Assembly: GCA_036271555.1 (NCBI GenBank)
Contig: DATBAK010000019.1
Span: forward strand, 124,001 to 188,000
Origin: Acidimicrobiia bacterium
Lineage (GTDB): Bacteria; Actinomycetota; Acidimicrobiia; IMCC26256; PALSA-610
Length of the DNA: 64,000 nt
Direction of reading: 5' to 3'
Shown here: positions 1 through 64,000 of the stretch, piece after piece
How positions within the stretch are numbered: the first letter of the stretch is position 1
How the letters are laid out: every line of letters begins with the position of its first letter
Program-made: the position numbers and the translations under genes
Notes under the pieces: model-generated
The model's database searches: none
The model's input: the letters and a program-made list of their open reading frames with translations, nothing else
Told to the model about the DNA's origin: nothing

Positions 1-576
1 GTGACGACGTTGAAGGCCGCGTTCACGGGCGCGCCGTTCGAGTTCCGAGGTCGGACCGTGCACGTGACCCCGCCCCCGTTTCGCGACGGCGGTCCCGCGA
101 TCATCCTCGGCGGCAGCAGCGAGCCCGCGGCCCGGCGCGCCGCGCGCATCGCCGACGGCTTCATCCCGTCGGTGCCCGAGGTGTGGGGCTTCTACCGCGA
201 CGAGGTGCAGCAGCTCGGCCGGCCCGATCCGGGTCCGAGCCCCGTCGGCGACAACCGCACGGTCGCGCTCGCCGAGGACGCCGACGACGGATGGCACGCG
301 CACGCGCCGTACTTCCTGCACGAGACGAACGCGTACGGCGCGTGGCAGGCGCAGGACGACATCGCCTCGCCGTACCGCGTCGTCGCCAATGCCGATCAGT
401 TGCGGGCGAGCGGCCGCTACGCGGTGCTCACCCCCGACGAGCTGATCGGCGAGCTGCGCGCCGCGCCGTTCCCGTTCGCGATGCTCCACCCCCTGTGCGG
501 CGGCATCCCGCCCGAGCTCGCGTGGTCGAGCCTGCGCCTGCTCGAGGCGCACGTACTGCCGGCGTTCGCGACCTGA
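1..576 (+). CDS. LLM-class (luciferase-like, F420/FMN) oxidoreductase, 3' part
   Basis: This is the C-terminal part of a luciferase-like monooxygenase family protein. The frame is already open at base 1, so the true start lies before the window. The visible 191 residues include the family's typical late segment, GGSSEPAARRAARIADGF (about residues 37-54), which is the phosphate/flavin side of the TIM barrel, and the closing LLEAHVLPAF helix. Members reduce or oxygenate organic substrates with F420 or FMN, and in actinobacteria F420 is usual; the cofactor cannot be decided from this fragment. The GTG at base 1 is only the first in-frame codon seen. Family placement is firm; the substrate is unknown. 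Confidence 0.8.
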   Translation: MTTLKAAFTGAPFEFRGRTVHVTPPPFRDGGPAIILGGSSEPAARRAARIADGFIPSVPEVWGFYRDEVQQLGRPDPGPSPVGDNRTVALAEDADDGWHAHAPYFLHETNAYGAWQAQDDIASPYRVVANADQLRASGRYAVLTPDELIGELRAAPFPFAMLHPLCGGIPPELAWSSLRLLEAHVLPAFAT

Positions 577-681
577 TCGGCCCACATCTAAGGCATCGGC
601 GCCGGATCTGAGCCTTCCTCCCGATGTGCGAGTGCCTGCCTTAGGTCGATCCTGAGTACAGGACCGAGCCTGGAGGCCGTG

Positions 682-804
682 ATGATCCCGACAACGACGC
701 AATTCACCTGGAACCTCGTCTCCGACGAGCGCCGAGCGCGCGAGATGGCGGCCGCGTACTGGCGACTGGGCCGGCACGTGCGGACGCGTCGCCGTGTGGC
801 GTAG
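682..804 (+). CDS. small ORF of 40 codons upstream of the LuxR regulator
   Basis: A 40-residue ORF (MIPTTTQFTWNLVSDERRAR... ending RTRRRVA) starts at ATG 682. A good ribosome site, GGAGG, lies at 672-676, five bases before the ATG. The peptide is basic at its end, with no transmembrane segment or cysteine. Its stop (802-804) lies just before the likely start of the LuxR-type regulator at 824 and overlaps that gene's alternative GTG at 794, so the two could be translationally coupled. I recognise no family. Support rests on the ribosome site, the coupling and normal codon use; it could be a leader peptide or a real microprotein. Confidence 0.5.
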   Translation: MIPTTTQFTWNLVSDERRAREMAAAYWRLGRHVRTRRRVA

Positions 805-823
805 CCGCGGATCGGCGGCGACA

Positions 824-3808
824 ATGCCGTCGGTGGTGTCGAGAGTCTCGAGTCCGGCGTTCATCGGACGGGCCGAGGCGCTCGCCCGGCTCGAGGCCGC
901 GGTCGACCGGGCCGCGACGAGCGCCGCGACCGCGGTCGTCGTCGGCGGCGAGGCGGGCGTCGGCAAGTCCCGGCTCGTGCACGAGCTCGCGGCGCGCTGC
1001 TCGTACGCACGCGTGCTCCGTGGCGCGTGCATCGAGCTCGGCGACAGTGGTCCGCCGTTCGGACCCATCGTCGAGGTGCTGCGGACGCTCGTGCGCGAAG
1101 ACGGTGCGCCCGCGATCCGCGCCGCCGCGGGTCCTGCCGCCGACGAGCTCGGCCGGCTCGTCCCCGAGCTCGCGCCCGCGGTCGCCGAGGAGCGGTTGGA
1201 AGCTCACGGCGCGGGCCGCGTCTTCGAGGTCGTGCTCGCGCTGTTCGAGCGGCTCGCGCTCGAGCGCCCGCTGCTGATCGTCGTCGAGGACCTCCACTGG
1301 GCCGACCACTCGACCCGCCACGTGCTCTCGTACCTCGTGCACCAGCTCGGCCCGGCGCGGGTCGCGCTCGTCGCGACGTTCCGCAGCGACGAGATCAACC
1401 GCCGGCATCCACTGCGGCCCTTCCTCGCGGAGGTGGAGCGCAGCGGCCGCGTCGAGCGCATCGACCTGCCGCGCTTCGACCGCGACGAGGTCGCCGCACT
1501 CCTCGAGGGCATCCTCGACGCAGATCCTCCGACCGCGCTCGTCGACACCGTGTTCACGCGGGCCGAAGGCAACGCGTTCTTCACCGAGGAGCTCGTGGCC
1601 GCGGGCGCCGACCAGCCTGCGCTCGACCTGCCGCCGTCGCTGCGCGATGTGCTGCTCGTGCGGGTCGAGCGACTCTCGCCCCCGGCCCAGGAGCTGCTCC
1701 GCATCGCCGCGGCCGCGGGGCGCACCGTCTCCGACGCGCTGCTGGCCGCGGTCGCGCATCGCGACGACATCGAGCTCGCAGAACAGCTACGCGAAGCCAT
1801 CGAGCAACAGCTCATCGAACGGGTCGGCGACGACGGCTACGGCTTCCGCCACGCGCTCCTCCAGGAAGCGCTCGTCGGCGAGCTGCTGCCGGGTGAACGC
1901 GTCGACGTGCACGCCGACTACGCGCGCGCGATCAGCGAGCGGCCGGAGCGCGTCGGTGGCGACCGTGTGAACGTGACCGCATTGCTGGCACACCATTGGT
2001 TCGCAGCGCAGGAGCTGGAGCACGCGCTGGTCGCGTCGATCGACGCCGCGCTCGCGGCCGAACGCGTTGGCGCGATGCCCGAGGCGCGCGGGCACTTCGA
2101 CCGCGCGCTCAGTCTGTGGACGCGCGCGCCGGGAGATCGCTCGGAGCTGCCGCTCGATCACGTCGAGCTGTTGCGCAAGCTCGCCGACGCCGACTCGTTG
2201 CTCGGTGACAACTCGCGCGCGCTCCAGCTCGTCGACCGCGCGATCGCGGAGACGCCCACCGACGACGCGCTGCGCCTCAGCGACCTCCTCGTACGCAAGG
2301 GTCGCTACCTGTGGCGCGCCGGCGCGACCTCACCCGCGCTCGCGGCGTACGCCGAGGCGCGGGCGACCTGCCCCGCCGATCCGCCGACCGCGCAACGGGC
2401 GCGCACGCTCTCGGCGTACGGGCAGTCGCTCATGCTCGTGTCGCGTTATCGGGACGCCGAGCCGGTCTGCCGGGAAGCCATGGCGGTCGCGCAGGCCGTC
2501 GGCGACCGCGAGACCGACGGGCACGCGCGCAACACGCTCGGTGGCGTGCTCGGAACGATGGGGCGCTTCGACGAAGGGCACACGCTCCTGCGCGAGTCGC
2601 GCGAGATCGCCTTCGAAGTGAAGAACTACGACGATGTGATGCGGTGGTACACGAACTACTCGGAGTCGCTGCTGCGCGCCGGGTCGTCGGCCGAGGGGCT
2701 GCAGGTCGCGAAGGAAGGCGCAGCGCTGGCGCGGCAGCTCGGCTTCAACCGCGTCTACGGGAGCTACCTGCACGCCAACATCGCGCTGATCAACTTCGCG
2801 CTCGGCGACTGGGACTCCGTCGACCGGAGCACGCGTACCGGACTGGATCTCGATGCGCAGGGCGTGTCGGCGATCCGCGTGCACGCGCTGCGCGCCCGGC
2901 TGTTGGTCGCGCGCGGCGACGTCGAAGGTGCGCGGGGTCATGTCGACGTCGCCGCGCGCCTCGCGAGCCACGCCGACGACGTGCAGCACGGCGCGATCGC
3001 GCGGGGCGCGGAAGCCGAGGTGCTCGCGGTCGAGGGCGACGCCGAGGGCGCGATCGCCGTGTCCCGGCACGTGCTCGACGTCGTGAACGCGAGCGACGAC
3101 AACTACTACGCCGAGTTCGCGCTGACCTTCGCGGTCTCGGTCGCGGCCGATGTCGCCGACGCGGCGCGCGCCCGCCACGACGACGCCGGGGTTGCGGACG
3201 CACGCGAGCTCGCGGCGCCGTTCCTCGAGCGTGCCGACCGGTTGCGCCACGTGTACGTGAGCCCGAGGACGCGTGGTGAGCTCGCGACGATCGCGGCCGA
3301 GCGGGCGCGGCTCGACGGCGCCGACGACGCGGAGCGGTGGCGGGCGACGGCCGCCGTCTGGCGCGAGCTCGGTGAGCCCTATCCGGAGGCGCGGGCTCGG
3401 GCCCGGCTCGCGGAGGCGTTGCTCGCGGCGGGCGGGGCGCGTCCGGAGGCCGTCGCCGAGCTGCGCGCGGCCGCGGCCGTCGCCGAACGACTGGAGGCGG
3501 CACCGCTGCTCGACCACATCGGTCGCATCGCGCGCTGGGCGCGGGTCGACCTCGACCGCGCCGCCGCGCCGCTCTCGGAGTCCGTCGAGGCCGCGCCCGA
3601 CGAAGCGCCGTTCGCGCTGACACCGCGCGAGCGCGAGGTGCTGCGGATGGTCGCCGACGGTTGCACGAACCGCGAGATCGCGGCGGCGCTGTTCATCAGC
3701 GTCAAGACCGCGAGCGTGCACGTGTCGAACATCCTCGCCAAGCTCGGCGTCGCCAACCGTGCCGAAGCGGGCGTCGTCGCACACCGGTTGGGTCTGGCCG
3801 ACTCGTAG
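824..3808 (+). CDS. LuxR family regulator with N-terminal AAA/STAND ATPase (LAL type)
   Basis: A large ATP-binding LuxR (LAL) transcription regulator of 994 residues. From the ATG at 824, Walker A GGEAGVGKS is at 41-49 and Walker B LLIVVEDLHWAD at about 150-161. A long helical region with tetratricopeptide-like repeats follows, and a LuxR helix-turn-helix occupies the last 65 residues (LTPREREVLRMVADGCTNRE... then SVKTASVHVSNILAKL). The family usually senses a small ligand and activates nearby catabolic or secondary metabolism genes. The frame is open upstream to GTG 794, which would add ten residues. I prefer 824 because the family motif begins soon after it, but neither start has a strong ribosome site. 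Its target is not evident; it ends six bases from a convergent gene. Confidence 0.9.
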   Translation: MPSVVSRVSSPAFIGRAEALARLEAAVDRAATSAATAVVVGGEAGVGKSRLVHELAARCSYARVLRGACIELGDSGPPFGPIVEVLRTLVREDGAPAIRAAAGPAADELGRLVPELAPAVAEERLEAHGAGRVFEVVLALFERLALERPLLIVVEDLHWADHSTRHVLSYLVHQLGPARVALVATFRSDEINRRHPLRPFLAEVERSGRVERIDLPRFDRDEVAALLEGILDADPPTALVDTVFTRAEGNAFFTEELVAAGADQPALDLPPSLRDVLLVRVERLSPPAQELLRIAAAAGRTVSDALLAAVAHRDDIELAEQLREAIEQQLIERVGDDGYGFRHALLQEALVGELLPGERVDVHADYARAISERPERVGGDRVNVTALLAHHWFAAQELEHALVASIDAALAAERVGAMPEARGHFDRALSLWTRAPGDRSELPLDHVELLRKLADADSLLGDNSRALQLVDRAIAETPTDDALRLSDLLVRKGRYLWRAGATSPALAAYAEARATCPADPPTAQRARTLSAYGQSLMLVSRYRDAEPVCREAMAVAQAVGDRETDGHARNTLGGVLGTMGRFDEGHTLLRESREIAFEVKNYDDVMRWYTNYSESLLRAGSSAEGLQVAKEGAALARQLGFNRVYGSYLHANIALINFALGDWDSVDRSTRTGLDLDAQGVSAIRVHALRARLLVARGDVEGARGHVDVAARLASHADDVQHGAIARGAEAEVLAVEGDAEGAIAVSRHVLDVVNASDDNYYAEFALTFAVSVAADVADAARARHDDAGVADARELAAPFLERADRLRHVYVSPRTRGELATIAAERARLDGADDAERWRATAAVWRELGEPYPEARARARLAEALLAAGGARPEAVAELRAAAAVAERLEAAPLLDHIGRIARWARVDLDRAAAPLSESVEAAPDEAPFALTPREREVLRMVADGCTNREIAAALFISVKTASVHVSNILAKLGVANRAEAGVVAHRLGLADS

Positions 3809-3814
3809 CGCGAT

Positions 3815-4579
3815 TCAGGCGTAGGTGCGGACGAGCTCGAGCACGGCGTGCGCGTCGGGACCTTCGGCGCGCAGCGCGGTGAGCTCGGGATCGATCCGGC
3901 GGGCGGCGACGAGGCACAGCTCCACGCCCGGACCCTCGACCATGGTCGCGGCTTCGGTCTCGGGACGGAAGTCCCACGGCGCGCCGCTCGGCGCGCGCAG
4001 CGAGAACGCGACCGGACCGCGCAGCTCGCGCCCGGCCTTCGCGAAGGCGTAGGGGAGCGTGCGCCACGCGAGCCGCGCGACGTGCTCGAGCCGGTCGGTC
4101 GGCTCGACGGCGACGCCGACCGCGTCGGTCACGTCGCCGGTGTGGATCCAACACTCCGCGAGTCGGGTCGCGGCGAGTGTGTGCACCGACAGCCGGCCCG
4201 CGACCCAGTCGACCCGCGCGTGCGGATCGGTCGCGGCGAGCGCGGTACGGATCGCGGCGGCCCCCGCGCGCCAGCGCGCGTACAGCGCGTCGACCGGGAC
4301 CCCGCGCTCGTTGGCGACCGTCGCCGCGGCGCCGTCGTCGACGTTGCCCGCGCCGTCGAGCCCTCGTGCGAGCGTCGTCAAACCTTCGGCGAACCGGCCC
4401 TGCGCGCTGGCGAGCGCGAGCTCGTCGGTCTGCGCGAGATGGAGCACCACGTCGGCGACGTCCCAGCCCTCGCAACGGCTCGGCCGGTGCCACTCGGCGT
4501 CGCCGAGCGCAGCGAGCACCGTGTCGAGCTCGGCGTGCTGCTCGGCGAGCGCGTCGAGGACCGCGGCGACCGCGCTCAT
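3815..4579 (-). CDS. maleylpyruvate isomerase family (MDMPI/DinB-like) mycothiol-dependent enzyme
   Basis: A 254-residue protein of the TIGR03083/MDMPI_N family. The N-terminal four-helix DinB-like domain has the typical WDVADVVLHLAQTDELAL segment, and later AECWIHTGDVTDAVG supplies the family's conserved histidine region. The C-terminal domain (about 165-254) ends with the usual short hydrophobic run. Members use mycothiol, the actinobacterial low-molecular-weight thiol, or are metal-binding proteins of unknown reaction; the substrate cannot be told here. The start ATG at 4579 begins the recognisable domain. It lies 74 bases downstream of the 2-hydroxyacid oxidase on the same strand, so the two could be co-transcribed. 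Confidence 0.8.
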   Translation of the reverse strand: MSAVAAVLDALAEQHAELDTVLAALGDAEWHRPSRCEGWDVADVVLHLAQTDELALASAQGRFAEGLTTLARGLDGAGNVDDGAAATVANERGVPVDALYARWRAGAAAIRTALAATDPHARVDWVAGRLSVHTLAATRLAECWIHTGDVTDAVGVAVEPTDRLEHVARLAWRTLPYAFAKAGRELRGPVAFSLRAPSGAPWDFRPETEAATMVEGPGVELCLVAARRIDPELTALRAEGPDAHAVLELVRTYA

Positions 4580-4653
4580 TGCGGCTCCGACCCACGCGCT
4601 CGGTCGGACTGCGTCGGGCCGCTCATCGCCGGCACCGTACCGGCTCGGTGTGG

Positions 4654-5712
4654 TCAGCCGGCCCGTGCGACGAGGTCGCGGTCGACCTGAGTGACCGACG
4701 TCACGCCACAGGCGGCGAGGGCGCGCCGGAGATCGGCCACGAGATCGTCGAGGACGCGCGTCACGCCGTTCGCACCGTCGAGCGTCAGCCCCCAGATGAC
4801 GGGCCGGCCGACGAGCACGCCGCGCGCACCGAGCGCCAGCGCGCGCACGACATCCGTGCCGCGCCGGATGCCGCCGTCGACCAACACCTCGGCGTCGCTT
4901 CCGAGCGCATCGACGACCTCCGCGAGCGCGTCTGCGGTCGCGACCGTGCCGTCGAGGATGCGGCCGCCGTGGTTCGAGACGACGACCGCGGCTGCGCCCG
5001 CGTCGACGCACGCGCGTGCGTCGTCGCCGCGCAGCACGCCCTTCACGATCCACGGCACGCCGGCCGCGCCGACGACTTCCGGCAGATCGCGCGCGGTGAT
5101 CGTCGGGTCGTACTCGCGCGTGATCGCGGCGAGATCGGTCGGCGCGCGCTCGCCGAGCGCCGTCGCGAGGTTCGGGAAGTCGATGCCGTCGGGCGGCGCG
5201 AGCGCGTCGACCGCGCGGGCGGTTCCGTAGGGCACGGCCGCGCCGTCGACACTCACGACGATCGCGCCGGCACCGGCTTCGACCGCGCGCTCGCACAGTG
5301 CACGGGTCCGACCTCGATCGCGCAGCACGTACACCTGCATCCACACCGGCGCGAGCGGTGCGAGCGATTCGATCGCGGTCGTGGCGGCCATCGACACGAT
5401 CACGGGCGTGCCGCGCGCGCCCGCGCCCGCCGCGGTCGCGAGCTCGCCCTCCGGATGCGCGAGGCGTTGCAGTGCCATCGGCGCGACGAGCACGGGCTCG
5501 GGAATCGAGATGCCGGCGATCGTCGTCGCGAGGTCGACCGATCCGACGGCCCGGAGCACGTGCGGCCGCAGCCGGAGGCGCGACCACGCGGCCCGGTTGT
5601 CGTCGCGCGTCAGGTCGTCGCCGGTGCCCGGCGCGAAGTACTGAGCGGCGGTGCCCAGCGCGGCGACCGCGGCGGCCTCGAGGCGTGCGGGATCGGCGGG
5701 GATCTGTGCCAT
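4654..5712 (-). CDS. FMN-dependent alpha-hydroxy-acid oxidizing protein (lactate oxidase/monooxygenase-like)
   Basis: A 352-residue FMN alpha-hydroxy-acid dehydrogenase with a TIM-barrel fold. Visible marks are PVLVAPMALQRLAHPEGE near the N terminus, the strand-4 region with the flavin lysine (PWIVKGVL), the catalytic base histidine in SNHGGR (H248), and the FMN phosphate site VDGGIRRGTDVVRALALGA followed by VGRP. Such enzymes oxidise L-lactate, glycolate or mandelate to the 2-oxo acid. I place the start at ATG 5712. An in-frame ATG at 5748 would add twelve residues but overlaps the divergent glycosylase start. Substrate specificity is not readable, and a lactate role is a guess. Confidence 0.88.
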   Translation of the reverse strand: MAQIPADPARLEAAAVAALGTAAQYFAPGTGDDLTRDDNRAAWSRLRLRPHVLRAVGSVDLATTIAGISIPEPVLVAPMALQRLAHPEGELATAAGAGARGTPVIVSMAATTAIESLAPLAPVWMQVYVLRDRGRTRALCERAVEAGAGAIVVSVDGAAVPYGTARAVDALAPPDGIDFPNLATALGERAPTDLAAITREYDPTITARDLPEVVGAAGVPWIVKGVLRGDDARACVDAGAAAVVVSNHGGRILDGTVATADALAEVVDALGSDAEVLVDGGIRRGTDVVRALALGARGVLVGRPVIWGLTLDGANGVTRVLDDLVADLRRALAACGVTSVTQVDRDLVARAG

Positions 5713-5732
5713 CGCGCGTGATTCTGCTCGCG

Positions 5733-5738
5733 TAGCGT
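5733..5738 (+). promoter_or_regulatory. leaderless -10 element (TAGCGT)
   Basis: TAGCGT ends eight bases before ATG 5747 of the glycosylase gene, and no ribosome site is present. It fits the actinobacterial TANNNT -10 for a transcript that begins at the start codon. Confidence 0.5.
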
Positions 5739-5746
5739 CGACGGCC

Positions 5747-6388
5747 ATGGCCCGGACGTCCCTCGCCGCCGCGATCGAGGCGGCCGCCGCACGCGATCCC
5801 GTCGTCCGTCATCTCGTCGATCTCGCGGGTCCGATCAAGTACCGGCCGCGCAATCCGGACGGGCCGTTCGGTGCGCTCGTGCGCTCGATCGTGTTCCAGC
5901 AGCTCGCGGGGGCGGCCGCGCACGCGATCCACACGCGTGTCCGCGCGACCGTGCCCGGCGACCTGACCCCGGAGGCGCTCGCCGCGGTCCCGGACGAGAC
6001 GTTGCGCGCCGCCGGCCTCTCCGCGAACAAGCTCGCGTCGCTGCGCGACCTCGCCGCCAAGGTCCTCGACGGCACCGTCGTGCTCGACGGTCACTCGCGC
6101 CGCAGCGACGACGAGATCGTGGAACGGCTCGTGCAGGTGCGGGGCATCGGGCGCTGGACGGCCGAGATGTTCCTGATGTTCGAGCTCCGGCGGCTCGACG
6201 TCTGGCCCGTCGACGACCTCGGTGTGCGCCAGGGCTACGGGTTCGCGTGGGGCGTCGATCCGCCGCCGACCGCGAAGGAGCTCGGCGCGCTCGGAGAGCC
6301 GTTCCGCCCGTACCGTTCCGTCGTCGCGCGCTATTGCTGGGAGGCGGTCGCGTTGCTGCGAGGTGGCACCGACCCGAGTCTGCGCTGA
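5747..6388 (+). CDS. DNA-3-methyladenine glycosylase 2 (AlkA-like)
   Basis: A 213-residue HhH-GPD base excision glycosylase that cuts alkylated bases from DNA. The helix-hairpin-helix is at 131-141 (VRGIGRWTAEM), followed by the catalytic aspartate in PVDDLGV (D157). The upstream FGALVRSIVFQQLAGAAA is the conserved first helix pair. There is no Ada or AlkA N-terminal extension, so this is the short stand-alone form. ATG 5747 has a TANNNT hexamer eight bases upstream, typical of a leaderless start. It diverges from the 2-hydroxyacid oxidase, and the liv transporter operon begins 94 bases downstream. Confidence 0.9.
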   Translation: MARTSLAAAIEAAAARDPVVRHLVDLAGPIKYRPRNPDGPFGALVRSIVFQQLAGAAAHAIHTRVRATVPGDLTPEALAAVPDETLRAAGLSANKLASLRDLAAKVLDGTVVLDGHSRRSDDEIVERLVQVRGIGRWTAEMFLMFELRRLDVWPVDDLGVRQGYGFAWGVDPPPTAKELGALGEPFRPYRSVVARYCWEAVALLRGGTDPSLR

Positions 6389-6447
6389 CGCCGCGCGAGG
6401 GCGCCGAATTTCGTCGCGGACCGCGGGTGCGGCCGGGCACCCCTCGC

Positions 6448-6453
6448 TACGAT
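6448..6453 (+). promoter_or_regulatory. -10 element (TACGAT) for the liv transporter operon
   Basis: TACGAT in the 94-base gap before the transporter operon. A start about seven bases downstream leaves a leader of about 22 bases carrying the purine-rich ribosome site at 6470-6479. No convincing -35 is seen. Confidence 0.4.
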
Positions 6454-6482
6454 GCGCGCCACCAGCTGAGGGGGAGAGGCGC

Positions 6483-7201
<719 letters not shown>

Positions 7202-7205
<4 letters not shown>

Positions 7206-7909
7206 GCCTGCTCGAGGTCGGCGACCTGCACGCGGGCTACGGCGCGGTGCAGGTGCTGCGCGGGCTCGACTTCACGGTCGAGGCGGGCGAGGTCGTCGTG
7301 ATCCTCGGTGCGAACGGCGCCGGCAAGACGACGACGCTGCGCGCGGTGAGCGGAACGATCGAGGGCCGCGGCCGCGTCGTGTTCGAGGGTCGCAATCTGC
7401 TCGGCCGGCGCGCCGACCAGATCGCGCAGGCGGGGATCGGCCACGTGCCCCAGGGTCGCGGCACGATCGTCGACCTCACCGTCGCCGACAACCTGCGCGT
7501 GGGCGCCTACCGCCGTCGTGATGCCGACATCGACCGCGACATCGACAGCTGGTACGAGGCGTTCCCGCGCCTCGGTCAGCGGCACGATCAGCTCGCGGGC
7601 AGCATGAGCGGTGGAGAGCAGCAGATGCTCGCGATCGCGCGGGCGATGATGGCGCGCCCCAAGCTCGTCCTGCTCGACGAGCCGTCGCTCGGGCTCGCGC
7701 CGATCATCACGCAGGAGTTGTTCCGCAAGCTCGCCGAGCTCAACAAGGAGCAGGGCATCTCGATGCTCGTCGTGGAGCAGAACGCGGGCCTTGCACTCGA
7801 CATCGCGACGCGCGGCTACGTGCTCGAAACCGGATCCATCGTCGTTGCCGGCACCGCCGCCGAGCTCGCGGGCAACGACGACGTCCAGAAGGCGTACCTG
7901 GGGCTGTAG
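7202..7909 (+). CDS. livF: branched-chain amino acid type ABC transporter, ATP-binding protein (LivF-like)
   Basis: The second ATPase of the HAAT importer, 235 residues. Walker A is GANGAGKTT (36-44), signature MSGGEQQM 135-142, and Walker B LVLLDEPS 155-162. VPQGRGTI and the ending YVLETGSIVVAGTAAEL are typical of LivF rather than LivG. The GTG start overlaps the stop of the upstream ATPase by four bases (GTGA), so the pair are translationally coupled and presumably form the ATPase heterodimer at the inner face of the membrane. The next gene, a permease, begins directly after its stop codon. Confidence 0.93.
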
Positions 7910-8794
7910 ATGGCGCTGTTCTTCACCCAGCTCATGAACGGCATCGGCAACGGCGCGGTCTACGCCTCGCTCGCGCTCGCGTTGGTGCTCATCTTCCGCA
8001 CGACGGGCATCCTCAACTTCGCGCAGGGCGAGATGGCGCTCTACTCGACGTACCTCGTCTGGTTCTTCGCCAGCCACCACGTCGCGGTGTGGCTCGCGAT
8101 CCTGATCGCGATGGCGATCTCGTTCGTCGGCGGCTCCCTGATCGAGCGGGTCGTGATCCGCCCGGTCGAGAAGGCGTCACCGCTCGTGCTGGTGATCGTG
8201 ACGATCGGCATGTTCCTCGCGCTGAACTCGATCACGCAGGTGCAGTTCGGCTCCGATGCCGAGCAGCTCCCGCGTGCGTATCCATCGAAGACGTGGCTGC
8301 CCGCGCACGTTCAGATATCGGCCGACACGCTCGTGCTCGTCGGTGTGCTGATCCTCGAGTGCCTGCTCCTCTACTTCCTGCTCCAGCGCACGCGTCTCGG
8401 CCTCGCGGTGCGCGCGGTCGCGTCGAACCCCGAGTCGAGCTCGCTGCTCGGAATCCCCGTCGGCACGATGCTGATGCTCGGCTGGGCGCTCGCCGCGACG
8501 CTCGGCGCGCTCGCCGGCGCGATCGCGGTGCCGGCGTCACAACCGGCGCTCACCGCCGCGTCGATGCAAGAGGTCCTCGTGTTCGCGTTCGCGGCCGCCG
8601 CGCTCGGCGGCTTCGACTCGACGATCGGCGCGGTCGTCGGCGGCATCATCGTCGGTGTCGCGCAGTCGCTCACGACGCAGTACATCAAGTCGCTCTCCGA
8701 CATGGTGATCGTCGTGCCGTTCGCGCTGATCCTGCTCGTCCTGCTCGTGCGGCCGTCCGGCCTGTTCGGTACGCAGCGCGTGGAGCGCGTGTGA
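7910..8794 (+). CDS. livH: branched-chain amino acid type ABC transporter, permease (LivH-like)
   Basis: A 294-residue integral membrane permease with about eight hydrophobic helices. The family mark ILNFAQGEMAL (about residues 35-45) and the late SLLGIPVGTMLMLGWALA and GGFDSTIGAVVGGIIVG segments are typical of LivH. It forms the membrane channel together with the next gene. ATG 7910 immediately follows the stop of the ATPase gene, and its own stop overlaps the next start as ATGA, so the operon is tightly coupled. Confidence 0.92.
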   Translation: MALFFTQLMNGIGNGAVYASLALALVLIFRTTGILNFAQGEMALYSTYLVWFFASHHVAVWLAILIAMAISFVGGSLIERVVIRPVEKASPLVLVIVTIGMFLALNSITQVQFGSDAEQLPRAYPSKTWLPAHVQISADTLVLVGVLILECLLLYFLLQRTRLGLAVRAVASNPESSSLLGIPVGTMLMLGWALAATLGALAGAIAVPASQPALTAASMQEVLVFAFAAAALGGFDSTIGAVVGGIIVGVAQSLTTQYIKSLSDMVIVVPFALILLVLLVRPSGLFGTQRVERV

Positions 8795-9876
8795 TGGGTC
8801 GCTCACAGCGCACGATCATCGGCTTCGTCTGCGCGGTGCTCGTGGTGGCGTGGCTCATCGTGCTGCCGCACCACTACGGGAAGACGAACACCGTGCTCTG
8901 GGCACAGGCGCTCTACATCGGCGCCGCCGCGATGGGGCTCAACCTGCTCACCGGTTACAACGGCCAGGTCTCGATCGGGCACGGCGCGTTCTTCGGGCTC
9001 GGCGCGTACACGAGCGCGTTGCTGATCCAGCAGCACGGATGGCAGTTCCTGCCGACACTGCTCGTCGCCGCGCCGCTGTGCTTCGTCGTCGGCGTGCTCA
9101 TCGGCTTCCCCGCGCTGCGCGTGAAGGGCCTGTACCTCGCGTTGGTCACGCTCGGGCTCGCGGTCCTCTTCCCGGACCTCACGAAGCACTACGTGCACGT
9201 GACCGGGGGCACGAACCTCGTGTCCCTCGATCAGCAGCACCTCTTCCCGCCGGCGTGGGTGCCGACGAGCGTCTCCGCGATCGGCCGCGACGACCAGTGG
9301 GCGTACTACGTGACCCTCGGCTGCGCGCTCGTCCTGTTCGTGGTGGTCATCGGCATCGTCCGCAGCCGTTTCGGGCGCGCCCTGATCGCGGTACGAGACC
9401 ACGAAGCCGCGGCCCAGACCGCGGGGATCAACATCGCCTCGGTGAAGGTGCTCGCGTTCGCGCTGAGTGCGCTGTATGCAGGAGTGGCAGGATCGTGCTC
9501 GGTGCTCATCGTGACCAACGCCAGCGCCGACAAGATCGGGACCTTCCAACTCTCGATCCAGTTCCTCGTCGCCGTCGTCATCGGCGGCACCGCCACGGTG
9601 CTCGGCCCGATGATCGGCGGATGGCTCGTCGTCTTCGTCCAGCACTGGATCTCGACGACGCTGCCGAACCACGTCTCCTCGACGGGCACGGTGGGGCGGG
9701 TGGTCGCGAACCCCGCGTCCTCACCCGCGATCTTCGGCATCCTGCTGATCCTGTTCGTGTTCGCGCTGCCCGACGGTCTGGTCGGCGGCGCGCGAAGACT
9801 CTGGAGCACGGGGCGGGCCCGGCTTCGAAGTCGAACACCACCCAGCCCTGCGCCCGCTGCACCCCTCGCCTCCTGA
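8794..9876 (+). CDS. livM: branched-chain amino acid type ABC transporter, permease (LivM-like)
   Basis: A 360-residue membrane permease, the second channel subunit. It carries the LivM consensus NLLTGYNGQVSIGHGAFFGL, the ALRVKGLYLALVTLG element, and a late conserved segment VIGGTATVLGPMIGGW. The frame continues upstream without stops inside livH, but alignable sequence starts at ATG 8794, which overlaps the livH stop by one base (ATGA). The C terminus after about residue 330 is a basic, Ser/Pro-rich tail. The binding-protein gene begins 13 bases downstream. Confidence 0.92.
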   Translation: MGRSQRTIIGFVCAVLVVAWLIVLPHHYGKTNTVLWAQALYIGAAAMGLNLLTGYNGQVSIGHGAFFGLGAYTSALLIQQHGWQFLPTLLVAAPLCFVVGVLIGFPALRVKGLYLALVTLGLAVLFPDLTKHYVHVTGGTNLVSLDQQHLFPPAWVPTSVSAIGRDDQWAYYVTLGCALVLFVVVIGIVRSRFGRALIAVRDHEAAAQTAGINIASVKVLAFALSALYAGVAGSCSVLIVTNASADKIGTFQLSIQFLVAVVIGGTATVLGPMIGGWLVVFVQHWISTTLPNHVSSTGTVGRVVANPASSPAIFGILLILFVFALPDGLVGGARRLWSTGRARLRSRTPPSPAPAAPLAS

Positions 9877-9889
9877 AGGGAAACGACTC

Positions 9890-11257
9890 ATGAAGGTCGC
9901 TTCACCCGCGCGCCGGTTCGGTCCGCTGCGCATCGTCACCGTGCTCGTGATCGCGACGATGGTCGCGGCCGCGTGCGGCAGCAGCCGCAAGACCGGCGGC
10001 AGCTCGACGTCGGGACCTTCGGGCACCGGCGGATCGTCGAGCGTGATCGACACGTCGTCGTGTCCGGCGGGCAACGACTCGGTCGGCGTGAACGGCGACA
10101 CGATCACGATCGGCACGAGCCTCCCCCTGTCGGGCACGTACGCCGCGTTCAAGGCGATCCTCCAAGGTGAGGAGGCGTACTTCTCGTACCTCAACTCGAC
10201 GGGCGGCGTCGACGTCGGCGGCAAGAAGTACAAGATCAACCTCGTCTCCAAGGACGACGCCTACGACGCCAGCAAGACCGTCACGAACGTGCAGTCGCTG
10301 ATCAACGACTCGAAGGTGTTCTCGCTGTTCAACGTCGTCGGCACGAAGAACAACCTCGGGATCCGGAACATGGTCAACACGCAATGCGTGCCCGACCTGC
10401 TGATCGCGTCCGGTGCGATCCAGTGGGGCAACACGAAGTACCCGTGGATGCTCGGTTCCGAGCTCGTGCCGTACCCGCTCGAGATGCGCGCGTTCGTGAA
10501 CTACCTCAAGGAGAAGAAGCCGAACGCGACGATCGCGCTCCTCAAGGCGAACGACGACTTCGGCCAGTCGTACCAGGAGTCGTTGCAGAGTCTCATCAAG
10601 GGCACGAACCTCAAGATCGTCCAGACGCAGAGCTACGACTCCGAAGGCGCCGACGTGAACTCGCAAGTCACGAGCCTCGCCGCGACGCACGCCGACGCGT
10701 TCGTGGTCGGCGCCACGCTGCTCGCGTGCCCGGCCGCGCTCAACGCGATGGGCTCCGCGGGCTGGCACCCGATCACGTACATGTCGGGCACCTGCGTGTC
10801 GAAGCTGCTGTTCGCGGCGGGCGGCGCGAACTCGAACAACGTGTTCAGCGTGACACCGCTGCTCGACCCGGCCGACCCGGCGAACAACTCGAACGCGGCG
10901 ATGCAGCTCTACAAGACGAACATGAAGAAGTACCAGTCGAGCGCCGACGCGACCGATGGCATCGTCGCCTACGGATGGACGACGGGCGCGCTGTTCGCGG
11001 CGATCCTGCACGCGTCGCCGTCCGCGACCCGGTCGGCGGTGATGGAGACCGCGCGCACGCTGAAGCCGCTGAGCGACGTCGGGCTGCAGTTGCCGGGATC
11101 GACGTGGAGCACGTCGGCGAACGACTGGTTCCTCGGCGAGGACTTCCGCCTGATCCAGTACAACGTGTCGCAGGGCCACACCAACTTCATCGGCCCGCTG
11201 ATCGACGACAGCGGCAAGGCCGGGCCCTTGTCGCCGACCTCGTTGCTGAACGGATAA
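9890..11257 (+). CDS. ABC transporter substrate-binding lipoprotein (LivK-like, Peripla_BP_6)
   Basis: The 455-residue solute-binding protein of the importer. A signal peptide with lipobox VAAAC (25-29) predicts cleavage and lipid attachment at C29. A Ser/Gly/Thr-rich linker follows, then the type I periplasmic-binding fold beginning with DTITIGTSLPLSGTYAAF. LivK-like proteins bind branched-chain amino acids, amides or other small organic acids outside the membrane; this sequence alone does not fix the ligand. It has a usable ribosome site (GAAGGGA) before ATG 9890. It is the last gene of the operon; a GC-rich hairpin follows 15 bases after the stop. Confidence 0.92.
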   Translation: MKVASPARRFGPLRIVTVLVIATMVAAACGSSRKTGGSSTSGPSGTGGSSSVIDTSSCPAGNDSVGVNGDTITIGTSLPLSGTYAAFKAILQGEEAYFSYLNSTGGVDVGGKKYKINLVSKDDAYDASKTVTNVQSLINDSKVFSLFNVVGTKNNLGIRNMVNTQCVPDLLIASGAIQWGNTKYPWMLGSELVPYPLEMRAFVNYLKEKKPNATIALLKANDDFGQSYQESLQSLIKGTNLKIVQTQSYDSEGADVNSQVTSLAATHADAFVVGATLLACPAALNAMGSAGWHPITYMSGTCVSKLLFAAGGANSNNVFSVTPLLDPADPANNSNAAMQLYKTNMKKYQSSADATDGIVAYGWTTGALFAAILHASPSATRSAVMETARTLKPLSDVGLQLPGSTWSTSANDWFLGEDFRLIQYNVSQGHTNFIGPLIDDSGKAGPLSPTSLLNG

Positions 11258-11272
11258 TCGCGGTCGCGCTCG

Positions 11273-11299
11273 CGGCGGGCCGGGATGCCCGGCCCGCCG
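11273..11299. terminator. GC-rich hairpin between convergent genes
   Basis: A 12-bp perfect stem with a three-base ATG loop (arm GGCGGGCCGGG at 11274-11284, its complement at 11288-11298). It sits in the 48-base gap between the liv operon and the convergent RNase HI gene. There is no T-run, so it is a likely intrinsic terminator of the high-GC, U-less kind serving both directions. Confidence 0.6.
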
Positions 11300-11305
11300 G
11301 CGTGC

Positions 11306-12349
11306 TCAGCGGGCGTCGGGCGGGATGATCCAGACGTCGTCGGGGACGCGCTTCTCGAGCGCCCGCACCTCGTCGCGAAGCGTCCGGTCCTCGCCGTCCC
11401 ACACCGCGATCGCCGCGTGCGCGTGGTTCACGAGCCATGAGTTGCGCTTGCCGATCGCCATGCCCGCGGCCTGCCGGCTCGCGGGCGCCGTGTCCGACAG
11501 CACGATCGCCTCGTGCGCGGCGTCGAGCAGCAACCGGAACGCGGCGCGGCTCGCGGCCGGCCACACCGAGTCGGGATCGGGGAACGCGAGCACCGCGACG
11601 TACGGAACCTCGGCCTCCGCGGCCGCCTCCGCGCCGAGCTGCTCCGCGCCCAACCCGAGGCCGGTGAGCACGACGAGGTCGGGATGCACCGCGCGCAGGC
11701 CGCGCAGGATCTCGGTCATGCGCTCGCGCGCCGCAGTTGCGGTCGGGTTCTCGCCGTAGCCGCCGAGCTCGGGCGGGCGATGGCCGAGCACGACGACTCG
11801 GAAGCCGTCGGGCGCGCCGGACGCATTCGACGCGCCGGACGCGCTCGCCTGCTTCGCGCGCGTGCCCGGCACGTCGTCGGCATCTCCGAGGTCGACCGGT
11901 GGCTCGTCGCCACGGCGACCGGTCTGCCGGCGCGCGGCCTCGGTCGCGAGCCGGTCGACGACGTCGTTCATCACGTCGCCGGAGTGACCCTTCACCCATC
12001 GGAACGCGAGCTCGTCGCCGCGCGCGTGGAACTGCTCGACGAGCGGCCGCCACAGATCCTGGTTCACGACCGGCTTGCGCCCCGACGTCTGCCAACCGTT
12101 CGCCTCCCACTTCACGTACCAGCGATCGGTGAAGCACTTCACGACGTAGGTCGAGTCGCTGAACACCGTGAGCGGACCGGGCAACGACCGCACCGCCTCG
12201 AGCGCGGCGGTGATCTCCATGCGCTGGTTCGTCGACTGCGGTTCCGCGCCACTCGCGTGCGCGCCGCCCGGCACCGCCCACCCCCACCCGCCGGGGCCCG
12301 GGTTTCCGAGACACGCGCCGTCGGTGTACACGGTCGTTCGTTCAGACAT
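11306..12349 (-). CDS. RNase HI fused to a C-terminal YpsA/SLOG-like domain
   Basis: A 347-residue two-domain protein. Residues 1-140 are RNase HI, which cuts RNA in RNA-DNA hybrids. Its active-site acids are all present: D10 in YTDGAC, E45 in RMEIT, D65 in SDSTYVV, and D132 in DVVDRLA, with H122 in VKGHSGD. After a Gly/Ala/Ser linker, residues about 183-347 resemble the YpsA/DUF1273 branch of the SLOG nucleotide-binding superfamily: VVVLGHRPPELGGYG, then LTGLGLGAEQLGAEAA, FPDPDSVWP, and NHAHAAIAVWDGEDR. RNase HI is ordinarily a single domain or joined to an acid phosphatase domain. The ligand of the second domain is unknown. ATG 12349 overlaps the upstream gene by eight bases. Confidence 0.88.
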   Translation of the reverse strand: MSERTTVYTDGACLGNPGPGGWGWAVPGGAHASGAEPQSTNQRMEITAALEAVRSLPGPLTVFSDSTYVVKCFTDRWYVKWEANGWQTSGRKPVVNQDLWRPLVEQFHARGDELAFRWVKGHSGDVMNDVVDRLATEAARRQTGRRGDEPPVDLGDADDVPGTRAKQASASGASNASGAPDGFRVVVLGHRPPELGGYGENPTATAARERMTEILRGLRAVHPDLVVLTGLGLGAEQLGAEAAAEAEVPYVAVLAFPDPDSVWPAASRAAFRLLLDAAHEAIVLSDTAPASRQAAGMAIGKRNSWLVNHAHAAIAVWDGEDRTLRDEVRALEKRVPDDVWIIPPDAR

Positions 12350-12824
12350 CGCGCACCGCGCGGACGGCCCGCTCGAGCGCGTCGATCTCTCGTTCGTACT
12401 CGCGGCGGTCGAATGTGAACGGACCGACCGGCACCGGCCCCCGCCCGTTCATCCGATGGAACTCGCTCCAGGTGACCGTGTCGCGGGTCGCCTCCACGCG
12501 GGCGGCCGCGCCGCCGCACGCGAAGCCGCCGCACGCGCAGGTGAGCACGCCGACGCGTCCGCCGTCGACGGCGTCGAACCACCCCGCGTTGCGGAGATCG
12601 ACACCGACACGCCATATCAACTCGCCGCCGACGTGGGCACCGTCGACGAACTTGCTTCCGAGCAGGGTGTCCCCGACCCAGATCGGTGTCGCCTCGTCGC
12701 CGCAGGCGTCGGCCCAGATCGCTTCGAGCGGGCGGCCGTTCACGTGCACCGAGACCGCGGGCGTCGTTTCCGGCTCGAGCGACGCGATCGGGACGTCGAC
12801 GACGGCGAGCTCGACCCGATCCAC
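12342..12824 (-). CDS. conserved-looking protein of unknown function with CxC...C cluster
   Basis: A 160-residue protein that I cannot name. It has an Asp/Gly-rich N-terminal half and a cysteine cluster, LTCACGGFACGG (C96, C98, C103), followed by VTWSEFHRMNGRGPVPVGPF and an acidic-basic C-terminal helix. It has no signal peptide or membrane segment. The cluster could bind zinc, but a fourth ligand is not obvious. The start GTG 12824 is chosen because GATAAT (12831-12836 on this strand) lies six bases upstream, as for a leaderless transcript. It overlaps the RNase HI fusion by eight bases, so the two are probably one operon. Confidence 0.65.
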   Translation of the reverse strand: MDRVELAVVDVPIASLEPETTPAVSVHVNGRPLEAIWADACGDEATPIWVGDTLLGSKFVDGAHVGGELIWRVGVDLRNAGWFDAVDGGRVGVLTCACGGFACGGAAARVEATRDTVTWSEFHRMNGRGPVPVGPFTFDRREYEREIDALERAVRAVRDV

Positions 12825-12830
12825 GGCCGC

Positions 12831-12836
12831 ATTATC
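12831..12836 (-). promoter_or_regulatory. leaderless -10 element (GATAAT)
   Basis: GATAAT read on the minus strand, six bases before GTG 12824. It serves the Cys-cluster gene and the RNase HI fusion. A plus-strand -10 lies only 18 bases away, so two divergent promoters sit back to back. Confidence 0.5.
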
Positions 12837-12853
12837 GCCCACCCCTTCGTGGC

Positions 12854-12859
12854 TACCGT
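12854..12859 (+). promoter_or_regulatory. leaderless -10 element (TACCGT)
   Basis: TACCGT lies seven bases before GTG 12867. It overlaps the alternative GTG at 12858, which argues for the later start. Confidence 0.5.
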
Positions 12860-12866
12860 GGAGTTC

Positions 12867-13172
12867 GTGAAGGTTCCGATCGCGTGCACGTTGAGTGTCG
12901 ACGACGCCGGCACGCGCATCGACGAGTGGCGCACGGTGCTCGGCCGCGTCGTGACCGGCACCGAACGCGTCGCGCCGACCGAGCTCGCGTTCACGCTGCG
13001 CGCCGACCCGCAGCAGCTCTCGGTGCTCCTCGACCTCGTGCGGCGCGAGGTCACGTGCTGCGCGTTCTTCGAGTTCGCGCTGCGCGTCGCCGCAGGTGGC
13101 ACCACGCTGCGCGTGACCGTGCCGCCCGACGCGGCCGCGGTGCTCGACGAATTCGCTCAGCTCGCGGGCTGA
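12867..13172 (+). CDS. small protein of unknown function with a CC motif
   Basis: A 101-residue soluble protein beginning MKVPIACTLSVDDAGTRIDE. The N-terminal IACTL and the vicinal cysteine pair in REVTCCAFFEF (C64, C65) are its main features. I have seen this layout in small actinobacterial proteins of unknown role; a thiol or metal function is only a guess. The start is GTG 12867, seven bases after a TACCGT -10 element. GTG 12858 would add three residues but lies inside that hexamer. Its 3' end overlaps the convergent ketol-acid-reductoisomerase-like gene by 16 bases. Confidence 0.7.
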   Translation: MKVPIACTLSVDDAGTRIDEWRTVLGRVVTGTERVAPTELAFTLRADPQQLSVLLDLVRREVTCCAFFEFALRVAAGGTTLRVTVPPDAAAVLDEFAQLAG

Positions 13173-14131
13173 GACGCGCCGGGGCCGAGCTGCGTGCGGA
13201 TCTGCGCGTCGAACTCCGCCATCGCGGGACCCGCGTGCTGCTCCTTCAACGCGCGCAGCCGCGGGTAACCCGCGTCGCGCTCGGCGTCCCACTCGTCGGC
13301 GAAGCGGCCCGACTCGATGTCGTCGGTCAGCTCCTGCATCGTCGAACGGAGGTCGAGGTGGTCGTAGCGACCGCGACGCGAGAGCTGTCCGTACTGACTC
13401 GTCGGCGAATGGAACTCCGACTGCACCACGTACCCGACCTCGCGCAGCAGCCGGTAGGTGCGCTCGACCTCACCCGAGAGTACGAGCTCCACGATGATCG
13501 CCTCGATCGGGATGCCGTGCTCGATCATCGTGCCGACGAACGCGTTGTTCACCGCCGTGAGCGCGGGCGACAGCACCTGCTCGACGCCGAGGTCGAGCAC
13601 CGCTTCCTGTCGCGGCGTGAGCTCGATCGCGCCTTCGCGCAGGCCGCCGATCGCCTTCGCGACCGCGAGCACGCGCGCCATCGCGTTGCCGGTGACGTCG
13701 CGGTGCACGCCGACCGCGGTGATGAAGCCCGCGCCCTCCTCGTAGCAGCGCCGCACCTCGGGACCGAGCATGCGCGGTGCGACCATGCCGAGGTCGCCGG
13801 CGGGAGTGAACCGCTCGAACGCGAGCGTGTAGCCGCTCGCGACGATCGTGATCGCGTCGGCGCGGGGCGCCAGCGGTAGCGACGGGATGACGTCGTCGGG
13901 GATGAGCACGCAGATCACGTCGGCGTTGCTCGCGGCTTCGAGCTCGGCCGCGGCGAACCCTTCCGACTGCGCCTGCTCGCGCGTCGCGTCGTGGCGCACG
14001 CACACCGTCGGGTCGAGGCCCGAGTCGCGCAGGTTCAACGCCCACGAACGACCCTGATTGCCGTAGCCGACGACCGCGACGCGCGCGCCGTCGAGCACGC
14101 CCAGATCGCCGTCGCGCTCGTGGTAGATCAT
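13157..14131 (-). CDS. divergent ketol-acid reductoisomerase-like protein
   Basis: A 324-residue protein related to IlvC. The N-terminal Rossmann domain carries VAVVGYGNQGRSWALNLRDSG with GYGNQG at 22-27. The C-terminal helical domain contains LDLGVEQ, which matches the metal-binding Asp and Glu of KARI, then IIVELVL and SPTSQYGQL, the substrate loop. True KARI makes dihydroxy-isovalerate in branched-chain amino acid synthesis. This copy is not beside ilvB/ilvN, and the second glutamate in the metal site seems displaced (VELVLSGE in place of ECLHE), so it may act on another 2-hydroxy-keto acid. The start is ATG 14131, with GGAGC upstream. It diverges from a VOC gene across a long palindrome. 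Confidence 0.75.
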   Translation of the reverse strand: MIYHERDGDLGVLDGARVAVVGYGNQGRSWALNLRDSGLDPTVCVRHDATREQAQSEGFAAAELEAASNADVICVLIPDDVIPSLPLAPRADAITIVASGYTLAFERFTPAGDLGMVAPRMLGPEVRRCYEEGAGFITAVGVHRDVTGNAMARVLAVAKAIGGLREGAIELTPRQEAVLDLGVEQVLSPALTAVNNAFVGTMIEHGIPIEAIIVELVLSGEVERTYRLLREVGYVVQSEFHSPTSQYGQLSRRGRYDHLDLRSTMQELTDDIESGRFADEWDAERDAGYPRLRALKEQHAGPAMAEFDAQIRTQLGPGASQPAS

Positions 14132-14233
14132 GCCGCTGCTCCGTTCGTCGAGCCGTCTCGCCGCGCAGCAGAGTCGCGCCCGTCGCCGTCCGTCAAGCCC
14201 GCGCGGGACGCGCGGCACGCGTGGCACGAGCCG

Positions 14234-14281
14234 CGGTGGTACTGCGTTGTCGGCATATAGCCGAACAACGCAGTACCACCG
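14234..14281. repeat. 48-bp near-perfect palindrome between divergent genes
   Basis: A 17-bp arm (14234-14250, core GGTGGTACTGCGTTGT) is repeated as its exact complement at 14265-14281. Inside, CGGC (14251-14254) pairs with GCCG (14260-14263), leaving an ATATA loop and one unpaired A at 14264. It lies in the 214-base gap between the IlvC-like gene (minus) and the VOC gene (plus), in neither reading frame. It may be an operator for a dimeric repressor, a cruciform, or the relic of a small mobile repeat. It is not placed as a terminator, since both genes read away from it. Confidence 0.9.
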
Positions 14282-14332
14282 AGGGCCCCGTGACCGTCCG
14301 GGGGCGCAGTTTCCGCGTGCGGCGGAGGTCGG

Positions 14333-14338
14333 TAGCCT
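14333..14338 (+). promoter_or_regulatory. leaderless -10 element (TAGCCT)
   Basis: TAGCCT lies seven bases before ATG 14346 of the VOC gene, which has no ribosome site. It is about 50 bases downstream of the long palindrome, so a protein on the palindrome could act on this promoter. Confidence 0.5.
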
Positions 14339-14345
14339 TCCGCGC

Positions 14346-14900
14346 ATGGCTGACACGCTGGATCGTCCTCACTGGCGAGGCATCAACCACCTCGCGCTGA
14401 TCACCGACGACATGGACGCGACCGTGCGCTTCTACCACGGTGTGCTCGGTGCCCGGCTCGTCGCCACGCTCGGGACTCCCGACTTCAAGCACTACTTCTT
14501 CGAGTTCGGCGTCGGGAACACCGTCGCGTTCTTCGAGTACCGCGGTCAGAAGCTCGACACGTTCGCGAAGCCGGCGGGCGTGCCCGATCCGCGTGCGATC
14601 CAGTTCGACCACCTGTCGTTCAACGTCGCCGACGCGCACGCGCTCGAGATGCTGCAGAAGCGGCTCGACCACTACAGCTGCGGCGTCACCGAGGTCGTCG
14701 ACCACCAGATGATCAAGTCGATCTACTTCACCGACCCGAACGGCATCGCGCTCGAGGCCTCCTACTGGGTCGACGACGCGACCGCGCGTGACGACCTGCG
14801 CGACACGTCGTTGTTCGCCGATGCCGATCCGGTGCCCGCGGTGCGCGAGCTCATGGACACCGGCGAGCTCGCGAGCACGCCGAAGACGAAGCTGGCGTAG
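14346..14900 (+). CDS. VOC family (glyoxalase/extradiol dioxygenase fold) protein
   Basis: A 184-residue vicinal-oxygen-chelate protein with two paired beta-alpha-beta modules. INHLALITDDMDATVRFYHGVLG opens the first and FDHLSFNVADAHALEMLQKRL the second. H in INHLAL, H in FDHLSF, and E in GIALEASYWV are the expected metal ligands. The family includes glyoxalase I, dioxygenases and antibiotic-binding proteins; the substrate is not visible. The divergent 2-keto-acid-type reductoisomerase hints at a shared catabolic role. ATG 14346 is preceded by TAGCCT seven bases upstream. Confidence 0.85.
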   Translation: MADTLDRPHWRGINHLALITDDMDATVRFYHGVLGARLVATLGTPDFKHYFFEFGVGNTVAFFEYRGQKLDTFAKPAGVPDPRAIQFDHLSFNVADAHALEMLQKRLDHYSCGVTEVVDHQMIKSIYFTDPNGIALEASYWVDDATARDDLRDTSLFADADPVPAVRELMDTGELASTPKTKLA

Positions 14901-14915
14901 CGCGGTGCGACCGCG

Positions 14916-15908
14916 TCAGCGGTCGATGTGCGTCATGTCGGCGTAGCGCTCACCCGAAGCCGCGTCGGCCGGGAAGATCGCGTCGATCTCGTCGAGCTCC
15001 GCGCGCGACAAGTCGACGGCGGCGGCGCCGAGGTTCTCCTCGAGTCGGGATCGACGCTTCGTGCCCGGGATCGGCGCGACGTCGTCGCCCTGCGCGAGCA
15101 GCCACGCGAGCGCAAGCTGCGACGCGGTGACGCCCTTCTCCGCGGCCATCGACTGCACGCGTGCGACCAGATCGAGGTTGCGCTGGAAGTTCTCACCCTG
15201 GAAGCGGGGGAGCGCGCGCCGCATGTCGTCGGCGGGAAAGTCGTCGGGCGTGCGCAGCTCGCCGGACAGGAAGCCGCGCCCGAGCGGGCTGAACGGCACG
15301 AACCCGACGCCGAGCTCGCGGCACACGGGCAGCACGCCGGATTCGGGGTCGCGCGTCCAGAGCGACCACTCGCTCTGCACCGCGGCGATCGGATGGGTCG
15401 CGTGCGCGCGCTGCAACGTCGCGCCCGACACCTCCGACAGACCGAGGTGCCCGACCTTGCCGGCCGCGACGGCCTCGGCCATCGCACCGACGGTGTCCTC
15501 GATCGGCACTCGGCGATCGAGACGGTGGAGGTACCAGAGGTCGACGTGGTCGACGCCGAGCCGCTGCAACGACGCGTCGATCGCCGAGTGCACGTGCTCG
15601 GGACTCCCGTCGATGCCCGACGGTGAACCCTTGCTCGTGCCCGGCCCCGGCATGAGCCCGAACTTCGTCGCGAGCACGACCTCGTCGCGCCGACCCGTGA
15701 GCGCGCGCCCCACGAGTGACTCGTTCACGCCGACGCCGTAGATGTCGGCGGTGTCGAGGAAGGTGCAGCCGAGCTCGATAGCGCGGTGGATGGTGGCGAT
15801 CGACTCGGTGTCGTCGCGATCCTCGGCGGGGCCGTAGGACTGCGACATGCCCATGCAGCCGAGGCCGAGGGCCGAGACGGTGAGCGAGCCGAGCCGAGCG
15901 TTGCGCAT
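14916..15908 (-). CDS. aldo/keto reductase
   Basis: A 330-residue NADPH-dependent aldo/keto reductase of the AKR13/YajO-like group. The catalytic tetrad is complete: D52 and Y57 in LDTADIYG, K82 in LATKFG and H128 in WYLHR. The C-terminal part has the coenzyme loop [17 protein letters not shown]. These enzymes reduce aldehydes and ketones; the substrate here is unknown. The start ATG 15908 has TACGGT six bases upstream on this strand (15915-15920). Upstream in-frame sequence is not family-like. It converges with the VOC gene. Confidence 0.92.
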
Positions 15909-15914
15909 CACCGC

Positions 15915-15920
15915 ACCGTA
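15915..15920 (-). promoter_or_regulatory. leaderless -10 element (TACGGT)
   Basis: TACGGT on the minus strand, six bases before ATG 15908 of the aldo/keto reductase. No ribosome site is present. Confidence 0.5.
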
Positions 15921-15950
15921 TCGAACCGATCCCGCGCGGCCAGTTCTCAC

Positions 15951-16030
15951 GGGAACGGCCGGGTCGCTCTGCGGCCCGGCCGCGCCGGCGGCTGAGGCGT
16001 CAGGAGCGGCGAGCGAAGCGAGTGCGACCA
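15951..16030 (+). repeat. intergenic repeat, family R1, copy A
   Basis: Part of a dispersed family (also near 33.4, 34.9, 60.5, 62.1 and 63.1 kb). It includes GGGTCGCTCTGCGGCC, then GAGGCGTCAGGAGCGGCGAG and AGCGAGTGCGACCA. GGTCGC near one end and GCGACC at the other let the unit fold on itself. It fills the gap between the aldo/keto reductase and the divergent acyltransferase gene. Confidence 0.75.
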
Positions 16031-16070
16031 GAAAAGTAGCGTCAGGCGTTCCCACGGCCCGGAGGAACGT

Positions 16071-18110
16071 GTGGCCGAGCGCAACGACACGACGCGTAGC
16101 CCGCATCTGCCGCGCGTGCCCGCGCTCGACGGGCTGCGCGGCGTCGCGGTGCTCGCGGTGCTGCTCTTCCACGACAACCGGCTGACCGGCGGCTACCTCG
16201 GCGTCGACCTCTTCTTCGTGCTCTCGGGCTTCCTCATCACGACGCTCCTGCTCGTCGAGCACCGCGACCGTGGCCGCGTCGGTCTCGCGCGCTTCTACGA
16301 ACGCCGTGCCCGCCGGCTGCTGCCCGCGCTCGGCGTCGCGCTCGTGCTCGTCGCGATCTACGCGTCGGTGTGGGCACAGGCGAGCGAGCTGCCGCGCCTG
16401 CGGTGGGACGGGATCGCGACGCTCTTCTACTTCGCGAACTGGCGCGACATCGCGGCGAAGCAGAGCTACTGGGACATCTTCACGGCGCCGTCGGCGCTCC
16501 AACACACGTGGTCGCTCTCGATCGAGGAGCAGTTCTACGCGCTGTGGCCGTTGATCGTGATCGGCGTGCTCGCGATCCGGCGGTCCGCGCGCGCGGTGCT
16601 CGCGGTCGCGCTCGCGATCGGCGGCGCGTGCGCGGCACTCACCGTCGTCGACGCGCTCGGCCACGGAAATCAGCGTTTTCTCTACTACGGCACGCCGTCA
16701 CGCGCGCCGGCCCTGCTGATGGGAGCCGCGCTCGCGGCGGCCGTCGTCGAATGGGGTCACGTGCGGAGCCGCCGGGCGCGCGCCGCGCTCGAGGCTGTCG
16801 CGCTCGTCGGTGTCGTCTATCTCGCGTACACCTGGACGCACCAGAACGGCAACGGACTCGCGCTGTATCGCGGGCCGCTGCTGCTGTCGGGCCTCGCGGC
16901 GACGATCGTGATCGCCGCGGCCGCGCACCCCGAGCGCGGACCGATCGCGCGCGTGCTCGCGGCGCCCCCGCTCGTCGGCGCGGGGCTCATCTCGTACGGC
17001 CTGTACCTGTACCACTGGCCGCTGTACCTCGTGCTCACACCCGCGCGCACGCACACGTCGGGCTGGACGCTGCTCGGTCTGCGCGCCGCGGTGAGCATCG
17101 CGGTGGCGATCGTGTCGTACAAGCTCGTCGAGCAGCCGATCCGCCACGGCGCGCTCAAACCCGCGCGCGCGTTCACGGCACTCGCGACCGCGACGGCGCT
17201 CGTCGTCGCCGCGCTCGTCGTGACCACGCGCCTCCCCGCCGCGCCCGCGTCGGCGGCGTCGAAGCCGACCGCCGTGTCGCGGCACTGGCCGCGTGCGACG
17301 GCGACGGCCGTGCCGACGGCCGAGACCCGTCCAAAGATGCCGGCGGGAGACTGGTCGCTGCTCAGCAACACGTGCGACACGTTCCGCGCGCTCCCCGCGG
17401 TGCACTCGGTGGGCCGCACCCGCCAGCCGAAGGTGCTCGTCGTCGGCGACTCGGTCGGCTGCTTCGTCGGCACTGCGATCGACGAGCAGCAGGTCGCGTA
17501 CGGCGTCGTCTCGCTCAACCGGTCGCGGCTCGCGTGCCCGATGATCTCGCCGGTTCGTGAGCGCTACCCGGGCGACGCGCCGCCACCGCCGCACGTCAAC
17601 GCGTGCACCACGAACCAACGCAGCGCGATCGCAACGTTCCGTCCGGACGTCTCGATCCTGATGGTCGGCGGTCCGTTGATCAACCAGTACGACATCGGCA
17701 ACGGCAAGTTCGTCGACGCGTGCGCGCCGTCGTTCGTGTCGTGGTACGAGGGCGGTGTACGCAGCGCGATCGACGAGCTGTCGTCGACCGGCGCGCGCGT
17801 CGTCGTGGTGTCGGTCGTGCATCCGCCGAAGCGCATCGACATCGGTCCGGGTGTCGCGGTGCCCGCGTCGTACGACCGCGCCGTCGACTGCATGAACCGC
17901 GGCTTGAAGAATGCCGTCGCGTCACGACCGCGCGCGAGCTACCTCGATCTCGACGCGTACATCTGTCCGCACGGCGCGTGCCACGACACGATCAACGGCG
18001 TCACGCTGCGCAGCGACGGCCGTCACTTCGAGAACGGCGCCGCGACGCTCGTCGCGCGCTGGATGCTGCCAAAGGTCCTGAAACTGGCACATTTGTCGCG
18101 CGCGCTCTGA
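16071..18110 (+). CDS. acyltransferase-3 family membrane protein with C-terminal SGNH domain (OafA/YrhL-like)
   Basis: A 679-residue cell-envelope O-acyltransferase. The N-terminal part (about 10-390) is the ten-helix acyltransferase-3 domain, opening with [18 protein letters not shown] and containing [17 protein letters not shown], with [14 protein letters not shown] and [12 protein letters not shown] further on. After a Thr/Ala/Pro linker the extracytoplasmic SGNH domain has GDS at 459-461 (LVVGDSVG) and a late D649-G-R-H652 motif with the catalytic Asp and His. It probably moves acetyl or other acyl groups from the cytoplasm onto a surface glycan or lipid. The GTG start has GGAGG at 16061-16065. 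Next to it lie other surface proteins and a rhamnosidase. Confidence 0.9.
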
Positions 18111-18168
18111 TTCCTCGTCGCCACAGATCAGCACTCGAGTTCGCGTTCGAGCGCGCCGAATACGGCAC

Positions 18169-19443
18169 ATGCCGTGCGCGAGTCGTTATGGTCGTCCGCT
18201 GTTGAGGACCCGTTCCAAGTTGTGGGGCTCACGCGTCCCCGTTCTCCTGCTCGTGCTCACGACGATCGCGTCGGCGACGATCGCGATGGTGTCGTCGGTG
18301 TCGGCGCGCGCGACGGAGTCCGCGACGCCCGACGTGTACGCGAACGGGAGTGCCGCGTTCTACGGGTCGGCCGGCGCGCTCTCGCTCGCGCAACCGGTCG
18401 TGGGCATCGCGGCGACGCACAGCGGACACGGCTACTGGTTGGTCGCGACCGACGGCGGCATCTTCTCGTACGGCGACGCGCACTTCCACGGATCGACCGG
18501 TGCGATCCATCTCAACCAGCCGATCGTCGGCATGGCCGCGACTCCCACGGGCGCGGGCTACTGGTTGGTCGCGAGCGACGGCGGAATCTTCGCGTTCGGT
18601 GACGCGCGCTTCTACGGTTCGACCGGCGCGCTGAAGCTGAACCAGCCGATCGTCGGCATGGCGACGACGCCGAGCGGCCACGGGTACTGGATGGTCGCGA
18701 GCGACGGCGGGATCTTCTCCTTCGGTGACGCGCGGTTCTACGGTTCGACCGGCGCGCTGAGGCTGAACCAGCCGATCGTCGGCATGGCCGCGACGCCGAC
18801 CGGTCACGGCTACTGGTTCGTCGCGAACGACGGCGGCATCTTCGACTACGGCGACGCAGGCTTCTACGGCTCGCTCGGCGCGGGCGGCCTCGCCAAGCCG
18901 GTCGCGGGCATGGCCGCATCGTCGTCGGGCCACGGCTACTGGCTCGTCGCGACCGACGGCACCGCCGCGCACTTCGGTGACGCGCCCGCGCTCGCGCGTC
19001 CGAGTGGTGTGCCGGTCGCGGAGCCGGCCGAAGTCGTGGGGGTCTCGCGCTCGCCGGGTGCGACGGGTTACTGGATCGCGACGAGCGCGACCGCGGCGTA
19101 CACCGCGAAGATCAACGCCGCGGTCGCGTGGTTCGAAGCGCGCGTCGGCCAGCACGTCTACACGGGGCAGTGCGAGTACTCCGTGGAGCTCGCGTACGGG
19201 CTGACGTCGGCGTACCCGACCGCGTACGACAACTGGCTCGCGCGGCCCGACAAGCACGCCGACTGGTGGAACGCGCCGCGCGGCGCCCTCGTGTTCTACA
19301 AGACCAGCGCCGCGGGTCACGTCGCGCTGAGTCTCGGCAACGGCTTGATCGCGTCGACGAGCGTCGACAACAGCCACGTCGGCATCGTCCCTGCGGATTA
19401 CTTCCAGAACCCGCTGGGCTGGGCCGTCTCTCCCTGGCTGTAG
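18169..19443 (+). CDS. secreted repeat protein with C-terminal NlpC/P60-like domain
   Basis: A 424-residue exported protein. A signal peptide (hydrophobic residues about 24-45) precedes five clear 42-residue repeats and a degenerate sixth (residues 62-311). Each runs FYGSTGAxxLNQPIVGMA, then GHGYWLVASDGGIFSFGD, a beta-propeller-like unit common in Acidimicrobiia exoproteins. Residues about 315-424 resemble NlpC/P60 cysteine peptidases, with C in TGQCEYSVELAYG and H in AGHVALSLGNG, so it may cut peptidoglycan or an amide bond. The start ATG 18169 has no ribosome site. TTG 18202, nine bases after TATGGT, would give a more usual signal peptide. The repeat may bind a cell-wall polymer. Confidence 0.8.
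   Translation: MPCASRYGRPLLRTRSKLWGSRVPVLLLVLTTIASATIAMVSSVSARATESATPDVYANGSAAFYGSAGALSLAQPVVGIAATHSGHGYWLVATDGGIFSYGDAHFHGSTGAIHLNQPIVGMAATPTGAGYWLVASDGGIFAFGDARFYGSTGALKLNQPIVGMATTPSGHGYWMVASDGGIFSFGDARFYGSTGALRLNQPIVGMAATPTGHGYWFVANDGGIFDYGDAGFYGSLGAGGLAKPVAGMAASSSGHGYWLVATDGTAAHFGDAPALARPSGVPVAEPAEVVGVSRSPGATGYWIATSATAAYTAKINAAVAWFEARVGQHVYTGQCEYSVELAYGLTSAYPTAYDNWLARPDKHADWWNAPRGALVFYKTSAAGHVALSLGNGLIASTSVDNSHVGIVPADYFQNPLGWAVSPWL
18352..18981 (+). repeat. five in-frame tandem repeats of 126 bp
   Basis: Five 126-bp units, begun at 18352, 18478, 18604, 18730 and 18856, encode the 42-residue repeats of the secreted protein. Units three and four are the most alike, which suggests recent duplication or gene conversion. 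A sixth, degraded unit follows to about 19100. Confidence 0.85.
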
Positions 19444-19466
19444 CCCTTCAGCTTCCGGGGCGCGCA

Positions 19467-19480
19467 GCCGTTGTAACGGC
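19467..19480. repeat. 14-bp palindrome abutting a start codon
   Basis: GCCGTTGTAACGGC is a perfect inverted repeat with a two-base centre. It ends one base before ATG 19481 and fills the place where a ribosome site would be. It may be a small operator or an RNA hairpin that masks translation. Confidence 0.5.
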
Positions 19481-20011
19481 ATGCGCGCAGTGCCCGTCGC
19501 CGTCGCAACCCTGGTGCTCGCCGCGACCGCGTGCGGCAACGGCACCAAGCTCGAGACGCGCACGGAGGCGCTGCTGCACGCGTCGATCGTCGGCACGACC
19601 GGGTCGACGCGCTACGTCGACCACTACGACTCGACCACCGGGCCCAACGGCGTGATCGATTGCAGCACCGCGGCGAGCGACGGCAACTCGGTCCGGCGCA
19701 CATTCGTGATCACGGGTCCCGGAACCGTGCGCGCGCCGCTGTACTTCTCGATCGGGACGCGCGAATTCTCCGGGCCGGGCGTCTACCGCGACGGCGCCCT
19801 CGTGCTCGGCTCCATCGGCTCGTACAAGGAGCAGACGCCGGTCGACTTCTTCAAGGCGCCGGCGAGCCACGTGACGCTGACGCTCAACGACGACGGTTCG
19901 GGCACCGCGAGCTTCACCGGCTACCGGTCGCCGCAAGGAACGACCCTCGCAGCCCGCATGACGTGGACGTGTACGAACAAGACCGTGCTCTGGCCGAAGG
20001 ACGCGTCCTAG
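19481..20011 (+). CDS. small secreted lipoprotein of unknown function
   Basis: A 176-residue predicted lipoprotein. The signal peptide MRAVPVAVATLVLAATAC ends in lipobox ATAC with C18 as the lipidated residue. The mature part is beta-rich, with an AFGAC-free, Thr/Gly-heavy sequence and two further cysteines (VIDCSTA and WTCTNK) that could form a disulfide. I recognise no family. It follows the repeat protein by 37 bases on the same strand and precedes another small lipoprotein, so the three may be a surface cluster. A 14-bp palindrome sits directly before its ATG. Confidence 0.7.
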   Translation: MRAVPVAVATLVLAATACGNGTKLETRTEALLHASIVGTTGSTRYVDHYDSTTGPNGVIDCSTAASDGNSVRRTFVITGPGTVRAPLYFSIGTREFSGPGVYRDGALVLGSIGSYKEQTPVDFFKAPASHVTLTLNDDGSGTASFTGYRSPQGTTLAARMTWTCTNKTVLWPKDAS

Positions 20012-20088
20012 GCCTGGCGCGCAACTGATACGACGCCTCGCAGGTGTGAACGCGTGCGAAGACGCGCAGGCTCCGTGCCCTCGTCGCC

Positions 20089-20466
20089 GTGCTCCTCGTG
20101 GGATCGCTGGCCGCGTGTCATTCGTCGAGGACGCGCGCGGAGGAGCCTCCGTCGTGGCCGAAGGTCGACGTCGTATTGACCGACGCGGGGCTGACGTTCT
20201 CGCGCTCCCGAGCCCCCGCGGGGTACTACGACATCTCGTTCCGGGACCGCCGTTCGCACCGGCCCGCCGGTCGGCCCGTCGAGCTGCAGTTCGGCCCCGA
20301 CGCTCCGGGCATCGCGCTCGTCGAAGTTCCGGCGGGCACTCGCACGAGCGCGTTGCTGATCGGCAACGTCACCGCGCGGGTGATGATCGGCGGTGTGCGC
20401 CACGGCGACGGCGTGCCCGGTTTCTACGTCATGAGCACGAAGGACTACCCGACGCCGGCGACGTGA
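20089..20466 (+). CDS. small lipoprotein of unknown function, start uncertain
   Basis: A lipoprotein-like ORF. From GTG 20089 it reads MLLVGSLAAC, with lipobox LAAC ending at residue 10, too short for a normal signal peptide. The in-frame codons just upstream (20050-20088) encode TRAKTRRLRALVA, exactly the basic n-region and early hydrophobic core one would expect. But no ATG, GTG or TTG lies there, and a TGA stops the frame at 20047. Either a rare start codon is used or the assembly has an indel near 20044-20050. The mature part (about 115 residues) has a cupredoxin-like look (DAGLTFSRSRAPAGYYDISF, later VEVPAGTRTSALL) but lacks clear copper ligands. Confidence 0.6.
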   Translation: MLLVGSLAACHSSRTRAEEPPSWPKVDVVLTDAGLTFSRSRAPAGYYDISFRDRRSHRPAGRPVELQFGPDAPGIALVEVPAGTRTSALLIGNVTARVMIGGVRHGDGVPGFYVMSTKDYPTPAT

Positions 20467-20475
20467 CCACTCGCG

Positions 20476-21303
20476 TCAGACGGACTTGCGGTACTTCGCG
20501 ACCGCGAGGGGCGCGCACACGCCGATGATCACGGCAATCCACACGAGCGACCAGATGAGGTCGGAAGTCGTCGCGCCGCCGTGCGTCAGGTCGCGCACCG
20601 CGTCGACGACGATGCTCACCGGCTGGTGCTTCGCGAACGCGCGCAGCGGACCGGGCATGTTCTGCACGCTCACGAACGCCGACGACGCGAACACGAGCGG
20701 GGCGAGGATGGGGAACGACGCGGCCTGCGCGGTCTCGCCGTTGGGTGCCGACATGCCGACGATCGCGAACACCCACGAGAGCGCGTACGCGAAGAGCACG
20801 ACGAGCGCGAGGCCCGCGACGAGCGCGATGAAGTTCGTGCCGATGTGCCAGCCGACGAGGAAGCCCATCGCGGCCATGAGCAGCACGACGAAGATGTTGC
20901 GCACGAGGTCGGCGAGCGTGCGGCCGACGAGCACCGCGGAGCGCGCCATCGGCAGCGAGCGGAAGCGCTCGATGAGACCCTTCTGCAGGTCGTCGGCGAG
21001 GCCGACGCCGGTCGTGAGCGCGCCGAACACGACGGTCTGCACGAAGATGCCGGGCATCAGGTAGTCGACGTAGTGCTTGTAGCCCGGCACCGTGATGCTG
21101 CCGCCGAACACGTAGCGGAACATCAAGACGAACACGATCGGCTGGATCGTCGCGAACACGAGCAGCTGCGGGTTCCGCCGGATGTTCAGCAGGTTTCGCC
21201 ACGCGATCGTGAGCGCGTCGGCGACGGGCTTCGGGCGCACCTTCCGGACGGCGAATCCTTCGGGCGGCGCGGTGGCGGTGGGGGAGGCGGTCGTGGTGGT
21301 CAT
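20476..21303 (-). CDS. ABC-2 type transporter permease (DrrB-like)
   Basis: A 275-residue membrane subunit of an ABC exporter. It has six hydrophobic helices, beginning after about residue 35 with LTIAWRNLLNIRRNPQLLVF, and the ABC-2 family's central FRSLPMARSAVLVGRTLADL loop. The partner ATPase is encoded just upstream and overlaps by four bases (ATG 21301-21303 over its stop). DrrAB-type pumps export drugs, lipids or glycans. Here the divergent MarR regulator suggests an inducible drug or metabolite efflux pump; the cargo is unknown. It ends nine bases from the convergent small lipoprotein gene. Confidence 0.9.
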   Translation of the reverse strand: MTTTTASPTATAPPEGFAVRKVRPKPVADALTIAWRNLLNIRRNPQLLVFATIQPIVFVLMFRYVFGGSITVPGYKHYVDYLMPGIFVQTVVFGALTTGVGLADDLQKGLIERFRSLPMARSAVLVGRTLADLVRNIFVVLLMAAMGFLVGWHIGTNFIALVAGLALVVLFAYALSWVFAIVGMSAPNGETAQAASFPILAPLVFASSAFVSVQNMPGPLRAFAKHQPVSIVVDAVRDLTHGGATTSDLIWSLVWIAVIIGVCAPLAVAKYRKSV

Positions 21304-22340
21304 GCTCGGCTCCGGGCGCGTTTGTCTTGGGGGGCGTTGTCGTCGTCGGTCGGCTCTTCGGCCGCGTGGCCGGTGAGCGCGAGGAAGACGTCGTCGAGCG
21401 TGGGCTCGCGCAGCATCATCGTCGTCGGTGTGAGGTGTGCGGCATCGAGCACGCGCACCGTCTCGAGCATCGCCGCCGCGCCCGTGGACACGTTCACTCG
21501 CAGCAGCTTGCCTTCGGTCTTGACCGCGCCGATCGGCTCGAGCTGCGTCGCCGCCGACGCGACCGATGCCTCGTCGCCGAAGCCGACCTCGATGACGGTG
21601 GCGCCCATGCGGGCCTTCAACTCCGCCGACGTGCCCTCCTCGATCACGGTGCCGTGGTCGATGACGACGATGCGGTCGGCGAGCACGTCGGCCTCTTCGA
21701 GGTACTGCGTCGTGAGCAGCACGGTCGTGCCCGCGCCGACGAGGTTCTCGATCACCTTCCAGAGCTCGGTGCGGCCGGTCGGGTCGAGGCCGGTCGTCGG
21801 CTCGTCGAGGAAGAGGACTGGCGGCTCGTGCACGAGCGCGGCTGCGAGGTCGAGCCGCCGGCGCATGCCACCGGAGAAGTGGCGGAGGAGACGGTCGGCG
21901 GCGTCGACGAGATCGAAGCGCTCGAGCAGCTCGTCGATGCGACCGGGCAGCTGCTTCGAGGGCACCTGCACGAGCCGGCCGACGAGCTTGAGGTTCTCGC
22001 GCGCGGTGAGGTTCTCGTCGACGGCCGCGTACTGACCCGCGAGACCGATGGACGCGCGCACCTCCTGCGCGTGCTTCGTGACGTCGCGCCCGAGGACCGT
22101 GGCGCGACCGTGGTCGGGCTTGAGCAGCGTCGTGAGGATGCGCACGCTCGTCGTCTTGCCCGCGCCGTTCGGGCCGAGGAGCCCGAGCACGGTGCCGACC
22201 GGGACGTCGAACGACACGCCCTTCAACGCTTCGACGTCGCCGAAGTGCTTGCCGAGGTCTTCGGCGACGATGGCGGACTCGCCGGTGGTGCGGGGGGCAC
22301 CCCGGCCGTTCGTGAGATGGGGGGAGTTCACGGCGACCAT
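21300..22340 (-). CDS. ABC transporter ATP-binding protein (DrrA-like daunorubicin-resistance type)
   Basis: A 346-residue exporter ATPase. Walker A is GPNGAGKTT (56-64), signature FSGGMRRR (155-162) and Walker B VLFLDEPT (175-182). The C-terminal 90 residues form the DrrA-type accessory domain, ending MMLREPTLDDVFLALTG. It powers the permease downstream. Start ATG 22340 has TATTTT (22347-22352) six bases upstream on this strand, so the message is probably leaderless. Nearby in-frame starts further up fall inside the operator palindromes. It is divergent from a MarR gene across an AT-rich control region. Confidence 0.92.
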   Translation of the reverse strand: MVAVNSPHLTNGRGAPRTTGESAIVAEDLGKHFGDVEALKGVSFDVPVGTVLGLLGPNGAGKTTSVRILTTLLKPDHGRATVLGRDVTKHAQEVRASIGLAGQYAAVDENLTARENLKLVGRLVQVPSKQLPGRIDELLERFDLVDAADRLLRHFSGGMRRRLDLAAALVHEPPVLFLDEPTTGLDPTGRTELWKVIENLVGAGTTVLLTTQYLEEADVLADRIVVIDHGTVIEEGTSAELKARMGATVIEVGFGDEASVASAATQLEPIGAVKTEGKLLRVNVSTGAAAMLETVRVLDAAHLTPTTMMLREPTLDDVFLALTGHAAEEPTDDDNAPQDKRARSRA

Positions 22341-22346
22341 CCTGGC

Positions 22347-22431
22347 AAAATACTTGAGATATGTCAAGAGTTAAGTTCTCACAACACTTGTGTTGCTCAA
22401 TGATGGCAATTTGCCAAGTATCCGGTAGAAT
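22347..22431. promoter_or_regulatory. divergent MarR/ABC control region with three inverted repeats
   Basis: This is the only notably AT-rich stretch nearby. Minus-strand -10 TATTTT (22347-22352) is six bases from the ATPase start. Plus-strand -10 TAGAAT (22426-22431) is six bases from the MarR start. Between them lie CTTGA-N6-TCAAG (22353-22368), CAACAC-TT-GTGTTG (22382-22395) and TGGCAA-T-TTGCCA (22404-22416). A TACTTG at 22351-22356 recurs inverted as CAAGTA at 22415-22420. The arrangement fits a MarR dimer controlling both genes; the binding itself is inferred. Confidence 0.7.
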
Positions 22432-22437
22432 CGGCCC

Positions 22438-22881
22438 GTGAGCACGGCCGCAGGTCGGGATGCCTGGCGTCACCTCCACGAGATCTTCATGGGCGGTGGG
22501 GCACGGGACCGGTTGGCGCAGGCCGGCGCGAGTATCGGCATGTCGCCGAGCCTCATGAAGGCACTGTTCCACCTCGACGCCGACACGCCCATGCGTATGG
22601 GCGATCTGGCCGAGCACCTCGGCTGGGACGCGTCCTACGTCACGAACATCGCCGACGTGCTCGAGGCGCGCGGTTTCGCGGAGCGGCGGCCGCATCCCAC
22701 CGACCGGCGCGTGAAGACGCTCGCGCTCAGCCCCGCGGGCGTCGCCGCGAAGCAGCAACTCTTCGACGTGCTGCACGAACCACCACCCGCGCTCGACGTG
22801 CTCACACCGGCGGAGCAACGTGAGCTGCGAGACTTGTTGCGCAAGGTCGCCGAGGCGGTGGAGCGGGGCCAGGCCCAATAG
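22438..22881 (+). CDS. MarR family transcription regulator
   Basis: A 147-residue winged-helix regulator. The recognition region reads MRMGDLAEHLGWDASYVTNIADVLEARGF and the wing ERRPHPTDRRVKTLALSPAG, the conserved DxRxxxxxLTxxG element. MarR dimers usually repress themselves and a divergent efflux pump until a phenolic or drug ligand binds. That fits here, where a DrrAB-like pump diverges from it across three palindromes. GTG 22438 lies six bases after TAGAAT, so the transcript is probably leaderless. Confidence 0.92.
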   Translation: MSTAAGRDAWRHLHEIFMGGGARDRLAQAGASIGMSPSLMKALFHLDADTPMRMGDLAEHLGWDASYVTNIADVLEARGFAERRPHPTDRRVKTLALSPAGVAAKQQLFDVLHEPPPALDVLTPAEQRELRDLLRKVAEAVERGQAQ

Positions 22882-22902
22882 CCGATCGCCAAGGGGGGCA
22901 CG

Positions 22903-24342
22903 GTGACGGATCCGAGGCAGAACCGGTTCGATCGGCGCGAGTTGTTGCGCGGGGCCGCGGTGCTCGGCGCCGCGGCGGCCTTCGGCGCGTGCTCGAGCAG
23001 CAGCGGCAAACGCGCGGTCGCGACGCGGCTCACGTCACCGTCGACGACCGCGCTGCCGACCACGACCGTGCCGCGCCGCCCGCGTCGGCCCGGTGATCGC
23101 CCGGATCCCTCCAAGCCGGCGGGCGTCGACATGCTCCCGAAGATCGAGCACATCGTCGTGCTGATGATGGAGAACCACTCGTTCGACAACTACCTCGGCG
23201 TGCTCGGTCGCGGCGACGGGCTGCCGCTCGATGCCGCGGGCAAGCCGTTGCCCGCGCTGCCCGACGGCACCGGTCACTACATCCACTCGTTCCCGATGCC
23301 CACGACGTGTCAGTTGAAGGCGCTACCGAGCCAGGCCTGGCAGGCGAGTCACCTGTCACTCGGGAACGGCGACAACTCCGGCTTCGTGAAGGCGTGCGGT
23401 CCGGTCGCGATGGGTTACTTCACACCCGACGACATTCCCTTCTACGCAGGCCTCGCGCGCACGTATCCGCTCTCTGACCGTTGGTTCGCGTCGTGCCTCG
23501 CGCAGACGTATCCGAACCGGCGCTTCCTCATGGCGGGCTCCGCGGCGGGCGTCATCGACACGACGGCCGCGTCGGTCGTCGCGCCGCCACCACCCAACGG
23601 CGTGATCATGGAACGCCTCGAAGCGCACGGCCTGTCGTGGATGAGCTACTACGTCGACATCTCCGCGTCGTTCCTCTTCCCGAGCTTCATGACGACGCGT
23701 TTGAACCACACCGCGCACATCGAGCGCTTCTACCAGGACGCGAAGAACGGCACGCTGCCCGCGCTCTCGTACGTCGATCCCGCGTTCGACGACAGGTACG
23801 GCGAGTCGGAGGAGAATCCCGCCGACATCCGCGTCGGTGAGCAGTTCGCGGCGAAGGTCGTGCACGCGGTCACCACCGGCAAGGCGTGGGACAAGACCGT
23901 GTTGATCTGGCTCTACGACGAGCACGGTGGTTACTACGACCACGTCGTTCCGCCGCGCGCGATCGCGCCCGACTCGATCCCGCCGAACCTGCCGCCCGGC
24001 GCGATCAAGGCCGGTTACGACCAGTACGGCTTCCGCGTGCCGGCCGCGATCATCTCGCCGTACGCGAAGAAGCATTACGTGTCGCACGTGGTGCACGACC
24101 ACACGTCGATCCTGAAGCTCATCGAGACGAAGTGGAACCTCCCCGCGCTGACGTTCCGCGATGCAAACGCCGACGACCTGCTCGACTCGCTCGACTTCGA
24201 GAATCCGCCCGCGTTCGCGGAGCCACCGGAATTGCCGGAGCCCGCGCTCGGGCTGAACGGCCCGCCGCCCGCGACGGTCGACTGCGGTGGTGTGGGTGCC
24301 GGCGCCATTCCGCCGCCCGGCGCGCGCACGACCACACCGTGA
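22903..24342 (+). CDS. Tat-exported phosphoesterase lipoprotein (phospholipase C/acid phosphatase family)
   Basis: A 479-residue phosphoesterase-family enzyme (AcpA/phospholipase C type, alkaline phosphatase fold). The twin-arginine signal DRRELLRGAAVLGAAAAFGAC has RR at 11-12 and a lipobox ending at C30, so it should be folded before export and lipid-anchored. The metal and nucleophile region is IEHIVVLMMENHSFDNYLG (E90, N91, H92, S93), and a second metal site is in WLYDEHGGYYDHV. It may split phosphodiesters or phosphomonoesters from lipids or nucleotides. It follows the MarR gene by 21 bases and overlaps the rhamnosidase start by four. Confidence 0.88.
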   Translation: MTDPRQNRFDRRELLRGAAVLGAAAAFGACSSSSGKRAVATRLTSPSTTALPTTTVPRRPRRPGDRPDPSKPAGVDMLPKIEHIVVLMMENHSFDNYLGVLGRGDGLPLDAAGKPLPALPDGTGHYIHSFPMPTTCQLKALPSQAWQASHLSLGNGDNSGFVKACGPVAMGYFTPDDIPFYAGLARTYPLSDRWFASCLAQTYPNRRFLMAGSAAGVIDTTAASVVAPPPPNGVIMERLEAHGLSWMSYYVDISASFLFPSFMTTRLNHTAHIERFYQDAKNGTLPALSYVDPAFDDRYGESEENPADIRVGEQFAAKVVHAVTTGKAWDKTVLIWLYDEHGGYYDHVVPPRAIAPDSIPPNLPPGAIKAGYDQYGFRVPAAIISPYAKKHYVSHVVHDHTSILKLIETKWNLPALTFRDANADDLLDSLDFENPPAFAEPPELPEPALGLNGPPPATVDCGGVGAGAIPPPGARTTTP

Positions 24343-27245
24343 CGCGCGTTCGCCGCATGACCGGCGGCGTGCTCGCGCTCGGCCTCGCGATCGTGCTCAG
24401 CGGCGCGGGCGCGATCGGTGCCGGCGCGGCGAGCGACCACGCGCCGGGCTCGCCGACCGACCTGCGCGTCGACGAGGCGGTCGCGCCGCTGTGGGTCACG
24501 GCGACACCGACGTTCGGCTGGATCCCCGTCGACACGGATCGGGACGAGATCCAGACCGCGTACGAGGTGGTGGTGGCGAGCGCACCGACCACCGACCCGA
24601 ACGCGTCGACCGTGCTCGCCGACACCGGCCGGGTCTCGTCGAGCGCGGAGTCGTCGGTCGCCGTCGCGCACCTCCGACTGAAGCCCGACCACCGCTACTG
24701 GTGGACGGTGCGCACCTGGGACCGGGCGGGAACGCGCGGCGCGTTCGCGAAGCCGCAACCGTTCGACACCGCGCTCGGCGACGGCGACTGGCACGCGGAC
24801 TGGATCCGCCGGCCCGAGCCACCGAGCAATCCGCGCGAGGACTACTTCCTCCTGCGCGACACGTTCACGGTCGGCGGCAGCGCGATCGTGCGCGCCCGCG
24901 CGTACCTCTCCGCGGCGCAGCAGTACGAGCTGTACGTCAACGGCACGCGCGTCGGCGGGGGTCCGTCGTACTCGTACCCCGACGAGCAGTACTACACGAG
25001 CACCGACATCGCGCCGTACCTGAAGCCCGGGCTCAACGCGATCGGAATGATCGTGCACAACCTCGGGCCCGGTCAGGGTCGGCCGGCCGAGCCGCCCGGC
25101 GCGATCGCGCACCTCACGATCGACCATCGCGACGGCTTCCGACAGACCTTCACGACGAGCGGTCGCTGGCGCGTGCACGAGGGGCCGTGGTTGCCGGCGA
25201 CCGCGCGCAATGACGAGGGCGACTACGTCGAGAACATCGACGCGCGCCTGCTCCCACCGAGCTGGGCGACCGCGTCGTTCGACGACAGCACGTGGGAGCA
25301 CGCGCTCGTCGTGGGCGCGCACCCGGTTGCGCCGTGGACGCATCTGATCGCGCAGCGCACGCAGATCGTCGAGAAACCGGTGAAGCCCGTGAGCTTCCGC
25401 CGGCTCGCCAACGGTGCGTACGTCGCCGACTTCGGCTCGGTGATCGCGGCGACGCCGCAGATCTCGCTGCACGCGGGTATCGCCGGTCGCGCGCTCACGC
25501 TGCTCCAGGGCTACCTGCTCGATCCAGGCGGCGCGGTGTCGACGACGAAGGGCACGCAGGAGACCGACATGCACGACTCGTACGTCGAGCGGGCCGGCCC
25601 GCAGACGCTGCGACCGTTCGGCTATCTCGGCTTCCGCTACGTCGAGCTCACGAACCCCGGTGAGATCCTGCACGCGAGCGACGTCGTCGCGTACGCGCGT
25701 CACGCGGGCATGCCCGGCGACGACGCCAGCACGTTCACGTCGTCGTCACCGATCCTGAACCGCATCTGGGAGCTCGCGCGCCACTCCGCGCTCTACGGCT
25801 CGCAGGAGCAGTTCGTCGACACACCGACACGCGAGCGCGGCCAGTTCGGCCAAGACTCGTCGAACACGTCGAGCGTCACGCAGGTCGCGTTCGCGGAGCG
25901 GAACCTCACATGGCAGGCGTTGCGCGACTTCGCGCGCTCCCAGAAGCGTTACTGGCCCGACGGCCGCGTCAACGCGGTCTATCCGAACGGCGACGGCAAG
26001 CGCGACATCCCCGACCTCACCGAGAACTACCCGATCTGGGTGATGCGGTACTACGACATCACGGGTGACCGGTCGGAGCTCGCGACGCTCTATCCGGTGA
26101 TTCGCAACGTCGCGAGCTACGTCGCGCGCGCGATCTCTCCCGCGGCCGGACTCGTCACGAACCTGCCCGGTGGCGGCGGCGACTACAACGGCGGCATCGT
26201 CGACTGGCCGATTCAAGAGCGCTTTGGCTACGACATGACGACCGTCGCGCGCACGACCGAGAGCATCATCGCGATCGAGATGTTCCGCGAGCTGAGGGAC
26301 GCGGCGCGTGCGTTGCACCGCCCGGCGCGCGAGATCGATGCGTACGCGACGCGGGCGACGGCGCTGACGAAGGCCGTGAACACGCGCCTACGCCGGCCCG
26401 ACGGCGTGTACATCGACGGGCTCCACCAGAACGGCACGCAGAGCACGCACGCGTCGCAGCAGGCCAACGCGTACGCGCTCGCAGCCGGGATCGTGCCGGC
26501 TTCCGATCGCGAGACCGTCGTCGCGCACGTCGAGCAACTCGGCATGGCGACGGGTCCCGACATCGCGGCCGTGCTGCTCCAGGGACTGCACGCGTCGGGC
26601 AACGACGACGCGCTCGTCAAGCTCATCAGCAACCCGAAGATCCCGGGCTGGGCGCAGATCCTTTCCCGCGGCGCGACGTTCACGTGGGAGAGCTGGGACG
26701 CGCGCGACGTGTACGGCGACAGCGAGTCCCACGCGTGGGGCTCGACCGTGCTGCCCGCGCTCACGACCGACGTCCTGGGCGTGTCGGTGACGAAGCCCGG
26801 CGCGAGCGAGGTCACGGTCGCCCCACCGACGCTCAGCACCGTGACGAGCGCCCGAGGCCGGCTCGCGACCGAGCGCGGCCCCGTCGCCGTCGCGTGGAAG
26901 CGCATCGACGCGACGCACTTCAAGCTCGACCTCACCGTGCCGGACAATGTCGTCGCGCACATCACGGTGCCCGCGCACGCGACGAGCGACGTGTTCGAGA
27001 ACGGAAGCACCGTGCTCGCGAGCCTCGCCTCGGGTCGGGTGCAGGATGGGACATTGCGGTTCACGGTCGGGTCCGGTCAGTACTCGCTCGACATCCGCCC
27101 CCGCCCGATCGCCGACGATGTCTTGCACGCATCGGGCGCGTCGAACGTCGGACGGTGGCTCGCGTTCGTCGTCGGCGCGCTCGTGCTGTTGTTCCTCGCC
27201 GCGGCGTTCGTGGCGTTCGCGCGCCGGCGCCGCGCCGCGGCCTGA
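24339..27245 (+). CDS. membrane-anchored alpha-L-rhamnosidase (GH78)
   Basis: A 968-residue exported glycoside hydrolase. An N-terminal signal (ALGLAIVLSGAGAIGAGA) is followed by beta domains typical of bacterial rhamnosidase N regions (PTDLRVDEAVAPLWV..., then ELYVNGTRVGGGP), the (alpha/alpha)6 catalytic domain (about 480-800) and a C-terminal beta sandwich. The acid region reads DTPTRERGQFGQDSSN where GH78 usually has DCPQRxERxGWxGD, a recognisable but divergent form. A transmembrane helix (WLAFVVGALVLLFLAAAFVA) and Arg-rich tail anchor it. It removes rhamnose from surface or environmental glycans. GTG 24339 overlaps the previous gene's stop. Confidence 0.88.
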   Translation: MTRVRRMTGGVLALGLAIVLSGAGAIGAGAASDHAPGSPTDLRVDEAVAPLWVTATPTFGWIPVDTDRDEIQTAYEVVVASAPTTDPNASTVLADTGRVSSSAESSVAVAHLRLKPDHRYWWTVRTWDRAGTRGAFAKPQPFDTALGDGDWHADWIRRPEPPSNPREDYFLLRDTFTVGGSAIVRARAYLSAAQQYELYVNGTRVGGGPSYSYPDEQYYTSTDIAPYLKPGLNAIGMIVHNLGPGQGRPAEPPGAIAHLTIDHRDGFRQTFTTSGRWRVHEGPWLPATARNDEGDYVENIDARLLPPSWATASFDDSTWEHALVVGAHPVAPWTHLIAQRTQIVEKPVKPVSFRRLANGAYVADFGSVIAATPQISLHAGIAGRALTLLQGYLLDPGGAVSTTKGTQETDMHDSYVERAGPQTLRPFGYLGFRYVELTNPGEILHASDVVAYARHAGMPGDDASTFTSSSPILNRIWELARHSALYGSQEQFVDTPTRERGQFGQDSSNTSSVTQVAFAERNLTWQALRDFARSQKRYWPDGRVNAVYPNGDGKRDIPDLTENYPIWVMRYYDITGDRSELATLYPVIRNVASYVARAISPAAGLVTNLPGGGGDYNGGIVDWPIQERFGYDMTTVARTTESIIAIEMFRELRDAARALHRPAREIDAYATRATALTKAVNTRLRRPDGVYIDGLHQNGTQSTHASQQANAYALAAGIVPASDRETVVAHVEQLGMATGPDIAAVLLQGLHASGNDDALVKLISNPKIPGWAQILSRGATFTWESWDARDVYGDSESHAWGSTVLPALTTDVLGVSVTKPGASEVTVAPPTLSTVTSARGRLATERGPVAVAWKRIDATHFKLDLTVPDNVVAHITVPAHATSDVFENGSTVLASLASGRVQDGTLRFTVGSGQYSLDIRPRPIADDVLHASGASNVGRWLAFVVGALVLLFLAAAFVAFARRRRAAA

Positions 27246-27256
27246 CCGAGCCGACC

Positions 27257-28456
27257 GTGCCCCGCCGCGTCACGCTGGTTGCCGTCGACGACCACGGCGC
27301 GGTGCTCGGCGCGCTCGCGCCGTTCGACGTCGAGTTGCCGTGGTGGTCGGAGATCGAGTCGGTCGTCGACGGCGCGCGTGAGCACCACGCGGTCGACGTC
27401 GTCGTGTTGCGCCTGCTCGAGGCGCGCCCGCCCGGCGACCCGCTCGAGATGGGCGGCGACGCGACCTACGCCGTCGAGCGGCGCGGCGAAGCGCAATTGC
27501 GACCCGTCGACGCGCGCGTCGCCGCACTCGCCACCAGCGACGACCCGTTGCGCCTGCCGTACGCGCGTCCGGGCGGACCCGCGCGCGAGCTCGCGTGGGC
27601 CGAGTCGGTGCTCGCGACACACGGTCGGGCCTCGACCGGAGCCGCGCGGCAGATGCGCACGTGGAACCTGTCGAGCATCTGGCAGATCCCGACCGCGGCC
27701 GGCCCGGTGTGGCTCAAGAGCGTGCCGCCCTTCTTCGCACACGAAGGCGCGGTGATCGACCGGCTCGCGGATCCCGCCCTCCCGCCGCTGCTCGGCTTCG
27801 AGCCCGGACGCGTCCTCATGGACGACATCCCCGGCGTCGATCACTACGACGCCGCCGAACGCACCATCGCGCGCGCGATCACGACGCTCGTCGGGATCCA
27901 GGATCGCGTCGCGAACGAGATCGACGCGCTCTTCGGCCTCGGGCTACCCGACTGGCGCGGGCCCGCGCTGCGCGCCCTCGCCACCGACGTCGTCGAACGG
28001 CACGCGCCCGAGCTCGTGTCCGATGAACGCGACGCGCTCGACCGGCTGCTCGCGACCTTCGACGCGCGCACGGCCGAGATCGACGCGTGCGGTCTGCCGA
28101 TCACGATCGTCCACGGCGACTTCCACCCCGGCAACCTGCGCGGCGATCCGGACGCGCCGACGCTGCTCGACTGGGGCGACTGTGGCGTCGGTCATCCGCT
28201 GCTCGACCATCCCGCGCTGTTCACGTCGCGCGCCGTCGCTCACGACGAAACCCTTCGCGCGCACTGGGCGAACGAGTGGCGCACCCGCCGGCCGGGCTGT
28301 GATCCCGAGCGGGCGGCGGCGCGGATCCGGCCGATCGCCGCGCTGCGTCAGGCCGTCATCTACCGCGGGTTCCTCGACCACATCGAGGCGTCCGAGCGCA
28401 TCTATCACGAGGCCGATCCGGCCCGTTGGCTCCGGATCGCGGCCGCGGAAAGCTGA
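27257..28456 (+). CDS. APH-family phosphotransferase with N-terminal extra domain
   Basis: A 399-residue protein whose C-terminal 270 residues are an aminoglycoside/choline kinase-like fold. The catalytic loop is [11 protein letters not shown] (D and N present), and the metal site [15 protein letters not shown]. The N-terminal 130 residues ([19 protein letters not shown]...) form a separate beta-rich part seen before this fold in other actinobacteria. The substrate could be a sugar, alcohol or drug. GTG 27257 is eleven bases after the rhamnosidase stop, so co-transcription is likely, and a sugar kinase role is possible but unproven. Confidence 0.8.
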
Positions 28457-28512
28457 CCGAAACGTGCTCAAGGTCACGTTCGTCCGGCCGGATGGCCGTC
28501 GCACCTGAGCGG

Positions 28513-28518
28513 TACCCT
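28513..28518 (+). promoter_or_regulatory. leaderless -10 element (TACCCT) of the sigma factor gene
   Basis: TACCCT lies six bases before ATG 28525. An inverted repeat AACGTG-N8-CACGTT (28461-28480) is about 35 bases further up and could bind a dimeric regulator. Confidence 0.5.
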
Positions 28519-28524
28519 GATCCC

Positions 28525-29109
28525 ATGGCCGATCCGGCGAACTTCGCCGAACAAGCGATGCCCTACATGTCGGCGTTGTACGCGGCCGCGATGCGCATGA
28601 CGCGCAACCCGAGCGACGCCGAGGATCTCGTCCAGGAGACATACCTGCGCGCGTACCGCGGGTTCGGCGGCTTCCAAGAGGGCACGAACCTCAAGGCCTG
28701 GCTCTACAAGATCCTCACGAACACGTTCATCAACATCTACCGGGCGAAGAAGCGCCGTCCCGAGCAGGTCGACCTCGACGACACCGAGGACTTCTACCTC
28801 TTCCGCCGGCTCGGCGGGCTCGAGGCGGTCGACGCGATGCGCACCCCCGAGACCGAGGTCCTCGACGCCATTCCCGACTCCGAGGTCAAGGAGGCGCTCG
28901 AGTCGATTCCCGAGCAGTTCCGCATGGCCGTGATCCTCTGCGACATCGAGGGCTTCTCGTACAAGGAGATCGCCGAGATCCTCGACGTGCCCATCGGAAC
29001 CGTGATGAGTCGCATCCACCGAGGAAGAAAGCTCCTGCAGAAGCGGTTGTGGGAGTTCGCTGGGGAGCACAACCTGCGACCGACCGTCGAGAGCGCAACA
29101 GGGAGTTAG
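28525..29109 (+). CDS. ECF sigma factor, SigR/SigH-like (redox stress type)
   Basis: A 194-residue group IV sigma factor. Region 2 is [20 protein letters not shown] with the -10 melting helix [18 protein letters not shown]. Region 4 is [20 protein letters not shown] followed by [19 protein letters not shown]. It closely resembles actinobacterial SigR/SigH/RpoE proteins, which are held by a zinc anti-sigma factor until thiol oxidation. The gene seven bases downstream fits that partner. ATG 28525 has TACCCT six bases upstream. Its targets would be thioredoxin and mycothiol genes, inferred from the family. Confidence 0.92.
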
Positions 29110-29115
29110 CTCCGG

Positions 29116-29358
29116 ATGGACTGCGAGAAGGCGATCCACCAGGTGTACTCGTACCTCGACGGCGAGCTCACCGTGTGGAAGCGGATGGCGATCGCCCGCC
29201 ACCTCGACGACTGTCCTCCCTGCCTCCAGGGCTTCGCCTTCGAGGTGGAGCTGCGCAGGGTGATCGTGTCGAAGTGCTCGGAGGAGGTCCCCGAGACCCT
29301 CCGCATCCGCATCGCCGAGGTCCTCGGCTTCGGCGAGATCGACCCTTTCCTGCCGTAG
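29116..29358 (+). CDS. RsrA-like zinc anti-sigma factor
   Basis: An 80-residue anti-sigma factor of the mycothiol-system (RsrA) type. It has C3, H29, C33 and C36 in the ZAS pattern (RHLDDCPPC), plus C53 in VSKCSEEV. In RsrA these residues bind zinc and release the sigma factor when oxidised to a disulfide. The N-terminal DCEKAIHQVYSYLDGEL is the sigma-binding helix. ATG 29116 follows the sigma gene by six bases, so the pair is coupled. It is soluble, without a membrane segment. Confidence 0.9.
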   Translation: MDCEKAIHQVYSYLDGELTVWKRMAIARHLDDCPPCLQGFAFEVELRRVIVSKCSEEVPETLRIRIAEVLGFGEIDPFLP

Positions 29359-29474
29359 CGGAGCCCTCCCGTCCGCATGGTCGTGTGCTCGCTCCGCTCG
29401 GCACGGGGCTGCGCCGCGCGGCCCGCGGCGACCGCTCACCCGCTCCGCGTCCGGACCCCGTGTCCGGGCGCCTC

Positions 29475-29480
29475 TAACAT
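29475..29480 (+). promoter_or_regulatory. -10 element (TAACAT)
   Basis: TAACAT in the 163-base gap after the anti-sigma gene. It leaves a leader of about 35 bases with the GGGGAG ribosome site at 29509-29514 and probably starts the transcript for the membrane protein and DUF2342 pair. The rest of the gap is GC-rich with nothing else recognised. Confidence 0.4.
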
Positions 29481-29521
29481 CGTCGGACGCTGACCGTCCA
29501 CGATTGCTGGGGAGCGAGCCG

Positions 29522-29749
29522 GTGAGACCCTCGGAGATTCTCGGGATGCTGGGCGGGGTCGTGCTCGGCCTCGGTCTCGTCGCGCTCGCCGCGTTCATGT
29601 ACGTCGACCGCAGCATGGGCAAGCCGTGGCACTTCTGGATCGCCCCGCTGCTCGGGCTCGTGGCCGCGGCCTCGCTCGTGCAACTGGCCGTCGGGTATTG
29701 GATGAAGGTCGGCCGCCTGCAGACGAAGGGTCGCCCACGGAGTGACTGA
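29522..29749 (+). CDS. small two-helix membrane protein
   Basis: A 75-residue protein with two transmembrane helices (LGMLGGVVLGLGLVALAAFM and WIAPLLGLVAAASLVQLAV) and a basic cytoplasmic tail. I do not recognise a named family. Start GTG 29522 is chosen over TTG 29504 because GGGGAG (29509-29514) lies seven bases before it. Its stop overlaps the DUF2342 start, so the two are translated together. Confidence 0.7.
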   Translation: MRPSEILGMLGGVVLGLGLVALAAFMYVDRSMGKPWHFWIAPLLGLVAAASLVQLAVGYWMKVGRLQTKGRPRSD

Positions 29750-30872
29750 CGACGGCGCGGTCTCGACGCCTCCCGTTGTCGCCTCGGTGAGGGTCGGGTC
29801 GCGACCCGACCCGGTCGACTGGCCGACGGCGACGCGCGTCGCGCGCCTCGTGGCCGGCCGGGACCAGATCGCGTCGTCGTACCTCGGTGCGTCGCTGGCA
29901 CGCGACTTCGCCGCCGTGACCACCGAGGCCGAGGATCTCGTCGCCGACTTCACCGGCCTGCGCGCGCCGGGCCGCGCGCACGCGCAGCTGCTCGATCGCG
30001 GGGGCTGGGTCGAGGCGAACGTCGCGTCGATGCGCACGATGCTCGCCCCGCTCACCGAGCGCCTCGGCGAGCGACTCGCGCAGAGCCCGATCGCGCCGGT
30101 CGGTCGGCGCGTCGCCGGCGTCGAGGTCGGCTCGCTGCTCGGCTACCTCTCGCAGCGCGTGCTCGGTCAGTACGACCTGCTGGTGCCCGACTCCGAAGGG
30201 CAGGCCGCCGACACCGACGCGGTCTACTACGTCGGCCCGAACATCCTCGGGCTCGAGAAGCGCTTCGCGTTCCGTCCGCTCGACTTCCGACGCTGGATCG
30301 CGATCCACGAGGTGACGCACCGTGCGCAGTTCACGGGTGTCCCGTGGATGAAGGACTACTTCCTCTCGCTCGTGCAGGGTTCGCTCTCGATCGTCGACCC
30401 CGACCCCGCCGTGCTGCTGCGCGCGATCGGACGCATCGCCGACGCGGTGAAGGCGGGCAAGAACCCGCTCGACGAGGGCGGCCTCGTCGGGCTGTTCGCC
30501 TCGCCCGAGCAGCAGGTGATCCTCGAGCGCGTGCAGGCCTTGATGTCGCTGCTCGAAGGCCACGGCAACTACGTGATGAACGTGCTCGGCGAGCGCCACG
30601 TACAGGGCGCGGATCGCATGGCGCGCGTGCTGCACGCGCGGCGGCAGCAGAAGGGCATCAGCGGCCAGATGCAGAAGCTGCTCGGTATCGAGATGAAGAT
30701 GCGGCAGTACGAGGTCGGGGAGCGCTTCGTGCGGGGGGTCGAGCGCATCGCCGGCATCGCCGCCCTCGACGCCGCGTGGCGCGACGCCGCGAGCCTGCCG
30801 ACGGTGCCCGAGCTCGACGATCCGGAAGCGTGGCTCACGCGGGTCGCGAGCACGCGCGCCGCGACCGGCTGA
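29742..30872 (+). CDS. DUF2342 zinc-dependent metalloprotease-like protein (F420-associated)
   Basis: A 376-residue protein of the TIGR03624/TIGR03883 zincin group, annotated elsewhere as coenzyme F420 biosynthesis-associated. The zinc motif is HEVTH (H189-H193) in RRWIAIHEVTHRAQF, the start of the family's conserved core, with LIVGGLFASP-like text after it. The actual substrate is unknown. In mycobacteria the same gene sits next to tilS and hpt, as here. GTG 29742 overlaps the small membrane protein by eight bases, and tilS follows after nine. Confidence 0.88.
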   Translation: MTDDGAVSTPPVVASVRVGSRPDPVDWPTATRVARLVAGRDQIASSYLGASLARDFAAVTTEAEDLVADFTGLRAPGRAHAQLLDRGGWVEANVASMRTMLAPLTERLGERLAQSPIAPVGRRVAGVEVGSLLGYLSQRVLGQYDLLVPDSEGQAADTDAVYYVGPNILGLEKRFAFRPLDFRRWIAIHEVTHRAQFTGVPWMKDYFLSLVQGSLSIVDPDPAVLLRAIGRIADAVKAGKNPLDEGGLVGLFASPEQQVILERVQALMSLLEGHGNYVMNVLGERHVQGADRMARVLHARRQQKGISGQMQKLLGIEMKMRQYEVGERFVRGVERIAGIAALDAAWRDAASLPTVPELDDPEAWLTRVASTRAATG

Positions 30873-30881
30873 CGCGTCGCC

Positions 30882-32186
30882 GTGGGCGGGCTCGAGCGGT
30901 GGCTCGCGCGCGTCCCGCGGCTGGCAACGCTCGCCCGTGAGGAGACGCGCGTCGTCGTCGGGTGCTCGGGTGGCGCCGACTCGCTCGCGCTGCTCGCCCT
31001 GACTGCGGCGGCGGGTGTCGCCGTCGAGGCCATCTACGTCGACCATGGTCTGCGCGCCGGATCGGCGTGTGACTTCGCCGTCGTTGCCGACGCGGCGCGG
31101 CGATTCGGTGTGGTTGCGCGTTCGGCCGCGGTCGACGTGGGATCGGGTCCGAACCTCGAAGCGCGGGCCCGTGACGCGCGCTACGCCGCGCTCGATGCCG
31201 CGCGCGTGGAAGCGGGCGCCGCGTACGTCCTCGTCGGGCACACCGCCGACGATCAGGCGGAGACCGTGCTGCTCAACCTGCTGCGCGGCGCCGCGACCGC
31301 GGGGCTCGCGGCGATGCGCGAGATCGCAGGCACCGTCGTCCGGCCGCTGCTTCCGCTGCGGCGCGCCGACACCGCCGAGATCTGCGCGCGCCTCGGGCTC
31401 GCGCCCGTCGTCGACCCGATGAACGCCGAGCCGCGCTACCGCCGGGTCTGGCTGCGGCGCGAGGTCATCCCCGCGCTCGAGGCGGGTGCGGCGCGCGACC
31501 TGCCCGCGTTGCTCTCGCGCCAGGCCGAGGTGCTGCGCGAGGAAGCCGACCTGTTGGAGTCGCTCGCGGCGGGCGCGCTCGCCGATGCCGGTGATCCGCC
31601 CCGGGTCGACGCGCTCGTGGCGCTCGACCCCGCGCTCGCGCGCCGCGCGATCCGGCAGTGGCTCGGCGGAGCACCGCCGGCGCTCGCAACGGTCGACGCG
31701 GTGCTCGCGGTCGTGCGGGGCGAACGGCGCGCGGTCGAGGTGCCCGGCGGCGATCGGATCGTGCGCCGGCGGGGCCGGCTCCTTCGCGAGGCGCCCGCCG
31801 CCGTACCGCCGGATGACGCGCCGTGTCGGCTCGCAGTGCCGGGCGCGGCCGCGGGACTCGGCCTCGACTTCGAGTGCTGGATCGAGCGGGCCGCGCCGGT
31901 CGCGTGGCCGGACGGCATCGACACCTGCGTCGTCGACGCCGACGTCGTCGGCGAGCGCGCGTGGTTGCGGGCACCGGCGCTCGGTGAACGCTTCGTGCCA
32001 CTCGGACTGGGACACACGACGGCGATTGCAGGGGTCGCGCGGGCGGAGACCGCACGGGTCGTCGCCACCGACCCGACCGGCGGGGCCGTGTGGGTCGTGG
32101 GGTACCGTATCGACGACCGGGTGCGCGTAACCGCGCGTACGCGTCGATTCCTCTGGATGACCGTGACGCACCGAGTCCGCGCTTGA
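30882..32186 (+). CDS. tilS: tRNA(Ile)-lysidine synthetase TilS
   Basis: A 434-residue ATP-dependent enzyme that changes the wobble cytidine of the AUA-reading tRNA(Ile) to lysidine. The P-loop is SGGADS (29-34), preceded by RVVVGC. YVDHGLR, GHTADDQAETVLLNLLRGA and RPLLPLRR are the family's next motifs, and the C-terminal substrate-binding domain (about 330-434) is present. GTG 30882 lies nine bases after the DUF2342 gene. Its stop overlaps hpt by one base. Confidence 0.94.
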   Translation: MGGLERWLARVPRLATLAREETRVVVGCSGGADSLALLALTAAAGVAVEAIYVDHGLRAGSACDFAVVADAARRFGVVARSAAVDVGSGPNLEARARDARYAALDAARVEAGAAYVLVGHTADDQAETVLLNLLRGAATAGLAAMREIAGTVVRPLLPLRRADTAEICARLGLAPVVDPMNAEPRYRRVWLRREVIPALEAGAARDLPALLSRQAEVLREEADLLESLAAGALADAGDPPRVDALVALDPALARRAIRQWLGGAPPALATVDAVLAVVRGERRAVEVPGGDRIVRRRGRLLREAPAAVPPDDAPCRLAVPGAAAGLGLDFECWIERAAPVAWPDGIDTCVVDADVVGERAWLRAPALGERFVPLGLGHTTAIAGVARAETARVVATDPTGGAVWVVGYRIDDRVRVTARTRRFLWMTVTHRVRA

Positions 32187-32725
32187 TGAACGACTCTGAT
32201 CTCGGCCGTGTGATCGTCGATGCCGACGAGGTGCAGCAGCGCGTCTCGGAGCTCGGCAAGGAGATCACGAGCGACTTCGCCGACGATCCGCCCTTGCTCG
32301 TCGGCGTGCTCAAGGGCGCGTTCATGTTCATGGCCGATCTGTCGCGATCGATCGACCTGCCGGTCGAGTTCGACTTCATGGCGGTGGCGTCGTACGGATC
32401 GGCGACGCGCACGAGTGGTGTCGTGCGCATCGTGAAGGACCTCGACATCGACCTCACCGGCCGGCGCGTCCTCATCGTCGAGGACATCGTCGACTCCGGC
32501 CTCACGCTGTCGTACCTGCGCAAGAACCTGATGGCGCGCAGCCCGTCGTCGCTCGACGTGTGCGCGCTGCTCGTGAAGGAAGGTCTGCAGCGCAACGACC
32601 CCGACCTCAAGTACACGGGCTTCAAGATCCCGCCGGTGTTCGTCGTCGGATACGGGCTCGACGCGGCAGAGCGGTACCGCAACCTTCCGTACATCGTCGA
32701 GTACCTGCCCGGAGAAGACGTGTGA
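32186..32725 (+). CDS. hpt: hypoxanthine phosphoribosyltransferase
   Basis: A 179-residue purine salvage enzyme joining PRPP to hypoxanthine or guanine. The PRPP-binding loop [14 protein letters not shown] and the early [16 protein letters not shown] (base-loop Lys/Gly) are standard. The YIVEYLPGE ending is a full-length C terminus. ATG 32186 overlaps the tilS stop (TGATG), and its own stop overlaps folE by four bases. In many actinobacteria ftsH lies between hpt and folE; here it is absent. Confidence 0.95.
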
Positions 32726-33336
32726 CCGACGCCGGCGGATCCGCTGCCGGCGACGGCGGCGGCATCGACCTGCCGCGCATCGAGCGCGCCGTGCGCGAGT
32801 TGCTGCTCGCGATCGGGGAGGACCCCGACCGTGACGGCCTCGTGCGCACGCCGCACCGCGTCGCCGAGATGTACCGCGAGATCGCGGGCGGTCTGCACGA
32901 AGACCCGACGCACCACCTCACCGTCACGTTCGAGGCCGGCCACGACGAGATGGTCATGGTGCGCGACATCCCGATCTACTCGTTCTGCGAGCACCACCTC
33001 CTGCCGTTCCACGGGCGCGCGCACGTCGCGTACATCCCGGGACAGGACGGCCGCATCACCGGTCTCTCGAAGGTCGCGCGCCTCGTCGACGGGTTCGCGA
33101 AGCGTCCGCAGGTGCAGGAGCGCCTCACCACCCAGATCGCCGACGCGATCGTCGCCGCGCTCGCGCCGCGCGGCGCGTTCGTGCTCATCGAGGCGGAGCA
33201 TCTGTGCATGTCGATGCGCGGCGTGCGCAAGCCGGGATCGGTCACCGTCACCTCCGCGGTGCGGGGCATGTTCAAGGACAGCCCGGCGACCCGCGCCGAA
33301 GCCTTCTCCATCCTCAGCCTGCCCAGCCGCGGCTGA
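32722..33336 (+). CDS. folE: GTP cyclohydrolase I
   Basis: A 204-residue enzyme for the first step of folate synthesis, GTP to dihydroneopterin triphosphate. Zinc ligands are visible in [10 protein letters not shown] (Cys and His) and in HLCMSMRG (Cys). [16 protein letters not shown] is the usual N-terminal signature. GTG 32722 overlaps hpt by four bases. Residues 1-18 are a Gly/Ala-rich lead. An R1 repeat and a separate promoter separate it from folP. Confidence 0.95.
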
Positions 33337-33348
33337 CTGCGCCGATCT

Positions 33349-33420
33349 GGTCGGGCTCCCAAGCTTCGCCCTCCCCGACGCCTCGGTGAGCGGGTCGGAC
33401 GGACCGCAACACGACCCGTC
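33349..33420 (-). repeat. intergenic repeat, family R1, copy D
   Basis: Lies between folE and folP. Read on the minus strand it runs GGTCGTGTTGCGGTCC, then CCGAGGCGTCGGGGAGGGCG and AGCCCGACC. It is closest to copy F at 63.1 kb. Confidence 0.7.
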
Positions 33421-33484
33421 CGTCGAGGCGCGTACGCACCCGAGAAGCCGGTTCCAGGCTCCCGGCGGCGCAGGAGGCGCCGAG

Positions 33485-33490
33485 TAACGT
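33485..33490 (+). promoter_or_regulatory. leaderless -10 element (TAACGT) of folP
   Basis: TAACGT is seven bases before GTG 33498. It overlaps the earlier in-frame GTG 33489, which argues that 33498 is the true folP start. Confidence 0.5.
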
Positions 33491-33497
33491 GCGGCCC

Positions 33498-34349
33498 GTG
33501 CCCAGGCCGTTCTCGGTGGTCGATCTGCCCGAACGGGCCGTCATGGGCGTCGTGAACGTCACCCCCGACTCCTTCTCCGACGGCGGCCGCTTCCTCGATC
33601 CCGAGCGGGCCATCGCGCACGCCCGCGACCTGGTCGCGGCGGGTGCCGACCTGCTCGACATCGGCGGCGAGTCGACGCGTCCGGGTGCCGAGCCGGTCAC
33701 CGCGGCCGAGGAGCTCGAGCGCGTGCTCCCCGTCGTCGAGGCGCTCGCGACCGACGGCAGGGTGCCGGTCAGTGTCGACACGAGCAAGGCCGACGTCGCG
33801 GCGGCGGCGCTGCGCGCGGGCGCGCGGGTCGTGAACGACGTGACCGCGGGGCGAGGTGATCCCGAGCTGCTCGAGGTCGTGGCCGCGGCCGACGCCGGTC
33901 TCGTCGTCATGCACATGCAGGGCGAGCCGCGCACGATGCAGCACCACCCGCACTACGACGACGTCGTCGGCGAGGTCGGCGCGTTCCTCGCGGCGCGTCT
34001 CGATGTCGCGCGCGCGGCCGGCATTCGCGACGACGCGCTGCTCGCAGATCCCGGCATCGGGTTCGGCAAGACCGTCGCGCACAACCTCGAGCTGCTGGCG
34101 CGGCTCGACTCGACGGCGCGCGCGCTGAGCGTGCCCGTCGTCATCGGTGCCTCGCGCAAGGGATTCCTCGGACGCATCACCGGCGCGACCGAGCCGGCCG
34201 ACCGCGACGACGCGACCTTGGCGACGAGCGTGTGGTCGTTCACGAACGGTGCGCGCGTCGTGCGGGTGCACGACGTCGCGTCGTCGGCGCGCGTCGTCCG
34301 GCTGCTCGACGTGATGGCGCGCGCAACTCAGGACGGGGTCGCGGCATGA
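33498..34349 (+). CDS. folP: dihydropteroate synthase
   Basis: A 283-residue enzyme that joins 4-aminobenzoate to dihydropterin pyrophosphate; the target of sulfonamides. GVVNVTPDSFSDGG and LLDIGGESTRPGAEPV are the two signature segments, and the late IGASRKGFLGRITG holds the pterin lysine and arginine. I choose GTG 33498 because TAACGT lies seven bases upstream; GTG 33489 would add three residues. Its stop overlaps the next gene as ATGA, so the phosphatase-like gene is coupled to folate synthesis. Confidence 0.94.
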   Translation: MPRPFSVVDLPERAVMGVVNVTPDSFSDGGRFLDPERAIAHARDLVAAGADLLDIGGESTRPGAEPVTAAEELERVLPVVEALATDGRVPVSVDTSKADVAAAALRAGARVVNDVTAGRGDPELLEVVAAADAGLVVMHMQGEPRTMQHHPHYDDVVGEVGAFLAARLDVARAAGIRDDALLADPGIGFGKTVAHNLELLARLDSTARALSVPVVIGASRKGFLGRITGATEPADRDDATLATSVWSFTNGARVVRVHDVASSARVVRLLDVMARATQDGVAA

Positions 34350-34873
34350 CGTTGCGGGGGCGCTGGGCACAGGGGCTGCAGCCGCGGTTCTTCTGCTGGA
34401 TCATCAAGGACCGGCTCGCCGCGGCCGAACGGCCCGGCGGGTTCGCGCGCAACCACCGGAAGGTGCGCCGCCAGGAAGAGCTCATCTGGTTGAAGGCACA
34501 TGGCTTCACGCGCATCGTGTCGCTGCTCGACTCCCCGCACAACATCCACGCCTACGAAGAGGCCGAGCTGGTCTACGAGCGCCTCCCGCTCGGGCGGCAC
34601 GACGAGATGGGCTTGCGGCTGCTCGACATCTACCAGCACCTGGTCGGCTGGCTCGACGACCCCGCCGAGAAGGTGTTCCTCCATCACGAGGAGTTCGGCG
34701 ACCGTGTGCTCGGCGTGCTCGCGGGCTACCTCGTGTACTCGGGGCTCGTGCAGGAAGGCCCGCACGCGATCTCGGTGATCGAGAAGATCACGGGCCGCAA
34801 CCTCGGCGCCGACGGTCGCGAGATGGTCGCGGTCACGCTCTCCGAGAACCTCCACCGCAGCGCGCGCTCGTAG
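34346..34873 (+). CDS. dual-specificity-phosphatase-fold protein lacking the catalytic Cys
   Basis: A 175-residue protein whose second half looks like a tyrosine/dual-specificity phosphatase: GFTRIVSLLDSPHN, a YERLPLGRHDE loop, then KVFLHHEEFGDRVLGVLAGY and a final helical part. The active-site loop of the family is HCX5R; here the sequence is HHEEFGDR (113-120), with histidine 114 in place of the nucleophilic cysteine. As read it cannot form the cysteinyl-phosphate, so it is either a pseudophosphatase that binds a phosphorylated partner or a different hydrolase. Its ATG overlaps folP by four bases. The assignment rests on pattern, not on a search. Confidence 0.6.
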   Translation: MTLRGRWAQGLQPRFFCWIIKDRLAAAERPGGFARNHRKVRRQEELIWLKAHGFTRIVSLLDSPHNIHAYEEAELVYERLPLGRHDEMGLRLLDIYQHLVGWLDDPAEKVFLHHEEFGDRVLGVLAGYLVYSGLVQEGPHAISVIEKITGRNLGADGREMVAVTLSENLHRSARS

Positions 34874-34910
34874 ACGCGTTTCTGCCTGAGCGCGCGAGCA
34901 GAGCGAGCGG

Positions 34911-34968
34911 CGCGGTCTCGGCCGCGGACTGACGCGTCGGGGACGGCGAAGCGTGCGAGCCCGACCAG
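34911..34968 (+). repeat. intergenic repeat, family R1, copy E
   Basis: Runs from GCGGTCTCGGCCGCG through ACGCGTCGGGGACGGCGAAG to GAGCCCGACC, up to the stop of the convergent pyk gene. It fits the minus-strand reading of copies D and F. Confidence 0.65.
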
Positions 34969-36384
34969 TCAGACCCGCACGATACGCACGCGGTCGGTGT
35001 GACCGCGGCCGCGTCCCGGCGCGCCCGACACGACCGCGACCAGATCACCGCGCTTCACGATCGCGGCCGCGCGCGCGGCGTCGACGGCGAGCCGGTTCTG
35101 CGTCTCCGCGTCGGTGCAGCGCGCGAACGGCAGGGGATGCACCGAGCGCATCACACTGAGCCGCCCGAGCACGCGCGGGTCGAACGACAGCCCGACGATC
35201 GGCATCGACGGCCGGAACGCGGCGACGCGGCGCGCGGTCGTGCCCGACGCGGTCGGACACAGGATCGCGGCGACCTGGAGGTCCTCGGCCGCGAGCACGG
35301 ACGCGTGCGCGACCGCCCAGCCGACGCGGTCGACCTCGTCGCCTCCGGCGATCGGGAGCACCGTCGCGCGGGGCCACGATTCCGCGGTCGCCGCGATGTC
35401 GGCCATCGTGCGCACCGCTTCGACGGGATGATCGCCGACCGCGGTCTCCTCGGAGAGCATGAGCGCGTCGGTGCCGTCGATCACCGCGTTCGCGACGTCG
35501 CTCACCTCGGCGCGCGTCGGGAGCGGTGAGCGGGTCATCGACTCGAGCATCTGGGTCGCGGTGATCACCGGCTTCCCGGCGCGGTTCGCGGCGCGGATGA
35601 TGTCTTTCTGCAGGAACGGCACCTGACGCGCCGGAACCTGGATGCCGAGATCGCCGCGCGCGACCATCAGCGCGTCTGCGGCGTCGACGATCGCGTCGAG
35701 GTGCTGGAGCGCGGCCGCGGTCTCGATCTTGGCGACGATCGCAGGGCGGACGCCGCGCGCCGGGAGCCGCGCGCGCACGCCCGCGACGTCGTCCGCGGTC
35801 CGGACGAACGACACGCCGACGAAGTCGGCACGGACGCGGCGGGCGAGTGTGAGCGCGGCGTCGTCGTGCGCACCGAACGAGTCGACGTGCACCTCCGCGC
35901 TCGGAACGTGCATGCCCTTGTGGGACCGCAGCATCCCGCCCCGCACGATCTCGGTCTCGACGTCGTCGCCGACGACGCGCGTGGCCTGCAGCACGATCTC
36001 TCCGTCGGCGAGGAAGATGTCGTCGCCCGCGCGCAGCCACGTTGCGATCTGCGGAACCGTCGTACCGACACGGGTCGCGTCGCCGACGACCTCGCGATCG
36101 CCGCCGACGAGCGTGAAGGGGTTCCCGGTGTCGAGGTGGACGAGATCGCCTTCGACCGCGCCGGTGCGCAGCTTCGGTCCCGGCAGGTCGACGAGCACGC
36201 CGACCGTGCGGCCCGCCGTGTCGCACGCGGCTCGCGTGCGCGTGATCGCGTCCCGATGCGACGCCGCGCTTCCGTGCGCGGCGTTGACCCGCACGACGTC
36301 GACGCCCGCCGCGAGCAGGCGCGGCAACGTCGCCGGTTCCGCCGACGCCGGACCCAGCGTCGCCACGATCTTCACGCCTCGCAT
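34969..36384 (-). CDS. pyk: pyruvate kinase
   Basis: A 471-residue glycolytic enzyme making pyruvate and ATP from phosphoenolpyruvate and [14 protein letters not shown] opens the barrel, [14 protein letters not shown] holds the catalytic lysine, [11 protein letters not shown] the metal site, and [17 protein letters not shown] the end of the A domain. The C-terminal allosteric domain is full length ([20 protein letters not shown]). ATG 36384 is preceded by GGAGG (36392-36396 on this strand). Upstream in-frame sequence is not family-like. It lies opposite to the folate genes and splits folP from folB. Confidence 0.95.
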
Positions 36385-36428
36385 CCCGTTCCTCCGCCTC
36401 GGCTCGATCGCACCAGAATCGTCGGCGG

Positions 36429-36434
36429 TAGGGT
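36429..36434 (+). promoter_or_regulatory. leaderless -10 element (TAGGGT) of folB
   Basis: TAGGGT lies seven bases before GTG 36442, in the gap between divergent pyk and folB. It gives folB-folK their own promoter apart from folE-folP. Confidence 0.5.
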
Positions 36435-36441
36435 CCGGGGC

Positions 36442-36792
36442 GTGGACCGCATCCTCGTGCCGGGCCTGCGCGCGCTCGGCGTGCACGGGGTGCTGCCCGA
36501 GGAACGGGAGCGGCCGCAGCCGTTCGAGGTGAGTCTCGAGCTGCACGTCGACCTCGCGAAGGCCGGCGCCAGCGACGACCTCGCCGACACCGTCGACTAC
36601 GGCGCGGTGTGCGACGCGGTCGTGCGGATCGTCACCGACGAGAGCTACGCGTTGCTCGAACGACTCGCGACCCGCATCGCCGAGGCGTGCCGCGCCGACG
36701 AGCGGGTCACCGGCGTCGTCGTGGAGGTGCGCAAGCTGCGACCGCCGGTGAACGCCGAGGTCGACCACGTCGCGGTGCGCATCGAACGGTGA
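36442..36792 (+). CDS. folB: dihydroneopterin aldolase
   Basis: A 116-residue folate enzyme that cleaves dihydroneopterin to 6-hydroxymethyl-dihydropterin. It has GVLPEERERPQPFEVSLELHVDL, whose glutamate is the pterin-binding residue, and VEVRKLRPPVNAEVDHVAV with the catalytic lysine. Length is normal. Start GTG 36442 is seven bases after TAGGGT. folK begins 67 bases downstream; the gap holds a sequence resembling the end of the R1 repeat. Confidence 0.93.
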   Translation: MDRILVPGLRALGVHGVLPEERERPQPFEVSLELHVDLAKAGASDDLADTVDYGAVCDAVVRIVTDESYALLERLATRIAEACRADERVTGVVVEVRKLRPPVNAEVDHVAVRIER

Positions 36793-36859
36793 CGGCGGTC
36801 GGAGCGGCGAGCGAGTCGACGATCACGATCGAGCTCGTCCGGGACGGCGAGACGCGACC

Positions 36860-37345
36860 ATGACGGCGCGGCGCGCGTACCTCGCGCTCGGATCGAATCT
36901 CGGCGCGCGCGAGGAGTTCCTGCAATCGGCGGTCGACGCGCTGGCGCGCACGCCGGACGTCGCGGTTGCCGCGCTGTCGGATGTCTACGAGACGGATCCG
37001 GTGGGTGGGCCGGACCAGGGTCCGTACCTCAACGCCGTCGTCGCGATCGACACCGAGCTGAGCGCGCGCGAGCTGCTCGCGCTCGCGCACCGGCTCGAAG
37101 ACGATGCCGACCGTGTGCGCGCCGAGCGGTGGGGGCCGCGCACGCTCGACGTCGACCTGCTGCTCGTAGGCGACGAGCGCATCCGGGAGCCCGACCTCGT
37201 CGTGCCCCATCCGCGCCTGTGGGAACGGGGCTTCGTGCTCGCGCCGCTGCACGACGTGGCCCCCGAGCTCGTCGTCGCTCCCGCCGGCGGACATCCGGGC
37301 GTGCGCCGGGTCGAGATCACACTGACGACAAAGGAACGAACGTGA
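36860..37345 (+). CDS. folK: 2-amino-4-hydroxy-6-hydroxymethyldihydropteridine pyrophosphokinase
   Basis: A 161-residue HPPK that activates hydroxymethyl-dihydropterin with ATP. LALGSNLGAREE is the N-terminal ATP loop, and the signature RWGPRTLDVDLLL carries the two metal-binding aspartates. PHPRLWERGFVLAPLHDV completes the core. ATG 36860 starts 67 bases after folB. It is followed by a 57-bp direct repeat and a hairpin that separate it from the next gene. Confidence 0.94.
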   Translation: MTARRAYLALGSNLGAREEFLQSAVDALARTPDVAVAALSDVYETDPVGGPDQGPYLNAVVAIDTELSARELLALAHRLEDDADRVRAERWGPRTLDVDLLLVGDERIREPDLVVPHPRLWERGFVLAPLHDVAPELVVAPAGGHPGVRRVEITLTTKERT

Positions 37346-37350
37346 GAACA

Positions 37351-37407
37351 CGCCAGCGAGCGTGCGAGTCGGCGACCCGAAGGGGAGCCTGCGAAGGAGT
37401 GAGCGCA
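37351..37407 (+). repeat. 57-bp direct repeat, first copy
   Basis: Begins CGCCAGCGAGCGTGCGAGTC and ends GTGAGCGCA. It is matched by 37483-37539 with one mismatch (GCCTGCG against GCCGGCG). The copies lie 132 bases apart. Here the sequence after the repeat is ACGAGTG, with no start codon. Confidence 0.9.
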
Positions 37408-37413
37408 ACGAGT

Positions 37414-37435
37414 GCGATCGAAGCTTCTCGATCGC
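37414..37435. repeat. hairpin between the 57-bp repeats
   Basis: GCGATCGA (37414-37421) and TCGATCGC (37428-37435) around a six-base AGCTTC loop. CAACG and CGTTG flank it as an imperfect extension. There is no T-run. It may end the folB-folK transcript. Confidence 0.55.
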
Positions 37436-37482
37436 GTTGTTCTCACGCGGTCGAAGGCGCGTGCGGAGCGAGCGTCGAGGCT

Positions 37483-37539
37483 CGCCAGCGAGCGTGCGAG
37501 TCGGCGACCCGAAGGGGAGCCGGCGAAGGAGTGAGCGCA
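37483..37539 (+). repeat. 57-bp direct repeat, second copy (contains the next gene's ribosome site)
   Basis: The second copy ends on the A of ATG 37539. Its GAAGGAG serves as the ribosome site of the dehydrogenase. The first copy looks like a duplicated start region without a start. Confidence 0.9.
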
Positions 37540-38504
37540 TGAGCGCGGTCTATGTATCCCGCCCGTTGCCGGCGCCCGGTCCCGATGCGCTGCGCGTCGC
37601 GGGCCTCGACGTGGAGCAGAACACCGAAGATCGTCCGCCGACGCGTGCCGAGCTGATCGCAGGTCTGCGCGGCAAGCAGGCGTTGCTGTGCCTGCTCACC
37701 GAGAAGGTCGACGCCGAGTTGCTCGACGCCGCGCCCGACTTGAGGATCGTCGCCAACCTCGCGGTCGGCTACGACAACGTCGACGTCGCCGCGGCCGCCG
37801 CGCGCGGTGTCGTCGTCACGAACACGCCCGACGTGCTCACCGAAGCGACGGCCGAGCTCACGTGGGCGCTCATCCTCGCCGCGGCGCGCCGCGTCGTCGA
37901 AGGCGACACGCTCGTCCGGCGCGGCGAGTGGAAGGGCTGGAGCCCGACCCAGCTGCTCGGCACCACGCTCGTCGGCAAGACGCTCGGCATCTTCGGCATG
38001 GGCAAGATCGGCGCCGCGGTCGCGCGACGCGCGGGCGGCTTCGGGATGCACGTCGTCTACACGAACCGCACGCGCAACGTCGCGCTCGAGGGCGAGCTCG
38101 GCGCGCGGCCGGTCACGTTCGACGAGCTGCTCGCGCAGTCGGATGTGCTCTCGCTGCACGCGCCGGCGACCGCGGAGACACGGCACGCGTTCGACGCCGC
38201 CGCGCTCTCGCGGCTGCGCCCGGGCGTGGTCTTCGTGAACACCGCGCGCGGTCCGCTCGTCGACGAAGCCGCGCTCGTCGGTGCGCTCCGCGAGGGCCGG
38301 ATCGCGGCGGCGGGCCTCGACGTGTTCGAGCGCGAGCCCGCGCTCGCGCCGGGCCTGACCGAGCTCGGCAACGTCGTCGTGCTGCCGCACATCGGCTCCG
38401 CAACGCACGAGGCGCGGGGCGCGATGGTCGAGCTCTGCTGCCGCAACATCCTCGCGGTGCTCGCGGGCGAGCCGCCGATCACGCCGGTGCGCCCGCCGGC
38501 CTGA
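37539..38504 (+). CDS. D-2-hydroxyacid dehydrogenase (glyoxylate/hydroxypyruvate reductase-like)
   Basis: A 321-residue NAD(P)-dependent 2-hydroxyacid dehydrogenase. The cofactor loop is LGIFGMGKIGAAVARRA. Catalytic Arg is in VNTARGPLVDEAAL, Glu in DVFEREPAL, and His in VLPHIGSAT. It reduces glyoxylate, hydroxypyruvate or a similar 2-keto acid. ATG 37539 follows the ribosome site AAGGAG inside the second 57-bp repeat; in-frame residues further up come from the repeats and are rejected. It follows folK but is not part of folate synthesis. Confidence 0.92.
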   Translation: MSAVYVSRPLPAPGPDALRVAGLDVEQNTEDRPPTRAELIAGLRGKQALLCLLTEKVDAELLDAAPDLRIVANLAVGYDNVDVAAAAARGVVVTNTPDVLTEATAELTWALILAAARRVVEGDTLVRRGEWKGWSPTQLLGTTLVGKTLGIFGMGKIGAAVARRAGGFGMHVVYTNRTRNVALEGELGARPVTFDELLAQSDVLSLHAPATAETRHAFDAAALSRLRPGVVFVNTARGPLVDEAALVGALREGRIAAAGLDVFEREPALAPGLTELGNVVVLPHIGSATHEARGAMVELCCRNILAVLAGEPPITPVRPPA

Positions 38505-38546
38505 GCGCGACCGTCCCGCGCGAAACCGTGTCGAGCCCGTTGCGGG

Positions 38547-38552
38547 TACGGT
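38547..38552 (+). promoter_or_regulatory. leaderless -10 element (TACGGT)
   Basis: TACGGT lies eight bases before GTG 38561 of the DUF2520 gene and could head the DUF2520-panC-nadB-nadC-coaX-lysS transcript. Confidence 0.5.
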
Positions 38553-38560
38553 GATCCGTC

Positions 38561-39445
38561 GTGGCCGAGGGGAATTCCGGGGCAACGTTCGCCCTCATCG
38601 GTCCGGGCCGCGCGGGTGCGACCGTCGCGCTCGCCCTCGTGGGCCGCGGCTACACCGCGGTGGCGGTCGCAGGGCGTTCGCCCGACGCGCCGTCGACCAC
38701 TGCGACCGCGGCCTGCCTCGCGACGCAGCCCTCGCTCGTGTCGCACGCGGGGCGCGGCGCGGCGATCGTGATCATCGCGACCCCCGACGCCGCGATCGAA
38801 GGCGCCGCGCTCGCGGTCGCGCCGTCGCTCGAGCACGGCGCGCTCGTTCTGCACCTCGCGGGCTCGCTCGGCGTCGGGGTGTTCGACGACTTGAAGGCAC
38901 GCCGTCCCGACGTGCGCGTCGGCGCGCTGCATCCGCTGCAGTCGATGCCGTCGGCGACGATGGGGCTCGACCGCCTGCCGGGTTCGTGGGCGGCGATCGC
39001 GGGTGACCCCCAGGTCGCCGACATCGCCGACGCGCTCGAGCTGCACACGTTCGAGGTATCCGATGAGCAGCGCGCGCGCTATCACGCGACCGCGGTGGTC
39101 GCGTCGAACCATCTCGTCGCGCTGCTCGGTCAGGTCGAGCGACTCGCGGCGGCCGCGGGCGTGCCGTTCGAGGCCTTCGCCCCGCTCGCGGAAGCGAGCC
39201 TCGCCAACGGCTTCGGCATGGGCGCGCGCGCCGCGCTCACCGGCCCGGTGGCGCGCGGCGACCTCGCGACCGTCACCGAGCACCTGCGCGAGCTCCCGCC
39301 CTCGGAGCGCGATGCGTACCGCGCCCTTGCGCGTGAAGCCGCCAAGCTCGCCGATACGCGCGACGACGCGCTCGACCGGCTGCTCGCCGACCTCGACCAG
39401 ACGCCCGGGACCTCGCCTCGCGGCTCGCACGACGACACCAACTAG
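38561..39445 (+). CDS. Rossmann-like and DUF2520 domain protein
   Basis: A 294-residue protein with an N-terminal NAD(P)-type Rossmann fold (FALIGPGRAGATVALALVGRG) and a C-terminal DUF2520 helical domain (about 155-280), similar in outline to 6-phosphogluconate dehydrogenase or ketopantoate reductase. GALHPLQSM is the family's characteristic element. It lies just upstream of panC in many actinobacteria and may replace panE (ketopantoate reductase) or serve a related reduction; that is inference. GTG 38561 has TACGGT eight bases upstream. Confidence 0.85.
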   Translation: MAEGNSGATFALIGPGRAGATVALALVGRGYTAVAVAGRSPDAPSTTATAACLATQPSLVSHAGRGAAIVIIATPDAAIEGAALAVAPSLEHGALVLHLAGSLGVGVFDDLKARRPDVRVGALHPLQSMPSATMGLDRLPGSWAAIAGDPQVADIADALELHTFEVSDEQRARYHATAVVASNHLVALLGQVERLAAAAGVPFEAFAPLAEASLANGFGMGARAALTGPVARGDLATVTEHLRELPPSERDAYRALAREAAKLADTRDDALDRLLADLDQTPGTSPRGSHDDTN

Positions 39446-39506
39446 CCTGGTTCGACTGGGTTTCCGATCGTCCGGCACCCGAGCGGGCCGGAACGAGAGA
39501 GGTGCG

Positions 39507-40415
39507 ATGGTCACGCTCATCGAGACGATCGAGGGCGTGCGGCGCGCCTGCGACGACGCGCGTGCGGCCGGGCGCACGGTCGGACTCGTGCCCACGATGG
39601 GCTACCTCCACGAGGGTCACCGCTCGCTCATGCGTCGGGCGCGCGCCGAAACGGATCTCGTCGTCGTGTCGATCTTCGTGAACCCGACGCAATTCGGTCC
39701 CAACGAGGATCTCGCGCGCTACCCGCGTGACCTTCCGGGCGATCTCGACGCGTGCCGCGCGGAAGGCGTCGACGTGGTGTTCGCGCCGAGCGTGGAGGAG
39801 ATGTATCCCAACGGCGCGGCAACGACCGTGCACGTCGAGGGCGTGACGCGCGGGCTCTGTGGCGACCATCGTCCCGGCCACTTCGACGGCGTCACGACCG
39901 TCGTGGCGAAGCTCTTCGCGATCACCGGTCGGAGCCGCGCCTACTTCGGTCGCAAGGACGCGCAGCAGGTCGCGGTCGTCGCGCGCATGGCCGCCGATCT
40001 CGATCTGCCCGTCGAGGTCGTCGCGTGCCCGCTCGTGCGCGAGACCGACGGGCTCGCGCGCTCGAGCCGCAACGCGTACCTGGCGCCCGACGACCGCCGC
40101 GCCGCGCCCGTGCTGTTCAACGGTCTGCGCGCCGCCGCAGAGCTCGTGGCCGCGGGGGAGCGCGATCCGCAGCGCGTGATCGCCGCCGTCCGCGACGTCG
40201 TCGCAACCGAACCGCGCGTCGAGCTCGAGTACGTCGAGGCGCGCGACGCGGCGACGATGGCACCGATCGACCGCCTCGACGGCGACGTGCTCCTCGCGCT
40301 GGCCGCGCATCTCGGTGCGACCCGGCTCATCGACAACGTCGGCATTGCCGTGCGCGGCGACGCGGTCGAGGTCGACCTCGGCACGACCCCCGCCCCTAGT
40401 CTCGGATCCTCATGA
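39507..40415 (+). CDS. panC: pantothenate synthetase
   Basis: A 302-residue enzyme that joins pantoate and beta-alanine using ATP. PTMGYLHEGHRSLMRRA is the HIGH motif, FVNPTQFGPNEDL the pantoate loop, FGRKDAQQ the KMSKS-like segment, and SSRNAYL the family ending. ATG 39507 has GAGAGAGG (39496-39503) upstream, and the long in-frame extension before it is not family-like. It overlaps nadB by four bases and starts a run of CoA and NAD genes. Confidence 0.95.
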   Translation: MVTLIETIEGVRRACDDARAAGRTVGLVPTMGYLHEGHRSLMRRARAETDLVVVSIFVNPTQFGPNEDLARYPRDLPGDLDACRAEGVDVVFAPSVEEMYPNGAATTVHVEGVTRGLCGDHRPGHFDGVTTVVAKLFAITGRSRAYFGRKDAQQVAVVARMAADLDLPVEVVACPLVRETDGLARSSRNAYLAPDDRRAAPVLFNGLRAAAELVAAGERDPQRVIAAVRDVVATEPRVELEYVEARDAATMAPIDRLDGDVLLALAAHLGATRLIDNVGIAVRGDAVEVDLGTTPAPSLGSS

Positions 40416-42031
40416 CCGACCTCCTCGTCCTCGGCAGCGGCGTCGCCGGGCTCACCGCCGCGCTGCACGCGCGCGCCGCGGGCCGGTCGGTGCTCGTACT
40501 GACGAAGGGCGAGCTGTCGCACTCGGCCACGCGCTTCGCGCAGGGCGGCGTGGCCGCCGCGCTCGAGGAACCCGACTCACCCGCGCTGCACCTCCAGGAC
40601 ACGCTCGTCGCGGGCGCCGGGCTGTGCGACGAAGCCGCGGTCGACGTGCTCGTGCGCGAGGGCCCGGCACGCGTGCGCGAGCTGGCAGAGCTCGGCGCCC
40701 GATTCGACGACGCCGACGGTCGCTGGCTGCTCGCGCGCGAGGGTGGCCACTCGCTCGCGCGGGTCGTGCACGCGGGCGGTGACGCGACCGGCGCGGAGAT
40801 CGAGCGCGCGCTCGTCGCCGCAACGCTCCGCTCGGGCTGCGAGATCCGCGAGGGTTGGTTCGCGTTGTCGTTGCTCGTCGAAGGCGGTGAGTGCGCGGGC
40901 GTCGTCGCACTCGATCCGTCCGGCGCGCGCGTCGACGTGCGCGCGACCGACACGGTGATCGCGACCGGCGGAGCGGGGCAGTGTTTCGCGGTCACCACGA
41001 ACCCCGCGCTCTCGACCGGCGACGGGATCGCGCTCGCGCTGCGCGCCGGGGTGGCGTGCGCCGACCTCGAGTTCGTGCAGTTCCACCCGACTGCGCTGCA
41101 CCATCCCGCGATGCCGCGGCCATTGCTGTCGGAAGCGCTGCGCGGTGAGGGCGCGGTGCTGCGCGACGGCCAGGGCTTTGCGTTCATGCGCGACGTCCAC
41201 CCGCTCGCCGACCTCGCGCCGCGCGACGTCGTCGCCCGCGCCATCCACGCACGGATGCACGCCGAGGGCGCGGAGCACGTGTGGCTCGACGCGACCGGGA
41301 TCGCCGACTTCGAGCGGCACTTCCCGACGATCTGGAACGCGTGTCGGACGGTCGGCCTCGACCCCACCCGCGAGTGGCTGCCGGTCGCGCCGGCCGCGCA
41401 CTACTTGTCGGGCGGTGTGCTCGCCGACCTCGACGGCGCGACCACGCTGCCCGGGCTCTGGACCTGCGGTGAGGCCGCGTGCAGCGGCGTGCACGGCGCC
41501 AACCGCCTCGCATCCAACTCGCTCCTCGACGGGCTCGTGTTCGGCGGTCGCGTCGTGGCCGCGGTCGAACGTGGCAAGCGGTACCCCGAGGCGACCGGCG
41601 CGCTCGCGCCGCTCCTCACGGTCGGTTTCACGGCGACGCGATCGGGGGGTGCGGATCCGGTCGCGCTCGACCCGAGCCAGCGCGAGCTGATCCAGGCGAC
41701 GATGTCGATCGACGTCGGCGTCGTGCGCGACGCGGAGGGCCTTGCGCTCGCGGCGAAGTCGCTCGCCGCGCTGTCCGACGCGGCCACCGGCGCCGTCGAT
41801 CCCACGACCGCGGCGTTCGAGGTTGCGAACCTGACGACGGTCGCGAGCGCGATCGTCGTCGGCGCAACCGCGCGGCACGAGTCGCGGGGCGCGCACACAC
41901 GAGCCGACTTCCCCGCAACCGACGACGCGCAGCTCGGGCGCTACGTGCACGTGGCCGGCGAACCGCCGCGCTTCGTGCCGCTCACGACGGCCGGACGCTA
42001 CGCACCGCTCACGGAGGGCCGGACCGCGTGA
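40412..42031 (+). CDS. nadB: L-aspartate oxidase
   Basis: A 539-residue FAD enzyme that turns aspartate into iminoaspartate, the first step of NAD synthesis. The FAD loop is LVLGSGVAGLTAALHARAAG, followed by SHSATRFAQGGVAAAL. FVQFHPTAL and the GLWTCGEAACSGVHGANRLA end of the flavin domain are standard for NadB. The C-terminal helical domain is present. GTG/ATG 40412 overlaps panC by four bases; nadC overlaps its end. No nadA is present beside it, although NadB product needs quinolinate synthase. Confidence 0.94.
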   Translation: MTDLLVLGSGVAGLTAALHARAAGRSVLVLTKGELSHSATRFAQGGVAAALEEPDSPALHLQDTLVAGAGLCDEAAVDVLVREGPARVRELAELGARFDDADGRWLLAREGGHSLARVVHAGGDATGAEIERALVAATLRSGCEIREGWFALSLLVEGGECAGVVALDPSGARVDVRATDTVIATGGAGQCFAVTTNPALSTGDGIALALRAGVACADLEFVQFHPTALHHPAMPRPLLSEALRGEGAVLRDGQGFAFMRDVHPLADLAPRDVVARAIHARMHAEGAEHVWLDATGIADFERHFPTIWNACRTVGLDPTREWLPVAPAAHYLSGGVLADLDGATTLPGLWTCGEAACSGVHGANRLASNSLLDGLVFGGRVVAAVERGKRYPEATGALAPLLTVGFTATRSGGADPVALDPSQRELIQATMSIDVGVVRDAEGLALAAKSLAALSDAATGAVDPTTAAFEVANLTTVASAIVVGATARHESRGAHTRADFPATDDAQLGRYVHVAGEPPRFVPLTTAGRYAPLTEGRTA

Positions 42032-42873
42032 GCGCGTTCGACCCGCCCGCGCCGATCGTTCGCGACGCGGTCGAGCGCACGCTCGCCGAGGATCTCGGCG
42101 TGCTCGGCGACATCACCACGGTCGCGTGTATCGACGAGGACGCGGTCGCGTCGGCGCGCTTCGTCGCGCGCGTCGAGGGCGTCGTCGCGGGTACCGCACC
42201 CGCGATCGAGACGTTCCGCCAGATCGATCCCGACGTGGTCGTCGCCTGGCTCCTCCCCGACGGCTCGGCGGTCGAGCCCGGTGCCGAGATCGGCTCGGTG
42301 CAGGGCTCGCTCCGGTCGATCCTCGTCGCCGAGCGCACCGCGCTGAACTTCCTCACGCATCTGTCGGGTATCGCGACCATCACCCGCCGCTACGTGCGCG
42401 CGACCCACGGCCGCGCGCGGATCCTCGACACCCGCAAGACGCTTCCGGGGCTGCGCGCGTTCGAGAAGGCCGCGGTGCGCGCGGGCGGTGGGTTCAACCA
42501 CCGTGAGTCGCTCTCGGACGCGGTGCTCATCAAGGACAACCATCTCGTCGGCCTCGGTGTCGTCGGCGCGGTCGAGCGCGCGCGGGCGCGATGGCCGAAT
42601 CGCGTGATCGAGGTCGAGTGCGACTCGCTCGATCAGGTCGCAGAGGCGAAGACCGTCGCGCCCGACATCGTGCTCCTCGACAACATGAGCCCGGAGACCG
42701 TGCGTGAAGCGGTCGCGTTGCTCGGCGGCGTCGCGCGCACCGAGGTGAGCGGGACGGTCGCGCTCGACGCAGTCGCCGCGTACGCGGAAGCGGGTGCCGA
42801 CTACATCTCGGTCGGCGCGCTGACGCACTCGGCGCGCGTGCTCGACATCGGACTCGACGTGGTGGGGGCCTGA
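42028..42873 (+). CDS. nadC: nicotinate-nucleotide pyrophosphorylase (quinolinate phosphoribosyltransferase)
   Basis: A 281-residue enzyme turning quinolinate and PRPP into nicotinate mononucleotide. EDLGVLGDITTVACI near the N terminus, ILDTRKTLPGLRAFEKAAV with the substrate-binding arginine and lysine, GGFNHRESLSDAVLIKDNH, and EVECDSLDQ are all in place. GTG 42028 overlaps the nadB stop by four bases (GTGA). coaX begins three bases after its stop. Confidence 0.95.
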   Translation: MSAFDPPAPIVRDAVERTLAEDLGVLGDITTVACIDEDAVASARFVARVEGVVAGTAPAIETFRQIDPDVVVAWLLPDGSAVEPGAEIGSVQGSLRSILVAERTALNFLTHLSGIATITRRYVRATHGRARILDTRKTLPGLRAFEKAAVRAGGGFNHRESLSDAVLIKDNHLVGLGVVGAVERARARWPNRVIEVECDSLDQVAEAKTVAPDIVLLDNMSPETVREAVALLGGVARTEVSGTVALDAVAAYAEAGADYISVGALTHSARVLDIGLDVVGA

Positions 42874-42876
42874 ACG

Positions 42877-43641
42877 ATGTTGCTCGCGATCGACTCCGGC
42901 AACACGCAGACGGTCGTCGGCCTGTTCGACGACGAAGAGCTCGTCGACCACTGGCGCATCGCGACCGTCGCGGAACGCACCTCCGACGAGCTCGCGCTGA
43001 TGATCCAGCAGTTCCTCGGCTTCCACGGCTTCTCGTTCGAGGCGAACATCACCGGCGTCTCGATCTCGTCGGGCGTGCCGATGGTCACGGCGGCGCTGCG
43101 CGCGATGACCGAGCGCTACTTCGGCTTCGCTCCGCTCGTCATCGAGCCCGGCATTCGTACGGGAATGCCGATCCTCTACGACAACCCGAAGGAGGTCGGC
43201 GCCGACCGAATCGCGAACGCAGTCGGTGCCTACGACCTCTACGGCGGCCCGTCGATCGTCGTCGACTTCGGAACCGCGACCACGATCGAGGCGGTGAGCG
43301 CGAAGGGCGAGTACCTCGGCGGCGCGATCTTCCCCGGCATCGAGATCTCGCTCGACGCGCTCTTCGGCCGCGCCGCGGGTCTGCGCCGCATCGAGCTCGT
43401 CGAGCCGAAGCACGTGATCGGGAAGTCGACGGTCGAGTCGATCCAATCGGGCGTGATCTACGGCTTCTCGGGTCAGGTCGACGCGCTCGTCGACCGCTTC
43501 CGCGCCGAGCTCGGAGAGTGCACGGTGATCGCGACCGGCGGCCTCGCGGAGCTCATCGGTCCGCACACGCGCAGCATCCAGCACTACGAGCCGTGGCTCA
43601 CGCTGTTCGGGCTCCGCATCGTCTTCGAGAGGAACCGGTGA
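42877..43641 (+). CDS. coaX: type III pantothenate kinase
   Basis: A 254-residue ASKHA-fold kinase making 4'-phosphopantothenate, the first step of CoA synthesis. LLAIDSGNTQTVVGLFDD is the nucleotide loop, EVGADRIANAVGAY the pantothenate site, and VDFGTATTIEAVSAKGEYLGGAI the second phosphate segment. The late VIATGGLAELI is typical. ATG 42877 follows nadC by three bases, and lysS overlaps by four. With panC it places pantothenate synthesis and use together. Confidence 0.95.
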   Translation: MLLAIDSGNTQTVVGLFDDEELVDHWRIATVAERTSDELALMIQQFLGFHGFSFEANITGVSISSGVPMVTAALRAMTERYFGFAPLVIEPGIRTGMPILYDNPKEVGADRIANAVGAYDLYGGPSIVVDFGTATTIEAVSAKGEYLGGAIFPGIEISLDALFGRAAGLRRIELVEPKHVIGKSTVESIQSGVIYGFSGQVDALVDRFRAELGECTVIATGGLAELIGPHTRSIQHYEPWLTLFGLRIVFERNR

Positions 43642-45146
43642 GCAATTCGGAGCAGCTCGATCCGCGCGACGAGCAGGCGCAGCGCCGGGCGAAGGTCGAC
43701 GCGCTGCGCGACGCGGGCGTCGATCCGTATCCACTGCGCTTCGACCGCACCGCGACCGCGGGCCTCCTGCACGACCGGTACGACTCGCTGGCCGACGCCG
43801 AGGAGACCGACGTCGACGCGCGCGTCGCGGGCCGCGTCCTGTTGCGCCGGCAGCTGGGCAAGGGTCTCGTCTTCTTCACGATCCGCGATGCGAGCGGCAC
43901 GATCCAGCTGTTCGTGTCGCGCTCGGTGATCGGTGACGACGCGTTCGGGCGCGTCGGCGACCTCGATCTCGGCGACTGGGTCGGCGCCGACGGCACGGTG
44001 ATGAAGACGAAGGCCGGCGAGCTGTCGATCAAGGTGTCGGCGTGCGTGCTGCTCGCCAAGGCGATCCGACCGATGCCCGACAAGTGGCACGGGCTCAGCG
44101 ACGTCGACACCCGCTACCGGCAGCGCTACGTCGACCTGATCGCGAACGACGACGCGCGCCGCGTGTTCGCGATCCGCTTCGCAGCCGTCGCCGCGATGCG
44201 CGCCTTCCTGCTCGACCGTGGCTACGTCGAGGTCGAGACGCCGATCCTCCAGCCGATCGCGGGTGGCGCGACCGCGAAGCCGTTCGTCACGCACCACAAC
44301 GCGCTCGACGTCGACCTCTATCTGCGCATCGCGCCCGAGCTCTATCTCAAGCGCCTCATCGTCGGCGGGCTCGAGAAGGTGTTCGAGCTCGGTCGCGTGT
44401 TCCGCAACGAAGGCCTGTCGACGCGGCACAACACCGAGTTCACGATGCTCGAGCTGTACGAGGCGTTCGTCGACTACACCGACATCATGACGCTGACCGA
44501 GCAGCTCATCGGCACCGCCGCGATCGCCGCGCTCGGCACCACGAAGGTGGAGTGGGAGGGGAAGCAGTTCGACCTCGCGCCGCCGTGGCAACGCCGTCCG
44601 ATGCTCGACCTCATTCGTGAGCACGCGGGCCTCGATCTCCACCCGAACCAGCCGATCGAAGAGCTGCGCAAGCATTGTGACGCGCTCGACATCCCGTACG
44701 AGCGGATCTGGGGAACGGGCAAGCTGATCCTCGAGATCTACGAGAAGACGACCGAGGCCAACATCGTGGGACCGACGTTCGTGTGCGACTACCCGCGTGA
44801 GGTGTCGCCCTTCGCGCGTCCGCACCGCGACGACCCCGCGCTCACCGAGCGGTTCGAGCTCATCGTCGGCGGGCGCGAGCTCGCCAACGCGTTCAGCGAG
44901 CTCAACGATCCGGTCGACCAGCTGCGACGCTTCGAGGCGCAGGCGCGGCTCAAGGAATCGGGTGACGAGGAAGCGCAGTGGGTCGACCACGACTACGTGC
45001 GCGCGCTCGAGTACGGCATGCCGCCGTGCGGCGGTCTCGGTATCGGCATCGACCGCGTGGTGATGTTGCTCGCGGGCATCACGTCGATCCGCGAGGTGAT
45101 CCTGTTCCCGCAGCTGCGGCCCGAGGTCTGGGGACCCGACTCGTGA
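43638..45146 (+). CDS. lysS: lysyl-tRNA synthetase, class II
   Basis: A 502-residue synthetase charging tRNA(Lys). The N-terminal OB anticodon domain (about 50-160) is followed by class II motif 1 (RGYVEVETPILQPIAGGATA), motif 2 (ELGRVFRNEGLSTRHNTEFTM) and motif 3 (GLGIGIDRVVMLLAG). GTG 43638 overlaps coaX by four bases. Upstream in-frame residues belong to coaX. It is followed at four bases' overlap by an SDR gene. Confidence 0.95.
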   Translation: MSNSEQLDPRDEQAQRRAKVDALRDAGVDPYPLRFDRTATAGLLHDRYDSLADAEETDVDARVAGRVLLRRQLGKGLVFFTIRDASGTIQLFVSRSVIGDDAFGRVGDLDLGDWVGADGTVMKTKAGELSIKVSACVLLAKAIRPMPDKWHGLSDVDTRYRQRYVDLIANDDARRVFAIRFAAVAAMRAFLLDRGYVEVETPILQPIAGGATAKPFVTHHNALDVDLYLRIAPELYLKRLIVGGLEKVFELGRVFRNEGLSTRHNTEFTMLELYEAFVDYTDIMTLTEQLIGTAAIAALGTTKVEWEGKQFDLAPPWQRRPMLDLIREHAGLDLHPNQPIEELRKHCDALDIPYERIWGTGKLILEIYEKTTEANIVGPTFVCDYPREVSPFARPHRDDPALTERFELIVGGRELANAFSELNDPVDQLRRFEAQARLKESGDEEAQWVDHDYVRALEYGMPPCGGLGIGIDRVVMLLAGITSIREVILFPQLRPEVWGPDS

Positions 45147-46108
45147 GGGTGCTCGTCACCGGCATGGGCGGTGAGCTCGGCACGCGCGTCGCGCAGCTCC
45201 TCGAGGCGGATCCGTCGGTCACCGAGATCGCGGGTGTCGACTTCGTGCCGCCGCGCCGGCGCCTCCGGCGCGCCGAGTTCCACCGCATCGACCCGATGCA
45301 GCACGACCGCATGCGCGACTTCGTGCTCGAGTTCGCCCCGACCGCCGTCGCGCACTTCGGTGTGTACGAGCCCGCGTCGCGCCTCGGGCCCGCGCAGGCC
45401 GCGGAGCGCACCGAGCACTGCACGATCGTCGCGCTCTCGGCGGCCGCGCGCGCCGGGAAGCTCGAGCGCGTCGTGCTCCGCAGCGGCCTCGAGGTCTACG
45501 GCCGCGGTCGCGGCGCGGCATCGGTGCCCGACGAGCAGGTGCCGCCCGAGCCCACGACTCCCTACGGGCAGACGCTGCTCCAAGTCGAAGCGGTCGCCGC
45601 GGGCCTCGGTCGCCGGCACGGCGTGTCGGTCGCGTCGCTGCGCTACGCGCCGGTCGTCGGTTCGCACGTGCCGAGCCCGATCGGCCGTCTCTTGCGGCTC
45701 CCGGTCGTGCCGGTGAGCGCGACGAGCGACCCGCCGTTCCAGCTGCTGCACCCCGAGGACGCGTGCGTCGCGATGGTGCGCGCGCTCATCGTCGGTTTCG
45801 ACGGCCCGCTCAACATCGTCGGTGCTGGTGCCGCGAGCCCGTGGCAGGCCGTGCGCATGGGCGGCCGGCTCCCGCTGCCGGTGATGCCGGGCCTCTGGGG
45901 TTGGGCCGCGCGCGTCGTCGAGGTCGCGGGTGCCGCGATCGCACCCCACGTCGTCGAGCTCCTGCGCTCGGGTTGCACGGGGTCGGGTCAGCGCGCGCTC
46001 GACGCGCTCAGCATCGAAGAGCCGCGGTCGACGCAGCAGGTGCTGACCGAGCTCTATCAGTGGGCCGACATCGTGCCGCTCATCCCCGCGAAGGAAGCGG
46101 TCGCGTGA
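45143..46108 (+). CDS. NAD-dependent epimerase/SDR family protein
   Basis: A 321-residue extended SDR. VLVTGMGGELGTRVAQLL is the nucleotide loop, and a proline-rich PPRRRLRR follows the acidic end of the second strand. The catalytic region has LRSGLEVYGRGR and TPYGQTLLQVEAV in place of the strict YxxxK, so activity is uncertain. It is paired with an LPLAT-like gene, as in other actinobacteria, perhaps in lipid or envelope processing. GTG 45143 overlaps lysS by four bases. Confidence 0.8.
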   Translation: MRVLVTGMGGELGTRVAQLLEADPSVTEIAGVDFVPPRRRLRRAEFHRIDPMQHDRMRDFVLEFAPTAVAHFGVYEPASRLGPAQAAERTEHCTIVALSAAARAGKLERVVLRSGLEVYGRGRGAASVPDEQVPPEPTTPYGQTLLQVEAVAAGLGRRHGVSVASLRYAPVVGSHVPSPIGRLLRLPVVPVSATSDPPFQLLHPEDACVAMVRALIVGFDGPLNIVGAGAASPWQAVRMGGRLPLPVMPGLWGWAARVVEVAGAAIAPHVVELLRSGCTGSGQRALDALSIEEPRSTQQVLTELYQWADIVPLIPAKEAVA

Positions 46109-46163
46109 CCGCCGGGATCGTGCGCGCGAACCGTGTGGGTCGAGCGCCGGGGATCGAAGTCGC

Positions 46164-46868
46164 ATGAGCACGCTCGACGCCGACCGCACGTCCGATCCGC
46201 AACCATTGCCGACCGCACTGCGCCGGCGGTTCACGGGTCACTACCCGATCGACCCGTTCGGTCTCGACCCGCAGCTGTGCGACGCGACGGTTCCGGTCGT
46301 CGACGCGATGGTGCGCATCCGCGTCGACGGCGCGCAGCACCTGCCCGCGACCGGCGATGCGGTGCTCGTGATGAACCGCGGGCTCGGCGTGTTCGAGCCG
46401 ACCGCGCTCGCGCTCGCGGTACGACGCGAGGTCGGACGCCGGTTGCGCGTCGTCGGCACGCCGGGCGTGCCGATCGTCGGCGGTCTGCTTCGCCGTCTCG
46501 GTTCGATCTCGGCGTCGCCCGAAGATCTCGGCGCGTGCCTGGCGGCCGGTCACCTGGTCGCGGTGCCGCTCGCGCCGACATGGTTCCGCAACGGCGCGGG
46601 CACACCGCCACTGCGACTCATGCAGGCGATGATGGGCTCGACCGTGCTCCCGGTCGCGGTGAAGCCGGGCGGCCCTTTGGGCACGCCGTTCGCGCCGTGG
46701 CGGGTCGTGATCGGCGAGCACATCGCGCTCGACGCCTCGTATCCCGCGGGTGACCCGCTCGGTGCCGCCGAGCTCGGCGAGGTCGCGCGCGCGGCCGTCG
46801 ACGCGCTGCTCGCGGGGCGCGAGCCCGAGCACCCGACGCGCGGCACCGCGGGACTCGCGGCCGGGTAG
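46164..46868 (+). CDS. lysophospholipid acyltransferase-like protein with degenerate active site
   Basis: A 234-residue protein with the LPLAT/PlsC layout: an N-terminal segment, then VLVMNRGLGVFEPTALALAV where family members have the HX4D catalytic box, VPIVGGLLRRLGSISASPEDLGACLAAGHLVAVPL at block II, and LMQAMMGSTVLPVAVKPGG at block III. The His and Asp of HX4D are missing, since the residues there are R72 and F77. The FPEG glycerol-phosphate motif is replaced by VPLAPTW. It therefore looks inactive as an acyltransferase, or uses other chemistry. It follows the SDR gene by 55 bases. Confidence 0.65.
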   Translation: MSTLDADRTSDPQPLPTALRRRFTGHYPIDPFGLDPQLCDATVPVVDAMVRIRVDGAQHLPATGDAVLVMNRGLGVFEPTALALAVRREVGRRLRVVGTPGVPIVGGLLRRLGSISASPEDLGACLAAGHLVAVPLAPTWFRNGAGTPPLRLMQAMMGSTVLPVAVKPGGPLGTPFAPWRVVIGEHIALDASYPAGDPLGAAELGEVARAAVDALLAGREPEHPTRGTAGLAAG

Positions 46869-46956
46869 CGACCGCGATGCCCGGCCACCATCGGTCCGAG
46901 GGCCGCCACCCAGCGTCTACCCTCTCCCGCACGCTCGGGAGGCTGGGAGGACTCAC

Positions 46957-47793
46957 GTGCCGGAGGTGATCGCGTCCGACGGTGTCCAGATCGCGTACGA
47001 CGCGTTCGGACGCCGCGACCGGAGCCCCGTCCTGATGATCCAGGGACTCGGCGCGGACTCCCGCGGCTGGGCCCTCCAGCGTGTGCGCTTCGGCCGTCGA
47101 CACCGCTGCGTCGCTCCCGACAACCGGGGCGTCGGACGCTCCGACAAGCCGCCGGGTCCGTATTCGCTGTTCCAGATGGCCGAGGACGCGCTCGCGTGCC
47201 TCGACGCCGAGGGCATCGAGAGCGCGCACGTGATGGGCGCGTCGATGGGTGGTGTGATCGCGCAGATCATCGCCACCATCGCGCCCGAGCGCGTGCGTTC
47301 GCTCACGCTCGCGTGCACCGCGTGCCGCCATCACCCGTGGCGTCGCGAGCTGCTCGCCGACTGGTCGCGCGAGGTGTCGGAGCACGGCATGGGCGCGATG
47401 GCCGGCGACGCGCTCACCTGGCTCGTCGGTCCGCGCGTGCAGCGCCGTTTCGGTGTGCTGCTCAACGTGCTCGGACGCGTGGTGCTGCAGTCGCCGCCCG
47501 CGCCGTTCGTCGCGCAGGTCGAAGCGATCCTCGCGATGCCCGACGCGATGCGCGACGAGCTCGTGCAGATCGACACGCCGACGCTTATCATCACCGGCTC
47601 GCAGGACGCGCTCACGCCCGTGGGCGACGCCGAGGAGCTCGCGGAGCTCATCGCGGGCTCGCGGCTCGTCGTCGTGTCCGGCGCCGCGCACGGCGTCATG
47701 GCCGAGGCGCCGAACGCGTTCAACGACACCGTCCTGCGGTTCCTCGACGAGATCGACGCCCGCGACCACGACGAAGTCGCGGAGTCGGCCTAG
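46957..47793 (+). CDS. alpha/beta hydrolase
   Basis: A 278-residue alpha/beta-fold hydrolase. The oxyanion region is MIQGLGADSRGWA, the nucleophile elbow GASMGG (Ser), the acid ITGSQDALTP (Asp) and the base GAAHGVMAEAP (His). A strong ribosome site, GGGAGG, precedes GTG 46957, and a -10-like TACCCT is at 46918-46923, so it has its own short leader. The substrate is an ester or epoxide, not known. It converges with the PlsY-like gene; the 106-base gap has R1-related GCGAGCGGAGCGAGC text and no other element. Confidence 0.9.
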   Translation: MPEVIASDGVQIAYDAFGRRDRSPVLMIQGLGADSRGWALQRVRFGRRHRCVAPDNRGVGRSDKPPGPYSLFQMAEDALACLDAEGIESAHVMGASMGGVIAQIIATIAPERVRSLTLACTACRHHPWRRELLADWSREVSEHGMGAMAGDALTWLVGPRVQRRFGVLLNVLGRVVLQSPPAPFVAQVEAILAMPDAMRDELVQIDTPTLIITGSQDALTPVGDAEELAELIAGSRLVVVSGAAHGVMAEAPNAFNDTVLRFLDEIDARDHDEVAESA

Positions 47794-47899
47794 ACCGATC
47801 CCGGCACGCGGCGAGCGGAGCGAGCCGACGGTCTCGGTCGCGCCCGTCTCGCATCGTCGAGCGGCGGCGATTGACGGAACGGCGCGACGCGACCGGAGA

Positions 47900-48508
47900 T
47901 CACGCCGCGTCCCGATCCAGCAGCAAGCGGTTCCAGACGACGCGCGCGCGACCCGTCGGCGGCAGGCTGCGGTTGCCGACGAGGCGCTTGACGATCATCG
48001 GCGCGACGACGCCGACTGCCGCGAGGGCGGCATCGCGACCGTGCACGCGCGCGACGACGGGCACGAGCAATGCGTCGGCGACGAGCACGCCGACCGCGGT
48101 CTCGCCGGCGATGCGACCGACGGCCATGCCGCCGAGCAGCACCCCCGCGCCGGCCGGCGCGGCGACCAGCAACGCGCCGATCGCGGGCGACAGCCCGCGT
48201 CCGCCCGCACCGCGCAACCACGGCGACCAGTTGTGCCCGCACACCGCAGCCGCCGCCGCGAGCGCGACCGCACGCGCGCCGTCGCGCCGCGCGAGCGCGG
48301 GGCCGACCGCGCCCTTCGCGACCTCGAACACGCCGGCGACCGCGAGTGGTCCGAAGCCCGCAACCTCGAACAGCCCGGTGCCGGAGACGGTGCCGCCGCC
48401 GTGCTCGCGCAGGTCGACGCCGCGCGTCGCGTGCGCGGCGATGTTGGAGAACGGAATCGACGCGGCGGCCCATCCCGCGAGCAGCGCTCGCGTCGTGCCG
48501 TGGCTCAC
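47900..48508 (-). CDS. divergent PlsY-like glycerol-3-phosphate acyltransferase
   Basis: A 202-residue integral membrane protein with the PlsY outline: AAASIPFSNIAAHATRG at the first helix, GGGTVSGTGLFEVAG in place of GSGNIGATNVLR, and GHNWSPWLRGAGGRGLSPAIGA for the second loop. PlsY makes lysophosphatidic acid from acyl-phosphate and glycerol-3-phosphate. The altered first two loops leave the function uncertain. GTG 48508 overlaps the upstream membrane-protein gene by four bases. An open frame continues further upstream but is not PlsY-like. Confidence 0.7.
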   Translation of the reverse strand: MSHGTTRALLAGWAAASIPFSNIAAHATRGVDLREHGGGTVSGTGLFEVAGFGPLAVAGVFEVAKGAVGPALARRDGARAVALAAAAAVCGHNWSPWLRGAGGRGLSPAIGALLVAAPAGAGVLLGGMAVGRIAGETAVGVLVADALLVPVVARVHGRDAALAAVGVVAPMIVKRLVGNRSLPPTGRARVVWNRLLLDRDAA

Positions 48509-48918
48509 CACTCCTCGGTGACCGCGCTGCTCGGGCACGTCACCTCGTACGCGCGCGACACGGTCGCGCGTCGGGTCACGTCGTAGCGTCGGCGCCGTCT
48601 CCGGTCGGCCAGGAGCCCGCCGAACGCACCGATCGCACCGCACCCCGCGCCCATTACCGGCGCGAGCAGCGCGGGATCGCCGAACGCGAGGCCGCCCGCG
48701 ACCGCGCCGGCGACGACGCCTCCCATCGCGATCCAGTGCGCGACGCGACTCGGCGGCGGGGTCACCGCGACCGCCGGGTGCACGACCTGCAGGAGCGCGA
48801 GCGGGATGCCCTCTTCGTGCAGTTTCGGGATCGCGCGCCGGGCCGCGTCCTCGTTCGCGAAGGTCAGGAGCACGTGGGTTCCGGTGCCGTCGTGACGCTC
48901 ATCGGCCCGTGCTCCCAT
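48505..48918 (-). CDS. small membrane protein, stress-protein-like layout
   Basis: A 137-residue protein. The N-terminal 50 residues form a soluble beta-alpha fold (HVLLTFANEDAARRAIPKLHEEGIPLALLQVV). Two glycine-rich helices follow (MGGVVAGAVAGGLAF and APVMGAGCGAIGAFGGLLA), then a basic stretch RRRRRRY. The layout resembles general-stress or DUF1269-type membrane proteins; I do not claim a family. ATG 48918. It overlaps the PlsY-like gene by four bases. Confidence 0.65.
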   Translation of the reverse strand: MGARADERHDGTGTHVLLTFANEDAARRAIPKLHEEGIPLALLQVVHPAVAVTPPPSRVAHWIAMGGVVAGAVAGGLAFGDPALLAPVMGAGCGAIGAFGGLLADRRRRRRYDVTRRATVSRAYEVTCPSSAVTEEW

Positions 48919-48947
48919 GCCGTCGCCTTACCCCTGTGCAGGGCGTT

Positions 48948-50339
48948 TCACGGGCGCGCGTCGGACTCGTGCGGCGGGCGACGACGTTGGCGGCGCGCGC
49001 TCACGAGTTCCGCGGCAACGTCCCGCGGGTAGGTGCGGGTGGCGAAGACGAGCAGCACGCCGTTCGCGGCGAGGGCCGGCAGGAGGAGCAGGAGCGTGAG
49101 CTGCACACCGCGCACACCGCCGCCGCCGAGATGATCGGCCAGCGCACCCAAACCGATCGGGCCGGCCGCCTCCGCGATCGTCCGGGCGAGCGTGCGGACG
49201 CTCTGCGCCCGGCCCCACAGCTGCGGCACGATGACATCGAGCCGGACCGCGTCGAGGGGCGGGTTCGGCGCGGCCATGCCCGCAGCTCCGATCGTGAGCG
49301 CGGGCAGCGCGATCAAGAGCGAATGCGTGAGCAACGCGGGCACGAACGCGATGCTCGCAACGACGAACCCGACGATCGCGACGATGATCCGTCCGCTCGT
49401 CACGCCCCGGCGCGCGAGCCGGTCGGCCAGACGTCCGCCGCCGATGAGTCCGGCCACCGCGCCGACGCCGACGACCGGCAGGAGCAGCGCCGCCGTCGAG
49501 TTCGAGATCGAGTACTGCGCGGTGGCGAAGAGAACCGCGAAGAGCGTGATGCCGGACGAGAACAAGTAGCCGACGGTGCTCGCGACGATGATCGTCCGGT
49601 TCGTCTTGACGTCGAGGGTCGCGAGCATCGCCTCCGGCAGCGACAGCTCCTCGACGTCGCCGACGACGGCGTCGGGATCGGGCTCGACATGGTGCTCGAC
49701 GATCTCGTGAACCACGGCGTCGGCGCCCGGCTCGGCCTCGATGTCCGCGGCGCCGCGCTCCGGTTCCGGAAAGCGCGCGAGCGCGAACGCGAGCACGAGG
49801 CCGAGCGCGCCGAAGAGCCAGTAGACCCAACGCCACGAGAGCGACGACACGATCACGCCGACGATGAGGAAGCCCGCGCCCACACCGACGAACTCGCCCG
49901 CCTGAATGAGTCCGAGCGCACGCGCGCGGTCGCGTCGCGCGAAGAGGTCGCCCGTGAGCGACACGATCGTCGTGTCGCCGGTCGCGGTCACGACGCCCAG
50001 GAACATACGCGAGATGAGCAGCATCGCGAAGGAGACCGCGAAGCCGCCGATCACCATTGCGACCGTCCAGAGTGCGACGCTCCCCGCGAGCAGCCGGACG
50101 CGATGCACGCGGTCGGTCACCACTCCGACGGGCACGGTCGCGATCGCGCTCACGACGCTGAACGCGCCCGCGAGCAGGCCGAGACCGAAGTGCGAGATCC
50201 CGAACGCGCGCTCGAGCGTCGGGCCGAGCGCGCCGATGCTGCCGCGATCCGCCTGGTTGAGCGCGAGCACCGCGGCGAGCATCACGATCGTGCCGCCCCC
50301 CGCGGAGACGGCACGGCGGTTGGTGCGCGCGTCGGTCAT
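48948..50339 (-). CDS. major facilitator superfamily transporter
   Basis: A 463-residue MFS transporter with twelve helices. It opens with MLAAVLALNQADRGSIGALG and carries the GVVTDRVHRVRLL loop 2 motif. An acidic cytoplasmic loop (VHEIVEHHVEPDPDAVVGDV) parts the two halves, and GGGRLADRLARRG is the matching loop in the second half. The substrate is unknown. I use ATG 50339; GTG 50363 would add eight residues. It is 44 bases from a divergent MFS gene, and the two share a control region without an obvious -10. Confidence 0.88.
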   Translation of the reverse strand: MTDARTNRRAVSAGGGTIVMLAAVLALNQADRGSIGALGPTLERAFGISHFGLGLLAGAFSVVSAIATVPVGVVTDRVHRVRLLAGSVALWTVAMVIGGFAVSFAMLLISRMFLGVVTATGDTTIVSLTGDLFARRDRARALGLIQAGEFVGVGAGFLIVGVIVSSLSWRWVYWLFGALGLVLAFALARFPEPERGAADIEAEPGADAVVHEIVEHHVEPDPDAVVGDVEELSLPEAMLATLDVKTNRTIIVASTVGYLFSSGITLFAVLFATAQYSISNSTAALLLPVVGVGAVAGLIGGGRLADRLARRGVTSGRIIVAIVGFVVASIAFVPALLTHSLLIALPALTIGAAGMAAPNPPLDAVRLDVIVPQLWGRAQSVRTLARTIAEAAGPIGLGALADHLGGGGVRGVQLTLLLLLPALAANGVLLVFATRTYPRDVAAELVSARRQRRRPPHESDARP

Positions 50340-50383
50340 CCCGTGCGCTCTACCCGCTGTCACACCTGCGGCGAGGCTCGTCC

Positions 50384-51688
50384 GTGACGTCGACCCGCGC
50401 CACCGAGCAGTCGTCCCCCGAGCCGGTGAGCCCGAGCCGGTCGCGCAGCCCCCTGCGCCACCACGGCTTCCGGACGCTCGTGCTCGGCCAGGGCGTCTCC
50501 GCGTTCGGCGACTGGATGGGGACGGTCGCGATGATGGCGCTCGTTCTCGACCTGACCGGGTCGTCGACCGCGGTCGCGGGCATCCTCGTGCTCCGGCTGC
50601 TGCCCGCCGCGATCGCCGGTCCGGTCGCGACGCGCGTCACGCGCCGCTGGGACCGCCGCCGCGTCATGTTGGTGTCGGACCTTGCCCGCGCGGTCGTGGT
50701 CGCGATGGTGCCGTGGGTCCGGGCCGTGTGGTGGGTCTACACGTGGTCGTTCCTGCTCGAGGCCGGAAGCCTCGTGTTCCTGCCCGCGCGGGACGCGTCG
50801 GTGCCGTTCCTCGTCGACGACCGCGACCTCGAATCCGCCGACGGAATCCTGCTCGGGTCGTCGTACGGGTTGATCCCGGTAGGCGCCGGCGCCTTCGGCC
50901 TGATCTCGTTGCTCGTGCCCGGTGGCCGCGCCGCGCGCCTGCCGATGATCGTCGTGTTCGCGTTCGATGCCGCCACCTTCCTCTGGTCGTACGCGTGCAT
51001 CGCGCGCATCCGCGAGCTCCACGAGCACGGCGCGCCCGCCCCCGAACGTGCCGACGACGACGGCGGCGGCCGCTTCCTCTCGGCGTTCCGCATCCCGCTG
51101 GTGCGCGAGCTCGCATGGTCGGCGCTGCTCGCGTCGCTCGGGATCGGCTGCCTGTTCTCGCTGGGCATCGTCTTCGTACGGTCGGTGCTCGGCGCGTCCG
51201 ACGCGCAGTTCGCCGTGCTCGTCGCGTTGTTCGGCGTCGGTGCGGTCGTCGGCCTGCTCGTCCTCAAGGCGACGCGCTCACGCGGCGTCGCGACCGCGCG
51301 CGTGAGCCTGCTCGGACAAGGTGTCGTGATCGCGGTCATGAGCCTCGCGCCGTCGATCGCGTTCGCGTTCCTCGGCGCGGTCGCGTTCGGCGCGTTCACG
51401 GCCGCGACACTCGCCGCCGCGATGAGCGTGCTCCAGACCGACCTCACGGGTCATGATCGGATCGCCGCGTTCGCGGTGTTCCACGTGCTCATCCGCGTCG
51501 GGCTCGCGCTCTCGGCCGTCGGGGCCGGCATTGCGGCCGACCTCGTGCGCGGTGTCGACTGGCCCCTGTTCGGCCGCCTGGAACCGTCGCGCCTCGTGCT
51601 GTTGCTCGCGGGTGGCCTCGTCGTCGTCTCGACGATCACCGCGCACGCGTACGCGCTCGCCGGGTCGCGACGGGCGCCGGAGCCATGA
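50384..51688 (+). CDS. MFS transporter, MFS_3/DHA3 type
   Basis: A 434-residue MFS efflux protein (enterobactin exporter/macrolide-efflux-like). HHGFRTLVLGQGVSAFGDWMG is the DHA3 opening, and RRWDRRRVMLVSDLARAVVV the loop 2-3 element. It has about twelve hydrophobic helices. Such pumps expel drugs, siderophores or signals. GTG 50384 lies after a weak ribosome site. It is divergent from another MFS gene and convergent with the polyprenyl synthase, whose stop is 82 bases away. Confidence 0.87.
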   Translation: MTSTRATEQSSPEPVSPSRSRSPLRHHGFRTLVLGQGVSAFGDWMGTVAMMALVLDLTGSSTAVAGILVLRLLPAAIAGPVATRVTRRWDRRRVMLVSDLARAVVVAMVPWVRAVWWVYTWSFLLEAGSLVFLPARDASVPFLVDDRDLESADGILLGSSYGLIPVGAGAFGLISLLVPGGRAARLPMIVVFAFDAATFLWSYACIARIRELHEHGAPAPERADDDGGGRFLSAFRIPLVRELAWSALLASLGIGCLFSLGIVFVRSVLGASDAQFAVLVALFGVGAVVGLLVLKATRSRGVATARVSLLGQGVVIAVMSLAPSIAFAFLGAVAFGAFTAATLAAAMSVLQTDLTGHDRIAAFAVFHVLIRVGLALSAVGAGIAADLVRGVDWPLFGRLEPSRLVLLLAGGLVVVSTITAHAYALAGSRRAPEP

Positions 51689-51769
51689 CGACGAGGAGGC
51701 CTCGCGTCTCGATGGTCGCGCTCGCCGCTCGGAAGTGAGTCCGGTCGGAGCCTGCGACCGGGCGACGCG

Positions 51770-52753
51770 TCAGGACTCGCGCAGCACCAGGCCGTCGACC
51801 ATGTCGGCGAGTCGCGAGCACACGGTCGGGTCGAGCCCGTCGGCGCCGTCGAGCGATTCGGTCGCCTTCGTCGCGTGCGTGCGCGCGACGGCCATCGCGA
51901 CGTTCACCGCGTCGCCCGCGGTCACGAGCTCGCGTGCGCGTGCGATCTGGTCCGTCTCGAGCGTGCGGCCGAGCAGCTCGCGCAGCTCCGCCGACTCCTT
52001 CACCGCCGCGATGACCGGCAGCGTGTACACACCCTCGAGCAGGTCGTTGCCGACCGGCTTGCCGAGCTCCGCCTCGGTGCGGGTGACGTCGAGCACGTCG
52101 TCGACGATCTGGAAGCACATGCCGAGATGCTGACCGAACGACGTCAACGCGTCGAGCGTCGGCGCGGGCGCGCCGCTGACCATGCCGCCGATGCGCGCCG
52201 CCGTCGCGAGCAGCGACGCGGTCTTGCCCTCGATCGCGGAGTAGTACGACTCCTCGGTGCGCGCCGGGTTGAACAGGTACTGCAGCTCGAGCACCTGGCC
52301 GCGGCAGAGCTCGCCGATCGTCGACGCGAGCAGCCCCGCGACGTCGGCGCCGAGCGACGCCGCGAGCACCGACGCCTGGGCGAGAAGGAAGTCGCCCGAG
52401 AGGATCGCCACGATGTTGCTCCAGCGCGCGTTCACGCTCGGCACGCCCCGCCGGGTCTCGGCCTCGTCGATGACGTCGTCGTGGTACAGCGACCCGAGGT
52501 GCACGAGCTCCACGGACGCGCCGCCGGTGACCGCGCGGTCGATCGTGGCCCGGTCGCCGGAGGGTCCGACGAGGGCGTACGCGGCGCAGAGGGTGAGCGT
52601 CGGCCGGAGCCGTTTCCCGCCCGCGCCGAGAAGATGAGAGGCCACGTCGCCGAGGAAGCGGTCGTCGACCCGGATGGCGGCCTGGAGCGCCGCCTCGACC
52701 CGGCCGAGGTCTTCTGGCAGCTCCGGGAGGCCGAGGTTCTCGACGAGCCCCAT
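51770..52753 (-). CDS. polyprenyl diphosphate synthase (trans-isoprenyl, all-E)
   Basis: A 327-residue trans-prenyltransferase. The first aspartate-rich motif is DDVID (92-96) in LYHDDVIDEAETRRG and the second DDVLD (219-223). GGKRLRPTLTL binds the homoallylic substrate, and EGKTASLLATAARIG is family-typical. It probably makes a long chain for menaquinone; chain length cannot be read reliably. I use ATG 52753 because TAGCGT lies seven bases upstream on this strand. TTG 52783 would add ten residues. Confidence 0.92.
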   Translation of the reverse strand: MGLVENLGLPELPEDLGRVEAALQAAIRVDDRFLGDVASHLLGAGGKRLRPTLTLCAAYALVGPSGDRATIDRAVTGGASVELVHLGSLYHDDVIDEAETRRGVPSVNARWSNIVAILSGDFLLAQASVLAASLGADVAGLLASTIGELCRGQVLELQYLFNPARTEESYYSAIEGKTASLLATAARIGGMVSGAPAPTLDALTSFGQHLGMCFQIVDDVLDVTRTEAELGKPVGNDLLEGVYTLPVIAAVKESAELRELLGRTLETDQIARARELVTAGDAVNVAMAVARTHATKATESLDGADGLDPTVCSRLADMVDGLVLRES

Positions 52754-52760
52754 CGGGCCC

Positions 52761-52766
52761 ACGCTA
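52761..52766 (-). promoter_or_regulatory. leaderless -10 element (TAGCGT)
   Basis: TAGCGT on the minus strand, seven bases before ATG 52753 of the polyprenyl synthase. About 90 bases separate it from the divergent clpC -10. Confidence 0.5.
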
Positions 52767-52820
52767 GGACCGGGGGGGAACAAGCGTCGACTCGGACCGG
52801 TTGATCACCCTCCTGCGGCC

Positions 52821-52860
52821 GAACTCGCACCAAAGTTGTGCTGGTTCCGGCCGATAGAAT
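52821..52860 (+). promoter_or_regulatory. clpC promoter with inverted-repeat operator
   Basis: GAACTCGCAC (52821-52830) and GTGCTGGTTC (52838-52847) form a 27-bp inverted repeat with a seven-base centre and two mismatched pairs. The -10 element TAGAAT (52855-52860) begins eight bases after it, so the repeat covers the -35. A leader of about 85 bases leads to the ribosome site before GTG 52952. A stress regulator such as ClgR is possible, but the spacing is not the published ClgR box. Confidence 0.6.
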
Positions 52861-52951
52861 TGAAGAAACCCGGACATCCGGCCGTGCCGTCCATTCCGAA
52901 CCCGGGTCGACGCGGCGCCTGAATCGGGACAACCCCACGAGAGGCGGAAGA

Positions 52952-55450
52952 GTGTTCGAGCGCTTTACCGACCGAGCCCGACGGGTGGTCGTCCTCGCGC
53001 AGGAGGAGGCTCGCCTCCTCAATCACAACTACATCGGCACGGAGCACATCCTGCTCGGGCTGATCCACGAGGGCGAAGGTGTCGCGGCGAAGGCGCTGGA
53101 GTCGTTGGGTATCTCGCTCGAGGCCGTGCGCGCGCAGGTCGAGGAGATCATCGGTCACGGCGGGTCGGCGCCGTCCGGGCACATCCCGTTCACGCCTCGT
53201 GCGAAGAAGGTCCTGGAGCTCTCGCTGCGAGAGGCGCTGCAGCTCGGACACAACTACATCGGCACCGAGCACATCCTGCTCGGGCTGATCCGCGAAGGCG
53301 AAGGCGTCGCCGCGCAGGTGCTCGTGAAGTTGGGCGCGGATCTCTCGCGTGTGCGCCAGCAGGTCATCCAGCTGCTCTCGGGTTACTCGGGCGGCAAGGA
53401 GACCGCGGGCGCGGCGCCGGGCGCGGCGGGCGGGCCGGAGAACCAGCCGTCGGGCTCGCTCGTGCTCGACCAGTTCGGTCGCAATCTCACGCAGCTCGCG
53501 CGCGACAAGAAGCTCGATCCCGTCATCGGTCGCGAGAAGGAGATCGAGCGGGTCATGCAGGTGCTGAGCCGGCGCACCAAGAACAACCCGGTGCTGATCG
53601 GCGAGCCCGGCGTCGGCAAGACCGCGATCGTCGAGGGCCTCGCGCAGAACATCGTCGAGGACGACGTCCCCGAGACGCTCCACGCGAAGCAGCTCTACAC
53701 GCTCGACCTCGGCGCGCTGGTCGCGGGCTCCCGCTACCGCGGCGACTTCGAAGAGCGCCTGAAGAAGGTGCTGAAGGAGATCCGCACGCGCGGCGACATC
53801 ATCCTCTTCATCGACGAGCTGCACACGCTCGTCGGCGCGGGTGCCGCCGAAGGCGCGATCGACGCGGCGTCGATCCTCAAGCCGATGCTCGCCCGCGGTG
53901 AGCTGCAGACGATCGGCGCGACGACGCTCGACGAGTACCGCAAGCACCTCGAGAAGGACGCTGCGCTCGAGCGCCGCTTCCAGCCGATCAAGGTCGACGA
54001 GCCGACCGTCGCGCACACCATCGAGATCCTGAAGGGTCTGCGGGATCGCTACGAGGCGCACCACCGTGTGACGATCACCGACCAGGCGATCGTCGCGGCC
54101 GCGAACCTCGCCGACCGCTACATCTCCGACCGTCACCTTCCCGACAAGGCGATCGACCTCATCGACGAGGCGGGCTCGCGCCTGCGCATCCGTCGCATGC
54201 AGGCGCCGCCCGACTACCGCGACCTCGAGGAGAAGATCGCGAGCGTCCGGCGCGAGAAGGAGAGCGCGATCGAGGCCCAGCAGTTCGAGCGGGCCGCGAA
54301 CCTGCGCGACAAGGAGAAGGAGCTCCTCGAGCAGCGCCAGGCGAAGGAAGCCGAATGGCGTTCCGAGGGCGTCGACCTCTTCAACGAGGTGACGGAAGAG
54401 TCGGTCGCGGAAGTCCTCGCGCTCTGGACGGGCATCCCCGTCTACAAGCTCACCGAGGAAGAGACCGCCAAGCTGCTCCGCATGGAAGAGGAGCTGCACA
54501 AGCGGGTCGTCGGCCAGGACGCCGCGATCCACGCGGTCTCGCAGGCGATCCGCCGTACGCGCGCCGGCCTCAAGGACCCGAAGCGTCCGTCGGGCTCGTT
54601 CATCTTCCTCGGCCCCTCGGGCGTCGGGAAGACCGAGACCGCGAAGACGCTCGCCGAGTTCCTGTTCGGTGACGAGACCGCGATGGTGCAGCTCGACATG
54701 TCGGAGTACATGGAGAAGCACACCGTGTCCCGCCTCGTCGGCTCGCCTCCCGGCTACGTCGGTTACGACGAAGGCGGACAGCTCACCGAGGCCGTGCGGC
54801 GCAAGCCGTTCTCGGTCGTGCTGTTCGACGAGATCGAGAAGGCGCACCCGGACGTGTTCAACACGTTGCTGCAGATCCTCGAAGACGGACGCCTCACGGA
54901 CGCGCAGGGGCGCACGGTCGACTTCAAGAACACCGTGATCATCATGACGTCGAACCTCGGCACCGCCGATCTCCGCAAGGCGAACGTCGGGTTCGTGAAG
55001 GCCGACGAGGCCGTCACGTACGAGCGCATGCGCGGCCGGGTGCACGAGGAGCTGAAGCGCAGCTTCCGTCCCGAGTTCCTGAACCGCATCGACGAGGTCA
55101 TCGTCTTCCACGAGCTGAGCCAGGACGAGGTCACCGAGATCGTCGACCTGCTGATCAAGCGGGTGCAGAACCAGCTCGAGGGCCAGGGTCTCGGTCTCGA
55201 GCTCACGCCCGAAGCCAAGATCCTGCTCGCGCGGCGCGGCTACGACCCCTCGCTCGGGGCTCGGCCGTTGCGGCGGGCGATCCAGCAGCTGGTCGAGGAT
55301 CCGCTGTCGGAGAAGATCCTGTGGAAGGAGTTCCACGCCGGCGAGACCGTCATCGTGGACGCGCTCGGCGACGAGATCACCTTCCGTCAGGTCGAAGGCT
55401 TCGAGCCGCCGCCGGTGGAGCTCGCGGGAAGCGGTTCGACCGAGGGCTGA
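52952..55450 (+). CDS. clpC: ATP-dependent Clp protease ATP-binding subunit ClpC
   Basis: An 832-residue AAA+ unfoldase that feeds proteins to ClpP. Two Clp_N repeats are at 1-145 (both with [14 protein letters not shown]). The first AAA domain has Walker A GEPGVGKT (near 217), the UVR/linker [19 protein letters not shown] is near 425, and the second AAA domain has GPSGVGKTE (near 554). [13 protein letters not shown] is close to the C terminus. [20 protein letters not shown] at GTG 52952 is the standard start. GAGAGGCGGAAG lies just before it. Confidence 0.96.
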
Positions 55451-55467
55451 GCGCCTAATTTCAGGGT

Positions 55468-56214
55468 GTGATTCGAACGAGAGCGCGCCGACTGGGCGCG
55501 CTCTCGCTCGCGTTCGGCGCGTTGATGTTGGGCGCGTGCCACGCGTCGGCATCGGTTGCGATCCGCGTCCACCCCGACGGCAGCGGCACGGTGACCGTCG
55601 CGGTGACGCTCGATCGCGCCGCGCGCGTCGCGCTCGCGGGTTCGTCGACGGCGCAACCGAACGTGCCCTTGTCCGATCTGCGAGCGCACGGCTGGTCGGT
55701 CGGCTCGTGGCGCAACGGCGCGAATGGCGGCACGTCGATCGCGCTGACGAAGGGGTTCCGCGGCGCCTCGGGCCTTGCGTCCGTGCTCTCGGATCTCGAC
55801 GGTCGCGACGGCGCGTTGCGGAACGCGCGACTGACGCGTTCGCGTTCGTTGCTCCGCGATCGCGATTCGGTGTCGCTGCTCGCAGACCTGCGCGGACTGA
55901 AGCTTGGCGTCGCGGACGACGCACAGCTCGCGTCGCGGTTGCGAGCGGCGGGTGTCGACGTCGACGCGCTCGACCGCGGACTCCAGTCACAGCTCGGCAC
56001 CGCGTTCGATCTCTCGGTCGACGTCACGTTGCCCGACGGCGCGCACCGCGCGGTCGACCTGAAGCCGGGCTCGATGCGCGAAGTGTCGGTCACGCGCACG
56101 AGCACGCACCTCGGCCGGCTGCTCGCGCTCGTGATCGCGGCCGGCGCCGCGCTGCTCGGACTGTTGATGCTCCTCGCCGCGGCACTGAACGCACGTCGAA
56201 CCAGGCGGTTGTGA
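55468..56214 (+). CDS. lipoprotein with C-terminal membrane helix (LppM/DUF3153-like)
   Basis: A 248-residue predicted lipoprotein. The signal peptide ends in lipobox LGAC with C24. The mature part begins ASVAIRVHPDGSGTVTVAVT, a pattern seen in LppM-type actinobacterial envelope proteins, and ends with a transmembrane helix (LLALVIAAGAALLGLLMLLA) and an Arg-rich tail. The role is unknown. GTG 55468 follows clpC by 17 bases, and its stop overlaps the next gene by one base, so it may share the clpC message. Confidence 0.75.
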   Translation: MIRTRARRLGALSLAFGALMLGACHASASVAIRVHPDGSGTVTVAVTLDRAARVALAGSSTAQPNVPLSDLRAHGWSVGSWRNGANGGTSIALTKGFRGASGLASVLSDLDGRDGALRNARLTRSRSLLRDRDSVSLLADLRGLKLGVADDAQLASRLRAAGVDVDALDRGLQSQLGTAFDLSVDVTLPDGAHRAVDLKPGSMREVSVTRTSTHLGRLLALVIAAGAALLGLLMLLAAALNARRTRRL

Positions 56215-56585
56215 TGCTGAACCTGCTGGAGCAGATCCGCGCCGCGCTCGACACGCTCGAGCCCCGGCTCGACGGGCGCATCGTCGACGTGGAGATGCCG
56301 CGCCTGTTCGTCGAGGCCGGCGATGTCGACGCGATGCACCGCGTGCTGGTCGCCGTGATCGGGCGCGGCGTCGACTCCTACGCGGGGACCATCACCGTGC
56401 GGACGGTGAAGTGGCGGGGCAAGGCGCGCCTCGAAGTGACAGGCGAGGCGGTGGCGTCGGACGCCGCCGGGTTCGACGAAGCCGCGATCGCGGACGACCT
56501 CGCCGTGCTCGCGGGCGCCGTCGGTACCGACGGTCCGGTCGGCTGGCTCGCGGTCCCGCTCGCGGGCGAGAACTCGGCGGAGTAG
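56214..56585 (+). CDS. small protein resembling a histidine-kinase ATPase N-box fragment
   Basis: A 123-residue soluble protein. Residues about 26-62 (IVDVEMPRLFVEAGDVDAMH, then RVLVAVIGRGVDSYAG) resemble the N-box region of HATPase_c domains (DxxxLxxVLxNLLxNA), but the asparagine and the G1/G2 glycine boxes are not seen. It cannot be a working kinase; it may be a derived partner domain or a chance likeness. Its ATG overlaps the lipoprotein stop (GTGATG). I give no function. Confidence 0.6.
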   Translation: MLNLLEQIRAALDTLEPRLDGRIVDVEMPRLFVEAGDVDAMHRVLVAVIGRGVDSYAGTITVRTVKWRGKARLEVTGEAVASDAAGFDEAAIADDLAVLAGAVGTDGPVGWLAVPLAGENSAE

Positions 56586-56597
56586 CTCGCGGCCTGC

Positions 56598-56611
56598 CGA
56601 ACAGGCGTTCG
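56598..56611. promoter_or_regulatory. LexA-type SOS box
   Basis: CGAACAGGCGTTCG is a perfect CGAAC-N4-GTTCG palindrome, the actinobacterial LexA consensus, including its purine/pyrimidine centre. A -10-like TACAGT lies at 56622-56627, and the cupin-like gene starts at 56638. LexA bound here would cover the -35. Confidence 0.7.
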
Positions 56612-56637
56612 GTCGCAGCGGTACAGTCGACCCGGTA

Positions 56638-57219
56638 ATGACCGTGCGAGGAGATCGCGTGACGCTCATGCTCGACCAGACGCTGGTGCGCAACCTCCTG
56701 GAGCATCCCGCCGACTACCCGTGGCGGATGCAGAACGTCGGCCTGCTCTCGCTGCGACTCGACGAGCGGCGCGAGTACCGACTCCACGTCTGGGATCCGG
56801 AGGGCTGCGTGGGCGACCCGCCGGTGCACGACCACCCCTTCGACTTCGCGTCGACCGTGATCGCGGGTGAGCTCGTGAACACGCGCTACGGCGAGGATCC
56901 GAATGGCGTCGAGTACACGCGCCATCGGTACCGGACCGGCTCGGAAAGCGATCGCCGCACCGATTCGGTGCGGCTGACGGGGAGTGAGACCGTCCTCTCG
57001 TCGGGTGATCACTACCGGCAACGATCCGTCGAGCTGCACAGCAGCCGCCAGACTCCGGGCACGGTGACGCTCCTGCAGTTCGGGCCGGTCGAAGCCGGCG
57101 AGCTCACCGTGTGTCTCGCGCCGGGCGCGCCGTGGGTGGCGGTTGGCGCCCGGCCCGCGACCGCGGCCGAGGTGAAGCGCATCACCGGCGCGGCGTTGGA
57201 TCAGCTCTCGGTCGCGTAG
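56638..57219 (+). CDS. cupin-like protein, possible SOS-regulated gene
   Basis: A 193-residue protein with a small beta-barrel outline. It contains a cupin-style metal site GDPPVHDHPFDFASTVIAGEL (H64 and H66) and a later QRSVELHSSR. A cysteine dioxygenase or related metalloenzyme fold is plausible; the reaction is unknown. ATG 56638 follows TACAGT by ten bases and a LexA-type box by 26. It converges with a HAD phosphatase three bases away, and the radA-disA repair genes lie beyond. Confidence 0.7.
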   Translation: MTVRGDRVTLMLDQTLVRNLLEHPADYPWRMQNVGLLSLRLDERREYRLHVWDPEGCVGDPPVHDHPFDFASTVIAGELVNTRYGEDPNGVEYTRHRYRTGSESDRRTDSVRLTGSETVLSSGDHYRQRSVELHSSRQTPGTVTLLQFGPVEAGELTVCLAPGAPWVAVGARPATAAEVKRITGAALDQLSVA

Positions 57220-57222
57220 CGC

Positions 57223-57834
57223 TCAGCGCGAGGGCGCGGTCTCGAGCCAGGCCGGGAAGTCGCGCAACGAGTCGAGCACGATGTCGGCACCCGCCGACTT
57301 GAGCTGCGCCTGCGAGTGCGGTCCCGACGCGACACCGACCGTCGTGCACCCCGCCGCGCGTCCGCTCTCGATGTCGGTCGTCGTGTCGCCCACGTAGATC
57401 GTCGCCGCGTACTCACGCAACGCGTCCACCTTGCCGTCGCCGTAGCGCAGGCCGAGCACGACGTCGACGTCGATCCCGACGTGCTCGATGCACGCGCGCG
57501 CGTTGCGGTCCTCCTTCGCGGTGACAACGAGCGTGTGGCCACCGCGCGCGTGGACGGCGGCGATCGCATCGCGCGCGCCGGGGAGCAGCTCCGTACCGGG
57601 CACGCCGACCTCGCGATAGAACGCGCGGTACCGCGCCGCGAGATCGTCGACGCGATCGGCCGGAACCCACGACGCCAGCTCGATCTCGAGCAGCGGACCG
57701 AGCCGACCGAGCACCGTGTCGACGTCGATCGGCGCGCCCGTCTCCGCGATGAGCGCGTCGAACGCGGCCCGCACGCCGGGACGCGGGTCGACGAGCGTCA
57801 GGTCGAGATCGAACCCCACCACCAGCGGCGCCAT
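57223..57834 (-). CDS. HAD-family hydrolase (phosphoglycolate phosphatase-like)
   Basis: A 203-residue HAD phosphatase. Motif I is VVGFDLDLTLVDPRPG (nucleophile Asp and its partner), motif II is VVTAKEDRN, and motif IV is YVGDTTTDIESGRAAG (metal Asp). A cap domain lies between I and II. Substrate could be phosphoglycolate or another small phosphate ester. ATG 57834 starts the fold. The frame runs on upstream into the radA promoter, but those residues are not HAD-like. It diverges from radA. Confidence 0.88.
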   Translation of the reverse strand: MAPLVVGFDLDLTLVDPRPGVRAAFDALIAETGAPIDVDTVLGRLGPLLEIELASWVPADRVDDLAARYRAFYREVGVPGTELLPGARDAIAAVHARGGHTLVVTAKEDRNARACIEHVGIDVDVVLGLRYGDGKVDALREYAATIYVGDTTTDIESGRAAGCTTVGVASGPHSQAQLKSAGADIVLDSLRDFPAWLETAPSR

Positions 57835-57891
57835 GGCGGCCCATGCTCGTCGACGGCAGCGCGATCCGCGTTCACTGTCCGAGGGTCCGAT

Positions 57892-57897
57892 TATGTT
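57892..57897 (+). promoter_or_regulatory. leaderless -10 element (TATGTT) of radA
   Basis: TATGTT is six bases before ATG 57904, with no ribosome site. Confidence 0.5.
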
Positions 57898-57903
57898 GGC
57901 CGC

Positions 57904-59280
57904 ATGACCCGAACACGCGTTCGCCACCGTTGTGAAGCCTGCGGCGCGGAGCAGCCGAAGTGGATGGGCCGCTGCCCCGACTGTGGCGAGTGGGGATCGG
58001 TGATCGAGCAGCTGCCGCCGGTCGGCGAGGGCCGCCCGGCTTCGCTGCCCAGGATCCCGAAGCCGCTCGCCGACGTCGATCCGGCGGGCGCGCCGGTGCG
58101 GGCGACGGCTGTCGGTGAGCTCGACCGGGTGCTCGGCGGCGGGCTGGTCGCGGGCTCGGTCACGCTGCTCGCGGGCGAGCCCGGCATCGGCAAGTCGACG
58201 TTGTTGCTGCAGGCGCTCGCAGAGCTCGCGCGCGGCGGCGCGCGTACGTTGCTCGTCAGCGCGGAGGAGTCGGTCGAGCAGGTGCGCCGGCGCGCCGACC
58301 GCCTCGGCGTGCCGCCGCCGGGACTACTCATCGTCGCGGAGACGTCGCTGCCGATCGTCCTGGCGATGGCGGAGACGCTCGCGCCCGACGTCGTCGCGAT
58401 CGACTCCATCCAGACCGTGCACGACCCCGACGGGCCCGGCGCGCCGGGATCGGTCACGCAGGTGCGCGACGGCGCGCAACGGCTCGTGCGATACGCAAAG
58501 GAGAGCGGCGTCGCGACGGTGCTCGTCGGGCACGTCACGAAAGACGGCGCGATCGCCGGACCGCGCGTCCTCGAGCACATCGTCGACACGGTGCTCTCGT
58601 TCGAGGGTGATCGCGACCACGGGGTGCGGACGCTGCGCGCGTTGAAGCACCGCTTCGGCCCGACCGACGAGCTCGGCGTGTTCGAGATGTCGAACGACGG
58701 GTTGCACGGCGTGCCCGACGCGAGCTCGTTGCTGCTCACCGAGCGGCGCGGCGACGCGTCCGGCTCGATCGTCGCGGCCGCGATCGACGGCGCCCGCCCG
58801 CTGCTCGTGGAGGTGCAGGCGCTGGTGACGCGCACGAACGCGCCGCTGCCGCGCCGCGCCGCGCAGGCGCTCGACGGTGGCCGGCTGTCGCTGCTCATCG
58901 CGGTGCTGCAGGAGCGCGCGGGCGTCGGGCTGGGTGGGTTCGACGTCTATGCGAACGTCGCGGGCGGGGTGCGGGTCGCCGAGCCCGGCCTCGACCTCGC
59001 GATCGCGATGGCGGTCGCCGGCGCCCACTCCGACCGGCGCCTACCCGCCGACACGGTGGTCGTCGGCGAGGTCGGTCTCGGTGGTGAGCTGCGTCAGGTA
59101 CCGCAGATCGCGCGCCGCCTCGCCGAGGCCGCCCGGCTCGGGTTTCGGCGTGCGGTCGTGCCCCCGTCGACCCCCGAAGTGCCCGGCATCCGGCTCCATC
59201 GGGTCGCCGACGTGGGCCGGGCGTTGCTGCTCCTCGAGGTCCCCGACGACGGCCTCGGGGCGCGGTCCGGGCAGGAGTGA
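57904..59280 (+). CDS. radA: DNA repair protein RadA
   Basis: A 458-residue RecA-like helicase that branch-migrates recombination intermediates. The zinc finger has C10, C13, C24 and C27 (HRCEACG, then GRCPDCG), Walker A is GEPGIGKST (91-99), and the RadA-specific motif usually written KNRFG reads KHRFG (248-252). The C-terminal Lon-like domain (about 300-458) is complete. ATG 57904 has TATGTT six bases upstream. It sits beside disA, which RadA often accompanies and which it controls in Bacillus. Confidence 0.94.
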   Translation: MTRTRVRHRCEACGAEQPKWMGRCPDCGEWGSVIEQLPPVGEGRPASLPRIPKPLADVDPAGAPVRATAVGELDRVLGGGLVAGSVTLLAGEPGIGKSTLLLQALAELARGGARTLLVSAEESVEQVRRRADRLGVPPPGLLIVAETSLPIVLAMAETLAPDVVAIDSIQTVHDPDGPGAPGSVTQVRDGAQRLVRYAKESGVATVLVGHVTKDGAIAGPRVLEHIVDTVLSFEGDRDHGVRTLRALKHRFGPTDELGVFEMSNDGLHGVPDASSLLLTERRGDASGSIVAAAIDGARPLLVEVQALVTRTNAPLPRRAAQALDGGRLSLLIAVLQERAGVGLGGFDVYANVAGGVRVAEPGLDLAIAMAVAGAHSDRRLPADTVVVGEVGLGGELRQVPQIARRLAEAARLGFRRAVVPPSTPEVPGIRLHRVADVGRALLLLEVPDDGLGARSGQE

Positions 59281-59364
59281 ACGATGCCGATCCTTGGTAC
59301 CGTACGGCCGCCCGTCCCGGCGCGCTCCACGAGGGGCGAGCGCGCGCCCCCCACGGAGGTGACG

Positions 59365-60435
59365 TTGGCTCAGTTCCGATCGGACGCCTTGCACGTCGCC
59401 CTGCGCTTGGTCGCGCCGGGAACGCCGCTGCGGGAGGGGATCGACCGGATCCTGCAGGCCAACATGGGCGCGCTCGTCATCATCGGCGACGGTCCCGAGG
59501 TGCTCGCCATCTGCTCGGGCGGCTTCCTCCTGGACGCCGAGTTCACACCCCAGCGGCTCTCGGAGCTGGCGAAGATGGACGGCGCGGTGATCCTCGCGGC
59601 CGACGGGTCGCGGGTGGCGCGGGCCAACGTCCATCTCGTCCCTGACCCCGACATCCCGACGTCGGAGACGGGCACGCGGCACCGTACGGCCGAGCGGGTC
59701 GCGCGCCAGATCGACGTGCCCGTGATCGCGATCAGCGAGGAGATGTCGGTCGTCACGATCCGGCAGCGGAACGCGAAGAAGACGCTCGAGCCGATCCCGC
59801 GGGTGCTGGCGCGCGCCGACCAGGCACTGCAGATCCTCGGTCGCTACAAGGCGCGGCTCGACGGGCTCACGGCCGCGCTCTCGGCGCTCGAGGTCGAGGA
59901 CCTCGTGACCGTGCGCGACGTCACCGAGACCGTGCAGCGCGCCGAGATGGTGCGCCGCATCGCCGACGAGATCGAGGGCTACGTCATCGAGCTCGGTGCG
60001 GACGGCCGGCTCGTGCAGCTGCAGCTCGAGGAGCTCGTCGTCGGCGTACAGAGCGACCTGCGGCTGGTGTGTCGCGACTACGTCGTGCCCCGCGACAGCG
60101 AGGACCTCGACGCCGTGCTCGCGCGGCTCGCCGAGGTCGACGACGACGACCTCATCGACGGGCGCGCGGTCACCGGTGTCTTCAACCTGCCGCGCGAGAT
60201 CGACCTCGACGCGTCGATCCAGCCCCGCGGCTATCGCCTCCTGGCCAAGATCCCGCGGCTGCCCGATGCGATCGTCGATCACATCATCGAGCGCTTCTCG
60301 AACCTCTCGAAGATGATGCGGGCGAGCATCGCCGACCTGGTCGAGGTCGAAGGCGTCGGCGAGGCGCGGGCCCGCGCCATCAAGGACGGCCTGTCGCGCA
60401 TCGCCGAGAGCTCCATCCTGGAGCGCTACGCCTGA
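59365..60435 (+). CDS. disA: DNA integrity scanning protein, diadenylate cyclase
   Basis: A 356-residue c-di-AMP synthase that scans DNA for damage. The cyclase domain has MDGAVIL and GTRHRTAERVA, the DGA and RHR motifs, then a coiled linker and a C-terminal helix-hairpin-helix domain (VEVEGVGEARARAIKDGL). I choose TTG 59365: a near-perfect Shine-Dalgarno, GGAGGT, is at 59355-59360, and the resulting length matches the family. ATG 59284 would add 27 residues with no ribosome site. TACCGT at 59298-59303 may be its own -10. Confidence 0.93.
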   Translation: MAQFRSDALHVALRLVAPGTPLREGIDRILQANMGALVIIGDGPEVLAICSGGFLLDAEFTPQRLSELAKMDGAVILAADGSRVARANVHLVPDPDIPTSETGTRHRTAERVARQIDVPVIAISEEMSVVTIRQRNAKKTLEPIPRVLARADQALQILGRYKARLDGLTAALSALEVEDLVTVRDVTETVQRAEMVRRIADEIEGYVIELGADGRLVQLQLEELVVGVQSDLRLVCRDYVVPRDSEDLDAVLARLAEVDDDDLIDGRAVTGVFNLPREIDLDASIQPRGYRLLAKIPRLPDAIVDHIIERFSNLSKMMRASIADLVEVEGVGEARARAIKDGLSRIAESSILERYA

Positions 60436-60436
60436 C

Positions 60437-60514
60437 GGTCGCGCTCGCTGCGCTCGCCGCTCCTGACGGGTCAGGTTTCGAGTCGGGCGGCCCAGCGACC
60501 CGCGCGTTCCTCAC
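60437..60514 (-). repeat. intergenic repeat, family R1, copy C
   Basis: Read on the minus strand it runs GGGTCGCTGGGCCGCCCGAC, TCGAAACCTGACCCGTCAGG, AGCGGCGAGCGCAGCGAG and GCGACC, nearly the same as copy B at 62.1 kb. It begins two bases after the disA stop. Confidence 0.8.
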
Positions 60515-60521
60515 GGGCTCC

Positions 60522-60527
60522 TAAGAT
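60522..60527 (+). promoter_or_regulatory. leaderless -10 element (TAAGAT)
   Basis: TAAGAT lies eight bases before GTG 60536 of the dienelactone hydrolase gene. Confidence 0.5.
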
Positions 60528-60535
60528 CCGCGGCC

Positions 60536-61273
60536 GTGGCGGAGCTGCGGAACGGCCGGGAAGAGACCTCGCTCGAGCGGCGCACGCTCGCGCGCGGTGA
60601 CGCAACCGTGCCCGTCGTGCACGCGCGACCCGACGGCATGCCGCGCGCGGGCATCGTGCTGCACCCCGACATCATGGGTATCCGGCCGCTGTTCGACGAC
60701 ATGGCGTCGCGAATCGCGTCACACGGCTTCGCCGTCGCGATGATCGAGCCCTTCGCGCGCAAGACCGAAGCCGAGCGCGCCGCGAGCGACGTGCCGACGC
60801 GCATGGGATGGGCGTCCGGGCTCGAAGACGACGACGTGCTCGGCGACCTCTCGGCGGCCGCCGATCTGTTGGTGGTCGACGACGGTGTCACGAGTGTCGG
60901 CGTGCTCGGGTTCTGCATGGGTGGGATGTTCGCCCTCAAGGCTGCGGCGATGGATCGGTTCGATCGCGCGGTCGCGTTCTACGGGATGCCGCGCCTGCCG
61001 TCGGGATGGGAAGGACCCGGGATGCGCTCGGCGCTCGACACCGCCGCCGACGTCTGTCCGACGCTCGCGATCTTCGGCTCCGCCGACGCGATGATCCCGC
61101 CGGCCGACGTCGACGCGCTGCGCGCGGCGTGGGCCGGGCGCGCCGACTGCGAGATCGTCGTGATCGACGGCGCGGACCACGGGTTCGTGCACGACCCGGA
61201 ACGTCCGGTGCACCGCCCCGACGACGCGGCCGTGCTCTGGGACCGCGCGCTCGCCTGGCTCGCCCCGCGCTGA
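60536..61273 (+). CDS. dienelactone hydrolase family protein
   Basis: A 245-residue alpha/beta hydrolase with a cysteine nucleophile: GFCMGG with C127, acid D184 in FGSADAMIPP and H215 in DGADHGFVHD. Dienelactone hydrolases open the lactone in chlorocatechol breakdown, but many members act on other esters. GTG 60536 has TAAGAT eight bases upstream. It follows disA beyond an R1 repeat and converges with a Crp regulator. Confidence 0.9.
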   Translation: MAELRNGREETSLERRTLARGDATVPVVHARPDGMPRAGIVLHPDIMGIRPLFDDMASRIASHGFAVAMIEPFARKTEAERAASDVPTRMGWASGLEDDDVLGDLSAAADLLVVDDGVTSVGVLGFCMGGMFALKAAAMDRFDRAVAFYGMPRLPSGWEGPGMRSALDTAADVCPTLAIFGSADAMIPPADVDALRAAWAGRADCEIVVIDGADHGFVHDPERPVHRPDDAAVLWDRALAWLAPR

Positions 61274-61304
61274 CGCCGCACACGCCGTTACGTCAGGCGT
61301 CGCA

Positions 61305-61970
61305 TCAGACCGACGTGCGGGCCTCGAGCTCGGCGCGGTCGAGGATTCGATAGCGCGTCCGCGAGGAGACCTGCAGCCAGCCCAGGCGTACGAACGTCGC
61401 AATCGCCTTGTTCACGCGCTCGCGCGACGCGCCGACCATCGCCGCGAGCTCCTCCTGTGTGACCGGCAACGAGAACTCGTCGTCGGCACCCGCGATCTGG
61501 AGGATGCGCTTCGCGGTCCGGCCGGTGACGTCGAGGAACATCGCGTCGGCCAGCGCCTCGTCGGTGGCGCGCAGGCGGCGCGTGAGGATGAGCGTGACGT
61601 CCCACAGGAGGCTCGGCTGCTGGTCGACGACCGCGCGCACCGCCTCGTACTCGATCTCCGAGAGCACGACCGGAGTGAGCGCCCGCGCGTCGGAGGAGCG
61701 GGGCTCGCCGTCGAAGAACGGCAGCTCGCCGAAGAGCGATCGGGGACCGAGCACTGCGGCGACCGACTCCCTCCCGTCGCGCGAGCGCACGGCGATCGCG
61801 ATCCGTCCCGACTGCACGATGAACAGGCGGGTCGCGGTCTCGCCCGCGTGGCAGATGTAGTCGCCGCGGCGGTAGCGGCGGGTCGTGGCCCGCGACGCGA
61901 GCTGCTCGGCGAGCGCGCGCGGCAGCGCGGCAAACGGCTCGGTGGGGTCCTCTGCGCGACGGACCTGCAT
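61305..61970 (-). CDS. Crp/Fnr family transcription regulator
   Basis: A 221-residue regulator with a cyclic-nucleotide-binding domain (about 12-125) and a C-terminal winged helix. FGELPFFDGEPRSSDARAL is the phosphate-binding cassette, in which the usual RxS arginine-serine is present as PRSSDA. The recognition helix is TQEELAAMVGASRERVNKAI. It could bind cAMP or another effector, and the cassette supports nucleotide binding. ATG 61970 has the perfect ribosome site GGAGGT (61975-61980 on this strand). Divergent from the MGFLK pair across 275 bases, which hold repeat B. Confidence 0.92.
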   Translation of the reverse strand: MQVRRAEDPTEPFAALPRALAEQLASRATTRRYRRGDYICHAGETATRLFIVQSGRIAIAVRSRDGRESVAAVLGPRSLFGELPFFDGEPRSSDARALTPVVLSEIEYEAVRAVVDQQPSLLWDVTLILTRRLRATDEALADAMFLDVTGRTAKRILQIAGADDEFSLPVTQEELAAMVGASRERVNKAIATFVRLGWLQVSSRTRYRILDRAELEARTSV

Positions 61971-62073
61971 ACCCACCTCCTCGTGCGTGTCGGGGGCGAC
62001 GCCCGGTCTGCAGTCTCGGCCGAGCCGCGCCCCGCCGTCGAGCCCGTCCGCGGACACGAGCGTTCCCGCAGGT

Positions 62074-62149
62074 CCGGGCGGGTCGCGTTGCGGCCTGCCC
62101 GAGTCGAAACCTGAGGCGTCCGGAGCGGCGAGCGCAGCGAGTGCGACCA
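62074..62149 (+). repeat. intergenic repeat, family R1, copy B
   Basis: CGGGCGGGTCGCGTTGCGGC, CTGCCCGAGTCGAAACCTGA, GGCGTCCGGAGCGGCGAGCG and AGCGAGTGCGACCA. A nine-base A-run follows. It lies between Crp and the MGFLK pair. The rest of the gap shows no clear promoter. Confidence 0.8.
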
Positions 62150-62245
62150 AAAAAAAATAGGTAGCGACTACTCAATCGCGAACAAGGCGAATCGCCGATG
62201 CTGCGGTGCAGAGAGACCAGTTCACCCCCACCCGAGGAGCACACC

Positions 62246-62644
62246 ATGGGTTTCCTGAAGCAGATGAAGGACCTGAAGAACACCGTCCACGAAGCGCCGG
62301 GCATGATCGCCCAGGCCCGCGAGCTCGGTGATCAGGCCCAGGCGTACGCGGCCGCGCAGCAGCAGATGGTCGGCGGCCTCGGCGCCGCGGGCGCGGCCGC
62401 CAGCGTCTCGGCCGCCGACCTCGAGGCGATCGACGGCATCTCGCTCGAGCGCTACGCGCAGCTCGCCAAGTCGGTCGGGACCCGCAAGCTCCAGGGCGCC
62501 GAGCTCGACGCCTTCCTCGCGAGCAACGGCCACACCACCGCGGCGTGGCAGGCGGCGTACGACGGCTGGAACGCACGCATGAAGAGCAACATGGGTCTGT
62601 CGACGCAGTACGGCTCGCTCTACCAGTCCTCGGTCGCGCTCTGA
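62246..62644 (+). CDS. MGFLK protein 1, unknown function
   Basis: A 132-residue soluble, mostly helical protein that begins MGFLKQMKDLKNTVHEAPGM. The middle (SAADLEAIDGISLERYAQL) and end (WNARMKSNMGLSTQYGSL) are unfamiliar. It shares its first residues with the next gene, so the two may be paralogous or form one complex. ATG 62246 has GAGGAG ahead. It touches the next gene directly (TGATG), and both stop at a strong terminator. Family unknown; possibly a target of the divergent Crp regulator. Confidence 0.7.
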   Translation: MGFLKQMKDLKNTVHEAPGMIAQARELGDQAQAYAAAQQQMVGGLGAAGAAASVSAADLEAIDGISLERYAQLAKSVGTRKLQGAELDAFLASNGHTTAAWQAAYDGWNARMKSNMGLSTQYGSLYQSSVAL

Positions 62645-63033
62645 TGGGCTTCCTCAAGGACATCCACGCGCTGAAGCAGCAGGCCAACGAGATCGACAAG
62701 ACGTTCGATCCGGGTGCCCAGATGCGCGCCGGCAAGGAGCGCATGGCGGCGGCCACGCAGTTCATGGCCCAGCAGACCGCGGCGACGCATCTGGGCACGA
62801 GCGGCGAGCGCGCCGACGCCCAGGTCGTGGCGTCGCGTGACACCGGCACGCAGATGAACTTCCAGCCGATGATCGAGGTCGACCTGCTCGTGACCCGCGC
62901 CGGTCAGCCCCCCTACCCGGCCAAGGTCACCCAGATCGTGCCCCAGGCCCAACTGGGCCTGGTTGCGCCGGGCACGACGATCCCGGTGTGGGTCGATCCC
63001 GCGGACCCGTCCACGGTGCTCCTGGGCTTCTAG
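62644..63033 (+). CDS. MGFLK protein 2 with C-terminal OB-like domain
   Basis: A 129-residue protein. The N-terminal MGFLKDIHALKQQANEID matches the outline of the preceding protein, and residues about 70-129 (NFQPMIEVDLLVTRAGQPPY, then IVPQAQLGLVAPGTTIPVWV, DPADPSTVLLGF) are a small beta domain widespread in actinobacteria. I recall it near SHOCT and membrane proteins but cannot name its role. ATG 62644 overlaps the stop of the gene before. A strong terminator follows after 25 bases. Confidence 0.75.
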   Translation: MGFLKDIHALKQQANEIDKTFDPGAQMRAGKERMAAATQFMAQQTAATHLGTSGERADAQVVASRDTGTQMNFQPMIEVDLLVTRAGQPPYPAKVTQIVPQAQLGLVAPGTTIPVWVDPADPSTVLLGF

Positions 63034-63058
63034 GGGCCGCCGGGCCACCCATGCCGAG

Positions 63059-63091
63059 AACGGGGGATCCCTCAGGGGTCCCCCGTTTTTT
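63059..63091 (+). terminator. rho-independent terminator of the MGFLK pair
   Basis: A 13-bp stem (63059-63071 with 63075-63087, one G-T wobble) with loop TCA and a T-run TTTTTT at 63086-63091. It is the clearest intrinsic terminator in the window. Confidence 0.9.
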
Positions 63092-63168
63092 CGGGCTCGG
63101 AAGCGTCGCCCTTCCCGACGCCTCGGTTGCCGGTTCGGGTGGGCCGCCGGCGCGGGCGGGAACGGCCT
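63092..63168 (-). repeat. intergenic repeat, family R1, copy F
   Basis: Follows the terminator. On the plus strand it reads CGGGCTCGGAAGCGTCGCCC, then TTCCCGACGCCTCGGTTGCC, and matches copy D between folE and folP. The rest of the 255-base gap up to 63289 shows only GC-rich text. Confidence 0.75.
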
Positions 63169-63288
63169 GAACCCGTCCTGACCCGGCATTCAGTTCCCGC
63201 CCCGAGCGGCCGACAGGAGGGTGACGAGCCCGACGGGCGGGCCGTGACGGCCGTCCGTGAGACGACCGACTCAAGGGCAGGCAGGCAA

Positions 63289-64000
63289 ATGTTCGTCGAA
63301 GGCGTGCGGCTCTTCATGGTCGTCCTCGGGACGGCCGCGGGGTTCTGGGTCGCCCGCAGCTTCGGCGCGACCGGCTCGGGTCTCGAGGGTCTCGGCGGGA
63401 TGCTCGGCTGTCTCGCGGGCTACGTCGGCGGTGGTGTCGTCGGCCGCCTGCTCGACCGCGCGCTCGGCGCCGCGGAGCGCCGCGCCGCGCGGCTCCCGGC
63501 CGCCCAGGTCGTCGCCGGCGCGCTCGGCGCCTTCGGTGGCGGCATGGTCTCGCTGCTCATCGGTATCCCGATCGTGGTGCTCGTGCCCGACGGGCTCGGC
63601 ATCGCGCTCGCGGGACTGCTCGTGTGGATCTCGCTGTGGCTCGGCTTCCGCGTCGTCGGTGCGCGCAGCGCCGCGATGTTCGAGATGCTCGGCCTGTCGA
63701 GCCGGCCGCTGGTGCGCGCCCAGGCATACGACGCGCACGACGGACTGCTACTCGACTCCTCGGTGATCATGGACGGTCAGCTGCTCGGCCTCGCGCGCGC
63801 GGGTCTGCTCGGCGGAGACCTCATGGTCCCGCACTTCGTCCTCTCGGAGGTGCAGGGCTTCGCCGACGGATCCGACGACACCAAGGCGCGCCGTGCGCAC
63901 CGCGGCCTCGAGACGCTCGAGGTCATCAAGCGCGACGGACCCGTCCGCGTCTACGTCGTCGACGACGAGGTGCCCGAGATGGCCGACGTCGACGCCAAGC
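63289..64000 (+). CDS. PIN/TRAM-domain membrane protein (YacL-like), 5' part
   Basis: A gene cut by the window end; 237 codons are visible. Four transmembrane helices fill about residues 1-125 (FVEGVRLFMVVLGTAAGFWV, LGCLAGYVGGGVVGRLL, VVAGALGAFGGGMVSLLIGI and LGIALAGLLVWISLWLGFRV). A PIN nuclease-like domain follows: GLLLDSSVIMDGQLLGLARA with the first metal aspartates, LSEVQGFAD and a late DVDAK. The TRAM domain would follow off the edge. YacL-like proteins commonly lie in this neighbourhood after radA and disA. ATG 63289 follows AAGGGCAGGCAGG. Confidence 0.85.
   Translation, partial: MFVEGVRLFMVVLGTAAGFWVARSFGATGSGLEGLGGMLGCLAGYVGGGVVGRLLDRALGAAERRAARLPAAQVVAGALGAFGGGMVSLLIGIPIVVLVPDGLGIALAGLLVWISLWLGFRVVGARSAAMFEMLGLSSRPLVRAQAYDAHDGLLLDSSVIMDGQLLGLARAGLLGGDLMVPHFVLSEVQGFADGSDDTKARRAHRGLETLEVIKRDGPVRVYVVDDEVPEMADVDAK

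Follow-up and report, generated by a model that had tools for sequence, protein, structure and literature searches.

The question raised by this locus is which of its genes, if any, answer to the SOS response. A sequence-only reading of the window, the whole 64,000-nucleotide stretch that was analysed, had singled out a LexA-type box and a TACAGT hexamer in front of a cupin-like gene, named radA and disA as nearby genes, and suggested that the cupin may be an undescribed DNA-damage-response protein. Box and hexamer are indeed present ahead of an open frame ending at 57219, and both neighbouring genes are where that reading placed them, with a minus-strand gene of HAD type before radA (Table 1). 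Overlooked was an exact box of radA's own; radA and disA had been named as neighbours only. Our results make it quite probable that the locus carries two predicted LexA operators, one at radA and one at the cupin gene, and of these SOS features that of radA has the stronger support.

Table 1. Features of the locus, in window coordinates; regulatory elements are predicted.
Feature	Position	Strand	Basis or remark
Putative LexA box CGAACAGGCGTTCG	56598-56611		upstream of cupin gene; pattern match and matrix score
-10-like TACAGT	56622-56627	+	from sequence; inferred
Shine-Dalgarno-like GAGGAG	56648-56653	+	before GTG 56659; from sequence
Cupin-fold protein gene, 186 aa	56659-57219	+	alignments, AlphaFold2, cupin-fold matches
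HAD-family phosphatase gene	57223-57834	-	convergent to cupin, divergent from radA; family searches
PafBC/RecA-NDp-like radA promoter TGTCCGAG-N8-TATGTT	57876-57897	+	spacing as in relatives
radA (sms)	57904-59280	+	TIGR00416, E 1.2e-148
Putative LexA box CGAACACGCGTTCG	57910-57923		exact; radA codons 3-7; 20.69 bits
disA homologue (diadenylate cyclase, c-di-AMP)	59284-60435	+	named from sequence and place

The relevant regulators are encoded in the genome (4.68 Mb in 104 contigs, 95.8% complete). It contains a single LexA gene (TIGR00498, 236.9 bits; exact box 63 bp before the start), a RecA gene, and the PafB/PafC pair, recognised as adjacent WYL genes of which the second has a PF19187 HTH_PafC domain. 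A search of the accessible literature found no report on LexA regulation in this class.

The motif CGAAC-N4-GTTCG occurs 22 times in the genome. Markov models of order 1-3, built on the 64,000-nt window, predict 16-50 occurrences, so that the background-rate check proposed by the sequence-only reading yields no excess; neither existence nor abundance of a box is evidence by itself, and the exact-box count was rejected as an argument. The 22 sites divide into 14 at or near starts of SOS-type genes, six inside unrelated genes, and those of cupin and radA. The SOS-type genes are lexA, recA, dnaE2, imuA', dinB (Y-family polymerase IV), ruvC, uvrA, an AlkB-like oxygenase, a DEDD exonuclease/GIY-YIG protein and five genes of 13E12/DUF222 type; their families were confirmed save for four of the 13E12-type genes, named by resemblance, and some of the six intragenic sites were placed by open frames alone. 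Each of the 13E12/DUF222-like genes (L002, L006, L008, L018 and L020) has the exact box at its start, the Pfam DUF222 assignment being limited to L008, and the box at L011 overlaps the start of the gene for the AlkB-like 2OG-Fe(II) oxygenase. A weight matrix trained on the 14 sites, which had been chosen because of their exact arms and the genes they belong to, assigns them 17.1-33.1 bits in leave-one-out scoring and the six intragenic sites 10.2-16.1 bits, as computed on the retrieved sites and the window.

The cupin box matches CGAAC-N4-GTTCG exactly and lacks the outer T...A of tCGAAC-N4-GNNCGa, the motif of Streptomyces venezuelae (PMC9380542). It covers the region where the -35 element of the cupin promoter would be expected, and its matrix score (19.16 bits) falls inside the range of the SOS-type sites. 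CGAAC and GTTCG are common words in this GC-rich genome, and the box could be a chance match, the functional one being that of radA only. The unremarkable genome-wide count, the six exact boxes in unrelated genes and the absence of the box from every cupin homologue examined all agree with such an origin. Coincidence is nevertheless harder to reconcile with an intergenic position immediately before a -10-like hexamer, with a score exceeding those of all six intragenic sites and with a difference of just one base from the lexA operator; moreover, about 1.4 intragenic boxes per Mb would translate into roughly 0.5 chance boxes over all promoters of the genome. We regard a chance match as unlikely, and from promoter position and matrix score a LexA operator ahead of the cupin gene is likely. 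LexA bound over the -35 region of the TACAGT promoter would repress the gene.

Conservation in relatives, another check that the sequence-only reading had proposed, gives a different answer. Five cupin homologues are available from other genomes (G016, G026, L027, L028 and G735), none of them from the same genus, and an exact LexA box is found at none. The cupin box is thus a lineage-specific gain at most; probably functional, it was seen in this genome only and to that extent appears restricted to its lineage. The claim of LexA control consequently has support from promoter position and matrix score, while the chance-level box count and the five homologues without a box speak partly against it. 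Given the same count and the same homologues, a damage-response role of the cupin can be envisaged only if the gene was recruited within this lineage: a three-histidine cupin would then be made after DNA damage here and nowhere else. Such an operator, if confirmed, would add one more enzyme to the damage response of one lineage. The search of the accessible literature returned no report connecting a cupin gene to an SOS box.

The loci of the cupin homologues without a LexA box have an element of their own in common, similar to AATnACAGTGnTGT, near the promoter and imperfect in some of them. Upstream of the homologues L025, L026/L028, L027 and L195 it is partly palindromic and may be the operator of another regulator. 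L026 and L028 look identical wherever read and probably represent one organism, so that the independent homologues may number four instead of five.

The encoded protein is a cupin, as had been supposed. Its open frame extends up to ATG 56638, and GTG 56659 is the likely start, being preceded by GAGGAG and being the point from which the homologues align; one homologue likewise has GAGGAG ahead of its GTG. In an alignment of 29 sequences H57, H59 and H127 are invariant. The AlphaFold2 model (mean pLDDT 93.9) displays a double-stranded beta-barrel with a histidine metal site and has cupin matches up to Z 12.5, and Foldseek against the PDB retrieves general cupin matches only. Sequence searches of Pfam, NCBIfam and PDB assign the protein to no family; a search of PHROG gave a weak match to phrog_4786 (cysteine dioxygenase, E 1.1e-4), with Pfam again without match. 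Cysteine-dioxygenase-like and other cupins (phrog_4786, YubC 3eqe, Pbunavirus ORF011-like proteins) share with it the barrel and the HxH motif with a distal histidine. Sequence identity to the viral members is low, about 23-36%, and there is no curated cellular family. Fold and histidines suggest that the protein is probably a small metal-dependent enzyme.

Distribution of the gene is sparse. Within the order, three of 58 genomes carry a homologue, and one further clear homologue occurs in the class; scanning GTDB contigs with the single protein gave no match, and scanning them with the alignment gave two loci. Distant relatives are numerous in phages and viral contigs. Among them, ORF011 of Pseudomonas phage F8 (L034), L035 and members from many viral contigs are annotated as hypothetical. 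The scattered occurrence within the order and the many viral relatives fit a mobile, phage-related gene of ordinary metabolism that gained an SOS promoter when it arrived and plays no part in DNA repair, and the neighbouring genes read in other genomes include none for repair. To this explanation we give an even chance: nothing speaks directly against it, and it is compatible with a real LexA operator as well.

The box in radA was compared over 124 kb comprising 30 radA loci, one from this genome and 29 from relatives. In 17 of the loci an exact box starts six bases beyond the A of the start codon of radA, and within the 124 kb there is one other exact box, the cupin's own. Seven more genomes with a radA box were confirmed by inspection of both the zinc ribbon and the translated gene start, bringing the total, this genome included, to 24. 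These belong to families f1, f8, f11, f16 and f17; f5 has the box with one mismatch. Conservation is not universal, the box being absent from other families of the order such as f2, f4, f6, f9, f12 and f14. A search of 396 genomes of the phylum used a specific pattern that combines the box with the radA zinc ribbon and overlooks radA genes whose N-terminus is longer; beyond the order it matched only places in two genomes, and these are unverified. Boxes at class level that begin with ATGACACGAAC, seen in two genomes (L166 and L167), were rejected as radA boxes, as lexA-like reading frames follow them. Hence radA, unlike the cupin gene, combines a LexA box at its promoter with conservation in orthologues.

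The radA box lies wholly within coding sequence, where it encodes R-T-x-V-R, and the N-terminal peptide is conserved among these RadA proteins. Both facts would suit an explanation by protein sequence, according to which a conserved peptide M-x-R-T-x-V-R, together with codon bias in the start region, yields the box as a by-product and there is no operator. Choice of codons is the main argument to the contrary. Arg3 is CGA and Val6 is GTT in all 17 radA genes analysed, although elsewhere in these genes CGA makes up about 9% of arginine codons and GTT about 10% of valine codons; since the genomes were picked by presence of the box, these figures are descriptive. The remaining bases around the box vary, relatives without the box have different N-termini, and the spacing between box and -10 element is constant. 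No radA with the R-T-x-V-R peptide and without the box was found among the 30 loci. The by-product explanation is thereby left very improbable, and a LexA operator, conserved in the order and controlling radA, is in our judgement highly probable from the sequence comparisons. DNA-binding and coding constraints would then meet in a putative operator within the first codons of the gene.

The promoter to which this operator would belong was examined in the 24 box-bearing genomes. All of them have a TANNNT element ending 6-7 nt ahead of the radA ATG, and 22 have GTC at the fixed -26 spacing of PafBC/RecA-NDp promoters, for which the consensus is tTGTCRgtg-8nt-TannnT (PMC5656591). Core and spacing of this consensus are thus retained in 22 of 24 cases; the -26 element in the window is TGTCC, with C at the fifth base where the consensus has R. 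With the -10 element so near, the radA mRNA is probably leaderless, starting at or near ATG 57904, and the box would overlap its transcription start. On account of the box, the -10 and -26 spacing and the encoded PafBC pair, radA appears to be leaderless, PafBC-activated and LexA-repressed. We propose that LexA, sitting on the palindrome that spans the transcription start and first codons, would repress a promoter of PafBC type, and that upon DNA damage RecA-stimulated cleavage of LexA would free this promoter while PafBC activates it. Induction of radA would follow, and probably that of disA downstream. A single radA promoter would in this manner read both actinobacterial damage pathways.

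A homologue of disA follows radA in 16 of the 17 box-bearing loci tested; in the window its conserved part and likely start lie near GTG 59359. The SOS switch may possibly control disA behind radA through co-transcription. In Mycobacterium smegmatis, disA and radA form an operon, and c-di-AMP inhibits the RecA-stimulated cleavage of LexA (PMC11653572). If disA is co-transcribed with radA here as well, a feedback loop would follow from that inhibition: LexA would repress radA-disA in this order, damage would raise c-di-AMP, and this built-in negative feedback would end the SOS response. Such a scheme, taken together with a separate recruitment of the phage-related cupin to the SOS regulon, is tentative and on present evidence rather doubtful. 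The radA-disA case nonetheless suggests a connection of the SOS response with c-di-AMP signalling.

Parts of this arrangement have counterparts in other actinobacteria, in which LexA control of radA (PMC9960051) and dual PafBC/LexA promoters (PMC8223512) are already known. The LexA regulon of S. venezuelae (PMC9380542) uses the same arms, CGAAC-N4-G..CG, with boxes at dnaE2 and other DNA repair genes; the main text of that study mentions neither radA nor a cupin, whereas here the boxes lie in the coding sequence of radA and upstream of the cupin gene. In Corynebacterium glutamicum, radA is reported to be affected by LexA (Jochmann et al. 2009, cited in PMC9960051) and disA is in an operon with radA (PMC9960051). 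Both systems therefore have radA under LexA, predicted in our case, and disA adjoining; the effect of LexA in C. glutamicum, as cited in PMC9960051, is reported for radA and not for disA. The mycobacterial PafBC regulon includes radA, and some mycobacterial genes bear RecA-NDp and SOS box together (PMC5656591, PMC8223512, PMC8922275). The -26/-10 motif and spacing of mycobacterial RecA-NDp promoters are those seen at radA here. Unlike the mycobacterial cases, the radA genes described here appear to combine both inputs in one short leaderless promoter, in which a PafBC element is directly followed by a putative LexA operator in the first codons.
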